Both the position numbers and the translations under genes were made by a program. The notes under the pieces are model-generated. The model was not told where the DNA came from, did not search any database, and saw nothing but the letters and a program-made list of their open reading frames with translations. Positions 1 to 64,000 of a DNA stretch of 64,000 bases are shown in pieces. How positions within the stretch are numbered: the first letter of the stretch is position 1; each line of letters opens with the position of its first letter. Source of the DNA: Sycobia sp. Sy_11 (lineage: Eukaryota; Arthropoda; Insecta; Hymenoptera; Epichrysomallidae); assembly GCA_018907035.1 (NCBI GenBank), contig JACCIC010000002.1:6505001-6569000 (forward strand). The letters are read 5' to 3'.

Positions 1-1019
1 TATCGCGGATCATTAACAGTTTTAGGCGCTTCTTAGGCTGGGCGTAATTTATGAAAGGTTGTAGCTTCGCTCGCGGAAATAAAGTGTTGTACTCCTCGCA
101 GCGTTAAAACTGAACCGACTGAGAGTCGTTAACTGAGAGGGATGAAAAAAAAACACGTCAGGAACGCACTATGACGAAAACAAAACTTTTGGTTGCACGT
201 ACGAACCTAAACTATTTATGCTTAGTTTTTTTATACTGTTTAAGTTTTTTCTGGTATTTTTTCAATACATTTTAGAAGCATGCAAACGAAAAAAAATTTT
301 CCAGCTTGTGTAAATTAAAAACTCATTAGGCTCACCGGAAAATGTTATTGAAACATTACAATTTTTTTGAGGGTAGAGCCAACTCAATGTTTGTACAGAT
401 AATATATAAATATTGTGAAAATTAAAATGTTTTTCCTCTGTTTTCCGACATTCTTATAAAGTAACTTAAAAAAATCCAAATTCTTGCATAAACTTAGCTT
501 TATCTATTTGTGGCTCTTGTTGAGTACTGCTTGGTCAGAAAATAAACATAAAAGTAAATATAAAAAAAGAATCAATTCAAAGTAATTATCATTGTATACG
601 AACTCAAATTAACAAAACATTTTAAAAAAACATTGAAAAAGCCAAAATAGAAAAAAATTGTTACTTTTCAGAGCTTTTTCTTAAGAGGAATGCAGCATAA
701 TCTCTTATCCATCTCATTTCAGGGGAAAATAAAGAAGAACGGAGGTAACGAAGGAGGGGGATTTATTGTCTATATTGTATCTAAAGATGAACAATAACAG
801 CGCGACTGTGGAGGATAATTGAGACATCTCCAGAGAGACAGAGAGAGACAGATATCAGTCCATTAATCGTTGCAATAAAAAAAAAAATTGCACGTTCGAA
901 CCGATAACAAAAGGGGGTGTAAGGGGTGAAAGCGAAGGACACGGTGGGATCAAATCGGCAGAGATTCATTACGCAGCGACCGGCTCCGCCGTTATATATA
1001 TATCAAGATTGATAGATAA
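1..1019. other. AT-rich DNA upstream of the p85 gene
   Basis: No gene, RNA or repeat recognised. Short open frames here have no coding character. Confidence 0.6.
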
Positions 1020-1138
1020 AACGTGCGCGGTGGCGCGCGCGCACCAGTAGTAAATGCACATATTTTTTCTCCTTCTTCCTCATCACTATATATAATACCT
1101 GCTCAGTTAGTCTTGCATATATCCCAAGGTTACGATCA

Positions 1139-1143
<5 letters not shown>

Positions 1144-1199
<56 letters not shown>
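1144..1199. repeat. TA microsatellite
   Basis: Uninterrupted TA run of about 28 units in the p85 promoter region. Confidence 0.98.
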
Positions 1200-1203
<4 letters not shown>

Positions 1204-1384
1204 ACTCGCGTTTTACGCCGCGGATGCAAAATTGCAATTAAATTAACCCTCTCTCTCGTTCTTTCTCTCTCGCTCTCTCTCTCTCTTTCTGCTCTCAAAT
1301 CAGCTGCGTCGTTTGTTCTTGCGAGAGTTACCGGAGGGAGGAGGACGGGCGAGCGTTCTATATATTTCAGTATCTTCATCTCCC

Positions 1385-1387
<3 letters not shown>

Positions 1388-1435
<48 letters not shown>
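1388..1435. repeat. TA microsatellite
   Basis: TA run of about 24 units, 190 bp from the first one; a GT/GC run follows at 1525-1566. Confidence 0.98.
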
Positions 1436-1437
<2 letters not shown>

Positions 1438-2020
1438 CGGTATGTGCGCGCGATGCGGGCGCCTCGGTCGATTGGTCGACGAACCTCCTCCCCTCCCGCA
1501 ATCGTTCAGAAAATCCCGGGTGCGTTGTGTGTGTGCGTGTGTGTGCGCGCGCGCGTGTGTGTGTGTATTCGCGAGCACGACCCGATATACGTATAGATAT
1601 ATAGTAATATGAAAATACGCCGCTGCGGCGGTATATTCGCGCGATTGCGCTCTCTGCCCGCGACGATTCCGCTGCGGTGGTGGCGGCGGCGGTGGTGGCG
1701 CTGCGCGGCGCTGTATGCGCGCGAGCTCCCGCGGTGTAAAAAAGAACACGCGCCAGCTATTATACGATCAGTCCATCTCGCGAGCGCGAGCAGAGCTATT
1801 AATGACGTTGGTAATATTCTATACAGTGCGCGCAATATCGGTGTAAATTAGCGTGGATTTTCCTCGATATTCAACGCCAACGAGTATTTATTGCATATAG
1901 TGCGACAGTTTCTTTTTTTTTTGCGCGTGTGTGCTATTTCTATATACAGATATATCTATGTATATATATAAGAGGCGAAACTAAAGGGATAGGGACCGCG
2001 CGTGTATATTAGTACAGAAA

Positions 2021-2137
2021 ATGCAGATGAAAAGTCGAAGGTTCGAGTTTGTGTTCAGGATAAAGGCCGCGGGATCGATTGCGAGACCTAGAAAGTCAAG
2101 TCGGTTCAGGAGTTTCAGGAGGATTCGGAAGTTACAG
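2021..2137 (+). CDS. Pi3K21B: Putative first coding exon of the p85 gene
   Basis: An ATG preceded by gaaa opens a 39-codon frame, rich in Arg, Lys and Ser, that runs without a stop to a good donor (acag|gtaaat) in phase 0. The next certain exon begins in phase 0 with the start of the SAM domain and has no usable upstream ATG, so an upstream coding exon is required and this is the best candidate seen. The segment has no recognisable domain. A different or further upstream exon outside the window is possible. Confidence 0.45.
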
Positions 2138-4408
2138 GTAAATGAAATGCGAATGGTGATGGCGATACAGTAGACGTGCATGTTCGTGTCTTTTTCTTTT
2201 TATTTTATTGCGATTAGGAAGATTTGTTTCTTCCTAATATCTTTTGATAATGCTTTATCGATGTTATAGTATCGGCAAAATAAATCTGATAATTCAATTT
2301 TTCTTTCCTTTTTTTGTGCTTTGTACAAATGACACGACACGGCGACGTTGCATCAGCAACGCGGATGCGTCGGCCGCAATGGGCTAAAAAAAAACTGGCG
2401 TTTGCGGTAAAATAAGTAACCAATTAAATTACACAAATAATTTATTAAATTTTATATGCTTAGGTTTTTATGTTTTTTAACTTTTTTTATTACATTTTGA
2501 GACAAGGAGAACCTTTCGTATTGTAGTGCCGGTGATTCTATACGAATTGTTCGTCCACATGAATAATTCTAACAATAATAATTAACAATAATTATTCTAA
2601 TAATAATTAGTGCCAACAATTCGAATAAATCGAATTATGTATATACTAATTTAACATATAAATTACAATTATATTCGTGCGTTGATTCTGCAAAGCAATA
2701 AATCGAGTAAATGCTCCAAAATAATTTTTATCAATTCAATCGAACATTACGGATCTAGTTCAATTAGATATCCAGTGTAAATTGCATAAACGGATAATCA
2801 AATGTGTAGATTTTACCCGAAAATACGTATATAAAATATACGGCAAATCGAATTTCAGCCATACGCGCACGTATAATCCAAATGTCTATTGGTTTTCACT
2901 CCTTGCTTTTCATTGGAGGGGTTAACAAAATCGATCGTAGCGCACGATGCGACAGAAATGCGCAAAGGTACTGACTAAATTTGTATGTAAAAGTACAGGG
3001 TTTTAAATAGTAAATTAGATAAAATGGAATGAATATTATTCTAACGAAACAGTACAAATAACAGAAAAGTATATGGTATATATTTAAATCATGTAACCAT
3101 TGTTTATTTCCGCTATCGCAAAATATTGGAGCAAAGAATCAATGCATAGGGTTAGTGATAAATTCAAAATGAATTATAACCTAATTGTAATAAGTAATGT
3201 AGCGTGTGTTATGAAAAGATTCTTGTAATTTAACACTAGCAAGCAAATATTTCATAGGAGATGATAACGAAAATAAACAATTTTGAAAGATCCTCAAAAA
3301 TTTCTTTTAAAATTTATTATTTTCTCCAATAAAAATAAACCAACTTTCGAGCTGCCTTCGTAGATACTAGGTAGATTTTTCGCCTGAATTGAATTTTCAG
3401 CCACTGGCGAAAGATTATGCATTATATTCTTTATGTTATTTATAAAAAAATTTCAATATTTATACATCCAGAAAATGAATAAATGCTCTGGTAACTTTCT
3501 TCCCATAATTACAATTCTCTGTTTTTCTTTTCGTACGTTATAGCCCGTCAGTGAGTGGACGTCGTTGAACGTCGTCGAGTGGATGGCTGCGTTAAATCTT
3601 TATCGCTATGCCGACGTCTTCAAGTCGAAGGACATCAAGGGCAGCGATCTTCTCAACTTGGACCGCGAGAAGCTGATGGTAAGTTTTTCGACGGCTTGCG
3701 TGCTTACGTGCGACAAGTGTTCTCCACCCAAACTGACCCTCGATCACCGCGAATACTCATGTAGCAGCTATATATATATATATGATAAGACAAATATGAT
3801 GGGATAGTCGATGCTAATAAATAAATTGGATAGATAAACGCGATTCGAATGAAACGACTCGCGTTTAAAGTTATTGTATTCTAACATTTATTTCGAAAAT
3901 TCGCGCGACCTTCGATTCATAGGATATAGAGCGAATGGAATTTACGAAACAGCACGTTTTATTTCTTTTTTTTTTTCTCTTTGCATCACGTCTAGAACGC
4001 GGTACGATGTTTCGCCGATCAAGGGGTGGCTGGGTAATCCTTGATTCCTTGCGCGCGCCATCTGGGTTATTCTCGCGGTCGCGTCCAATTCGTCGCGAGA
4101 GGCCGCGCGGTCCCTCGCTGCACTTTGGAAATGCGCCAATTTAATAATTCTAATTTAGTGTACAATATGGTGCTCTCTCTCTCTCTCTCTCTCTGGTTTT
4201 TTTCTTCATCTTTTTTTCTTCCTCTTACTTTTTATAGGATATATTAGATTCAAATTACGGTTCTTTTTCTTTGTCTTCTTTGTTTTTCTCTGCTTTTTTT
4301 TTATTAAGGAAATGTTAAGAAAAGCCAGAGCAACGATGCATTTATTTTCTCTACTTTATAGTTTACGTCCGCATTAAATTATTTAACTGTCGCTGAAGCT
4401 GCAAGAGG

Positions 4409-4452
<44 letters not shown>

Positions 4453-5155
4453 AAGGCCGCGTGCTCGCAGCGGCACATCGAAATTTCACGAGCGACAATA
4501 CTCGTAAATGTTTTATTTTAATTCGGGTTTTCCGGTGCCTCGTTGCCCGCGCCGCTACTGCCGCCGCAGAAGCTGCCGCTATATACCGCCGCCGCCGCCG
4601 CCGCCGCCGCTGCCGTCGCCGGTCGCCTGATTAAAATGATGCAAGAGTCGCGCACGTTTTCTAGCTATTATAGACTGTCATGAGAGGGGCGAGGTGGGGA
4701 GGGGGAGACAGAGATAGAGAGAAAAGAGGGGACATATACAGCGCAAAAGAAATATCGCCGAATGATTCACGGCCGGGCTATTTGCATTTATGCTAATAGA
4801 TAAATTTTTCAGCGCGGCGATTAATTTTTTTTCCTCCTTCTACCTCTCCATCTCTCTCCCTCTCCCAATCTTTTTCCTGATTACCTATCTTTCTCTGTCT
4901 GTCTTTCTTTCTTTACTTTTTTTTATTATAAATAATATACCTTGTGTATTACAAAAAACGTACACGGGCGCAGCAAAGGAACGTTTCGGGCGGCCTCGAT
5001 TGAAAAATCGAATGTGACTCAGGTCTAAATAATTTACACGTGATAACATTAAAAATTTATAGGCTACCATTAAAATTGGAGCATCGTCAAATAAAGAGAG
5101 CTTCACACTCAATGTGTATATATATATATGCAAATAACAATGACAAATGTATATA

Positions 5156-5216
<61 letters not shown>

Positions 5217-5390
5217 GCGGGAATGTAGTTGATATGTATTCTGCCTGTGTAATGAACTTTTCTTTTCTTCTTCTCACATGCAGGTTTTATTCAACGGTAA
5301 TAATGTTCCAATAGAAAAATGTTTGGTTAGAGAGGCACGTTTTTTTCTTATTATTTTTTTGTATATTATATATTTATATTTTATACATTA

Positions 5391-5457
<67 letters not shown>

Positions 5458-5697
5458 TTCTGTATCGGGAACAGTGATGGGACAGAATACTTACTGTCAA
5501 AGACAACGCTCGGCATTGTATCGCATTTGACGCAATATTGATATAGATTGAGAATTTTTTTTTAATCGTTAGTCTTTCTTGAATGATTTTTGAACAATGA
5601 ATAATAGCTGATCATTGATTTCGTTATGTCTCGTGAATAGAGTTATTGCCGTAAGTTTTATCACAAACGCTGACCATTTTTACGACTCGCTCTGCAA

Positions 5698-5756
<59 letters not shown>

Positions 5757-6566
5757 TGCGCTCACTAAGAGAATCGAAAAGTTAAATCTATTTTCTTTGA
5801 TTTGGATCCAAAAAAGACTGCGATATATAAAACGAAATAGAATTTATGTAGAGTCGTTAAATTGAAAATTCAAGCTAATTTTCTTTACGTATATGAAGGA
5901 GTGGGAAGGAAACGTACCGATTTTTTTTAGCTTTTGCTTTGAGACGCAAAATTGAAGATTGTATGGATCAGTGGAATTTAACCGGATAATCTATAGAAAT
6001 TAGGCATTTTTTATAAATTACATCTGGAATTGATAGTTAATGGAAGAATAAGAAAATATATTTTACAGTTTTTTCTTTTTATTATAAGCGTAATTAGTCT
6101 TTCATGAATTTCTTGTGAACGTTAAAATTAAATCCGCTTTGATTTGAATATCATCATTATATGTTTATTATACACACGAAAAATCCTTTGAAATAAATTC
6201 CATTGACGAATTGATTGTCAGCCCCCTATTTTAAAGAATTGCATAAAACTATTACGAAAAATATGGGGATTATATAACGAAACCTTTTCATTCACCATTA
6301 TTCTTCTGTAAAAGCAAAAATATCTTAAGCGAAGAAGCGCAAGTATGTTGTGAATTTTCCTCGAAATTTCGCTACACTTGGAAGCAAGCCGTGCGAATTT
6401 TAGATCGTCCCGCCGTTTGAGAGAGAAATGCCGATATTATCGAATCAAAATCTACGGCTTGGAAAGCCGACATAAACGGAGATGCGAATCGATATTTTTC
6501 ATTGAGCGTCGTGTCATTTAATTTAACTGGTACAATTTAAGGTGGGTCGACGCCGCTGTTCTCTCT

Positions 6567-6597
<31 letters not shown>

Positions 6598-9500
6598 TCT
6601 TACTTCTCTAGATTAGGGTTCCCTGTCTCTTGCGGGTCTTTTTCTGGGTTGGCTCTTGGTTGGAGGTTTTTGGTGGGATTCCTCTCTGTACGCCGCTAGA
6701 GGATCCTTCTGTCGGTCGCTTACTAATCTCACAACTCAGAGTTCTATCCTGTAAGCCACCATAATCAACCCACAAACCGTGTTCCTACCTCCCTTAAGAT
6801 GGCTCTGAACCCTGGACCACTCATCTATCCATCAAAAAGTACTCACTCTAAACTCCTATCTGGAATGGTCGTATAGGTATTGAGAAGCCAACAAGAACGT
6901 GCACGGTGTGGGCGGAGTCGCGAAGGAGGTACGAAATCTCGTCGTGTCCCAACTTGGCCGTCCTATTGAGTAGTACTTTGCGATGGCTTCGAGAGAGTCC
7001 CTGAAGTTGTTAAAATTAAACCTGACATAAAGAAGGAAAAAAAAATAAGCTCCGAGGAGAGAGAGATCATTTGTTGCGGAGAGAGGGGAGAGGGGGAAAA
7101 AAATCAGGCCGCAGAATTATTAACCGAGAGAAGTAGCGAGGGAAAAAAGAGAGTTGGGAGGTAGCAAAAAATACGGAAAGAAGGGACAAAAGCGAGGATG
7201 GGAAAGTGGGTAAGAAGTGAAGAAATGAAAAGAAAAAGGAAATGTAGGACAGTCTAGGGGGGAAAGGGGTGAAAGGGAGGAAAGATAAAAAATAAGAGCG
7301 GGATAAAATGAAAAGCAAGAAGGAGGTGAGAAGAGGTAGCAAAAGTAACGTGAATAAGAAACAAAAAAAGGAGTCACATATGGTGGAAGAATTCGCGAGG
7401 CATTAAAAAATCCTCTGCGCTGGAACGCATGCATAATTACGCCTGAAACGGGTGAGTTCCACCCCCAGCGACACACGCTCCGGGGCCACCGTCCCGGGCT
7501 TTGGGTTGCTCGCAAAATTCACGTATGCCAACGATTTCGATACGAATGTCAAATATGTCTCCCTGTAAAAATGTTCAGAAGAGAGAGAGAGATAGAGAGA
7601 TAGAGAAAAGAAGAGAGAAGAATAGAAAGAAGTGAAAACCCGGATCATTTATATACGAAAAGATGTACAAACAGGCTTGCGGAGAGGAAGGGAGAGGGGG
7701 AGACATTTTTGACTGGAAGAAAACTCGAAAAAGGACAAAAAATCGCAGGCTTGCGGACATGCCACATGAGTGTAATTGTTGGAAAATCAAAAGTAGAAAG
7801 TAAAATTGGAAGATTTATATAGGTCTGTATGTGTGTGCGTATGTAAGCGTGCGCGAGTGTGTTTATCTTTTGGATAGTATTTGAAAATCAGCGAATTAAC
7901 AGCACCCACGCAATGTGGAAGCTGCGAATTTACATATCGAGAACCATGCAATAAATTAAATGTCGCACGAGCTTGATTTCTCTCCGGTGTAGAACCCGCG
8001 TGAATATAAAAGGGAAGGCTGGCAACTAACTGGGAACGACCCTCAAGAGACGACCTTGTTCATCTCTCTCTCGTTCTCTCTCTCTCTCTCTCTCTCTCCA
8101 CGTTCACCTATATTGGAATCTGAGATTCTGGTATTACAGTAGAATCCAGTACGGCGTGGTGACAAAAAACCAATTTTACAATACCATAAGATACATATTA
8201 CTCGAGACATTTCAAACAATTAATAATCTAGCAAAACATACAAAATATCTTTCCGTGCAAAGCTATTATCATTCTAAGGGATCTGAGTTTCAAGTTGATT
8301 TAACATACTTGATAATATATTTTTTTTATTGTACCAAATGATATAAAATGAACCGTGCATGGCTGCTGCTTGGGTTAATTTAACTTTTCGGCGCTTGGGG
8401 GCGCCGTCCCAAAAATCCCCAGGTCCTTTACTACGATAATTCAACGAGCCTCGCAGATTAATAAATAACTCAAATATTCTCTGCTGTCTACTTACAGAAC
8501 ATGGGCATAAAGGACGAGTTCCACCAGAAGAACATACTCGTGTGCATCGAGGAGCTGTGCCAGCCCGCGGCGGCGACCGCTTCGTCCTCGGCGCTCCCCG
8601 ATCCGGAGCGCGCAGCCACCGCCGCGTCCACCGCCGTCCAGTCCGAGCATCCTACGTCGACGGCGACGCCGACGACGACGGGGTCGACGCAGCAGCAACA
8701 GCACAACCTCGTCCCGCACAGTTTCAGTATACTGGAAAAGTGCGACAAGTGCCATAAGTACCTCAGGGGCCTGCTGCACCAGGGTTTTCTCTGTCAAGGT
8801 GAGCCGGTTTTCATCCTCCATGTGAGAGAGATTCTCTTCCCCCCCCTCTCTCTCTCTCTCTTTCCTAAACGGCCTAGCGTGTGTAAATAAAGAGTCTTGG
8901 AGTAAGACTGAGACTTGGAAAGAATTTCCTGCTCTTTGAAATTAATAAAGGGGTGGTATATGCATAGAGTTAAGGTGGTATATTTTGTAGAGGACTAAGA
9001 ACTTACATGTACCACAGGAGAAAGGTTTTCTTTTGATGTGCTAAGTCGACCCTTATGCGTCTCATTTTCTGGATATAAAATGCTCTTTTCGCGCTCTTAA
9101 GTGAAAAAATGATCATTTTTCAGCACCGACTGTTGGTATTCCTGCTCGGAAATTAATGATTTACCTCCGTAGATGATATTGTCCGTAAATGTCTTTAGCT
9201 ATCGAAATAAATTTTCAAATTTGAAAAATTATCGTTTGAATAATAAAAAGCGGATTTTAGAAAATGTTTTACAAAATTCTTCGGCGTATACACCTGCATC
9301 GAATATATTCGCTTGTCGGCCGATGCAACAGTACACATTTTTTTTTTCAATATAGATTACTATTCAGATAATGTTGAAGAAATACACCGATTGCATAGGC
9401 TTAATAACATAATTTATACCTGATGGTGTAAAGTCCAAAACTTTTTCCCCTTTTTTTCCCAAACAAAATTCTGGCGATTATAAAATACTTGCTATGGCCA

Positions 9501-10408
9501 ATAATACAATTCGTAAATTCAAATTCCAAATTATTGAAAACCGTTCAATTTCCAACGGGCCGTTTTTATACTACATGGCCAACGGTATTTTCGTTCTTCT
9601 ACGCAAAGCCATAAAATTGCCGGTTGACTAACGTTGCCAAAAAGCAAATGAGAGACGCAAGACCGGCAGCGAGCGAACGCGCGGTAAAAGAAGAAAACGA
9701 ACAAAAAAAAAAAAAAAAAATACAACACACACACGCACGCATACACGCAGATTCGTACAACTTAAGCCACAAAACGATCCTTAAAGCCGTCGTTCTATTT
9801 TAAGCGTTAATTTCAGGCGCCACGAAAGTCCGCGCGCTTTATTAATAATCAGACGTTCGGAATGTCAGGCCTCCAAAGTGAAAAAGAATAAGAAGAAGAC
9901 GAGGAAAGAAGAAGAAAAAAAGAGGAGAGAAAGTGCAAATTTTAGCGCTGCGAATTCTCTGTAGTAACGATAAATTACAACATCTATATCTTTCTCTTTC
10001 TCTGTGTTTTAAGGCACGCGTTTAAAATTAGCTATACTCGCGTATGAAAAGAGAGTAAAAAGAAGGGGGGAGGTGGGGGGTAGAGGAATCGGTACCCACG
10101 GTGCGTTTTCGACCGAACTCACGCTATATATATGTACAAGAGGTTAAATGTTTTATTTGTATATAAATTTTATAATAAAGCGCTATACACACGCTAGGGA
10201 ACTTTCCGTTTTCGTTTTTTTTTCCTCCTTCTGATATACCAGTATAATAATTTATATCGAATTATGGAAATTAATGCTTCTTAACATTTTGCTTCTGTCA
10301 CGTAAGCCCCCGTTTCGAATTACTCTTTTTATTATCTCGCTCATTATTCAGCGTTATTATACGCGACACAATTAACAATATATGTATATATGTACATGTA
10401 CGCGCGCG

Positions 10409-10454
<46 letters not shown>

Positions 10455-10608
10455 CACATATTTATACCTAAATAACTCCTTATATTTTATGGAGTTTATT
10501 CGTAATCGGCAAGGTCGGACGAACGAAATAAAGGCCGAATGAAGGACAGTTATGGTGCGTCGTAGTATTTATGACTATTATATTTGAAATTCCAGCGCTA
10601 ATTTATAC

Positions 10609-10664
<56 letters not shown>

Positions 10665-13600
10665 AATAGTATACTCTCAAAAGACGTATAGACATTTTGA
10701 ATAAATATATAATCCACAATTGAACAGACCGAGCGGAGGAAAAAGTAAATATTACGGCATTCGATTAAAAAAAAAAAAAAAAAATCTAATTTCGATTATA
10801 ATAGTATAGACGTGTGGGTGCACGCGTTGCATTTCACGCCTCTATCTCCGCGTACTCAAGGTACGCGGGCACGCGCTCGCGCCGCACACCCTGTGCAGCT
10901 GCGTACACATACATTGAAAAGAGTACATTATAGCCGAGCTCAGCATCGGCGTCGACTCTTCCTGTGGTAATCGAAGATTGGCGCCGCGCGACGAGTGGGG
11001 GGGGATGGGGCGGCGGCGCGAAGCAGAGCCGGTAACTCGCAATTTCCAGGTCAATCAAGCCGAGTGTATGGGAAAACGCGGCGGGGCGTGGGGGGGGGGG
11101 GGCGAGTGGCGAGGACGCGCCGGGGCGCAATCAACGGTGGACGTTCGATTTCCGCTTTGGCGGAACGAGTGCACGGACGAAACTTTGATCGAGACTTAAT
11201 TATGTGGGCGTTGGTGGGAGAGGGGGCAGGTCTCGTCTATATGGCGAAGGGTGCAAATTAAGGTTAACGTTGTTTGGAAATTTCTGTTTTCGTGCGCATA
11301 TACATACGGATATACTGCGCTTTCTTCTTTATTTCTTCTTTTTTCTGCATTCTTTATACTTAAACTATTATAATATTGTGCGAATGCATAAATATACACA
11401 TAGTTTATGATAGAAAATCTGCATCTATAATTATCCTTTTATTTCCACTTAATATTTAATGTCTTCTTTTGTCATCATTCGTAATGCTAAAAATTCAAAT
11501 TCTTATTGTTTAGATTCGATTAAAACGAAAAACGCGCAAATTTATGAAAAACCAAAAAAAAAGCCGAGGATAAACGACCGCCGCCTCCGTCGGATTGGCG
11601 GAAGAACGAAAAAAGATTTTAACTTTCAAAATTCGCAATTCAATAAGCACGGACCGATTGTGTACGTGACCGCGCGTAATTTTGCATATTGCATTAGAAA
11701 ATCCCCTCGTTGGTCAATTGTATAATTAAGCCTATGGAATTATAATTATTGCGCTCCTTCATTTACCGGCAATGAAATGCGCGCAGCACACCTGATGTCC
11801 CCCTCCCCCTTCGCTTTTTTCTTCTCACCTCTCTGCATACGCACACGCCTAAAGACTTTATTAACGATCTTAAACCATCCGCCCACGCCTCCATTCATTC
11901 TTTCTCCCTCTGGCTCTCCTGTCTTGCGAAATCGCACGGCCATAATAACAAGCGCGTGCGTTGTCGCACGTTTCATCTCCTCCCCTCCCCCGCCGTCGTG
12001 ACCATCCTCGCTTTTCTCGATATCTCTACGGCTGTCGCGCGCGGCTTTATTGTCAATTGACCTCTCTCTCTCTCTCTCTCTCTGTTGTAGCGCGATGTTT
12101 CAAGGCGTGTGTGAGTGCGCGCGCGCGCGCGCGTATAATATGCACGGATCGGTTCAAGGATTGAGCCGGTGCTGTTATTGTCATTGTCCATATTATATTT
12201 ACAATCCTCGCCGAATGCTCGCGCGACCGCGTGAATTATGCGGTTTTGTTTTCGGAAGGCGCCGCCAGCCCACGTCGCGACTTCTTTATATAAAAAAGAA
12301 GAGAAAAAATTGATAATACAATCATTTTCGCATCGGCAACACGCGCGGGCGCTCTTGCTAAAATCTTTATTTAGCGCTCGAAGAAGGACAACAGCGGGCC
12401 TCTTGGTTGATGCAATTCTCCTTTTTTTTCTTTTCCTTTTTTTTTGTTATATCCAAGCGTGCAAGCACGATAGAAAGAGAGAGAGAGGGAGAGAGAGATT
12501 CCTCGGAGCTGGGATCTTATTATGTGTACAAATTCTATACATTCATATGCTGAGATTTACGGATTATACACAAATTATATTATGCAAATAGTCTTCCATG
12601 TACACTATTAAAATAGCCAATTCTCGGTAGAGTCGACAAATTAATCAGGATAAAGAGAGAATTAGCCAACGTGTCTGTGTGTATTTGTATGTTACAATAC
12701 GATCGCGTAACTGCCTTCCCCATCTCAGTAGAGATTCTCTAAGATGTGATGCAAGTGGTTCTCTTTTTTCATTTTTCTTTGCTCGTGAAGCGCGTCTGGA
12801 ATTTCGGTTGTAACGACGTCCTCGAGATTTCAGCTCGTGACGGATACTGCACGTGCATTATTTGCGCCTGTGCGTCGTGTTTATGCGTATGTATAGTTAT
12901 TGAACGGTTTTTAAAGTCGCCCTCTGACCGGAACACGGCATAAATAGTCACTGTATTGAATGAAAAAGTATTGAAACTAAATCGCCATAAAATTTTATCT
13001 TTTCGTTTTATTATTTTTCAGAATGCGGCCTGGTCGCTCACAGAACTTGCTCGGCCACGGGTCTGCCGATGCCCTGCGCCCCCTCGGATTCGCGCGTCAA
13101 CAGATTCACTTCCGGTAAGTACATGTTCAAGACACTATATTGATGAAAAAATTATCATTGTAATGAGCCAATGGATCAGTTTAGAAATATCGAATTGCGA
13201 AATTTAACTAGCCCATGTTGTTAAACCGTTTTATACGAATAAAATTCCAAATATAACCGTTACTATTTAGAATTAACACTTCTAAATCCATATGTTTAAA
13301 ATTCATTTAATACTTATTCCCCACTTTACCAATTTTACTGGTAAACGCAACGAGTTGCTTTTGATTAATCGAAACAATTCCTTTTTATTCGCTTACAAAT
13401 TTCAAATATTTCTCGGATAGCGCTTTCCAGCGCTACCGCGGCTTGCACCAAATCTGGAATGCAAAACTGTATATATAACTCGCGCGCTCACGCGCGCGAC
13501 TATCTTCCCCTCCGATTTTCCATCCGAAGACAATACCTCTGATAAACAAAACAGAGCCAATGCTTTAATTATCGCCTTAAGCTTCGCTTGGAGCACGGGA

Positions 13601-16600
13601 GTTAATCATCCGTTTCGATCCCTTATATTTCGACCTATCGATACCAAGTGCGATTATGTTTCACGCGATTCCAATTTACCGTGTATATACATTTCGGAAG
13701 CTTAAAGCCCCGGCCTTTCCCTGGAAAATCTTTCTTCCCTTTGCGGCCCACCCTTCTCCTCCTGATTCATTTTTTTTCTCGTTCTCTTTCGCTCGGAATG
13801 CTCGAACGAGCTGCCGAGTCTAAAGTGAGCACTGGCAGCCCGTAAATTTATGCCGCGCCCGAATAAAAACAAAACAAAAAAACCGCAATCGCAGAGCCCG
13901 ACTCGCGCATGCCGCTGGCCCGGGCCAAACAATGTGCGAGCGAGCGGGCGGGGTGCATCCTCGAAAATTCCCCGCGTCCGAACGCCTCAGCGAAATTTCA
14001 TGCCGATATTTTTATATTCGAGAATTTTTGAAACGTGGTAATTTCTACGCGCCAACGGCTTCTTTGATATATGGACCCGCGATGTGATTGAGTTCCTCAC
14101 TCGACGATTGAGGTCTACGGCATGAAGTAAAAGGAAAACAAAAAACAAAATTTTTCGATGGAGTATGTAAAAGCGTCCATTTTACGCGCTGTTTCGAGAG
14201 CGTAAAGTACAATTTAACGGACACGCGTACAAATTGCGTAATTTTAGCACGGCTCAAAAATTTCTCGGTCCCGTGTCATGAACGGCCATTCCACGGTCTC
14301 TCTGACGCTATTTATCGCACGACGTTCGTAATGTTCGACTTTACGAGCTATCAGCGGGAAAAGTCGTATCTCATACCTCCTTCCCCCTTTCATTTTTTTC
14401 ATCGCGACTAGTAAAAACCAAGCGCGATTTACGGAATTATAACGAAACCCTCGTGGGTCTTTTCATTTATCCACTTGTTTGATTTTGTTTTCTTTGTCGC
14501 CGCATCAGTGTTCGGCCTGGCGCTGTGCTCGCAGTTCGACGCGACGACGCGTAGCGCCCCGCTGCTCGTCGAGAGATGCGCCCGTGCGCTGGAGGAACGA
14601 GCCGCAACCGACGCCAATCTCGACCTCTACCAGGTTTATCACAACAGTCCGCCCAATGAGCAGACGCTCGAGCTCAGGCAGCAGCTGAACGAGGGTAAGT
14701 GCCGTTTTTATCTTTCCTTTTTTTTCGATTTGCAGAATGCAAAATTTACTTCTTAAAATGCGGCTTCTTAATCGTGAGCTGAATCATTTTTCGTCGCCGA
14801 AATCTTATTTTAATCTTATTTTATTCGCTCGTTATTTTTGGTTTTATTACGCGCTTATTGCAAATTGATTCTAATTTTTTTGCGGAGCGTGAAATGCCAG
14901 TAATGCCGAATTTAAGTCCACCTTACGCTCCACGATGACGTCAACGCATCGCAAAGAAGTTGGGGTCTATTTCAGTAATAAGTCATTTGACCATTGTATG
15001 TCAATCAAATACCATTCCGTGACGAAACACGCGTTATAAATGTCAATACATCCCGATCTATAGTTTAGTGCTCGGACGCACCGAATCGCGCAGTGGTATT
15101 AACTTTTAGCACGTGTTTTCATCACGCAATTGTACATACTTTTAATAGTCATTTATATACTTATATCATAATAGACGAATTGTTCTTGCGTTACACTCAC
15201 GTCATCGTAGCGCATCTGACGGATTTAAATTTAGGGTTAGATTCGAATCAATTGTAATATTTAAATAATTGTTATAATATTTTTCAATTTTTATATTAAT
15301 TTGCAAAATGATACACTATATTTTCTGAAATTACATAATAAATCATTCTTTATCGAATCACATGCCTGAATCGCGAAATTCTCGCGATCTCACACATCAT
15401 GTATCCATAATAAATAGGTCGTCCTATTTTTCGTCGCAACTGCATTTTAATTACTGATTCCCTCGTTTTATTTGTTTTTTTTTTCTCCTCGCACAGACGT
15501 GAAAAGCACCGATCTGAATCGTTACACTCCGCACTGCATAGCGAGCGTGCTGAAAAAATTCCTGAGGGAACTGCCCGATCCCGTAATACCGGTGCAGTGG
15601 TACGAGAAGATCCTGGACGTACTGAGTGAGTTCAATTATTAATAATAATGCATTGTATATTAGGCGAAGTGTATAATTAATATCAACAGTCTAAGGTTCA
15701 ATAACATGAGAAATAGCACATTGATTACCGGTACACGGCTTCTCATATTTATGCGTACACGTGTATATTTTTCAAACTTTCAATGTCAATTTTCAGACCT
15801 GGGCGACGAGCAGCAGTCGGCTAAGCGGCTCGCGCAGATGGTCGCCGAGCTGCCGCAGCATCACGCGAGCACCCTGCGCTACCTGATGGCCCACTTCTGC
15901 AGGATCTGCAGGCTTCAGCACTCGCGCGGCCTGACGCAGCCCCCCACGGTTCTCATTCAGGTCCTGTGCCACCTGTTCCTGAGACCGCCCTGGGAACAGA
16001 TAATGTGAGTACTTTGCCCTCGATCGATATGATTTCACCGCATTGTAAAGTCCATCGGTTCGATCGAAGTTGAGAAGGCTGGAAGTGCCGCCGGTGTAGT
16101 TTTAAGTTTTTTTTTTTTTTTTTTTAAGTTGCTGGCGTTTAGAAATCGGATCATATAGCTGGAGAAGCGTAATCGAAGTAATTTCAAATACAAATTTTAC
16201 AACAATATTTTCTTAGGTCTGAATAAGATCTCACATGACGCAACGATTATTCTGCAAAAATTACAATCCTTTTTGATTTATAAAATCGAGTGGAGGTTAT
16301 GCTCTACTTTTTTCTCTCTCTTGTATCGGGTCGGAATTTAACTTGTAGTATTCTATTAAGCGATATATCTCTTTTGCTTTTGGGTCTAAACGGCATAAAA
16401 CGTACGTGATAAAAGTTTTAGATTGAAACGGATCGTTGAATCGAAGGATTAATTAGCCGTATTAGAATAGATTGAAACACGCATTGAATCGTACATCAGT
16501 TAGTTTACAATCCGTTTCTATATTAAAAAAATTCGACATCCATTGATAAGATAAAAGAAAAAAAAGCTCAACTTTTGTCGAGTGTTTAATAAGAATAGTC

Positions 16601-19600
16601 GGACTGCCGGTGTCATTATATCTGTTTCGTAAAAAGACTGTAAGACCGACAGAAAGATTTATTAGCTTGGATCATCGATAAGAATTTAATCGGATGTACG
16701 ATTGAATGCGTATCGATCAGACGAAAATGAAAAATTCGAGCGAATCCTTATCGATGATATAACATACAAATGCGATTCGATCAGTTTCTTTTCTTTTTAC
16801 AAAAATACAAAAGAAACAACATAAAATCAAAGAATCCCGTATCGATACTAAATATTATAACGCGGACATTGTTGAGAAGTGCGCTTATGTCTAATTCACA
16901 TCTCTCTATCGTCTCTCTCTCTCTCTCTCTCTCTCTCACGCACACGCATGCACAACAGTCAAGTCGTACACAACATCGAGGCGCACATCAGGATAATGGA
17001 GCTGCTGCTGCTGCACTGCGACTGGGGTGAACGGCTGCCCGAGTTCGCCAGCGCGCCCCAGCTGCCGCCGCGCAAGGTATCGAGGCCCCAGTTCCCGGTC
17101 GCCGATTCGGCCGCCGTCTTCGCCAGCATCGAGGAGGAGGTCAATCGGGATCGGCAGATCATGGATTGTCAGAGGTAATTTAGCCTGTGCCTAATAGACG
17201 AGTATATAGTTTTGATCGATCGATCGTTCCCTTTCTCGGTGTTTTTTTTTCCTCCCTTTAATTAACGAGGTGTATGACGTTATTTCTTTCTTTCTTTCTG
17301 TTTTTTTTTTTTTTTTTTTTATATTTATTTCGATGCAGTTTCGTTTTTCTTATTCGATAGGCATGCGCGACTCTTCGCGCGCAGTGTTAATTCCTTTGTC
17401 AGGCGTGACAAGACGAATTTACAATAACGGAAGTCTCATTTACGAGTCGGCGAGGCATATCCTTGGTATATATTATAATCCGAAGCGCGTTGCCAATTTT
17501 TTGATCGGGGTCTCAAGCCAACGGCCAGTCGAATAGCACTTTTTTCTTCTTCGAAAGGCTTATTATATTCATATTTTAGGGAGAATGAGAATTATTGCTC
17601 GACTTGAAATTAATGTGAGCCGTGTTTTTGTTTTTTTGTTTAATTAACCGAGGATTATTTAGTGAATAAATACTAAATCCGGCGATACATCGCTGCTGGC
17701 TTGCACATTTACCTCCGTACATGTTTAGATTATAAGTGTCCAATCGAAAAACTGTGTTTACATACTTGGCAAATTTATTTTGGAACAGAAACTAAATTTC
17801 TTGCTGAAAGTTAATTTTAAAGAAATAAACAATATAATTTAATTCGCAGTAAGGCAGTGTATCTCGTTCCAAGTTAAATCTATATGATTGTTTAACTGTG
17901 TAAATGTGTTTTTTTTTTGTTAGCAGACTACGAATCGATATAGAAATTCTTAAAGTTTAAAATTGCAAATTCAGAAAGACGGTACATAATTTAGTAATTA
18001 TAATCACAATCAACTTTAGAATTTTAAACATCCAAGCCCATCGTTTGTAATAATTTTAGTAAGATTTCACGAAGTTCAAAATTTAGATTTAAACCGTTTA
18101 TTTATTTATATAACAAATTATAAAAGAATTACCGAAGTTATTTATTCGAATAAAATTCAGAAGAAAAACGTAATATCCTGTCCCGATAAGATCGAAAATT
18201 CAACACTACTTTCTGACAATATCGTAATAGTTTGAAAAAAGTAACGAGCGGATTTTAACGAATTTGAAATGTCTCGATTAAAGCAGCAAGGACCTGACGT
18301 CGAGGCAGCGCACTCTACAGGAGGCCGAGTGGTACTGGGGCGACATCACCCGCGACGAGGTGAACGAGAAGATGATCGACGCGCCGGACGGCACATTCCT
18401 GGTGCGCAACGCATCCTCCAAGGGCGGCGAGTTCACCCTCACATTGAGGAAGGGCGGCGCCAATAAGCTGATAAAGATCTATCACAGGAGCGGCAAATAC
18501 GGGTTCTCTGATCCGTACAATTTCAACTCGGTGATCGATCTCGTGGATCACTACAGGAATTGCTCGCTCGCCCAGTACAACTCGACCCTGGACATTAAGC
18601 TGCTGTATCCGGTGTCCCGTTTTCAACAGGTATTCGATCAAACGGCTGTATTATATCGAGTATAAAAGGATAAAATAATGAAGAAAAAAATTATATTTGC
18701 CTCAAAAAAAAACTATCTTCACGTATTTTTATCTTTTTATTATTAATTATTAATTATTAAAATTATTAAAATCTTCATAGCAATGATTAATCCTACGTGA
18801 GTGGAATAAGACGTAGTCCATGAAAGTTTTTTAATTGTCTTTCGTTATAATAAATCGCTCTTCATCGAATTGTTGACAACAATAGAAGATTATTTAATGA
18901 TGAGAATTTTTTAATAAGTAAAACATGCTTTATTAATCTTCTTAATTCTACTAAGACGTGTTAACTTGATTATCCAACAAGTTGCTCTCAGTTATTTTAC
19001 TTAATGAAAGGCGCTCAAAAATACTTTCACAAGCTACGTCACATTCTGTGAACGTAACATCAATTTAAACAAGAATTTAATTTTATAGTGTACTAAAAAT
19101 ATTATTATCATATATATATTATGTAAAAAATCTGTGAATTTTCTTGACAAGACTCCTTTAAAAAAAAATATTGGTAATATTGTTTCTTTTTATTGAGATG
19201 CTGTGCTTGTATTTACGCAAACAAACTTATGATCATTTAGGATGACGAAATTGCAAGTACCACGGACATGGCCAAAGTTTTCCAAAAATACATAGAGTTG
19301 GAGAAGGAGGTAATGGAGACAATGAAGCAGTATCAGGAATCCTCGGATACCTACAGTCGTACGACTTTCGAAGTGCAGTTGAAGCGACAGGCGCTCGAGG
19401 CCTTCGCCGAGGCCATCAAAATGTTCGACGATCAAATGAAGCTCCACGAGAAATTCCAAAAGGAGGCGCAACCACACGAAATTGCAAAGTACGCAACATT
19501 CCATTATTTTTTCCTATTGCAATTAAGATTCGAAAATATTAAATATATTCAACGATCCAATTCGCTCTTTTCAGTCTTTCGGAGAATGCGGAGTTACTGA

Positions 19601-20495
19601 AACGAAGATTGTCGTCGCTGGAAGTCAGTAAAGACCAGGTGGACGAGAGCCTTAAGCAGCAAATCGCGCACAACAGGAGTCTCGAGAGGGAAATGAATAG
19701 GCTAAAGGTGGAAATCTTCCAACTCGTCCGTACCAAGGACAAACACATGGCGTACGTATACATTTTCCATGGTTAATCCATCGTTACACGCGAATTAGAA
19801 GGTTAGAAAAGCATGGAGTAAAAAAATGTTTTCCCCCCTTCCCCCCACAGGTGGTTGAAGAAAAAGGGCATGACACAAGCGAAGCTGTATCAGTTGTCGC
19901 AGAGTCTCGTAACGAATCAGAGCCGCGGTGTTAACTTAGATCTGCAGGAGATCGATCTCGAAGTGCATCAGGACGAGAGAACCTGGATGTACCTGGAGGC
20001 CTCGCGCTCCGACGCCGACAGAATTCTTGCTTCCCGGCCCGACGGCACCTTCTTAGTGCGAAGGTCCACGGTCGGGCAGTACGCTTTATCAATAAAGTAA
20101 GCCTCACCTCTCGCTTTTATAAATTTCGAAAAGAAATCATAGTTCTCTCCTGCTCATGTTTTGTGTTTGCTCTTTTGTCGTGTAGATGCAACGACATGGT
20201 GAACCACTGCATTATCTACGCGACGGAGCGAGGTTTCGGCTTCGCCGAGCCGTACAACATTCATCAGACTCTGCGCCACCTCGTGCTCCATTACGCCCAG
20301 AACTCCCTCGAGGAGCACAACGAGAGCCTCACGACGACTCTCGCCTATCCGGCGTTCGCGCCCACGTTAGCCCTCGTCAAACTCCAGGCCCAGCAGCGCC
20401 AGCTCCAGGCCCAGCAGTCAAGCGCCGCCTCGCAGATGCTTCAGTATCAAGTGGCGCAGCAATTGTTCGTGGCGACTGCCGCGCAGCAGACATAA
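2021..20495 (+). CDS. Pi3K21B: PI3-kinase class IA regulatory subunit (p85/p60 family), 13-exon gene
   Basis: The product should hold and inhibit the p110 catalytic subunit and bring it to phosphotyrosine (YxxM) sites on insulin-type receptors and adaptors at the plasma membrane. Exons: 2021-2137 (putative), 3544-3678, 8498-8798, 13022-13114, 14509-14694, 15497-15625, 15797-16004, 16959-17174, 18287-18629, 19241-19488, 19575-19751, 19851-20096 and 20186-20495. They sum to 2709 nt, so about 902 codons plus stop, with phases agreeing at every junction. Domains in this model: SAM 44-105, C1 153-203, RhoGAP/BH 217-412, proline motif 423-429, nSH2 477-572 (FLVR Arg502), iSH2 coiled coil 577-735, cSH2 763-855 (FLVR Arg788), Gln-rich tail to 902. 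The nSH2-iSH2-cSH2 order and the WYWGDI and GYGFAEPYN-like motifs identify the family. No SH3 domain is seen. Family identity is near certain; the N-terminus is less sure. The symbol is that of the fly orthologue. Confidence 0.93.
2138..3543 (+). other. Putative intron 1 of the p85 gene
   Basis: AT-rich DNA with no convincing open frame. It ends in a pyrimidine-rich tract (tgtttttcttttcg) and a TAG acceptor before the SAM exon. Nothing else recognised. Confidence 0.4.
3544..3678 (+). CDS. Pi3K21B: p85 gene exon: first part of SAM domain
   Basis: Acceptor ttatag and donor ATG|gtaagt enclose 45 codons, phase 0 to phase 0. The residues fit the first four helices of a SAM domain: W44, then VVEWM, the NLYRYADVF segment, IKGSDLL and NLDREKLM. 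The domain is completed by the [14 protein letters not shown] segment at the start of the next exon, as expected for a SAM helix 5. The ATG inside this exon would cut the domain, so translation probably starts upstream. Confidence 0.9.
4408..4450. repeat. GA microsatellite
   Basis: GA run with one interruption, in intron 2. Confidence 0.95.
5160..5213. repeat. TA microsatellite
   Basis: Long TA run in intron 2; the first of three such arrays within 600 bp. Confidence 0.98.
5396..5455. repeat. TA microsatellite
   Basis: About 29 TA units in intron 2. Confidence 0.98.
5701..5753. repeat. TA microsatellite
   Basis: About 26 TA units in intron 2. Confidence 0.98.
6561..6598. repeat. CT microsatellite
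   Basis: CT run with one extra C, in intron 2. Other CT runs lie at about 8064-8099 and 12062-12083. Confidence 0.95.
8498..8798 (+). CDS. Pi3K21B: p85 gene exon: end of SAM domain, Ala/Thr/Ser/Gln linker, start of C1
   Basis: Acceptor cttacag and donor CAAG|gtgagc; phase 0 in, phase 1 out. It finishes the SAM domain (helix 5, residues 85-105), then encodes a low-complexity Ala/Thr/Ser/Pro linker ending in a QQQQ run (107-152), then the first part of a C1-type zinc finger: His153, Cys166-x2-Cys169 and Cys183. The linker DNA is GC-rich, with CG-ending codons throughout. Confidence 0.9.
8799..13021 (+). other. Intron 3 of the p85 gene, with a GC-rich island
   Basis: A 4.2-kb intron that splits the C1 domain. 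It starts with a C/CT-rich stretch right after the donor, holds CA (10411-10451) and TA (10612-10661) arrays, and carries a CpG-rich block at about 10820-11260 plus another at 11770-12300. The CpG blocks could mark an internal promoter, but I see no exon to go with one. Confidence 0.7.
10411..10451. repeat. CA microsatellite
   Basis: CA run preceded by a CG run, in intron 3. A TA array follows at 10612-10661. Confidence 0.97.
13022..13114 (+). CDS. Pi3K21B: p85 gene exon: second half of C1 zinc finger
   Basis: Acceptor tttttcag and donor TCCG|gtaagt, phase 1 to phase 1, 93 nt. With the previous exon it gives the C1 zinc-ligand order H-x12-C-x2-C-x13-C-x2-C-x4-H-x2-C-x8-C (His153 to Cys203). 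The last spacing is one longer than the usual seven. Whether it binds diacylglycerol cannot be told; atypical C1 domains often do not. Confidence 0.88.
13115..14508 (+). other. Intron 4 of the p85 gene
   Basis: Intron between the C1 and BH exons. Its middle (about 13430-14250) is rather CpG-rich. No coding sequence or repeat was recognised. Confidence 0.75.
14509..14694 (+). CDS. Pi3K21B: p85 gene exon: start of RhoGAP-like BH domain
   Basis: Acceptor catcag and donor GAGG|gtaagt, phase 1 to phase 1. It begins with FGLALCSQF, the usual start of a RhoGAP/BH domain, and continues through PLLVERC to the LYQV segment. In active RhoGAPs an arginine finger sits in that segment (GIFR-like), and vertebrate p85 keeps an Arg there. 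Here the residue is Gln257, so GAP catalysis is doubtful. Confidence 0.9.
14695..15496 (+). other. Intron 5 of the p85 gene
   Basis: An 802-bp AT-rich intron ending in a T-rich tract and gcacag. Nothing else recognised. Confidence 0.8.
15497..15625 (+). CDS. Pi3K21B: p85 gene exon: BH domain, middle
   Basis: Acceptor gcacag and donor CTGA|gtgagt, phase 1 to phase 1. It encodes the [17 protein letters not shown] segment, the most conserved RhoGAP motif (K-x-FLR-x-LP-x-P), followed by the WYEKIL helix. Confidence 0.92.
15797..16004 (+). CDS. Pi3K21B: p85 gene exon: BH domain, second half
   Basis: Acceptor tttcag and donor ATAAT|gtgagt, phase 1 to phase 2. It carries the [17 protein letters not shown] helix, which matches the LP-x-x-x-x-x-L-x-x-L-x-x-HF motif of the BH/RhoGAP fold, and the [13 protein letters not shown] helix. 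Confidence 0.92.
16005..16958 (+). other. Intron 7 of the p85 gene, acceptor tract built from a CT microsatellite
   Basis: A 954-bp intron. Its pyrimidine tract is a perfect CT run at about 16911-16937, followed by a CA/CG-rich spacer and the acceptor caacag at 16953-16958. A T run lies at 16107-16125. Confidence 0.8.
16959..17174 (+). CDS. Pi3K21B: p85 gene exon: end of BH domain and proline motif
   Basis: Acceptor caacag and donor CAGAG|gtaatt, phase 2 to phase 2. It completes the BH domain ([16 protein letters not shown]) and carries a proline motif, residues 423-429 (PQLPPRK), resembling the PALPPKPPK-type SH3-binding stretch at the same place in vertebrate p85. It ends with an acidic linker to the nSH2 domain. 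Confidence 0.9.
17175..18286 (+). other. Intron 8 of the p85 gene
   Basis: A 1.1-kb AT-rich intron with T runs near 17300 and 17910. No repeat or coding sequence recognised. Confidence 0.8.
18287..18629 (+). CDS. Pi3K21B: p85 gene exon: N-terminal SH2 domain
   Basis: Acceptor aaagcag and donor CAACAG|gtattc, phase 2 to phase 0. It encodes a whole SH2 domain from [16 protein letters not shown] (residue 476 on) through [10 protein letters not shown] (Arg502, the phosphotyrosine-binding FLVR Arg), [26 protein letters not shown] and the closing [10 protein letters not shown]. Similarity to vertebrate p85 nSH2 is very strong by eye. This domain binds pYxxM motifs and inhibits p110. Confidence 0.97.
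18630..19240 (+). other. Intron 9 of the p85 gene
   Basis: A 611-bp AT-rich intron. Nothing else recognised. Confidence 0.8.
19241..19488 (+). CDS. Pi3K21B: p85 gene exon: inter-SH2 coiled coil, first half
   Basis: Acceptor catttag and donor GCAAA|gtacgc, phase 0 to phase 2. It encodes a long charged helix (residues 577 on) with the [21 protein letters not shown] segment. This matches the MKRTAIEAFNETIK-like region of the p85 iSH2 coiled coil that grips the adaptor-binding domain of p110. Confidence 0.94.
19575..19751 (+). CDS. Pi3K21B: p85 gene exon: inter-SH2 coiled coil, second half
   Basis: Acceptor tttcag and donor ATGGC|gtacgt, phase 2 to phase 2. It encodes the returning helix, including an EREMNRLK segment equivalent to the DKRMNSIK stretch of human p85alpha. 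The Asn that contacts the p110 C2 domain (human N564) is kept, and the neighbouring Asp (D560) is Glu here. Confidence 0.93.
19851..20096 (+). CDS. Pi3K21B: p85 gene exon: end of iSH2 and first half of C-terminal SH2
   Basis: Acceptor ccccccacag after a C-rich tract; donor ATAAA|gtaagc; phase 2 to phase 2. It begins with [12 protein letters not shown] (end of the iSH2 helix), then a linker, then W763 and the first half of cSH2 with DGTFLVRRS (FLVR Arg788). Confidence 0.95.
20186..20495 (+). CDS. Pi3K21B: p85 gene last coding exon: rest of C-terminal SH2, Gln-rich tail
   Basis: Acceptor tgtag; stop TAA at 20493-20495. It encodes the [18 protein letters not shown] segment and the LAYPAFAP end of cSH2, then a Gln/Ala-rich tail of about 40 residues made of imperfect LQAQQ repeats. 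The tail looks lineage-specific and has no known role. Confidence 0.95.
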
Positions 20496-20540
20496 AAAGT
20501 TTTTAAAAGCGAGGACGAACAATTTTGCCCGTTTCTCTCT

Positions 20541-20574
<34 letters not shown>

Positions 20575-20761
20575 TATTGTTCATCTTGATGGAACTCCGA
20601 AGGGAACACTTTTAAAAGACTTTGTTACGACCGGACAAGCGATAGATAACAACAAACGTTGTAGTGATATTTATAAACTTTGTCAACTTTTTTGCGCTAA
20701 TTATGAAATGTTAACACACTGAAACCCTATATTTACCTGGCCACGATTTATTGGTCAATAT

Positions 20762-20767
20762 AATAAA
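20762..20767 (+). terminator. Candidate proximal poly(A) signal of the p85 gene
   Basis: AATAAA 267 bases after the stop codon. It is the first such hexamer downstream; use is inferred. Confidence 0.4.
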
Positions 20768-22156
20768 CTTGATAGCACCAGTAAATGATACGGTTTAGTA
20801 ATGAAATATTTTCGCATATTTTTACTATTTCGTTGATAGTTATTTTCTATGTATTTATAACAAAAATTTTTTAAAGAATATGAAATTGGTGCGCGTATTC
20901 TTTAAAGTGGTAAATCAAGGGTCGTAATTAAACTTTCAAAATTATTCGCGAAAAGTCGCTCAATGAGTATTGCTTCTGTAATTGTCCGGCGGTCGAAATT
21001 CGAAAATGAAAAGTTCCCGATTATATAATGATGAAGGAAGCGAAGGCGACGTACGAGTTGCCATTTTCTTCATTAAAAGTATGTAGCGCGGTACGTCCAT
21101 ACACAATGTACATTTTATGTTTGCTCGTTTTTAGATTCGTCGACATTGGTCGAGGAAATGGAACGCGACTTTGTCGAAGTGATATTAATGTTTATAGGTG
21201 AAATAAGCTGGAGCAGATAAACCCTAGTGATATATGTACACGATTGTACGCGAAAAAAAAAACAAATACATAGATATATATTAAAAATGCGCGTCAGGTA
21301 CGCGTGAGAGGCTACCGTAAGACGGTACACGTGCATTATGGAGAAAGAAGAAATAGTGGCTTTTTGTCACTTGTGATGTTTTTTTGTTCATTCTCTTCGC
21401 TTTAACCTTTTCGTTGCGTCAACGCTACGCGCAAATCTATACAAATACAAGCTAAATAAGAAAGAATTAGACTATCCGTGATATACAACGAAATATACAT
21501 TATTATTTCTCAAATGACGGATAAAGTCGCAATTACGATTGGGGACGAAGTGAAAGTGAAGGTGGGAAAAAACAAAAGTGGCGTGAGAAGAGAGAATTTT
21601 TTATACGTAGAATGTAAGTGCTTCCGTGCCAGAGGACGAAGAAAATTATAATAAAGTTAAGGGTAAAAGTAAGGGGAAGATTTTTTAGATATAATTATCT
21701 GTGATTCATGAGTATCTGCTGTGCGCGAGGAGGAAGAACAATATAATAAGCGCGCAACAACTAGCGGATGGATGCGGTGGATTCAATAAGAGGGGAAAAC
21801 GATGAGTTTTCTGCATTTAAGGCGTTGACACAAGTCATTGAATAACTTCATGCGAGAGAATGTTGGAAATAATATATAAAATTGTGATCAAAGGACAGAA
21901 GGTGGAAATATTTGAAATATGAAGGCGTAATAAAACAGAAATCACGTTTAACCGGATGAGTAGCAGATCTGTCCTTTGCTATAACAAAGAGATCTGCATG
22001 CCTTCCACGAAAGAAAAGAGCAGAAGAACATAAAGGGGAAATTTTAAGAAATATGAGAATGAACATTTCGTCAATCAATATAGTGAGAAATTTAAAAGTG
22101 TGGAGTGTTTCGTGTTTTTCTTTTGCACGTGAAAAAATGAGAATAGCGAGCGAGAG

Positions 22157-22163
<7 letters not shown>

Positions 22164-22222
<59 letters not shown>
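22164..22222. repeat. GA microsatellite
   Basis: About 29 GA units, then GAGT variants. Confidence 0.98.
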
Positions 22223-22228
<6 letters not shown>

Positions 22229-23819
22229 AGTGAGAGTGAGAGTGAGAGAGAATGATATGAAAAGTATATTAGTGAAAAAGATAGAGGGAGAGAAAAGGTA
22301 GAGAACATTTTGAAAAATTTTTCAGTGGCTAAAAATGATAATCCTGGCCGTATAGTTAGAGACTACTCAATCTTTTTTGTCCCTCTTTACGGCCGTTCGA
22401 GCTTTTCAATATATGCATACTGAATGTTCATGATGATCATAGGTAAAATAGTGCGAAAAATGTGGGCAGGTTTTGAAGGATATAAAACAAAAATGAAAAA
22501 TCTTTGATATTCTACGCGAAATACATGTGATCTGATCTCCAATTTTAAGCGTTACTTTTTTCGTATTGTTTTCTATACGTATTGACAATCCTCGTGAAAA
22601 TTCAGTATGTTTGTAACAATGTAAATATTGTGCTGAAGCGTTAAATATTACTTGAAAACTTCTCGTGAAATGAGACAGTGAAATATGCTTTGTTTCTATT
22701 ACGAAAGTGAAAGAATAAAATATTTGAGATGAGAGATGGAAATCGTAGTTCGATACGACACCTGAAATGATCCAACTTTCCACCTGATTCTTCGTATCGT
22801 GTATGTCTAAAATAATAATCCAGCAACAGTAAAAGCAGTCATATTAAATTAAAAAGAGTCGCTCGACGATGCATTATTACATTCAGAAATCGGTGTGCGA
22901 GGAAACGAAATTACGTCGAACCTTTGGCTTGACACTATTCATTTTCGACTTGTTCTATAGAAAAAAAAAATAATAATAGTCATACATCGAACCGTGATAC
23001 ACCAATTGAGCTTGTAAACAAAAAAAAAAAAAAAACATTTGCATTGACGTCCACCAAAATAGTGAACTAGCTCTAAATACGAATGCACAAAGAGTTTTTC
23101 TCACCTACTTTTCTAACTCCGCGAATCTTAAAAAAGATCGTCATTTGAATGATAACTTTTAAAATTTTTTTATTTTAATTCAAATTTCAAAAAAAATTAT
23201 TTAAAAAAACTGTAGCAGAGTTCTCTGGTATATAAAGGTCGTGTGTATACTACAATGATTATTATTCGGGTGACTTTTGATCTGTAATAAAGATATTATA
23301 ATTCAAAATTATTCCGTATTATGACATCCATCGAAAGGCAAGACAGCAGGGCACTGGTGGTGATTTACAAGCAGATAATGTCAAGACCTAGGACATAAAT
23401 TGAAGGATGGATAATTTTTTCTGGAACCTGAATAAAAGAAAACAAACAATTTTTATATCTTTTTTGTCATAATTGTAGTTGTAGACTGAACCTTAATAAA
23501 TCAGCTCATTTTGACCAAATATCTCTATTGATTAAATGATTAAATGGACGGAAAAAGCTATAAATCTTTTTTACTCTAAATTACACGTGCAGCTAATGAA
23601 AATGATACTGTAAACAATTTACGAGAATAAGATCAAAATCATAACTTCAGAAACATAATATAGTCTCGCGCATGCTACTATTTTCATTCGGTAAAAACTC
23701 GGAATCTACCTATAAAAAAAAAATCTCGCGTTTAGAGAACTATTGACAAAGTTTGAGAGATACAACACAGGAATTACTAAAAGGAGGAGGGAAAACAGAA
23801 TTGTTTCCTTTGTAAAAAA

Positions 23820-23880
23820 ATAAATAATAATAATAATAATAATAATAACAATATACTATAATAATAATAATAATAATACG
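23820..23880. repeat. AAT microsatellite
   Basis: Two AAT blocks separated by about 14 bases. Confidence 0.95.
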
Positions 23881-25499
23881 ATATATAAATTCACCGCCGT
23901 CATATATGTATACCGATATATAATTATACGCGTCTATAAATGTATTTCTCTGTATTCAATAACCTTGCAAATGGTATAATTATGATTTGTTGCATATATG
24001 ACTTTTGTACAGGAAATTTATATATTCGTTTTTTTGTCATTATTACGTTTCGATCTTAACACCGCCTAGTCTGAGATTCGTCGATTGCGCGAATAATTTT
24101 AGTGATCGGTGCAAATCGGTCGGACGTCGAAAGTGTAATTAAAATAATGTCGCAATATATAATAAAGTAGAGGAAAAAAAGCGCGTCGAGCGACGAGCGC
24201 AGAAAAATTAGTGATAATACGATGAAAAAACAAAAAATAGAAAATTATATATATAAAAAAAAATGAACTATGTAACGAACCTTTAAGAGTAGGTGAAGAA
24301 GGTATGGACAAAAAATTTTAAAAAATATCACCGTCGTACACTACTTCGAATTACGTAGGCTTATAAATATTGTAGTCTTAGATTTTTTTATATGGAACAT
24401 TGAAGGATTTAAAAAATGGACAATTGGGGGAAAAAATAAAGAAAGAAACAAAGTGCTACGATGTGTTTTACAGTGAGAAAAGGTATCAAGGTAAAACGAA
24501 TATTTGTGAAAATGATAAGGAAACTGTATACACACGTGTGCCAAATGAGCACGTCGTGTTGTGAATCGGCACATTTTTTCATAAAAGTGAGAGGGAGAGA
24601 AAGAGAGAGAAAGTGTTTTTTAAAGGTTATTGAATGGATAAGCTTAATAGAATGAGAACGAGTGCTCTGATATTTTCCGATTCGTTCGGGCGAGGTGCGA
24701 TGTATGAGGAAGAAGTTTTCGATCGCAGTAGATCGGACGTTTTATATATAGAGAGAGTCTTGGTTTGTCCTCGATGTCTTTGTTTTTTTAATCTACATAC
24801 GTGAAACGATTTTTCGCGGATATTCTTAAATGTTGTAAAGCAAAGAAAAGAAAGATAGAGATGAAAAAGCGAATTTCTTCCTTCAGCGACAAAGCGAGTA
24901 ATTGTGAAGTTGATCTCATTGTATTAAAAGAAAACAAAACAATGTTTTTTTTTGTGGCGAAAGTAGTATGGCGTAATAAAGAAATAAAATATATAATTAC
25001 ACAAGATATTGTCGCCGTCTTTTCTCTTTGCGAAACGATTGACATACAAAAAACAAAAAAAAGAAGAAGCGAAAGCCAACTTGGGGCCCTGTTTTTGACT
25101 TACTTTGGCTGCATTCAGATGATTAATGTAATAATTATTATTAATAATATTCTTAATGATAATGATAATAATAATTTAACACTCATTAAGGATTGTTTGA
25201 ATGTGAGATTTCTAAGTGATGTTTTTTTAAATGGTACATTAGCATATATGTAAATATAATGTCAAAAGTAGTCCCAGGTTGACTTCAATGATAACAGAAG
25301 AGTATCGAATTCAATTGATGATATCTACAGCAATGCAATTAATACGTATAAAAAAGAAGCATAAATCGATACAATAAAAGGATGAGAAAGTGAGAATTTT
25401 CGAAAGGGAGGAGAGAGGAGGAAAGTAGCGGTAAAAAGAAATAAAAAAAAACAATAAAATGAAAAACCGAACGACGGCAAAAAGTGAGTGGAAGTGGAA

Positions 25500-25504
<5 letters not shown>

Positions 25505-25565
<61 letters not shown>

Positions 25566-25567
25566 GT
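25505..25567. repeat. TA then TATG microsatellite
   Basis: TA run passing into TATG units. Confidence 0.96.
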
Positions 25568-26443
25568 ATACACATCTATATATTTTTACTTACTTTCGAA
25601 GCTACTTTAATAATTATTTATAATATATGTATATGCATATAAGTATAAAAAAGAAAATTTTATTATAAATGAAAGAGATATTTTAGTTGGAGATTCTCGC
25701 CAAGCGACGCGCGCTTATTATTAATATAATTATTATTAATATTATTATAATTTTTTAAAAAATAAACTTTTATTACATTTTTTTTTTCGTTCGTTAGGCG
25801 AGAAAAAACATTGTCCCCACAACGGCGTGCTCTAGATTATATTATATATGTCCGAAATTAAAAAACAAGTCAATAGCTTTTATTCTCGTCTATATAATTG
25901 TATATCACATTTTTTTTTACTTTATGCAAAAGCACACGATATATATTAACGATATAATTCTTAAATAATTTTATGGAACTTGCGATAAAAATGTGTTGTA
26001 CACGGAAATTTTATATAGCTTTGTTATTATTCTTATAATCGGTATGTTTGCAAGGAAAAAGATGGGAAAAAGGTTTATTTTGTGACGAAACGAAATTTGT
26101 ACATTCTCGCTGTTATGATTGTATTATAAATAAAAAAGAAAAAATGAAGAAAAAGAAGAAAAGATTGTGGATAAAGTAAAATTAATAAATTCGGGCCCGT
26201 CGTCGTGGATGTATCACCCACAATTTAATCGTAACTGGATAATAGATGTAATGAAACAAAAACAAAAAAAAAGAACATAAGTTACTAAATTAGTAATTTT
26301 AGAGGCCTGTTTACGGCTGGCGTGTGAACAAATATATATATTTGAGGTGTGTGCGAGTTGGCCGAAGTTTTTTTTCGGCAAGTGCAAGGGAAAAATTGGC
26401 GTGCGAGAGAGACGAGTGCGTGCGAGAAAAATTGAAAGGAACG

Positions 26444-26447
<4 letters not shown>

Positions 26448-26509
<62 letters not shown>
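26448..26509. repeat. GA microsatellite
   Basis: About 30 GA units. Confidence 0.98.
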
Positions 26510-26514
<5 letters not shown>

Positions 26515-27210
26515 GGAGAATAGATGGAGAAAGACAGATGATTTTCAGTTTTTTCTTGTCATTGGTCTCCTTTCCTTTTGAAAAATGAGTGATGCTTCGC
26601 TGGTCGATTTAACGAAGCTTACCGTTAAAATACAAAAAAAAAGAAATCTATATTGTTTATCCTTATTCCGATGACAATCTGGTCTCAAATCTATATTGTT
26701 TTTAATACAAATAAAATATAATCTATCAACCAATTTAACTTTGATGTTTTGACTTTATTATTTATACAAAACACAACTTTACTATTTAATTTAAGTACCT
26801 CAATATACATATAGCTCTCAATTTTTCTGTTTATTTACAACCTATAGAGTATCAACGAAACTTATTTTTCAATATTTCTTATCGTAAATTTTATGGAATT
26901 CTTTCAAGCGATTTAAAATGTAGAATTTTTGTTGAAACAAATATTTTTTGCAATAATGACTCGATTGTTTTGTGTAATTAAGTTATTCACATTTTTTTAA
27001 CATATAATTTTAATTTATCTGTAATTATTAAGATCGCACACTATTTTCCATTCGAATTGAAAAAGTTTAGTATGCTTAAAAATTATTAATTTTATTAGAT
27101 CGTCGCAGGAAAGACAAAAGATTGTTTTAACGATTTACGGTCGCAGGAGCAAAAAATTCAAACTAAATGAAGGCTAAGTTGGCCAGAGGTGCATCCTTAT
27201 GGTTATATAT

Positions 27211-27215
<5 letters not shown>

Positions 27216-27278
<63 letters not shown>
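27216..27278. repeat. TA microsatellite
   Basis: About 31 TA units; a GA run follows at 27431-27470. Confidence 0.98.
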
Positions 27279-27280
<2 letters not shown>

Positions 27281-27425
27281 TGGAAGAGGAAGTGAGAGTG
27301 AAAAAGAAAATAATTAACGGAAGGGTAAGAGGACGTATAAACCAGAGGGAAATTATGTGAAAGACTTTGCCTTAGCTTTTGTACCAGAGAGTAAAAGAAC
27401 TAGAGGATACAACTTAGAGCGAAAT

Positions 27426-27473
<48 letters not shown>

Positions 27474-27533
27474 ATGGATATTTTTTTGTTTAGATTTTTT
27501 CTATATGCAATTTCGGTTTTAGATTTTTTCTTT

Positions 27534-27535
<2 letters not shown>

Positions 27536-27591
<56 letters not shown>
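27536..27591. repeat. TA microsatellite
   Basis: About 28 TA units. Confidence 0.98.
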
Positions 27592-27595
<4 letters not shown>

Positions 27596-27820
27596 AAAAT
27601 CGTCTATTACTCTCGTTCTCTGAAAAAGGAAAAAGTATCAATTGAAAAAAGAGCTGGAACTGTAAGAAAAATTGCAAGTCAGCTGGTCCGAAAAAACAAG
27701 TCAAAATCTTATCTGCTAATTTGTGCCTAAATAATAAGGAGAGGAGAAAGAGATTCTGCTTGTTCTTGACGGATTTTTTTTTTTCGAAGAATTAAGTCGG
27801 ATGTAACGATTGGAAAGAAA

Positions 27821-27831
27821 AAGAGAGAGAG

Positions 27832-27896
<65 letters not shown>
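27821..27896. repeat. GA microsatellite
   Basis: About 37 GA units with one GC interruption. Confidence 0.98.
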
Positions 27897-27899
<3 letters not shown>

Positions 27900-28095
27900 G
27901 TAATTGGTTTTAAGAAGAAAAAAGAAAAAAAACTACGCCCGACTCCCCTGATCTATCCATTCACCAAGTCCATCTCTTCGCTATAGTCCCATTCCGAATT
28001 TTTAATTAACGCATAATATTTAATAGCAATATTGTCGTATATAAAAATAATGAAAGGAAAAGAAGGAAGTATAATAAAGTAACGCATAAAAGTCA

Positions 28096-28096
<1 letters not shown>

Positions 28097-28162
<66 letters not shown>
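28097..28162. repeat. AAT microsatellite
   Basis: About 21 AAT units; a degenerate tail follows. Confidence 0.97.
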
Positions 28163-28514
28163 TCATCAATAATAATAACAATAATAGTAATAAGAAATAT
28201 TCGGTTCGCATATAAGATAAAAGAAGAAATCAAGACGTGCGAGGATTGACTTTGCGAAAATACTTTCGGTTAATCTGAACGTGCGACCGAATAAGAGAAG
28301 GCCGGGCTAAACGAAACATTATTGCACGCACGCGCATTATAATAATTGTTGTATGTGCGAGTCCCGGCATAAAAGTATAGATATATCTCTAAATAATACG
28401 CATGGTGCGAATGCGAGTAGTGCGGGTATATGAAAAACAAGAGTCAACAAAGTATATGAAAACACAAAAGCAAACTAAAAGCATATAAGAAATGAAAAAA
28501 AAATCAATATTATT

Positions 28515-28515
<1 letters not shown>

Positions 28516-28565
<50 letters not shown>
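28516..28565. repeat. TA microsatellite
   Basis: About 24 TA units. Confidence 0.97.
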
Positions 28566-28570
<5 letters not shown>

Positions 28571-29063
28571 ACAAATGTATGATGTCCCACTGTGATATAA
28601 CTTTTGTTTTTGCATGTAAATTATCTCTGTAAAGACACGCAGAGATCATATATCTGAGAGAAGTAAGGCAGAATGGAAGAGGGAGGGAGTGAAAAGAAAA
28701 AGAAAGAAGAAAACAATTTAAAAATGAAATAAATAAAAAAATAAAATAACCGATCGAAGGGTTATAGGGCATGAAATATTTTTGTTTATATATAACGCGA
28801 AAGCTGGGAAAAATTCCTTTCTGCGAATTTGGCGGGGAGAGCAGGAAAATTATAGGGCGTGGTACACTAATTTGTTTAAAACTATATATACGTATATCTT
28901 TCGTATTTCATGTACCTGAATTTGAATAACAAATAATTTTTGTCTTACTTCGGTTTCTAATATATCATTTGGATTTGCAGTCAATTTTTTTTATACTTAT
29001 AAGAAACAAACGCTCCATCGCGTATATGAGCCAGAGAGACAAGTTGAGTGGGAAAAGGGAGGA

Positions 29064-29066
<3 letters not shown>

Positions 29067-29115
<49 letters not shown>
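29067..29115. repeat. TA microsatellite
   Basis: About 24 TA units. Confidence 0.97.
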
Positions 29116-29117
<2 letters not shown>

Positions 29118-29219
29118 AGAGAAAAAGAACTGAACAAAAAAATTTATGTACGAACAAACAAATTTTCTGAAAAGCAATGCAGAAAATGGCGTCTAATAGT
29201 GATAAAGATAGGAAAGATA

Positions 29220-29223
29220 TAGA

Positions 29224-29284
<61 letters not shown>

Positions 29285-29290
29285 TGAGAG
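29220..29290. repeat. GA microsatellite
   Basis: GA run with GT and AA variants at its ends. Confidence 0.97.
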
Positions 29291-29994
29291 AGATTCGATA
29301 GTAAAACATTAAACATAAAATAAGAAAAAACTGAACAAGAATACGTAAATGTATACACAATGAAAATAAAAAAGAAGAACATATACAAACAAAATCTCTC
29401 CTTCCTGTTTGCGACACATAATGATAATAAATAATATGGGCGCGATGCATCCCTCGAAAAACTACTTGCACGTGAGCAAGTTAGTTGTGTACGCCAGTAT
29501 AGTTGCATACGCCATCTGTTGTCGTAGTCGCGCTTAGTCCGTGCTCTATACTACTAGCTACTACTATCGCTCCTGTTGTCGCTGTACTACCATGTATTTT
29601 TTGCAATTAGACATCTGAAATAGATTTCTGCCTAATCAGATTTTCACCATCTGCCAACCTTAAACTCCAATGTCCTGAAGGAAACGGAGTAAGCGCGAGG
29701 ACGACACACACACGCACGCGCACACATACAGACACACAAACCCAAATATTCACGAACAAAAAGTGGTAAGCAGGCGTATATTAAAATATGTAAGCGAGAA
29801 AAGCGATTTAAAAAAAATGGGAAAGGAGAAGTGAAACTAGAAAAAGGTAGAAGAAACAGAGAAATGGAAAATGCTGCCGGAGTGTTGATTAGTATTATTC
29901 TTGCAAAAGTGATATAGAGAAAGCGAGAAACAATTCGTCCGGTAACAGAAGGAAAAATCAGTATGAGGGAGAGAGAGCAAGTATGTGAGAGAAA

Positions 29995-29999
<5 letters not shown>

Positions 30000-30062
<63 letters not shown>
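30000..30062. repeat. GA microsatellite
   Basis: About 31 GA units; it marks the end of the purine-rich region. Confidence 0.98.
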
Positions 30063-30064
<2 letters not shown>

Positions 30065-30199
30065 ACGTGCAAAATGCAGGCTCGGAATGGCAGAACGGTA
30101 ACCGCGTTACATCTGCTCCGAGCTGTTTTTGCATTTTTTATCCTCGTATTAATACCATTTAATTTAGCAGTGACACATTCTGTAAAATTTATATTTGCA

Positions 30200-31061
30200 T
30201 ATGATTAATATGTTTTACTTATAAATCCCAAATTGGTCTCACAGTTATTTAACGAACCCCAGCATCTCACTATCCTATATATATCCCCCGATAATATTGA
30301 AAGCAATAAAAAAGCAAAAAAAAGCACTTCTTTCTTTTTCTTCAACATTTTTTTGCTTCGCATTATTTCTAACTGCGACTTTTGAATCGATAGTTTGTGG
30401 AAACATTTCGAATTAAGGTCAACTGATTGCGAGTAATACAATACCGATGTTCAAGTCATATAAAAAATTTATTACTCATTAGTTAGTCATTTTTATTACT
30501 ATAGTAAACTATTTTATTTACTTTGTTCTTTTAAATTTTATTAAATTTTGATATTATTTTATTATATTCTGTATTTTATACGTTATGTTACATCTTTTAC
30601 ATGGTGCCATTTAATAAAATTTTATACATATAACAGAATAGACATGAAACATAAAGTATATATACTTTTCAATAGATAATTGTATACATCATAGAGAATA
30701 TTTTAATATTTTTATTAATTTGAACGTAAAATCTAATATAATTTAATTATTTTATTATTATACATACTTTTCTACGATTCTAACCTTAAAACTATGAAAT
30801 TAATACAATTTTTCGCCATTGTGTTAGTTCAGCGCTAGTTGGATATTTCATTTCTAGCTTGTTAGATATTATTACTAAAAGATATCATGTATTTAAAACA
30901 AAAAGATATTAAAGCGCAGATATATAAAAAATATTCTTTTTCTATACTTTAGGATTTTTTGTAAAGTTATTAATAGAAGCAGTTATGCAAAAAAGTATTC
31001 AATTTCGCCACATTATTTATTTTGTGAGTAATAAGAACAATTTAATGACTAAAAAACTGTG

Positions 31062-31117
<56 letters not shown>

Positions 31118-31726
31118 GTGTAAGAATATTAGTAGAGGTAAAAATAGTTTTATTTTAGTGATAAATTAATATTATTCAAGATCAAAATATTACAATATAC
31201 TATTAGAAAGTAGTCGATAATAATAACAAGTTGTTGTTTTTTGAAATGTATAAAAATATATTGAAAACGTATATCTCGTATTTTTAAAATACATTGTATT
31301 TAAGCGAACTTTCCTGAACTTCAACTATAAAATATAGTTTTGTGATACAGCAGAATCGAATCACGAGATCTGAAATTTTTTTAGAGTAATACAATCTAAC
31401 AGAATCGTAGGATAATTTATCAAGCGCGTTTTTTTTTAATTAATTGATTTTCTTTTGTATTACAGGAACAGAGATATTACCAGCAAATATATTAATTATT
31501 AGAAAAATAATTGGATATATATTCTCAATTGATGTGTGTAAATCCTCATTTTTGGCACACAACTTTCAGCGATTTCAGCGATATATATATATATAGCATG
31601 TAATGTACTTTTTATTAGTTGGTTTTTGTGTTAAACTATGGATCAATGGTTATATAAACTCCTGTTACTTTTGTTAAACTATTAAATTTTTTTTAATAAT
31701 GTAATGATGATTTCTCAAATTATATA
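30200..31726. other. AT-rich intergenic DNA
   Basis: Very AT-rich, with a TA array at about 31067-31112 and no recognisable gene. Composition changes here from the purine-rich block to the left. Confidence 0.7.
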
Positions 31727-32814
31727 GTGCGTGTACAGGTAAGTTTCCAGCGTATGTCAAAAGATCGCTTCACCAGTGGATCCCGGGCAGAAATGTCAGA
31801 CCTCATATGTATCTGTCAATGGCTCTGCAGCATTATATTTGAGCTTTTTTTTCGCTGTCGCTTATTTTGTCGAGCAAAATCATGGCAAGTTTCCAGCGAA
31901 ATAAACATCATTTGCGGGAAGCGCTGTTTCTATTCTTTAAATGAGAAAAAGTGCGGCTGAGGTCTATCGTTTGCTTTCGGAAACTTATGGGACAGAATGT
32001 ATTGGTGAATTTGCAGACGGGGAATTAGACGCTTTGCTGGATGACGATCTGTATCAAATTCAAGAAGAACTTTCTGCATTATTGTGCGTCACGCAACACG
32101 TCGTTTCCCTGCGCCTAAAAGCATTGGGCTTCCTGAAAAGGCTTGGAAACTAGGTACCGTACGAGTTGATGCTGGGAGACGTCGAACGGTAATTTTCCAT
32201 GTTCGAAAGGTTGCTCCAGCGGTATAAAAAACAATCATTTTCAAATCGTATTGTCACTGATGATGAACAATAGATTCATTATGATAACCCTAAATTAAAA
32301 AAATCGTATACAAACCCCAACGAGCCGGCCCAATCGACGCCGAAACGAAATATTAGTCACGTAAATAAGGTCATGCTCTGTATATGATGGGATCAAAAGG
32401 GTCTCGTATACTACGAACAGCCTCCGAGTGGTGAAACTAGCAAAGGAATACATGAGCCCAGCATGAGTTCTTGATTTTTCATTACCATAACTCTCAGCAA
32501 CATGTTGCGACTTCAGTCAGACGCGATTTGGGGAATAGTGATTGGAAAATTCTGCCTCACTCGTCTTAAATTCCAGACTTGACACGATCTGATTACCACA
32601 CGTTCCGATCAATGCAGAAAAAGTGGCTCGATACGTTCTTAGGCTCGAAAGACGAGATTTTTTTTTGGTCCGGAATTTAGAAATTACCAGAAAGATGGGA
32701 AAAGTTATAGCTTCCGATCGACGATACTTTGAATAAAGGATATGTAATCCTGTTTTCATAATAAAACCTTACATTTTGGAGAAGAAAACGCTGGAAATTT
32801 ATTTGTACGCCCAA
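31727..32814 (+). mobile_element. Degenerate mariner element (+ strand transposase remnant)
   Basis: About 1.09 kb between imperfect inverted ends (31730-31752 and 32789-32811, sharing TTTCCAGCG at their inner ends) and flanked by TA. Inside, mariner transposase pieces can be followed: the HTH N-terminal segment around 31880-32155 (REALFLFF, SAAEVYRLL, LKALGFLKRLG), then TDDEQ at the first catalytic Asp region, EPAQSTPKRN, VMLCIWWDQKG near 32390 and a PERW-like end near 32690. Several stops and frame shifts and an internal loss make it inactive. The element appears older than the other two mariners in this window. Confidence 0.85.
31941..32153 (+). pseudogene. Mariner transposase N-terminal fragment
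   Basis: A 70-codon open frame with the mariner helix-turn-helix segment: KSAAEVYRLLSETYGTECI, then a DALLDDD stretch and LRLKALGFLKRLGN, which corresponds to the HLKQLG-x-x-x-KLG region of mariner transposases. The preceding part (REALFLFF) is in another frame, and the frame ends at a stop just before the VPYEL (VPHEL) motif. It is a fossil with no function expected. Confidence 0.8.
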
Positions 32815-32979
32815 TATATCTTAAGCAATTACAAAAACAAAAATCGATTCTAAAGTATTTTTCCAACTTTTCTCTGGATAAAAATTCAGTATATAATGCC
32901 AATACCGTTCGAAACTTGCAGACTAGCCTGAATATCGAATCGATATTTAAGAGCCGCGGCTTTATGGATGGAATGCACG

Positions 32980-33520
32980 CTTCTCTCTCTCTCTCTCTCT
33001 CTCTCCCTCTCTCTCACACCTCATCTGTCTATAGCGTGCGTGTAATTTCTGTGCGTCGTTTTATCGCCCGCTCGTGAATTTCGACGGTTCGACAGGCCCG
33101 GTCGCGAATTTCGGAATTTTGAACACGAGCGCGCGCACCTCGTTCGGCTCTCTAATCTATATATATATATACATATACAAAGCGGTAGGGCGCACATATA
33201 TTACAAGGTGAAAACTCTTGGTTCGCACGAGGACCGCCGGCGGATTTTGCGCCAACTATTCCCCCGCCTTCTTCTCCCCTTCTCGCGGCAGCGACCCGGT
33301 ATATACATATAATCGCGCGATGACCCTCCTCCCCGCTCAACTCGTCCGCACTGTCCAGGACGTTCCGCGCATTGTTCGAATTCTTTCGGGGACGCGCGCG
33401 CGGAGTCGAGGTTCGAACTTTGTTTTTCTCCCTCCCTTCCTTTATTTTTTTACTTTTATTTTCATCGTACGAGGCACAATCGAAGGTTCTTGCGCGACTA
33501 TCATCTGTTTTAATCATCGA
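32980..33520. promoter_or_regulatory. CpG-rich island with leading CT array
   Basis: A CT run (about 32983-33015) is followed by a CpG-rich stretch to about 33420 (CGCGCG, GCGCGCGCAC and similar), in otherwise AT-rich DNA. This resembles the composition at the p85 promoter. It may be a promoter of a gene whose exons I cannot see, or a remnant. Confidence 0.3.
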
Positions 33521-35790
33521 ATTTTTTCTACTGCTTTTTGGAATTTGAAGGGCCGTGTAAATTTGAATTTTGGATACACCGTTAATAATGGTTCAAAAAT
33601 AATGCAATGAGTATGTAATTTCTGCTACTTTACAGAGTTAAAAATAAGAAACAAACTAATTTGAGACTTAATTGTTAAAGTAAATATACAATCTATCGTG
33701 TACTATAATTAAATCATTGTTTGTATCTAAGCTATATGTAAATTCATAATTTATGTCTATTTAATTACTTTTTCCTTTCCACTTTATAATTTATAATTTA
33801 TTCCACTAAGAAAATACAATTTTTGGCATTTAATTTCGCTTACTTTTCTTGTAATATTTATAAATCGTTACTCATTCACCTTAGGTCTCACAATTAGCAT
33901 TTAGATTATAGGCTTATCGGTATATTTATAATTAGTTTTTATATTTGCTGAGACACGACTTTTTTGTTTTCCATATTATTTGTTTTTTTTTTCACTTAAA
34001 TTTTATGTATGTAATCAACAATATGTATGTCAACAACGTACCTCACAATTTAATTTTAACAATAAATTTTTTTGAATTTTGTCTTATAATCTGCTATAAA
34101 GAATGAAAAATTGTCGAAGCTATTCTATATATTGCTGAGCACTAAATTCAGTTGATTAATTAAGATTTTTCAATGAGTATATAACTTAATTTTTCCTGAA
34201 ATAACTGAAAGTTTTTTTCATAGCATAGACGTTTATCAAGTTTAAGCATCTTGTAAACGAGGACTAATGTCCCTTGATCCACTATTTGAGTAAATATTTT
34301 TTATCCGTTTATGGGTCACTTATATTATAAACGGAATTGCCCTCTGTTGATTTACCAGCGAGTTATTACTATTTGATCAGCCCGTCTTCCAGGTAAACAT
34401 TACCCCTATCTTGCTTAATGTCAAAGGCTTAGATTCCAAGCTTACTTTGAATTTTTTCTCTTTTTAATTACTCATTTAAATTAGTTCAAATTCTAACTTC
34501 GATAACGATTATCGACGGACTGAAATTTTGACAATTTGCGATCAATCATTCTTTCATCAATCTAAATGCTCAAATAACGAATATATTTTAGCATTGAATT
34601 TACGGATATATGCATGAAGGATTTTTTAAAATAATTTTATATTCCAATATTCTTTTCAATTTTTCCATACGAAGTCAGACTTATGCAGAGATTGCTATGT
34701 TTTTTCAAAGTAGGCAGAAGTTACAAGTCACGATGTTATTAACAATTTTATTTGTGAGAAATACTATTGCCGGTTTATTATTATTTACTTTGTTTTATTT
34801 GTTACGGTTTATTACTTGTGAAATAGATATCAATTAATGAAAATATAGAACCATTAATAGTTTTTCAACACTCTATTAGTATAATAAAAATATTTATACA
34901 ATTAAAATAGATATATTTCTGGTTTTTGAAAAATCCTCTAGTAATTTTTCTTGTGCATTCAATTTTTCTGTTTTCGTCCTCAAAAAGATAAATTTTTTAA
35001 AAATTTTTTCTAAAAATATGTTCTGATTTGATGGATGTTAAGAAAATAAATAATGGTACATAATTAAAAAAATTCAAGTAATTCATCTAATAATAAAAAT
35101 TCTATCTATTAAACTAAAATAAATATGTATAAATTGCTAAATATTTCGTTAATCTTGGCTAAGTTTAATTTTAATACATCTATATATTTGTTATTAATAA
35201 AACTTTAACCAATCGTATTTGAAAAAATTTCTTATTAAAAAAAACTTTCTGTATATTATAAGTATATTTTTTAAATTTTAAAAGAAAACTTGATATATTT
35301 GTAAGTTTTAGAATAGCGGTTAAAATAATAGTCCTATTTACAATTACTGCTTATTACTTCACTCTCGGAAAATGTAAGAAAAATTATTACAAGAGTTTCA
35401 TTGTTTAAAAGAAAACGTTCCAATTTAAAGGATAATTAATCAACAAGTAAGGTAAAACTGTTAAAAATTCAGCGAAGTTACTATAATACTTATTATTGGT
35501 GAATTAAAAAAAAAATACCTATTACTACGACGTTTATTATTTTTGTTATGCTTACTGTCTAAAATATTGTTCTCATTATTATATTTTCATTATTATTTTT
35601 TAATTATAAATTTTATATTATTATTCTGTCTATTTTCTTCTTTACAACATTATTATGAAGATGCCATATTTATTCATATGTTCATCCTGCATCTTTTAAA
35701 CGCTTGACAAAACTAATAAAATGAAGAACAATACTACATAATAAAATCACTATATTAGAGGCCATGAGCTAGACATATCGACTAAGTTTT
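33520..35790. other. AT-rich intergenic DNA
   Basis: No gene or repeat recognised. Confidence 0.7.
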
Positions 35791-36180
35791 CTTCCCCCTT
35801 TCCTCCCTATGTCTATCCAATTTTTCTGCCCCCTCCTCCATCTCCCGCAAGAGCATCGAGTGCGCTCTCTAAGATTAAATTTGCCACACTCGAAACTTCA
35901 GGGGACCGCCGGACGCTCGAAGAATCGCGCGATACAACAAAGTTGTATAACGCGCACTCGTTCCTCCGACAACTTTCTCAATTCGCACGGACCGAAAGTC
36001 CGCGCATTAAGACGAATCTTATGGGACGCAGTATCTCTCGTGTACAAATTCAAGAAAAATAGGAGAGAACGAGCAAGAACACGGAAGAGGGGGGTGGAGT
36101 TAGCCAGCGCGCACAATCGAGATTCTTGCATGGCTGATACGACGCTGACTAATGTCACTTGAGACTTATGAATCCCGATT
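35790..36180. promoter_or_regulatory. CpG-rich patch in AT-rich DNA
   Basis: Contrasting GC-richer stretch with many CG dinucleotides. Open frames on both strands (for example 35809-36162 on +) have no recognisable domain and are probably a result of composition. Its role is unknown. Confidence 0.25.
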
Positions 36181-36599
36181 TGTTCGAGCTCCGCTTGCTT
36201 AGACGTTGGCTTTTTAGACTTGGCTCACTAATTCGTACGACCTGCTTGATATATCTAGAATTGTATGCAAATAATAAAAACTTTGTGAAAAAGAGAGGTA
36301 GATAAATTGACGTATGTTTATTTGTGCAATAACATACAAACATAGAATTCGTAACCACGATATCTTAAAGTCAAGGTTTATTTTTATAGATGTGTACACA
36401 AATTGTGAAAATAGTATAAAAATATAATTTGATAAATATATAAAATATATCGTTGTTAACCAACTGATAAATAAATAACGTTGTACAAATACATGCTTGG
36501 GTGTTGAAAGACCAAGCGGTTGATATATAAAAAAAACAATATAATATATATCGACAATTGGATTAATAATAATAATAATGTTAGTTGATCACAGTTGAT

Positions 36600-37950
36600 C
36601 TTAGCATCTATATGACAATTATTTATCAGGTAGAATGCAGTACGAAATATGGTTACAAAGTATTAGAATAAAGTTTTCCTTCTGTTATAAAAATCATTCT
36701 ATCCAGTCATCATTTATACGTACATTCAGTGATAGTAAAACGAAATACGTATTCAAGATATGTCTGAGAAATCCAGAGAGTTAGTAAACGGCAGAATTTC
36801 CTCGAAAAATGCTGAAATAGTTCATTTGTTTGGAAATCAGAGGTAAATTTCTGAGGGCGAAGTATTATTGCCTCGTATTTGCCAGCATTGAGTAAATGGG
36901 AGGCCAACAGTCGTCTAATATCGACACCACATTCGAGTAGCAGGAGTCCATCGTGAGAACTATATAGTACCTGGGTACAACAAATAAGCCGTCAGTGTAA
37001 AACGATGTCTGATGTCGGAACTGTCAAGTATGCATCGTACGCCTTTAGTGTGTGTAGAACTAAGAGAAAAGGATACAGAATAGAGATCTGCGAAACTCCG
37101 AAGTCTGTACCAATACCAGCTGTATTGTTCATTTTTAAGCAAACTACAAATTGCTTCCTATTCGTTAAGCTGGGCGACATTCGTTAACAAAAGAGACGAC
37201 ATTTCAGCAGCGGGAGAGTCGAATTCTGTCAAAATCCTTGCTGGTATCGAAGAGCATAAGCATAGTAGCTTCTTCTATGCAAACCCATTTGTACAGCTTC
37301 GATAAAACTGAAATTAATTAATTTTCCAAGCACATTCGAACGAAAAACATAATAGTACGGGATAGGTGGGAAATTCGAAAGAGATTGTGAATTTTTACAC
37401 TTTTTTTTTACAAGAGTAATACAAGCTGTCTTCCGACGATGTGACCGACGAATTAAATAGATAAATCAAGAGGTCGTCAATAGCCGATTTGCATTTAATA
37501 ATAACACTCTGCGAAAGGTTATCAATCTCGTGCAAAAATTTGAAATGTCAAGTATTGCGTCACTCATATTAATACTATTGAATTGAGTTCAATGTGAAGT
37601 TACACGATTCCTTCACTCTGACCGTAGTGAAATTCAATCTATGTAGTTTCTAATAAACTGAATTTTGTACCCGAGCATCTAGTAAAGGATTATGGTAGTA
37701 GTTATTTCCAGACATTTCTGAAAGTATATACATCTGTTCAAAGAGATACAGAATTTTTTTTTAACAATGATGTGTCGTGGATTTTGAAATATCTCTTATA
37801 AGTAGCCTTACATCGTAGGACGAATCTAGCAAGGTCTGAATTAATCACTGGACGTTTGGGGGTTTCAAGTTTAACAATTTTCAGAGGTGCCAAGTGCTCT
37901 TATTTGTTATAGAGACTGTCGCGTTCTCACTTGTCAGAAGACTTAGAATT
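36600..37950 (-). mobile_element. Degenerate non-LTR retrotransposon, reverse-transcriptase remnant A
   Basis: On the minus strand, decayed but readable pieces occur in the right order. Near 37830-37760 there is a charged linker segment with KATYKRYFK, as found between endonuclease and RT in jockey/CR1-like elements. Near 37090-37050 there is GVSQISILYPFLLVL, matching the GVPQGSILGPLLF motif. Near 36905-36840 there is LLNAGKYEAIILRP, matching the LN-x-x-KTEAIILG motif that follows the YADD box. Many stops are present. The assignment rests on these motifs only, so the clade is uncertain. Confidence 0.6.
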
Positions 37951-38599
37951 ATAACCAATTACAGACACCTAGATGTTTTATAATGTCCTCATTAGTATAA
38001 CTACAACAAATTATAATTTAAATTACATTATATTTACTGTGAAAGGGAGCCACGATATTATTCTGATCGAGTATAAGTTTATCTAGGCATCACGGTATGT
38101 GACATGGTGTCATATGTGCGAGAGAGATGGATAGATAGATAGATAGAGGGAAATAGAGAGAGAATTGAACAAAAAATTTGTTATACATTCTACGAAGTGG
38201 TTAAAAAATACTTATAAAACAACATCATTATATATAACTAAATTTTAACTATTTCATAATTATTATTCATAACAAATTTTTTATTCCTTATTTTTTATAG
38301 TGATCAATAAATTTAAACTTTAATATTTCAAGTCTAAAGACGATAAATGTCAATGATTAATAAAATATTCTTTTTGATATAACAGAATAATTTAGATTAA
38401 AATTGGAATGTATAATTTATTGTTGCTTGAAGTGGTTACGGGAAAGCATTTTTACATTATTGAGAGACTTGTTTTTCCGAATATAAGGCGTTAGTGAGTT
38501 CTATAAATATATATTGTGGATTTGAAAAATTTTACGACGTAGATTTGACAGCTGCCGTGGAATGGTTCAACGTGGAGGAAGTCCACTTAAAGCACTTGG

Positions 38600-39300
38600 C
38601 TGATTGTACTCATTAAAATATCGTAAATTAAAATAGGTGGCTTCGCCTGAAGTAAATAATTTGCACAGTATAGAAGTTATCATAATAAGATGCTTCCTTA
38701 AAGTCAAGTTAGTGGATTTTCTAAAAGAACTTAACATTATGCTCTATTACATATCGTAAATATTTCATTCTGCCTTAAAAGTTTGACATCTATGGTAATG
38801 TCAAAGCACTTAATCTTAAGTAACAATCTGTGAAGCTGTTTTTATATAAAATTAATTAGTGAATTATGCTATACGAACTATCATTGCTTTACTTTTGGCC
38901 CTGTTAAATTTCAAATCATCCCATGCTGACCAATTGGATATTAAATGATTTATTTTGATTGATTTGAAATTATATGCAAATTTTGAAGATCATCATCATA
39001 AAGCATATCATGAGTTGAAGATTCAAATACTGATTGAAAATCATTGATTCAAATGGAAAAAAGAACTTGACCTAAAACAGAACCTTAATTTTTTTTGAAG
39101 AAAGCGCTATTATCAGAACATTTGAGTGATTGTTCTCTGTGCTGAAGGTAAAATCCAAGTCAATATAATAATTGATAAGAATAACCTGATTTACGTAGCC
39201 GATGTACGAGTATGGAATGTGAAGCCTTATCAAAACACGTAATACAATCAAAGGATAAAAAGAGATTGATCAATATAGCTTAGTAGAGCCTTGGCTAACG
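38600..39300 (-). mobile_element. Degenerate non-LTR retrotransposon, reverse-transcriptase remnant B
   Basis: The minus strand reads FDKASHSILVHRLRKSGY (about 39225-39170), matching the FDKAFDSI-x-H-x-LL-x-KL motif. It then reads GSVLGQVLFSI with INDF (about 39085-39040), matching GSVLGPLLFSIFIND. A YDDDLQNLHI segment follows near 39005-38975 (the YADD box with Ala changed to Asp), then NWSAWDDLKFNRAKSKAMIV (about 38935-38880). Stops and small shifts separate these, so it is inactive. It lies in the same orientation as remnant A but is a separate copy, since it repeats the same RT motifs. Confidence 0.7.
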
Positions 39301-40258
39301 TGCTGAATGAATCTTAAAATTACAGTTTCGGTGTTATAAATTATCGTAAAATCCGACATCATGGGATCTAGTATATAATTAGATGAGATGAATGTCATAC
39401 ACTGGTTATGTACTAGTTTTTTGAAGACATTAGATGAAAAGCAATGTATTGACATCTGTCTTTAGGTATTTCTATCTTGGGTTATGTTAGAATGATTGAC
39501 CGTTTCTATGTACGAGAAAAATAGAATTTTCTGAGCGAAGCATTACAAATAAAAAACAGATATTTGCGAATGCCGGGAAAACAAATTTTTTTAGTTGATA
39601 AAACTCTCAAGACTAAAATTTCGAAGATCTTATAACGAGGTGAATATTGACAATTTTAAAAGGAAAAAATTAAAAATAGCAGGAGTACTGGAATCATAAT
39701 AGGTGATGATTGAAGCATTGGATGTATCAATTCTTTTCATCACGGAGTCAAGACCAAGGTTCAAAATTCTTTCTTGAGATATTGTTTATTTTGTTGAATA
39801 TATTTCGATAATAAAATAAACGCGCGGATCTTATTATTTATACAAATACATTATCTCGAAAAATTCCGTATCTTACAAGGTCAAAATCAAGCTTCGTATG
39901 CCTATACCTACACTATAGGAAATTATGCTGGAACAAAAGTTCGGATATCAATCTGGTGATCCATGATATTTTTGTGTTAGAATTTCAAGAAAATACTTTT
40001 TTTTTTTAATGGAGCTGCAGGTTCTTGTTTATTTAATTATTGTCTAGTCACATGGGCCAACAAACTCGAATTATCCATTATCATTGACGTTTTTAAAATA
40101 GTAATACTCAAAATTCCTCATTATTTAACAGGAGACCTAGTAACTCGTTTTCGTGAGCTCTACTAAATGGAGTTTTCGATTTCTAAGAATAAAAAAAATG
40201 TTACCTGCGTTAATAATGGATAAATCTAACTATATGTCTATTTAATCCGAGAGAGAGC

Positions 40259-40305
<47 letters not shown>

Positions 40306-40378
40306 AAGAAAAAATAGAAAGAGTTTCATAGACAGTAAAGCACAAAAGATGTAAGTTAAACATTGAAATGCTGATATA
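39300..40378. other. AT-rich intergenic DNA with a GA array
   Basis: No gene recognised; a GA array sits at about 40248-40300, ending in a G run. Confidence 0.6.
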
Positions 40379-41622
40379 CGAGGTGTGTTCAAAAAATAAC
40401 GAGAATTTTCGTTTTATGAAAAAAATATTTATTCATTCATCAATATCTATTTTGTCCCCTTCAAAGTAATCCCCCTCGGATATAATGCACTTGTGCCAAC
40501 GCTTTTTCGAATCCTCGAAACACTTTTGAGACTCGATCTTTGTAATAGCTTTTAGTTCTTTCATCGATTCGCTTTTGATGTCATCTGTGCTTGTAAAACG
40601 ACGGCCTTTTAATGTTCTCTTTATTGTTGGAAATAAAAAAAAGTTACATGGAGCCATGTTTGGCGAATCTGGAGGCTAAGGCATCGTTAAAGTTTTGTTT
40701 TTGGTCAAAAATTCACGAACAAGCAATGAAGTTTGAGCAGGTGCATTATCGTGGTCCAAAAGCCACGAATTATTTTGCCACAAATCCGGGCGTTTTTTTC
40801 GGATTGCTTCACGTAAACGGCGTTGAACTTGTATGTAGTACTCCTTATTGATTGTTTGATCTTGTGGCAAAAATTCATGATGCACTATGCCATTAAAATC
40901 GAAGACACATTACCTTCACATTCGACCGCACTTGTCCAGCCTTTTTCGGTCTTGGCGATCCAGACAGAATAACTCCTCTGGGACGATTGAGCCTTAGTTT
41001 CGACGTTATATCCGTAAACCCATGTTTCATCACCTGTTATAACACGTTTTAGTAGTTCTGCATCGTTGTTAACTTCATTTAGCGACTCCTGAGCAACTTC
41101 CATTCGCCGCTGTTTTTCTTCGAAATTCAACAATTTTGGAACAAATTTTGCTGCCACAATTTTTGTGATTCGGCGATCATTCATAACCATTTCTTTCATT
41201 TTTTTCACGTTTTCATCGGTTTTTCATGTGCTTGGGCGTTCGGGTATATGTCGGGGTCGTTCGTCATCTTCAACGTTTTTGCAGCCATCTTGGAAACGCT
41301 TATACCACTCGTAAATCCTTGCTTTACTCATAGTAGACTCGCTATATGCCTTTGTTAACATTTACAAACTTAACTACACTTTATTTACTTTTTTACGTAA
41401 AATTAAATACAAATTCTTTGCTCCATCTTTTTTCACAAACGAAAATTGACGAGCTCAAAAAACACGTCTAAAGTTAGCGTCTGCTACTTAAAAAGTAAGC
41501 AATGAAAATTATATTGTACTTGAGGGGCATGCGTACCAATATAATAAAAAAAATTTTTATACAGGCGGACTCTCCAAACCCGTGAAATTGAAAAATTCTC
41601 GTTATTTATTGAACACACCTCA
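40379..41622 (-). mobile_element. Mariner element, 1.24 kb, nearly perfect ITRs, inactivated
   Basis: Terminal inverted repeats of about 30 bp (40380-40409 and 41592-41620, outer part AGGTGTGTTCAA) match except for one base and are flanked by TA target-site duplications (40377-40378 and 41623-41624). The minus strand encodes a mariner transposase: the ITGDETW box (first Asp, about 41029-41031), HDNAPAQ (second Asp, about 40748-40750) and CEDSKKRWHKCI-like C-terminus ending near 40433. The third catalytic Asp is Asn (APCNFF, about 40643-40645), giving D34N in place of D34D. A Gln codon has become TAG at 40676-40678, and about 30 residues of the HTH linker are missing. It cannot move itself but its ends could be used by a relative. 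Confidence 0.93.
40433..41208 (-). pseudogene. Mariner transposase pseudogene
   Basis: Three open pieces in order on the minus strand: 41208-40885 (AAKFVPKLLNF, LLKRVITGDETWVYGY, ETKAQSSQ), 40885-40676 (HHEFLPQDQTINKEYY, LREAIRKKRPDLW, HDNAPAQTSLLVREFL) and 40657-40433 (MAPCNFFLFP, then KKRWHKCIISEGDYFEGD). The last two are the same frame broken by one TAG; the first is in another frame. Motifs are those of the SETMAR/Himar-type mariner transposase. N-terminal DNA-binding sequence is visible upstream near 41360-41270 but is also broken. Confidence 0.9.
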
Positions 41623-41799
41623 TATGTTCTTTTCTTATGCGAGTAGTACATATTTTAATTAATATAAAAATGTTTAAATTGATTTACTTGTCATAATTTG
41701 TACAAGTTTAGTTATTTTTCGATATAAATATTTTGCAAAAAATATAGTATTTTCATGCATTTGAAGTGGTTAGTTTTGAGTTATGAAAATTCGTGTTAA

Positions 41800-42375
41800 T
41801 AAAATCAAAATTAAACTAATTAGTTATAAATTGATAGATATTTTTATACGTCTTACAGTGTTTATACTATAATATATTAAACTAAAATAATGATAATCAT
41901 ACTGTTCTTGTTTATTTTTACCCCCGAAGAATCTGAAAAAAAATTCATTACTAAAAATAAATTAGATTAAAAATTAAAAATAATAAAAATAAAATAATAA
42001 TACAATAAAATAAAAATTATAAAAATAATAAAAATAATAAAAATAATAAACTATATTCTTTGTTAGTGAAGTACAACCTGACTGCCCTCATCACCTTAAT
42101 TTTAATTTTTCCTTTGGCGTCCCGCGTTTTACTAACATAGAATATATTTTATAATTTTTATAATTTTTATTTTATTTTTTTATTATTTTATTTTTATTAT
42201 TTTTAATGTCTAATCTAATTTATTTTTAGTAATAAGTTTTATTTCAGATTCTCCGAAGGTGATAATCAATAAGGACAGTCTGACAGTCATTATTTTAGTT
42301 TAACATATTATAGTATAAAGACTGTAAATAAAAAATACCGATAAAAATATTTATTAATTTAATTCAAAACAGTTG
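41800..42375. repeat. Long palindromic (foldback) repeat
   Basis: A left arm (about 41825-42073) and right arm (about 42127-42365) are reverse complements over some 240 bp at roughly 80 percent by eye. Matching pairs include TTTATACTATAATAT at 41871-41885 against its complement near 42303-42317, and a shared AGATT-CTGAAA junction. They flank a loop of about 55 bp that contains CTTTGGCGTCCCGCG. The arms are dominated by AAT/AAAT tracts. It looks like a foldback or MITE-type element. A related copy lies at 50975-51275. Confidence 0.75.
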
Positions 42376-42399
42376 ATATAAGTACAATTTATAAATTAT

Positions 42400-43100
42400 A
42401 GTTATATTTATAAGTTATAAATTTTAATTATCCAAAATATGTTAAAAATAGCATCGCGATTAGAAATACTTTATACTTAAGTAAGTAAAGTTATAGAGAA
42501 CTTATTAAAGTTAAAAGATGTTAAAGCAAGCAGCATTCAAAACATTTTATTTGGATAAATGTGAATAAGACTTTTTCCAACTTTTAAACTTATTTAACTT
42601 TTTAAAAATCTTTTATAAGTTCTTCACTTAAAAAGTTTAAAAAAATTTGCATATCCATCCTGATAAAATATGTATACTAATTAATAAGCATGAAGATTAT
42701 ATTACACGTAAAATTAAAACTAATTTTCTATTCAATTACGAAATTCAACTTCATTTATTCTCTTTTGGCTGGTTATCACTAATGCGTAATTGACAAAATT
42801 AGTAATACTGATGATAAAAAATATGACGATATACAGCATAAGGACGTAATAATTTTACACGTTTAATACTGCAGAAATTCAACTCCCATGATTTCATGCT
42901 ATGCAGCTTACTTTATTCGTAAAATATTGCTCTCATTCCATCCCCTCGACCCATTTTTCTCTCTTGTATTGCTAAACTTATTGTTTCCATATTTGCTAAA
43001 ATATAACAAATTGAAATTTCATCCGAGTAAGTGTTCTTTATGGACGACCAAACGATATATTCTGCGCGCCACGACAACTAAGCCGGAGCTATGAATGGAA

Positions 43101-43142
<42 letters not shown>

Positions 43143-43646
43143 GAAAATATGAATAATTCAAGATAATATATAATAATACATTGAACTAAAAACTGATTTT
43201 ATATAAGCAACGAAAATAAACAAACAAATTAATAAGAAAAGAAAAGAAAAGAAGAGCAATTAAAATAAAGTACACGGCCGAGAAGGTAGAGGATGAAATA
43301 AAAGAGAAAGTAGAATACGGCGCTTTAACGAATATGGGGTGAGGACAAACAAAAACAAGAAAAAAGAAGAAGAAGAAGAAGAAGAAGGTAAAGGCCTTAG
43401 CACGCGGCAAGAGAAAAGACGGCGAGCCAACCCATCTTTTCCCTTGTTATAACGCCGAGGAGCGCCGAGAAGAACCCCGACCACCAACCCATTTTACGGC
43501 GACAACGAATACACAATCTTCCCTCACCATTTCGGTTCTTTCCTCCTACTGTTCGGCGAACGTGGCCGAATTTTATTCGTACGAAAATAGCGTTTTCTTT
43601 CCATCTTTCGCTTTCGCTATAGAGGTATCGGGCGAACCTAGACCTT

Positions 43647-43710
<64 letters not shown>

Positions 43711-44300
43711 CGTGCGCGCGCGCGCGCGCGTGTGTGTGTATCAATTGCTATCAAAATTGAGAATTAAGGTAGAGAAAACAGAGAAGTGTAGAATTTGAGG
43801 AATTTGGGACAGTGTAAAGTATACCTTTTGATTCAACTATACACCCTGATTTCAATGTTTTTCTTTTGTACAAAATACTTTCGTGCATCGTACCGATTTA
43901 ACTATATATATTGTTTAACACTCATTATTGTTATATCCAATGATTAGTACGGTACATGTTCAATGTTCATAATCTCTCTCTTTTTTAATTAAACCTGCAA
44001 TACACTTGTAATTTTGAAATAACTATGCAATTATATTTAAATTCAACCTGATTTTTTATGAATCAATTATATAATTCGCCTTTTAGATCGACAGCAAATA
44101 TACATTCTCCAAAAATTGACGCACATGGGTTTTTGACATGCTCCTGCCCGCATTCGAAAGGTCAAGTCATAGACAAATCATCAGAAAGTGTGAAATCGCT
44201 TAATTATTGCTTGCTATATAAAACTGAAAATCCTAAAAATTTCGGATCAATTAACCTTTAGCTCTCCATGTCCAAATATTAATCTATCACATTTGGGTTA
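42400..44300. other. Intergenic DNA with GA and TA/TG/CG arrays
   Basis: AT-rich at first. A GA array lies at 43104-43139, a CpG-richer patch at about 43260-43640, and a compound TA-TG-CG array at about 43650-43740. No gene recognised. Confidence 0.6.
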
Positions 44301-45174
44301 AATACATATGAAGATTCAAATACTTTAATTCCTAAGACATTGTTTTGATCTCCAAATACGAACTCTAAATCGATTGGATCAGATATTGAAACTTTTCTTA
44401 ACAATCAGTCCATATTTTGATTTAAAATTTTCCCGTATTTTCCACCAATATTTTTTAACTTAATAAGGTGGGTGGTTTCTTGATGGAATGTCGTAACGTA
44501 AGAAAGAAGCTTAATTATTTTCCCGCCACTCGTGCTCTGGTCCAATTCGAAATAGACGCATTGAAACTTTTATTGGTGAATTTAAGACGAGCGATCATAT
44601 TTTGACTTGAACCTAGACGTAATTAAATTGTTATGATAAACAGTTACCTTATAAATGCAAAGACCTCATAAATACCTTAGCCTAGAACAAAAACCTAACT
44701 CAATTTCAGAGGGTGAATTTTTAATTTTAAGGATTCATAATCAGCAACTTCAAAAGCATGAGGATAGGATAAGAGTTGTTTATATGTTTATTTATACTTA
44801 TTCATCAAAGGAAATCAACAAAATTGTGAAAACTTTGATCTACCATTGACATTTTATATTCATTAATAACCACTTTGATGTTGAAGTCTTGATTCGCAAT
44901 GAGTATTTACCTGAGCAATAGCGATTGAAGAAATTTTACTAAAAAATTGTACTAAAACTTCAACTGTTTTAAAACAATTATTTTATACTACAAAAAAGTA
45001 TAGAAATAAAACATAAATTAAAAAGAAATTAATTATTAATATTTCTTTTTATTTATTTTTTATTGCAGAATGTTTAATTGTGCAATTCGATTTTTTAATA
45101 CATTATCCTTAGTATAATTTTCCCAATTCTTATTTTAAACAGTATTTCTCTTTTAATGTTCAGATCGTGCACAT

Positions 45175-45240
45175 GGAAATTCGTCATTTTAATTATAATA
45201 ATTTTTATTATAAATTATTAAGAAATGCTACGTATATAAA
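45175..45240 (+). promoter_or_regulatory. Candidate promoter of the first Cys-rich peptide gene
   Basis: TATATAAA at 45233-45240 lies 113 bp before the ATG. The paralogue has TATATAA 108 bp before its homologous ATG. A weak NF-kappaB-like decamer, GGAAATTCGT, lies at 45175-45184. The TATA position is supported by the paralogue; the kappaB reading is tentative. Confidence 0.4.
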
Positions 45241-45345
45241 TCTAGACTGACAGTAACTTTGATTTTATATATTTTCAATACTGCTATTTTCTGCATAGTT
45301 AAAAATATCAATTTATTATTAAGAAAGTACAAATTATACATCTCA

Positions 45346-45409
45346 ATGGCTTCCTTGTATATGTTAGTTATTTTACTTTTTTTGTTGTGCATAACGTACG
45401 TTCAAGCAG
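45346..45409 (+). CDS. Signal-peptide exon of Cys-rich peptide copy 1
   Basis: Starts at ATG in context tctcaATGG, encodes 21 residues with a Leu/Ile/Val/Phe-rich core, and ends GCAG|gtaagt in phase 1. It aligns codon for codon with the exon at 54413-54476. Confidence 0.85.
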
Positions 45410-46481
45410 GTAAGTAAAAAATAATACCTTACATATCAAGTCATTTTTAGTCATCTCTGAAATTCTATCTACACGTGTTCAAATAATTCACATTGGATAA
45501 TATAAGAAATACATTTTTAACATTGGTTTATTATACCATATTTATCCAAGAATTGATGGTCAGAAGCATTGATTGTTGCAATAAAAGGAAGTAGAATTTC
45601 TTTTAAACATATTGATTGTGTCTTAACTACGTATCAACATTTTAGTTTATGAAACGGTTAAATGTTCGATATCTTTATTTACGACAAAGTTCATAGAAAA
45701 ACATAAAATTAATAATTGAGACACATTGATTTCAAAATCGTTTACAAACTGTGAGTATCACAATATACTTTATAGTCAAAGTCACAGTGTATGTATATAT
45801 ATATAATCTTAATTTACTCCAATTATTATTGTACGTAAAATATTTTTGAATTTGATAAAGTTCTACTTGTCATTACTTTTTTTTTATCAAATCAGTAGAC
45901 TGTAGCTTAAATTTAACGATTAGTTGGTTAATTTATCAGCAGTATCCTAAAAAGACCCGAACCCTTCCATGAATTTGCAAAAACAGTTTACTAAAAAAAT
46001 TGTAGGGTTTCAAAAAACCAATTCAGCGTTGGCCATGTCTTTGATCTTCACTTAAGTTATCAAGGACATTTCAAGGTGGAATTAAATTTAAATTTTTAAG
46101 TAGAAACTCCTATTTTTTTAATCCATAAATCGAAAAAAAAGTTTTTTACATGACCTTGCATTGCCCTTGAAAACTGAAGTCAAGATGAAAGCCATGGTCA
46201 CAGCTGAATTTTTTGGTAGGATATCATTTTGCAAAGTTATCCCGGGGTTCCAGTACTTTTGTGACATTCGATATCTAAATGTAATACACTTAATTTTATT
46301 TGCATGTTTATTTATTGGATTCATTTAAATGCTGCCTTTATAATTTACAGCGTGCGACAAAGAAGATTGTGATAACAATTGCCACAATACAAAGCTCGTC
46401 AAAGTTGCTGGTAAAGGAGTATGTTGGCATGGTAGCTGCGAATGTTGCCCACCGAAAAGCACAGGCAAAGCTTGCAAGTAG
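45346..46481 (+). CDS. Secreted 8-cysteine CS-alpha-beta-like peptide, copy 1
   Basis: Two exons, 45346-45409 and 46351-46481, joined through a phase-1 intron of 941 bp (G|gtaagt ... ttacag). The product is 64 residues. Exon 1 is a hydrophobic signal peptide (about residues 1-21, ending near QA). Exon 2 is a mature peptide of about 42 residues with eight Cys spaced C-x4-C-x3-C-x13-C-x4-C-x1-C-C-x8-C. The C-x3-C plus C-x-C pair and the Gly two residues before the fourth Cys (GVC) fit the cysteine-stabilised alpha-beta scaffold of insect defensins and scorpion toxins. The mature part is basic at its C-terminal half and acidic near the start. Poly(A) signals lie at 46512-46517 and 46564-46569. 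Identity as a secreted disulfide-rich peptide is strong. Antimicrobial, venom or signalling use is open. Confidence 0.85.
46351..46481 (+). CDS. Mature-peptide exon of Cys-rich peptide copy 1
   Basis: Acceptor taatttacag; stop TAG at 46479-46481. It encodes all eight cysteines. Longer and out-of-phase readings of the same stretch lack the pattern. Confidence 0.87.
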
Positions 46482-46511
46482 GATTTATTATCGAACCTCC
46501 GATGTTTTCGC

Positions 46512-46569
46512 AATAAAGTAATTACTTTATAATAATAGTAAGAGCGAAAATTGTTGTTATCTAAATAAA
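46512..46569 (+). terminator. Poly(A) signals of Cys-rich peptide copy 1
   Basis: AATAAA at 46512-46517 and 46564-46569, 31 and 83 bases after the stop. Confidence 0.55.
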
Positions 46570-46579
46570 ATATTCTGAT

Positions 46580-48228
46580 ATAAACCAATCCAGTTACGTT
46601 TTCTTAAAGTACATAAATTCCTGGTAGAAATTCATCACATTTAATATATAATGTGTGCCAATTCTCATCGATCTCTTAATCTGTAATGAAATGCTTTTTA
46701 CGACAGCTTCTTAGCATGTTATGGAATCCTCGTAAAAAGATATTTTAAAGCTATAAGTATGACATTTTTTATAGCAACGCGATACTTGAAATGAAATTTT
46801 CGAATTGACTAATCTAAACAATGGCTAGAAAATATCTAGTGAAATACGAAATTAAAAAATGGATTCTCATTTGCTTGTTATCATCAATAAATTAAGTATT
46901 TATTGTACATTATAAATGTTTTTCAATGGATTTGTTGGGAGTATGTATACATAAAAATTAGCAAAAAAAAATAATTATTATAAAGTGTTTCGGGCGTGAG
47001 CGAACACTATGATTTTTTTGAATAAACACACGAAAGAACACTTTCTTACATCGCTCACACTAATCGTGAACCTTAATCACGATTAGTATCATTAATGTTG
47101 ATGGGTAAAATGAATAATTAAAACACAAGTTTGTTAAAAACAATAACTATTTAATTGTCGTGCAGAAGATATTATATAATTTACAAAACGAAACAAAACC
47201 GACTTTGATATTTTGTATATCAATGTTTCACTGACAAGAGTAGTTTCTTGAGCGCTAAGTTGCATTATTTTTCTTAACAGAATGATTTTGTATTTCTTAT
47301 TGGTGGGAGAAATAACGGATTTAGTTAGGCGGAGACCATTGGTCAAAAGAATTTAATACAAGAATGTTAAATTGCACGAGGAGAGAGAAGGGGAGGGGTT
47401 TGACAGATAATGGCATGGAACGCATTATCGTGTGTACAGGTACAGATATGCATGTCTATACCTGATAGGTCTTACATATTGACCGCGCATAAATTTCCCG
47501 GGGTTTCTCCAACATTCGTCTACATAACTACATTACTTTAATTGCTGGCATTAACTGGATTATAATAGTACAAGAAAATGCAATATAAATAGAGTTAACT
47601 TATAATACATCTAAATTTGTCTACATAGTATTTTAAGTATACTGCCATAAAATACCTTTCAATAATATTTGATTTGGAATATAAGGTGTTTGGTTACAAA
47701 CATAAAGTATACTATTATATTATATATAATATAATACTTTATTACATAAAGTTATATAATATTACATAAAGTTATTATAATAATTATAATAAAGTATTAT
47801 TATAATATAATACAGTCATTTAAAATTAAAAAATATTGATATAATATAGATATCAATATTTTCATATATCAGAGGATATTTTATTTCATACAATATGTAT
47901 CAAATCATGTAAATATTATGGACCTTATGTTTAACAAATAACTTTTGTTTATTGCATCTATTCGTTCTACTTCAAAATACAAAATTTCAAAACATGGAAC
48001 AATTACAAAATTTTGTATAATAATAAAAGAAACCTGTTTTAAATAATATTATAAATAAATAGTGAGTTATTGCTAATTTTAGTTAATTCTGTTCTTTATT
48101 TACATTAATTCTACATTACTGCGGAATTTCAAGCAGATTTGCAAAACCAGGTAAAAATAAGAAAGTTTTCAAAATTTTACATTATTTTAAATATTATATT
48201 ATACTAAAATTCTTAATATTATTTTGAT

Positions 48229-48240
<12 letters not shown>
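46580..48240. other. AT-rich intergenic DNA with a nested inverted repeat
   Basis: No gene recognised. A perfect 11-bp hairpin (47059-47069 with 47077-47087) sits beside GTGAGCGA (46996-47003) and its complement (47051-47058). A TA array follows at 48242-48286. Confidence 0.6.
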
Positions 48241-48286
<46 letters not shown>

Positions 48287-48289
48287 TTT

Positions 48290-48975
48290 TCAGCCAGCAA
48301 AGTTATTTACAAAAGTACTCATGTCCGGACAGAAATTGAGTGAGGTAGAAATCCACCTCATCGTATCTTCTCTCTATCCACGACCGACCTCGGGTATGAA
48401 CCGTTTCGTTCACCGTCCTCGTTTCTTTGTTGTCCAGCGTGCTGGCCACAATCTGAATATGTCCGTCCGTTTTTTCATCGCAGCCTCTTCCCTCCCGATC
48501 ATTGCACTTCGTTCATAAATTCTTTTTCGTTCTCTCGCTAATAGATCACTTGGGATTATGCCTGCTATCACGAAAACTGCTTCTTTCAGCACGGTTCGAT
48601 ACGCGCACGCAATTCTCAGTACTCCAACTCGTTGAATATTTTTCATGGCATTTGCCTGTTTCCTAATATTCATAATGTTCGCTCATAGTTCCACTCCATA
48701 TAATAAGATCTTGTGAGTTACGCTCAGAAAGAGTGTGCGTACGCTTTGATTGGGCCCGTTCGTATTGGCCATCAGTTCGCGCACAGCCTTTTTCTTTTTT
48801 GTTACTTTTTATGTCACGTTGTTTTCAATAGCAAGTCTTACAGTCAATAATGTCATTGAAACCACTGTGTCTATACTATGGCCACGTAACAGCAATAACT
48901 TTTGCAGCACTAGCTGCAGTCTATGCTTTGTCATCCATTCGGACACATGTCTCCTGACTTGATTCAGCTTAAGCT
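48290..48975 (-). mobile_element. R1-like non-LTR retrotransposon fragment (RT C-terminal region)
   Basis: The minus strand reads WMTKHRLQLVLQK near 48930, then MKNIQRVGVLRIACAYRTV, VIAGIIPSDLLARERKRIYERS and a FLSGHEYF segment near 48310. These are the sequences after the RT core of R1-clade elements, where similar VQR-x-GALR-x-ASAYRTVS and IPVALLA-x-ER motifs occur. The copy at 60.1-60.9 kb has the same segments, so both belong to one family. This fragment is truncated at both ends; its 3' side abuts a TA array. Confidence 0.8.
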
Positions 48976-49274
48976 AAGCCAAGCCGTGGTCTAGCGGTGG
49001 TCCTGAACCCTATCTTCAATCACTTCGATTTTTCTTGCGTACTCGGAAGCGCTACAGTTTGTATATATTCAAACTATTACATGATATTAGGTTGTCAAAT
49101 ATCTCCCTTCTGCTTTTTTGCTCTTCATTCAATGCTTTATAAAAAGTGTTACAGTGGTCGGATTTGCTTCAAATATGCGCCGTTTTGTTCGATAATCTGT
49201 TTCCATCTAGACGGCAACTTCATAATACCCCTCTCCTAGAAACCCCTCTCCTTATTTGCGAAGAACTCGGGCAG

Positions 49275-49568
49275 TCACAGGACAGGATTCAGGTGGTAAT
49301 CACTTGGCGCTATGGCCGGGCTATATGGTGGATGCGATAAAACCTCCCATCCGAACTCCCGTAGCTTCTGACGAGTCATCAACGAAGTGTGTGGTCTGAC
49401 GTTGTCCTGGTGGAACACTACACCGTTCCTCTTGGCCAATTGTGGACGCTTCTGGTCGATAGCCTGCTTCAAGCGGTCCAGTTGTTCACAGTAGATGGTA
49501 GAATTAAGCGTCTGGCCATATGGGAGCAGCTCATAGTGATGATTCCCTTCCAATCCCACCAAACACAC
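49275..49568 (-). pseudogene. Mariner transposase catalytic fragment
   Basis: Contains HYELLPYGQTLNSTIYCEQL, KRPQLAKRNGVVFHQDN and the HPPYSPAIAPSDYH box with 34 residues between the second and third Asp. It stops soon after where an internal deletion begins. Confidence 0.9.
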
Positions 49569-49773
49569 AGCAAAACCTTCCTGGCGGCCAATCCCGGCTT
49601 GGCCACTGTTTGGGACGGTCCACCGGCCTTGTACTACGACCGTTTTCGTTTAATATTGTCGTATGTGATCCATTTTCCGTCGCCAATCACCATGCGCTTC
49701 AAAAATGGATCGAGTTCGTTCCGTTTCAGCAGCACATCCCAGGCGTTGATACGGTCCAGAAGGTTTTTTTGTG

Positions 49774-50133
49774 TCAAATCATGCGGCACCCAAACATCAA
49801 GCTTTTTTTGTATCCAGCCTGTAGATGGTTTAAAATAGTTTGATAACTAATTCTCATCTCCTGGGCGATGTCACGAGATGCCACATGCCGATTTAACTCA
49901 AGAAATTCCATGATTTGATCGGTATTCGTCGTCACAGGTCTTCCACCGGATGGTGTATCCATGGTGTCGTTTTCACCGGCTGTGAATCGTCGAAACCATT
50001 TCTCTGCGGTTCGCAGTGATAGCGTGCCATCTCCCAAAACACCATTAATCTCACGGAACGTTTCTCTAGCGGATTTGTCTTTGACAAAGGAAAACTTTAA
50101 AATAGCACGAATTTCGGCGTTAGTGAACTCCAT
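49774..50133 (-). pseudogene. Mariner transposase N-terminal (HTH) fragment
   Basis: From ATG at 50133 an open frame of 119 codons covers the HTH region: ETFREINGVLGDGTLS, RTAEKWFRRFTAGEND, SGGRPVTTN, ASRDIAQEMRISYQTILNHL. It then shifts frame before the VPHDL motif. Confidence 0.9.
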
Positions 50134-50316
50134 GTTTACACGTTTATAACTTTTAAACGCAATATCCAAACTAATCATGCACAGCGTCGTTTTGTACGTT
50201 ATGTCAAAACCTTTCAAATGATGTATAGTATTGCCAGATACGAGCTCTGTAGCGCTTTGTATATAGGCGCGAAATTCATAAGACAAAAAGGCGGAAGGGA
50301 GATATTTGACAACTTA

Positions 50317-50940
50317 ATATATTATTATTATAATTATAAAAATGAATGAGAATATCTTAGACAGTTAAAATTGGATAAATATGTACCGACACAATAGTCG
50401 GGAAGGATCAATTTATGATACAAGGGGTAGTACACGAAATTGAAAGAAACTAAGGAAGATTATCTACTGTATATAATTTTGTGATATAACATCTATGAGA
50501 AAAATTATCTTAATTTGTTTTAGTAATTCAAAAATTATTAAGCAATATGAATTCATGTTTTTTATTTTAAATTTAAATATCATGAAAAATTAGTATTAAG
50601 AGAAATTATATATATATCTTCTAATTATTATTAAAAAATAATTTTGAAAAAGAATTAAAAAATATGCCCCCTATTATGCTTCCTATCGAGCACCTACTAT
50701 AAACAGAACTTTTTTTACTTACATTAGAATATTTAGAGATTTTACTCGTAATCAAATAAATCGAAAGGTACTACCTTATAAAGGAAGGTGAGACGCTTCC
50801 AACCATCATTTTTCGCTCATGGCAACTCTTTCTGAACTTCACTTGAGATAATTTTCTTCGGCATTTATTTCGTATTCCATAAGAGCCTATTCCCCAAGTC
50901 AAATTTTCGATCTCGAATTTCTCAAATATCGGCACGATTA
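50317..50940. other. AT-rich intergenic DNA
   Basis: No gene or repeat recognised. Confidence 0.6.
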
Positions 50941-50944
50941 GCTC

Positions 50945-50972
50945 CTGACGATGAACCGCAGCGGTTCGAAAC
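50945..50972 (+). other. Hammerhead-core-like motif
   Basis: CTGACGA (50945-50951) is followed by a perfect 5-bp stem GAACC/GGTTC with loop GCAGC (50953-50967) and then GAAAC (50968-50972). This is the order of the conserved strand of a hammerhead ribozyme, with one extra T before the stem. I could not find convincing stems I and III or a cleavage site, so activity is doubtful. Confidence 0.25.
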
Positions 50973-50974
50973 GT

Positions 50975-51275
50975 TGGACGCCAAAGGCTTAAGGTAAAGT
51001 TTATGGTAGTGGGGGCAGTCGGTTGTTCTTTACTAACATAGAATATTGTTATTATTTTTATTTTATTTTATTATTAATTTTATTTTTATTTTTAATTTTT
51101 AATCTAATTTATTTATAGTAGCATGTTGTATTTCAGATTCGTTGGGCTTGACTATAAACAAGGACAGATTGACCGTCATTATTTTATTTAATATATTATA
51201 TTATAAAAACTGTAATACCGATAAAAATATTTATTAATTTTATTCAAAACAATCAACATAAATACAATTTTTAAT
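50975..51275. repeat. Second copy of the palindromic-repeat family (half element)
   Basis: Shares GGACGCCAAAGG, GGGGGCAGTC, TTTACTAACATAGAAT, the AAAT tracts, TTTCAGATTC, AAGGACAG and AATACCGATAAAAATATTTA, in order, with the loop (reverse complement) and right arm of the 41.8-42.4 kb foldback element. Only one arm is present here. Confidence 0.7.
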
Positions 51276-51279
51276 TTTA

Positions 51280-52795
51280 ATTTTAATCTGCGCGTAAAGT
51301 TAAAATAAGGATACCATAAATTCTGTGAAAGAAACATTCTTTAATTTAAATCTTAAGAAATTTTTTTAAGTCTAAATCTTAACCTACAAGTTCCTATGAA
51401 GGTTAAAGACACTAATTGGAAAAATACATTTTTAGAACTCAGATAGGACCACTAAATCCATTGGATTGGAATCAGTCAACTTTGAATTAGACATTGTTAC
51501 TTTTATGATAAGATTAAAGTATTTTGGTATCTAAAATTTTCTGTGCTATATGATTCAAATTCTGGGACCTAAAGAGGTTTATGCTTTATCGATAAGACAT
51601 TGTAATATAAGAAAAAACTTAATTATTTTTCAACCAGTTCTACTCAGGATAAACTCGAAATAAATATTTATTCGTTTATGATTATTGAGATTATATAAGA
51701 TGGTCCATCACTATCTAAACTTTATCCACACGTATTGAGATCAGTATAAAAATCAGTGATCTAAAAAAATTTTTAGATTATTTCTAAATACCTTGATTAT
51801 ATTCTGTGATTCATGTATATATTTCATAAAATAAATTTGCAGACGATAATAGACTTTTTTATTGGGATATTTATAAATTTATTTTTAATTATTGTTATTT
51901 ATTGTTGGTATTTATTGTTAATTAATCTAATATAATTATACAACAGTGGTAGAGTATAACACATATAGAGTATAACTAGAGTATAACAGAGTATAACAAT
52001 ATAACACACAGTGTGACTGAACACATTATTACAAAAATATGAACTTAAATATAGATTCTTAACGAATTATATACACAGCATTTATATTATATGTATTCCA
52101 ATTATGTATAATTTGAAGATTTTAGAGAAGTTTTTTAATTATTTCGTTGTAATATAATTATTGTTTTTCTGTGCAATGTCCCCTATCTCAGATTTTGTCG
52201 AGATGATTACGTAACATATTTCTTTGTATATAGCTTTTTTATGAATTATATCTAAAAAATCCCCTTAAATGTAATCACAATACATTTCAATAAATATATA
52301 ATATTTCAGAGTAAATAGCATTTTTTTCTGATAATCAATTAAATTGATTCTCTTAAAGTTCCACACATAATTCTTCATCTGAAAAACCACTTGATCGTGA
52401 ATTAACTCGCACGTATTAAAACGTCTGGTTCCTGTAACTCATTTATATTATAATAGTAGACGTAGGTTTGATAGGAAATAGCAATCGTTCAAATTGTAAG
52501 GGCACATCTGCGGGGGCAAGAGATTTTCAAAATTCTTGTACCTAGTATACTGCGTACTCCGTGTTCATAGCTGTATCGATTGATATTCTCCCTCCAGCTT
52601 TTCTAACATAACATTATTTTTATGACATCACGCGAACGGCACGTATCTGACTTCCTCCTCCCAGCAGATGGTAAATTGAGCGATATGAGCCACAAGCATG
52701 ATGCAAGAGTAGAAAGAAAAGCGAATCCAACATTGGACAGACACATAGGCATATAAGAAATAGCCCCTAGAGTCCGAATGGAGCAACTTGAAGAT

Positions 52796-52845
<50 letters not shown>

Positions 52846-53540
52846 GATTGACCGAGTTTCTAAAATCTGATATATTTCAATGTTTCAATATATATACAGA
52901 AGTTTAAATTGGTTAAAAGTACTTATGTGCCATATTAAAAAAAAAATACAAAACAACTATTTAGTTTATTTATGTATGAAATATTTTGTTTAGTTTATCC
53001 TTTCGAAAAGGTTTACTATTATTATAAATTGAGGTACATTTTAGCTTATTTTTAGGCATTATTATTACATTTTCACAGAGTTACTCAAGTGATTGTGTAC
53101 GAATAAGTTTAATCTGTGGGTAAACTTCAATTATTAATTCCTATATGCTTTCGACAAGCTGACCCTATCGTTTGATGAATAGACATACAATCCATTATTA
53201 CTTGAAATAGTTCCATTTCCAATGTCAGGTAATTTTGTTGGAAACTCATTATGTTCTATTCTAAGATAAACTCCCATATTAGTTTTTAATTGTTTAATAC
53301 GCCGACACGATTCCAAATTGATGAAGATTTAAATATGATATTAGAATATCCTATCACGATCAGTAAGGTTTACGAGAAACAAATGAAGTTATATCGCCGC
53401 CCATTATAGCCGAAGATTTGAGATTCTTTTTTAAATCAAAACCTTAATTTTAGTTATTAATTTTACTCAATAATGAATTTAGATTCTATGCTTCTACTTG
53501 TATATTTAACGACAAGACTTTAAATACGCTAAAATGTGTG
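51280..53540. other. AT-rich intergenic DNA, partly similar to 44.3-44.6 kb
   Basis: The stretch 51430-51690 resembles 44320-44570 in the same orientation; both share AAGAAA-AA-CTTAATTATTTT followed by CTCGAAATA or TTCGAAATA. Tandem decamers AGAGTATAAC lie at 51951-51997, and a GA array at 52801-52842. No gene recognised. Confidence 0.45.
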
Positions 53541-53541
53541 T

Positions 53542-53556
53542 GTCGCCACCTGGTGG
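53542..53556 (-). promoter_or_regulatory. CTCF-like insulator motif
   Basis: On the minus strand CCACCAGGTGGCGAC, close to the CTCF core CCAC-N-AGGTGGCGC shared by flies and vertebrates, with one mismatch at the last GC. It lies about 0.85 kb upstream of the second peptide gene. A single motif is weak evidence. Confidence 0.35.
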
Positions 53557-54304
53557 TAGATATACGTAACTCCAGTACGAACGACGAGACTAATGCAGCA
53601 ATGCCTTATTATGTACAACATTACTATACTATGGGTGCGCGAAGTAGAAAACATGAATAACTTTTTTTTTAATTTATCATGCATTTTAAACTAATACATT
53701 TTCTAGGTTCGTCTGCAATACCCGAATCGTGATCATACCAACAAACGATGTCTCTTTGCAATATTAGAATAGAATATAGAATAGTATAGAAAATAGAGTA
53801 CGATTATACATTATAGATATGGATAAGATGTAAATAAAATTACTGTAGCAGAATTTTTGATAATCATTTACACGAATCCGAATTTAAAAATATATAATTA
53901 TCATAGTATAGCAAAATTAAAAAATGTAAATAGTCGCATATAAAATAGAATGATTTTACTATTTATACGACCACACACGCCTATCCCGTTATCTCGATTT
54001 TCTTTCTTTAATCTTCTACGAGAAATACAAACATAATTATTTTTAAATGTAATATCTCTACTTTTATAGTACACAGGCAATCCTAAAATTATAATTTATC
54101 GGAAGAATCAGAGATGCAGATACTTTTACAGATAGTTCTATTTATTTTACACATTTATGACTTTTTTAATAATTACATATGCTTTAATTATATTTAATCG
54201 AAGTTTAAAATCTAATAAAATTATATATATTATAATTTTCAAAAAAACTAATAGTGCAGAATAATCTCTCATAAAATAAAATGTGTACACAGAGTAACCG
54301 AATT

Positions 54305-54311
54305 TATATAA
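54305..54311 (+). promoter_or_regulatory. Candidate TATA box of Cys-rich peptide copy 2
   Basis: TATATAA 108 bp before the ATG at 54413, almost the same distance as in copy 1. Downstream, TTACATCTCA (54333-54342) resembles TATACATCTCA just before the ATG of copy 1. Confidence 0.4.
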
Positions 54312-54406
54312 CTTTGGCCAATGCTAAATTTTACATCTCATTAATTGAATAACTAATTATAGAGTAACTTCTCAAGACTTCAATTCTTTTCTAAGAACCG
54401 AAAATT

Positions 54407-54476
54407 ATGGCAATGACTTCGTTATATATTTTACTTACTTTCATTTTTTTAATTTACATAACGAGTATTCTCTCAG
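54407..54476 (+). CDS. Signal-peptide exon of Cys-rich peptide copy 2
   Basis: 23 codons plus one base from the first ATG, or 21 plus one from the second. From the second ATG it has exactly the length (64 nt) and phase of the copy 1 exon, and many identical codons, including the ATAACG near the end. Confidence 0.86.
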
Positions 54477-55201
54477 GTGAGTAAAATTGTACTCTAAATC
54501 TTTGATTGATTTTTAATCGCTATTACAATTATATGTGTATTCTATCCATTTCTTTCACTAATTCAGATATTGACATCACCAATAATACAGCAATAAATAG
54601 CAGCTAAAAAAGGCTTTTTTCGACGTATTTTTTCCTATCATCTCAAAGTTTGTTTCGAATAATAATCTGACCATTATTGCTTTTATATTACATTTATTGG
54701 CATAATTGATAGAAGTGAAGAGAAACTGATAAAATAAATAATTTTATTCTGATATATCTTCTAATTTATTACAATATTCGTGCGCGATAATCGATATGCA
54801 CAGATCGTCGATATTTTATTAGATAAAAGCAAATTATTATTTTATTTGCAATAAAATTAACAAAAGAAAAAAAGAAGAAAACAATTCAGCTATTTAATAA
54901 TAGATTTTTTGATATTAAAAATGACATTAAAACATTTGATATTAAAATTAATTACATTTGATATTAAAAATAACTCTACTATATATATGGTTTGGAATAA
55001 CGTTTGAAGTTAAACACATCGCGCTTATTTAAGCAATCATTGCGCATCTATTTTCTTTTGATTACAGATTGCCATAAAGCCGATTGCCATAAAAATTGCG
55101 ACAATCACAGACTCGGCCGAGGAGTGTGCTGGCGCGATAGCTGCCACTGCTGCGGAGTGAACAGTAAACGTAGGGCTTGCAAAAAGGGCTGGTGGGGATA
55201 G
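54407..55201 (+). CDS. Secreted 8-cysteine CS-alpha-beta-like peptide, copy 2
   Basis: Two exons, 54407-54476 and 55068-55201, with a phase-1 intron of 591 bp (TCAG|gtgagt ... attacag). Two ATGs are possible: 54407 gives 67 residues, and 54413 gives 65 and is the one that aligns with copy 1. The signal peptide is Ile/Leu/Phe-rich. The mature part has eight Cys spaced C-x4-C-x3-C-x9-C-x4-C-x1-C-C-x8-C, the same as copy 1 apart from a loop four residues shorter between Cys3 and Cys4. It has GVC before Cys4, many His, Arg and Lys, and a Lys-Lys-Gly-Trp-Trp-Gly end. The final Gly could be an amidation signal. Much more basic than copy 1. No AATAAA is obvious close downstream. A real paralogous gene is likely; the function (defence, venom or other) is unknown. 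Confidence 0.87.
55068..55201 (+). CDS. Mature-peptide exon of Cys-rich peptide copy 2
   Basis: Acceptor gattacag; stop TAG at 55199-55201. It is GC-richer than its surroundings, unlike the signal exon, which fits coding constraint or recent selection on the mature part. Confidence 0.88.
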
Positions 55202-58200
55202 GATGCAGCCTCCTGCTTTTCATCGGATTTCATTGTTTCGTCTCGAAGCGACTCCATTATTGTTATCCTAATTGCTGATTTGGTTTCATTCTCTTATCAC
55301 GATGAAAATAACGTGTTTCCGTTTACCGTGGAAAATATTGTTCATCTATACGTTAAAATATACTTTTCAAACATATATTTGTTGTTGTTATTATTTATGC
55401 ACTATAAGGAAATCATTGAGAATGGAAATTCGTTATAATTAATGTTGAATTAAGCATTGGTATAGATATTCAAATGTATCAAGTGATAAGTCAAAAATTG
55501 AATCAACGCTTCAATCAAGTATGTAATCTAGCATTGACAAATTAGTGTTCAACGTTTTGTTTTTTGAACAGCACCAGCTCGAATCGTGAGCACAGTGATC
55601 ACGTAGAGTAAACGATAAAACTATCCGTAAATAGAGCATTAATATTAATTTAACCAATGATACACGTTTTTATATTTGTTTGTCAAGTAAAAGAAGATTT
55701 GTTTTTGAAAAATATTATTTATCACAATGCCTTCAATTTCTCGATTATTTTTTTTTCTACTATTTTAAGTTACAAAAATTGAATCAAATGTTTAATCATG
55801 TGTTTATTGAAGCGAATTTGGGGGAGCTGAATTTTCAAATGAACGTCTAATGATGAATAAAAATTTGAAAATATATTACAAACTATTTTTACAGTCGCTT
55901 CGAATTATCTTCGAAAATTACAATTTTTTTTTTTTTTAATAAAATACGCTACCTGATCGAAAACTGATGGAACCATAATATGAACATTCATTTCGATGCA
56001 ATATTCTCTGCCCGTAGTTAATTTAAACACCTTCATATCATAAGTCCATCAATTTTCGATCAAGCTTTGTAAGTCTAACATTAGACTGGCTGTCATCCTG
56101 CTGACGAGTCCAGCAGGTGTTCTAGATCGAAATGTGTAAAAAATAGTTTTTTTTTCAGTTTATTTAAAATTCTTTCCATTTTTAATTTACTCCATTTGAC
56201 AAAAAATTGTTTTTTTTTGTACTCCTTACAAAGTATAACCTTTCAAATTTGGCAGAACATCACCTGGCCAGAAACTTCTGTAACTCACGGTAGCGTCTAT
56301 ATATGCGAGTAATTTGCATTTGACACGCATTTGACGCGCTTCTTTGTCGGCTACTATAGATGTAGTCTTTATAACATTTATAATTATATGTAAAGTTTTA
56401 AGGGTAAAGTGCTTTGTGTTTGAAATTGACTTGCGTTATATTGTGACAATACAAAGATGATATATAGTACAATAAAAATGATGGAGAAATATTTAAATAT
56501 AATTACTCTTAATTGCAATATAATATATAGTGTACGCTTAGTCGCTTACATAGTTTAATATTACGAAAACGATTACTTAATAAGTTAAAATACTAGAGTT
56601 TCTTTTTATATTTTGTTAAACTATGTAAGATATTCAATCGTTGTATTTTTAAAAAATATATATTTATTTTTTTAAATCAAGAACCGAACTTCTTAAAACA
56701 AATATTCGATTTTTACATTATTATATATAGTGGTTTTATATATACATTAAGTTATGATATATAGCAGTACATTTCTGTTACAAAAAATAAATTTTTATAT
56801 CAATTAAAAGAAAATTATACTGTAAGAAGAAATTCTAGAATTTCTTTGTAACATTTTCGCATAAACTATTTTTTAAGTATCGTGTTTTATTGTCTATTTT
56901 ACTTTGAGAAAAAAAATCTGATAAGATGTTCATTTAAACTTTTATTACTACCGGGTAAATAATTTCAGCTCAAAAACATCAGTCAAAAGGTAATAATATA
57001 TGTTTCTAAATTTTTAAATTAAAACTCAACGAATTTTTTGTATATTTGTATTAATATTTTAAAATACATTTTTATATTAAATGAAAAAAAATTTGGTAGA
57101 GAAGTTGAAGAATTTTACGTCAATTGAAAGTACGAATAGATCGATATCTATAAGAATATATCAAAATACTTATAAACCTTTTTTTATGTTAAAAACAATA
57201 AGTTTTAACTTAGTGTTATTTAGATATTATTTCCATTTGCTACGGAGTATTTTGAAAATTATTAAAAAATGTTTCATATCGTAAATTTAATATAAGAGTA
57301 AAAAATATCTCATATATGTTATTATTAATTTATTATCATGTGCGCAAAAAAAACTTTCGAATCGTTAATTTCTGTGAATATATTTGAAATTTGACTTAAG
57401 TAATAGGATCAAAATTATTTTAAATAAGCCATTGTCGATACGATGAACAATGCTGTTTATAGAGATATATTAGCCTGAGCATTATTTGTTAAATAGCTCT
57501 TTTCTGTGAACGCTATGAGCTTTTCTTTAACTTTGAACTCTTTAATTTTTTATAAATGAAACCTTTCTGATATTGTACAACATGATTTTTAATGCAAAAT
57601 AAATTCTTTTTGTATTTTAGTGCTACATAAACATAAATGTTCCTCCTCCTCTCGCACGCTTGTTCACGTGCTTTAGCTTATCTCTGACACAATAAACCGA
57701 AATGTGAAGCCTAGAAATACGTGTAAACAATTATTTACTGTTTTCGATACAATATTTTAAATTTTTTCCCTCAAATTAGTTTTAAGAAAATAAAACTTTG
57801 TTTACTTTATAATTTAATCTTATCTATTTTTATTTTGCATTTTCATTTTAGACTTCTTAATAAATAATTTGCATAAATACTATACTTTCATTACACGTAT
57901 GACGATTTTTGTTTATTTTGAATATGAATAATGCTAGCAAATTCACCTGATAATTGATTTGCTTGTAGATTATGGTAGATTTTTTCCTCGCTCCGTATCT
58001 TTCCTTATATTTTTGGACGAGTATAAAGCATCCAAAAATTTTCGAAACCAAAACCGCCTTTTCGATATCATAGATTTCGTCTAGATGGTGACCTTGAAGT
58101 TGACTTCGAAATCAAAATGTCATTTGAAATCTGCAAAAAAAACTTTTAACAAAAGTAAAATAGTTAGGCGAGTTTGATGTGTTCTTAGGATCATAAGAAT

Positions 58201-59600
58201 TTTAAATACATCTTCTTATGTATTTTATAAAAAAATTGTATGAAATACTTTCCGAAAGTTCCAAATATATTAACACAGAAGATATTATTTATTATAATTA
58301 AATTAAGTTATAGATAAATTAAGTTTTAGATAAATTATAATTAAATTAAAAATCAGTTCATTGTTATAGATATTTTCATAGATAATATAACATATATTCA
58401 ATGATATAAATATATGTTCTTAGCATATTACGAAATTGAGAACTTATAAATATTATGTGTATTTTATAAATAATTTCTATAGATTATGTTTCTAAATTCA
58501 GTTATATATTAAGACAAAATTATATACACAATAGTATATGTAATTATATTCTGAATCTTTTCATAGTAAAACAAAAACTGTTCATATAACAGAATAATAT
58601 TTATACAAAATATTTTTCTAAAATATTCCGAAATAGAAATAATCTCATAAAAAGAATTAATTATGTTGAATCATCGATGTTTTAGGTAAACCTTCTTCTG
58701 CTATTTTTACTGATAAATCATTATTATTAAAAAAGTAGGTATGAACTTGCCAGGCCCGTTCCCACAAAGTCTATAGGTGAAAAAATCCAATATTGAACTT
58801 AAATATATATATACACTAAATCTGAAAGTAGATAATCATAATGAAAACTGTTTACATTTCTTTAATTCAGTATACTTTAAATTAGAATTCATTTTGAATG
58901 AATAATTCAATTCTTCAGAAAGAATATACAAAGAAAGTTAAATATACCTTGAGAAGTACCTAAAGTTTCATATAACTTCTTCAAAGCCATTCAATTTTAT
59001 ATTTTTAAGAGATAATTCAGTATTTATAATTCCATTGCACAATTATTGGTATTAGGTTAAGATTCAATAATAACAACATTAAGCTTCTAAATGATAATAA
59101 AATCTTGAAATAATAATAAAGACTTCTAACGATTTTTATGTTCCTCAAACATTACCCATTTATTTAAAAAGAATTTTTTTACATACTTTTAAATGAATTG
59201 AAGTATTTATTTATATCTCCAACCTTACTTATTGAATATGAAGTACTGTTATGATTGCACCTGATTGTACTGTATGTTATTAGAGGTTATTATATTAAAG
59301 CTTCTTATCAAAAAAATTGGCCGAATTTTGATTACAGTTTGAATCGTCTTACTTTAAAAATTAGCTGAACTTTTTGCTATGTATTTACTATTGCTATATA
59401 TATAAAAATGAAATGTTTTTGACCATTTGCTATAGTCATACACGAAGTTTTATATTAAAAACTGCTTTTTAGCAAAAAATACCGGAGAGAACTGATTCTT
59501 TAGATCATAAATAGTAGATATGCTTTAGAAAATTATCGATAAAGAAGTGATAAATAATTTTTTTCATTGATTGAAATCCTAATTTGAAATCCCAATTTAG
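55202..59600. other. AT-rich intergenic DNA with an inverted repeat
   Basis: No gene recognised over 4.4 kb. An imperfect 32-bp inverted repeat lies at 55953-55984 and 56032-56064, followed by a perfect 6-bp hairpin (56097-56102 with 56112-56117). Confidence 0.6.
55953..56117. repeat. Inverted repeat and hairpin, possible small foldback element
   Basis: Left arm (starting CTGATCGAAAACTGATGG) and right arm (ending CCATCAATTTTCGATCAAG) are about 85 percent complementary across a 47-bp spacer. A CCTGCT/AGCAGG hairpin with GACGAGTCC loop follows. Confidence 0.55.
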
Positions 59601-59609
59601 AAGCAAATA

Positions 59610-60065
59610 GTGTAGTGGCTGTGCCATGCCGGCGGCTCTTAAACTCTCCTTCGTAGCGCTACCGCGCCACTTGATAAAATTCCGGCGATTCCCGAGAAAT
59701 TGCCCCTTTATTTTCGGCCTATGTTTTACACGTTTGAAGCAGGAGATACGCCGGGCCGATCACGAAACTTCTCGGTGAGTGCAGCGCGACGCGTTGAATA
59801 TGCCGTTTGGTAAGGTCACTTTCGAGCAGCTCTATTCCAAACGGTTTAGATTTGGATAGGTGACGGTTCCAATATCCTCTAAGGGTATCAGTGGCGCGAG
59901 TTTTCGCAGCCTGCAAGCTAGACCTTAGGACAGCGCGTTTATTTTCAGCGAAGATTGCAATGGCGGCGACAATTTTTTGCCTGCTCAGCCAGCGTCTCCC
60001 ACCCTGAAAACGAGCGCGTATCGTGATTCGAGAGTTCCACGGGATACGAATTGATTTCTTTAAAA
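59610..60065 (-). other. GC-richer stretch with an unrecognised minus-strand frame
   Basis: Sharply GC-richer than the left flank. The minus strand has a 65-codon open frame (59719-59916) that continues upstream without a Met and includes LQAAKTRATDTLRGYWNRHL and IGPAYLLLQT. I do not recognise it. It may be part of a decayed mobile element joined to the R1 fragment to its right. Confidence 0.3.
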
Positions 60066-61340
60066 AGTTACTTCGCGCGCAACTATCATCTGATTCAGTT
60101 AAAGCTGAATCAGGTCATGTGACGAGTAACCGAACGGATGACAGACCACGGACTTCAACTAGCGCTGCAAAAGACCGAGTTACTGCTACTAACTCGCAGA
60201 CGTATAGAGACGGTAATTCCGATCATGTTAGGGACGGAAAGATTGGAGACCAGGAGTGAGGTAAAATATCTTGGGATAACCATGGATACGAGGCTGAGCT
60301 TCTGGCCGCACCTACGAAACGTGACCAATAAGGCAGCTGAAAAGACCAAGGCTTTAAGCAGAATAATGGCCAATACGAAAGGACCTAGACTGAACGTACG
60401 AAGACTGCTGATGAGCGTTACTCAGTCGATCCTGCTTTACGGGGCGGAGGTATGGGCCGACGCGATGAATATCAGAAAATGCTCGAACACCATGAAAAGC
60501 GTACAACGGGTGGGCGCGTTGAGAATTGCGTGCGCGTATCGCACCGTGTCCGAGAGGGCGGTTTTCATTATCCCAAGGGTCTTTTCCATCCATTTACTCG
60601 CGGCCGAACGGAAACGTATTCACAAGCGGAGTTCAAATGTTGCAAGGGAAGACGCTACAACAGAAGAATAGATAAAGACGATCGAAACGTGGCAGACACG
60701 GTGGACGACGGACGAACGTGGACAATGGACGAACTGACTTATACCCGAAACCGGTCCGTGGAAGGCGAGACAACACGGGGAGGTGAACTTCTAGCTTACC
60801 CATTTTCTATCTGGACATGGATACTTCCATAAGTACCTCTACAGGATGAAAAGGATTACCTCTCCGAAATGCACGTACTGCAGATGGGCTTGGGACGATG
60901 TGGAGCACACGTTCTTTGTTTGCGACCATTGGACCGAGTTACGACTAGGGCTATAGACGAGGATAGGCGAGATCACGCCAGAAAACCTAACGAAACTTAT
61001 GACAACGGATACGGATAGCTGGCCGTTTATCGCAAAATACTTTACGAATGTGCTACGGAGCAAAAAAGCAGATGGATGTCTGTATGAGAATCTGGGATGA
61101 AAGGTATGATCGTGAAATGACCACGTAAGGACAGCCGCCCAGGCTGTAGTAATGTGTATAACAGTTCCGGATTGTGTCGGTGCAACACGGAGACATGCGT
61201 GTAGTGCGTAGTGACATCGGATTTGTGTCGAGTCGCACATATTTCGATGGCTGGTGTCCAGGAATGTCTTGGAGAACGGTCATTGGAAATGCATAAATAG
61301 CATTCACAGACTTGTCAAAAAAAAAACAAACAAAAAAAAT
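60066..61340 (+). mobile_element. R1-like non-LTR retrotransposon, 5'-truncated, with A-rich tail
   Basis: The + strand encodes the part after the RT core: WMTDHG-like start near 60130, LALQKTELLLLT, EVKYLGITMDTRLSFWPHL, LLMSVTQSILLYGAEVWADAM, VQRVGALRIACAYRTVSERAVF, LLAAERKRIHKRSS. Then, after a frame break, FLSGHGYFHKYLYRMK and a CCHC knuckle, C-x2-C-x8-H-x4-C (Cys codons at 60870, 60879 and 60921). The coding part ends near 61070, followed by a 3' UTR and an A-rich tail at 61317-61339. R1 elements normally sit in 28S rDNA, but related clades are dispersed, as here. Confidence 0.88.
60107..61075 (+). pseudogene. R1-like ORF2 C-terminal remnant
   Basis: The main open piece (60138-60671, 177 codons) covers the post-RT thumb region. 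It ends in a stop, and the matching continues in other frames to the CCHC knuckle. A stop also interrupts the NQVM-RVTER segment near 60120. It cannot encode a full protein. Confidence 0.88.
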
Positions 61341-61390
61341 GATACTACTACTACAACTACTACTACTAATAATAATAATAATAAAAATAC
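61340..61390. repeat. TAC/AAT trinucleotide repeat
   Basis: ACT/TAC units passing into AAT units, directly after the A-rich tail and between two convergent retrotransposon fragments. Confidence 0.85.
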
Positions 61391-61617
61391 TAATAAGGAT
61401 ATATAAAGATTATAAATAATATTATGGATTCAAGGGAGACACACACATAACTTATATTAACACAATAAATCATGCGCTCTTCGACTACACGAAGAGCGTA
61501 TCTCCTCTGTACAGCCGCCATATACCTGTGGTACTTTTCGTACTGCAGTGCGTCGGTCCGAACGACATCGTTGTAAAGCATGACACACTCAGTATCTCGC
61601 AGTAGCAAGCACTTGCT

Positions 61618-62007
61618 TCAGCGATGTGGTCCTCCTACGTTGACTATGATCATGCAAAGAGAGGCTGTCACCATCGCCGCCTTGTCTGCCGATCTCCAAA
61701 TATGTTCCCAGAAGGTGAGCTTCGTATCTAGTATCACCTCCAGGTACTTGACGGATGCAGTGGTCGGGACCAACACCTCTCCAATAGTTAGAGATATAAA
61801 GATGCGCTTCTTCGTGAGGAGTACAATCTCAGTTTTGGCTTCCGCTATTTCTAGCCCTAGGTCGCTCATCCAACGGCGAATTCTCTGCATGGTCTGATCA
61901 AGGCGCGTCTGTGCCAGTGTCATTTTGCGCGCAATAAGGACAGCTGTCACGTCATCTGCATACCCAATCAGCAAGCAGCCTTCCGGCATATCCAACAGAA
62001 GGATCAC
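61618..62007 (-). pseudogene. R1-like reverse-transcriptase fragment with YADD box
   Basis: 129-codon open frame. It carries LLIGYADDVTAVLIARKM, RIRRWMSDLGLEIAEAKTE and LTFWEHIWRSADKAAMVTA, the RT palm motif C and thumb of an R1-type element. The catalytic YADD is intact, but the rest of the ORF is broken. Confidence 0.9.
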
Positions 62008-62480
62008 ATCATACGAAAAATTTCATAGATCGGGTCCCAGGATGGAGCCTTGGACCGCGCCAAACGTTAGTTGCTTTCGCTTAGAGTCCTCTGCCGTGGC
62101 TTACAGAATGGATCTGTGCTTCAAATAATCTCCGATGATCTGGAGTAGGTATCTATATACATTGAAGTTCTTTTCCAATACCCTCAACATGTTTGTCCAC
62201 CTAACCGAGTTGAAGGCGTTTTTGACGTCAAGTGTTACAAAAAGACACACGATCCGGAGAAGTCATTCCCCTGCTCCGTAATCCTGGCCACCTCAACTAC
62301 GTCCTTGATAGTACCTATAGCGAGCACGACCCGCGAACTTCTTCGGCATCGCTTGCTTGCAGGCTTGACGCATCAGATGTGTTCTAGATTCAGTCACTGC
62401 CTTCGTATCGTCGCAAAGCGTTGCGCTTCTTGGTAGTTCCACTAGGAGGCCATCTCCGCGGCCTAGCGCGAGTGGGAAAA

Positions 62481-63086
62481 CTACTCGTGATCCATCCTCG
62501 CGACGATCCGTCTGGCTGGGCGACGTTGGACCGCCGCCCTGAATGGCGTGACATCATCAACTCGGAACGTGATGTATTGGTGTTCGTTGGTTGTATAGTA
62601 TTCGATCACCCGCCATTCCTGCACGCGTGCGGCCAGAATCTCCGTCGTGAAGAATACATCAGGAATGGTCTCCCTATATCCGTGCCTCCGAAAGATCGAT
62701 GTAGATCCAGTGTTCACGACAACCAGACCTAGCCTGGATGCCATGTCCAACACTTGTCTTCCCCATAGAGTCCGGCAAATGTCCCCCCTCCGACTCGAGA
62801 GTTTTGCTGTTGAAATGCCCAGCCTTAATCCCGGCCTCAGCCGGCTGTCCCTCCCCCACTCCAAGGTAACTCTTTTGTTGCTTTTGGCAATCCATGGGTC
62901 AATTTTTTTTAATTTCATTCCTGCAGATGGTCGGCCTTCTGGACCCTTCAACGTTGAGCTCGATAAGGCAGCCCCCCAACACATGCCTGTAAGGGCTGAC
63001 TCATGTCGGACCATTGTGCAGGAGTATAGCGCGCTATGGTGCACTATTCCACCTCCGTCTTCTCGAGCTTCGCACCCCAACAACAA
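62481..63086 (-). pseudogene. R1-like endonuclease-domain fragment
   Basis: 201-codon open frame whose last 100 residues match the C-terminal half of the AP-endonuclease-like domain of R1-type elements (FRRHGYRETIPDVFF, EWRVIEYYTTNEHQYITF). In such elements the end of this stretch is SDH; here it is NEH, so a key Asp is gone. The first half has no recognisable motif in this frame. Confidence 0.75.
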
Positions 63087-63099
63087 CGTGTTTCACTCT

Positions 63100-63827
63100 C
63101 TGGAGAAATATCGGAGGAAATCACACACCAAACGCGCTCGCCAAGGCCGTTGGACTAGATCTGGCTAGGATCTAGCCTCCCGTCTTGCCGTCAGCGGGAG
63201 CCAAAGATGTTTCGGGTTACCCAGCACGCAACCGGGCGTAAACCTCGACACCCAGGATCTCCTTTTGGCAGCTCACGGGTCGCACCGCACGGCAAACATG
63301 GCGGTCTGTCATTTGTTCAAGAGTACCTCATTCTAACCTTCATTCATGTAGATTCATACATTTGCCCTCAAATATTCTAGTGAAACTCCAATGTTTGAAG
63401 TTCACTCATGCATCTGTAATTACTCTGCTAGGATCCCTTTTACAGGAACGTTCGCTTACGCTCCGCATGTGTTTTCACTCCTCAAGAGATACCCGTTTAT
63501 AGAGTCTCTGAGCGAGTGTGCCTTCCTTAATCTCTGTATTACTGACGAAGGTCTGTTTATAGGACCTGCAGCTTCGATCATGGTCGGCATGGAAGTCCCT
63601 ATTCAGTTGCCCTTTCGGGACTTCCAGCACATCATTGCTCCGTGCGTTAACTCATTTACTCTGGGATATCCTCCAGGGATATACGCTCACTCATAAAATG
63701 GCAGCTATCATACTATCTTTTCGCCGTTCCATTCATTGGTAGGAGGAGGTACTCTTTTAAGCCCATCACCCGATTGGCTGAGAGATGGTGAAATAGCCGA
63801 TCTTCGTCAAGGTACAGACAACGGATG
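63100..63827. other. Unassigned GC-richer DNA, possibly more of a mobile element
   Basis: Similar in composition to the retrotransposon fragments. A + strand frame of 101 codons (63391-63696) has no recognised domain. Confidence 0.3.
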
Positions 63828-63828
63828 G

Positions 63829-63890
<62 letters not shown>

Positions 63891-63891
63891 G
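63828..63891. repeat. AAT microsatellite
   Basis: About 21 AAT units. Confidence 0.97.
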
Positions 63892-64000
63892 TGAATAATA
63901 TCTAAGAATTTCTATGAAAATTAAAATATAGAATACGCTGCTTAAAAACGAATAATAATATTCAGAAGAAGATACAAATATTTTAAAGATTCAAAAACAA

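Follow-up and report, generated by a model that had tools for sequence, protein, structure and literature searches.

In the 64,000-nucleotide window analysed here, which comes from the hymenopteran Sycobia sp. Sy_11, two genes for small eight-cysteine peptides belong to a cluster that extends beyond the window. We consider it moderately probable that this is a tandem cluster of secreted nasonin-type CS-alpha-beta (defensin-fold) peptide genes used in host defence. The first-pass annotation had reported two two-exon genes with an eight-Cys pattern, and both are present with consensus splice sites; in each, a phase-1 intron follows the signal peptide immediately. Their exons are as follows:

45346 to 45409, plus strand: gene 1 exon 1, 64 nt, encoding the signal peptide MASLYMLVILLFLLCITYVQA and followed by the phase-1 donor GTAAGT
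46351 to 46481, plus strand: gene 1 exon 2, encoding the mature eight-Cys peptide of 43 aa; the range includes the stop codon
54413 to 54476, plus strand: gene 2 exon 1, 64 nt, encoding the signal peptide and followed by the phase-1 donor GTGAGT
55068 to 55201, plus strand: gene 2 exon 2, encoding the mature eight-Cys peptide of 44 aa

The introns measure 941 nt in gene 1 and 591 nt in gene 2, each with the acceptor ACAG. The identical length given earlier for the first exons holds from the second in-frame ATG of gene 2 (64 nt) but not from the first, at 54407, which yields an exon of 70 nt. Both second exons follow the pattern C-x4-C-x3-C-x13/9-C-x4-C-x-C-C-x8-C, with spacings of 4,3,13,4,1,0,8 in gene 1 and 4,3,9,4,1,0,8 in gene 2, and the two precursors are 50% identical. 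The mature peptides have net charges (K+R minus D+E) of +2 and +6, respectively. Gene 2 ends in the C-terminal tail KKGWWG, which may be amidated.

The two gene models hold up but were incompletely described as a pair. Beyond the window, the same strand carries three further copies, of which one has a disrupted frame and the other two are intact. In all, the cluster of five spans about 39 kb and holds four intact genes and one broken copy. The intact copies differ in loop length, tail and charge, and two of them carry Trp-containing C-terminal tails. We infer that the cluster arose by tandem duplication followed by divergence, a course also reported for nasonins. When the genome itself was searched with the gene 1 and gene 4 peptides, the only matches beside the cluster were C402 (E 0.28), the DNA of which resembles retroelement sequence by eye, and C416 (E 1.0), which has two stops; neither was accepted as a further copy. 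Gene 3 was reported by neither query, so divergent copies may exist elsewhere in the genome. The surroundings were said to hold no flanking gene of known function; this overlooked a gene for a PI3K regulatory subunit (p85) within the window, with RhoGAP, SH2 and inter-SH2 domains at 15.7-19.6 kb. The last domain-bearing p85 exon found is about 26 kb upstream of the peptide genes.

That the peptide genes are chance or decayed sequence rather than working genes is scarcely credible. One of the five copies is indeed broken, but the four intact copies share one layout. In a six-frame translation of the window, the six- and eight-Cys patterns occurred solely at genes 1 and 2, and they appeared in 0 of 40 Markov shuffles of the window. 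A looser eight-Cys pattern occurred four times in the 163-kb region and in none of 20 shuffles of that region. Blastn matches among genes 1, 2 and 4 (E<=0.05, low complexity masked) fell on the exons and the splice borders next to them, whereas introns and flanks were not conserved, as expected for real genes under selection.

All four intact copies have eight cysteines, the short n-loop C1-x4-C2 and the C...C-x3-C...C...C-x-C framework, with C-x3-C and C-x-C in register (the broken copy was left out of these counts). The phase-1 intron precedes Cys1 in each of the four predicted gene models. With signal cleavage sites placed by eye, genes 1, 2 and 4 have no propeptide; in gene 3, a spacer of 16 residues, including four acidic ones, separates the likely cleavage site from the intron ahead of Cys1.

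Folding of genes 1 and 2 predicted a helix followed by an antiparallel beta-hairpin in both models: H3-12, E21-25 and E28-32 for gene 1 (pLDDT 67.2), and H3-12, E17-21 and E24-28 for gene 2 (pLDDT 82.5). A profile built from the four mature peptides gave eight matches in the PDB, seven carrying names of the defensin or scorpion-toxin type and the eighth 'venom protein 51.1'. Nasonin-1 was the top match at E=0.024, which is not significant alone (E 5 with a two-sequence profile), and a scorpion defensin and toxins scored nearly as well (E 0.13-0.64). The profile and fold searches matched nasonin-1, Centruroides defensin-1, cobatoxin and tamapin; taken singly these matches are weak, but together with the helix and two strands of both models they support the earlier CS-alpha-beta reading of Cys1-6; absences from the fold search were not counted as evidence. 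A secreted cysteine-rich peptide of another fold, such as a knottin, with a coincidental CS-alpha-beta pattern, seems very improbable to us. The modest gene 1 model and the weak structural E-values would allow it, as would the PDB matches of gene 1 alone, a teratocarcinoma-derived growth factor at E 0.048 and an integrin module at E 0.93, the latter also found by the two-sequence profile (E 6.1). However, the growth factor and the integrin module are both lost from the four-sequence profile list, which holds the defensin and toxin types instead, and the register of the two cysteine motifs and the order of helix and strands in both models also argue against it. A match of gene 2 alone to the PIT54 protein (E 7.9) likewise disappeared with the four-sequence profile.

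Searches of a 5.8-billion protein database returned no candidate for the two-sequence alignment and 59 candidates, none at E<=10, for the four-sequence alignment; with peptides this short and a database of this size, the null shows merely the absence of a close relative there. Pfam and NCBIfam yielded nothing near a cut-off, and their faint hits, all at E 0.013 or above, were attributed to chance or to the hydrophobic signal peptides. No weight was given to a Shiga toxin B-subunit model that scored 12.9 bits where the cut-off is 204.5, and mussel myticin and pollen-coat protein models scored E 0.33-0.49. The insect-defensin Pfam models had no listed match up to E=10, a list from which HMMER filters drop weak matches.

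The closest known system is that of the nasonins, reported from Nasonia vitripennis in 2010 (PMC2853521) and numbered nasonin-1 to -14, with a structure for nasonin-1 (2KOZ). As described there, nasonins have a short n-loop, mostly lack a propeptide and arose by tandem duplication; a phase-1 intron after the signal peptide is given for nasonin-1 and -2, and mass data favour three disulfide bonds in nasonin-1. The present genes resemble them in the predicted phase-1 intron, the probable tandem duplication, the apparent lack of a propeptide in genes 1, 2 and 4, and the n-loop of four residues between Cys1 and Cys2, shared by nasonin-1 and all four intact copies. The nasonin-1 spacing C1-x4-C2-x3-C3-x9-C4-x4-C5-x-C6 is matched exactly in genes 2, 3 and 4, while sequence similarity to the four-copy profile reaches E=0.024 at best. 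In contrast to the six cysteines of nasonin-1, every intact copy has an extra Cys directly after Cys6 and another 8-10 residues later; the C-terminal tails and the acidic spacer of gene 3 are further differences. The navitricins, two Nasonia peptides aligned with fungal family III in the published account, also place eight cysteines on a CS-alpha-beta scaffold, but their phase-1 intron lies inside the mature region rather than before Cys1. Classical insect defensins (navidefensins, royalisin, sapecin) share the CS-alpha-beta framework, but they possess a propeptide and their n-loop is longer than the C1-x4-C2 of the present copies. Similar in fold and Cys1-6 framework, and high in the fold and profile lists, are cobatoxin 1, tamapin, BmBKTtx1 and Centruroides defensin-1. 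Short scorpion K+-channel toxins and Centruroides defensin-1 have six cysteines. The earlier proposal of an undescribed family is correct at the family level only: the eight-Cys version has no close relative in the protein database searched, but nasonins share its architecture and Cys1-6 spacing. The cluster probably adds a new branch to a known kind of peptide, and not a new fold.

For nasonin-type defence peptides, the signal peptide would be cleaved next to Cys1, with no propeptide in three of the four copies, and the predicted alpha-helix would pack on the beta-hairpin. Disulfides Cys1-4, 2-5 and 3-6 would form as in defensins, and Cys7 and Cys8 may make a fourth bond pinning the C-terminal tail, or a cross-over with Cys1. 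The cationic gamma-core (G-x-C-x4-C) could then bind and disturb microbial membranes, on which the Trp-containing tail of two copies may likewise act, in the blood or at an epithelium for the animal's own defence.

"Immune or venom-type" were the right two options to name. It is rather unlikely that the same peptides enter venom or ovipositor/salivary fluid and target another animal, for example damping host melanization or blocking ion channels, instead of killing microbes. The short-n-loop K+-channel toxins cobatoxin, tamapin and BmBKTtx1 are among the nearest folds, nasonin-3 has been described as a phenoloxidase/melanization inhibitor, and a nasonin has been called a likely venom component in Anagyrus. 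Against this, the presence of nasonin-3 in venom is called unclear in one report, qPCR in Anagyrus did not differ significantly among organs or among lines, and nothing in the DNA here sets venom apart from haemolymph secretion. We hold it distinctly unlikely that an eight-Cys short-n-loop branch, with its Cys6-Cys7 doublet and a fourth disulfide locking a variable C-terminal tail, expanded in this lineage and serves in venom or host manipulation against other animals, so that insects would have their own equivalent of the short-chain toxins of scorpions, derived from defence peptides. Improbable as well is a role apart from systemic immunity and venom, be it in the gut, the reproductive tract, the salivary gland or the control of symbionts. 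Apart from nasonin-1, -2 and -3, the nasonins are reported as unregulated by infection or too weakly expressed, and nasonin-6 as remaining up during diapause, but positive support for any such role is lacking.

If defence peptides of the nasonin type (no propeptide, short n-loop) are confirmed here, they gain an eight-Cys form, and the four intact copies would be a natural series for studying the roles of the putative fourth disulfide and the Trp-containing tails, as well as the use of these peptides in immunity or in venom. Similarity-based annotation would probably miss such genes, because they are short, split and have no match in the protein database searched.

Upstream of gene 1 lies a candidate promoter element:

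45162 to 45173, plus strand: 12-bp element, 184 nt before the gene 1 ATG

The element recurs 203 nt before the gene 4 ATG and occurs twice in 163 kb. When the four upstream regions were shuffled 300 times, no pair ever shared a 12-mer with at least 6 G/C, a G/C threshold chosen after the word was seen. TATA-like boxes about 100-115 nt before three of the four ATGs were given no weight because the region has some 20 TATAWAW words per kb. Separately, blastn gave one 22-nt match between the gene 3 intron and DNA upstream of gene 4 (E 6e-4).

The two secreted-peptide genes that the first-pass annotation took for a pair are both present, but they belong to a cluster, since three more copies lie on the same strand past the window's end. 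The window corresponds to C113:6505001-6569000 in a genome assembly of 621 Mb (472 contigs), and flanks of 29.7 kb to its left and 69.3 kb to its right were examined. Transposon and gene content, together with the view of the first-pass annotation, point to an insect.

Copies of the eight-Cys peptide gene, in window numbering
45346-46481, + strand: gene 1; two exons, splice sites GTAAGT/ACAG, intron 941 nt
54413-55201, + strand: gene 2; two exons, splice sites GTGAGT/ACAG, intron 591 nt
65278-65395, + strand: gene 3 exon 1; 118 nt, its likely signal peptide followed by an acidic spacer of 16 residues
66510-66637, + strand: gene 3 exon 2; intact copy
73429-77740 (C113:6578429-6582740), + strand: fifth copy, between genes 3 and 4; exon 1 at 73429-73546, exon 2 at ~77.61-77.74 kb
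83985-84048, + strand: gene 4 exon 1; 64 nt
84407-84552, + strand: gene 4 exon 2; intact copy

Exon 1 of genes 1 and 2 encodes a hydrophobic signal peptide and exon 2 the entire mature peptide. The phase-1 intron first annotated was borne out in both gene models. The equal length proposed for their first exons (64 nt) depends on the start codon of gene 2, holding from its second ATG but not from its first (70 nt). Each peptide has the eight cysteines described as a common pattern, but the third spacing differs, the series being 4,3,13,4,1,0,8 in gene 1 and 4,3,9,4,1,0,8 in gene 2. Identity between the two precursors is 50%. All four intact copies follow the gene 2 spacing, except for the 13 of gene 1 and a last spacing of 10 in gene 3. 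Net charge ranges from +2 to +6, and the peptides of gene 2 (KKGWWG) and gene 4 (KNWLWKFVSI) carry C-terminal tails of a kind absent from genes 1 and 3.

The fifth copy is, judging by alignment, a duplicate of gene 3: the aligned parts are 79-89% identical, with 105/118 positions shared in exon 1 and 104/128 in exon 2. On these values, exon 2 is conserved no more than introns and flanks. The reading frame of this copy is broken in exon 2, and its intron contains an ORF that is integrase-like by eye. Genome-wide queries with a 301-base stretch over gene 1 exon 2 and with the gene 1 and gene 4 peptides did not retrieve gene 3; the genome-wide copy count is therefore incomplete.

The following observations are evidence that the peptide genes are real. 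Blastn matches (E<=0.05) among genes 1, 2 and 4 were confined to exons and splice borders, one of 27 nt spanning the exon 2 start; neither gene 1 nor gene 2 matched gene 3. The exception to exon confinement links gene 3 to gene 4, where a 22-nt match lies outside the exons of both (E 6e-4). By NG86, dN was below dS for the mature part in all three pairs (0.31/1.36, 0.35/0.51, 0.50/1.90) and for the signal peptide in two of three, genes 1-2 being the exception (0.387/0.38); sites were few, and dS was near saturation in places. A 12-bp element, AGATCGTGCACA, lies upstream of genes 1 and 4 (45162-45173 and 83782) and nowhere else in the 163-kb region comprising the window and its flanks; no comparable shared 12-mer arose in 300 shuffles, by a criterion fixed only after the word was known. 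Finally, signal-peptide-like exons with strict donors were sought under thresholds chosen once the first genes were known; this gave seven overlapping + strand candidates, all within the five copies, and three on the - strand unrelated to the peptide genes. In the window's six-frame translation, the six-Cys and eight-Cys patterns occurred only at genes 1 and 2, and in none of 40 first-order Markov shuffles; a looser eight-Cys pattern occurred four times in the 163-kb region and in 0/20 second-order shuffles of it.

The peptides very probably adopt the CS-alpha-beta fold of defensins and scorpion toxins, in which the fourth disulfide would be Cys7-Cys8 or a rearrangement involving Cys1. From sequence, we call the genes nasonin-like, after the defensin-like peptides of Nasonia vitripennis; they are not classed as nasonins because their cysteine number is unlike that of nasonin-1 and homology was not significant. 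Nasonins are 14 defensin-like peptides with a short n-loop and without a propeptide, and tandem duplication of their genes is on record (PMC2853521). They are tabulated for Nasonia only among ten Hymenoptera (PMC4508827), and a Pteromalus puparum homologue is named (PMC10531655). Among the papers listed by literature searches, titles and abstract openings revealed no recognisable eight-Cys version, subscription papers being mostly outside that scope. Nasonin-1 was active against two Gram-negative bacteria and inactive against all Gram-positive bacteria and fungi tested, and infection raises three nasonins, the others being unregulated or too weakly expressed. Nasonin-3 is described as a melanization or phenoloxidase inhibitor whose presence in venom is called unclear, and an Anagyrus nasonin is termed a likely venom component. 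The literature consulted on these points comprises PMC2853521, PMC3873987, PMC4508827, PMC13340311, PMC4035087, PMC11818254, PMC10542623, PMC10531655, PMC8035746 and PMC3308954. We somewhat favour host defence as the main role of the cluster's peptides. A role in venom or host manipulation instead seems less likely.

Other features were observed in and near the window.

Neighbouring features, in window numbering
15664-19597, + strand: p85 (phosphoinositide 3-kinase regulatory subunit) exons encoding RhoGAP, SH2 and inter-SH2 domains; sub-threshold C1 match at 8465-8887; SH2 exon with 94% identity over 87% to the best database match among the matches listed
44504-44554 and 51612-51662: 51-nt direct repeat, 73% identity, spacing 7.1 kb
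49084-50320, - strand: mariner-type transposon between genes 1 and 2, with a Mos1-type HTH domain and 37-nt terminal inverted repeats, 92% complementary
60123-63092, both strands, and ~69.5-70.5 kb (past the window): R1/TRAS-type non-LTR retrotransposon-like fragments, by eye, of which 62484-63092 weakly matches an endonuclease (E 0.09)
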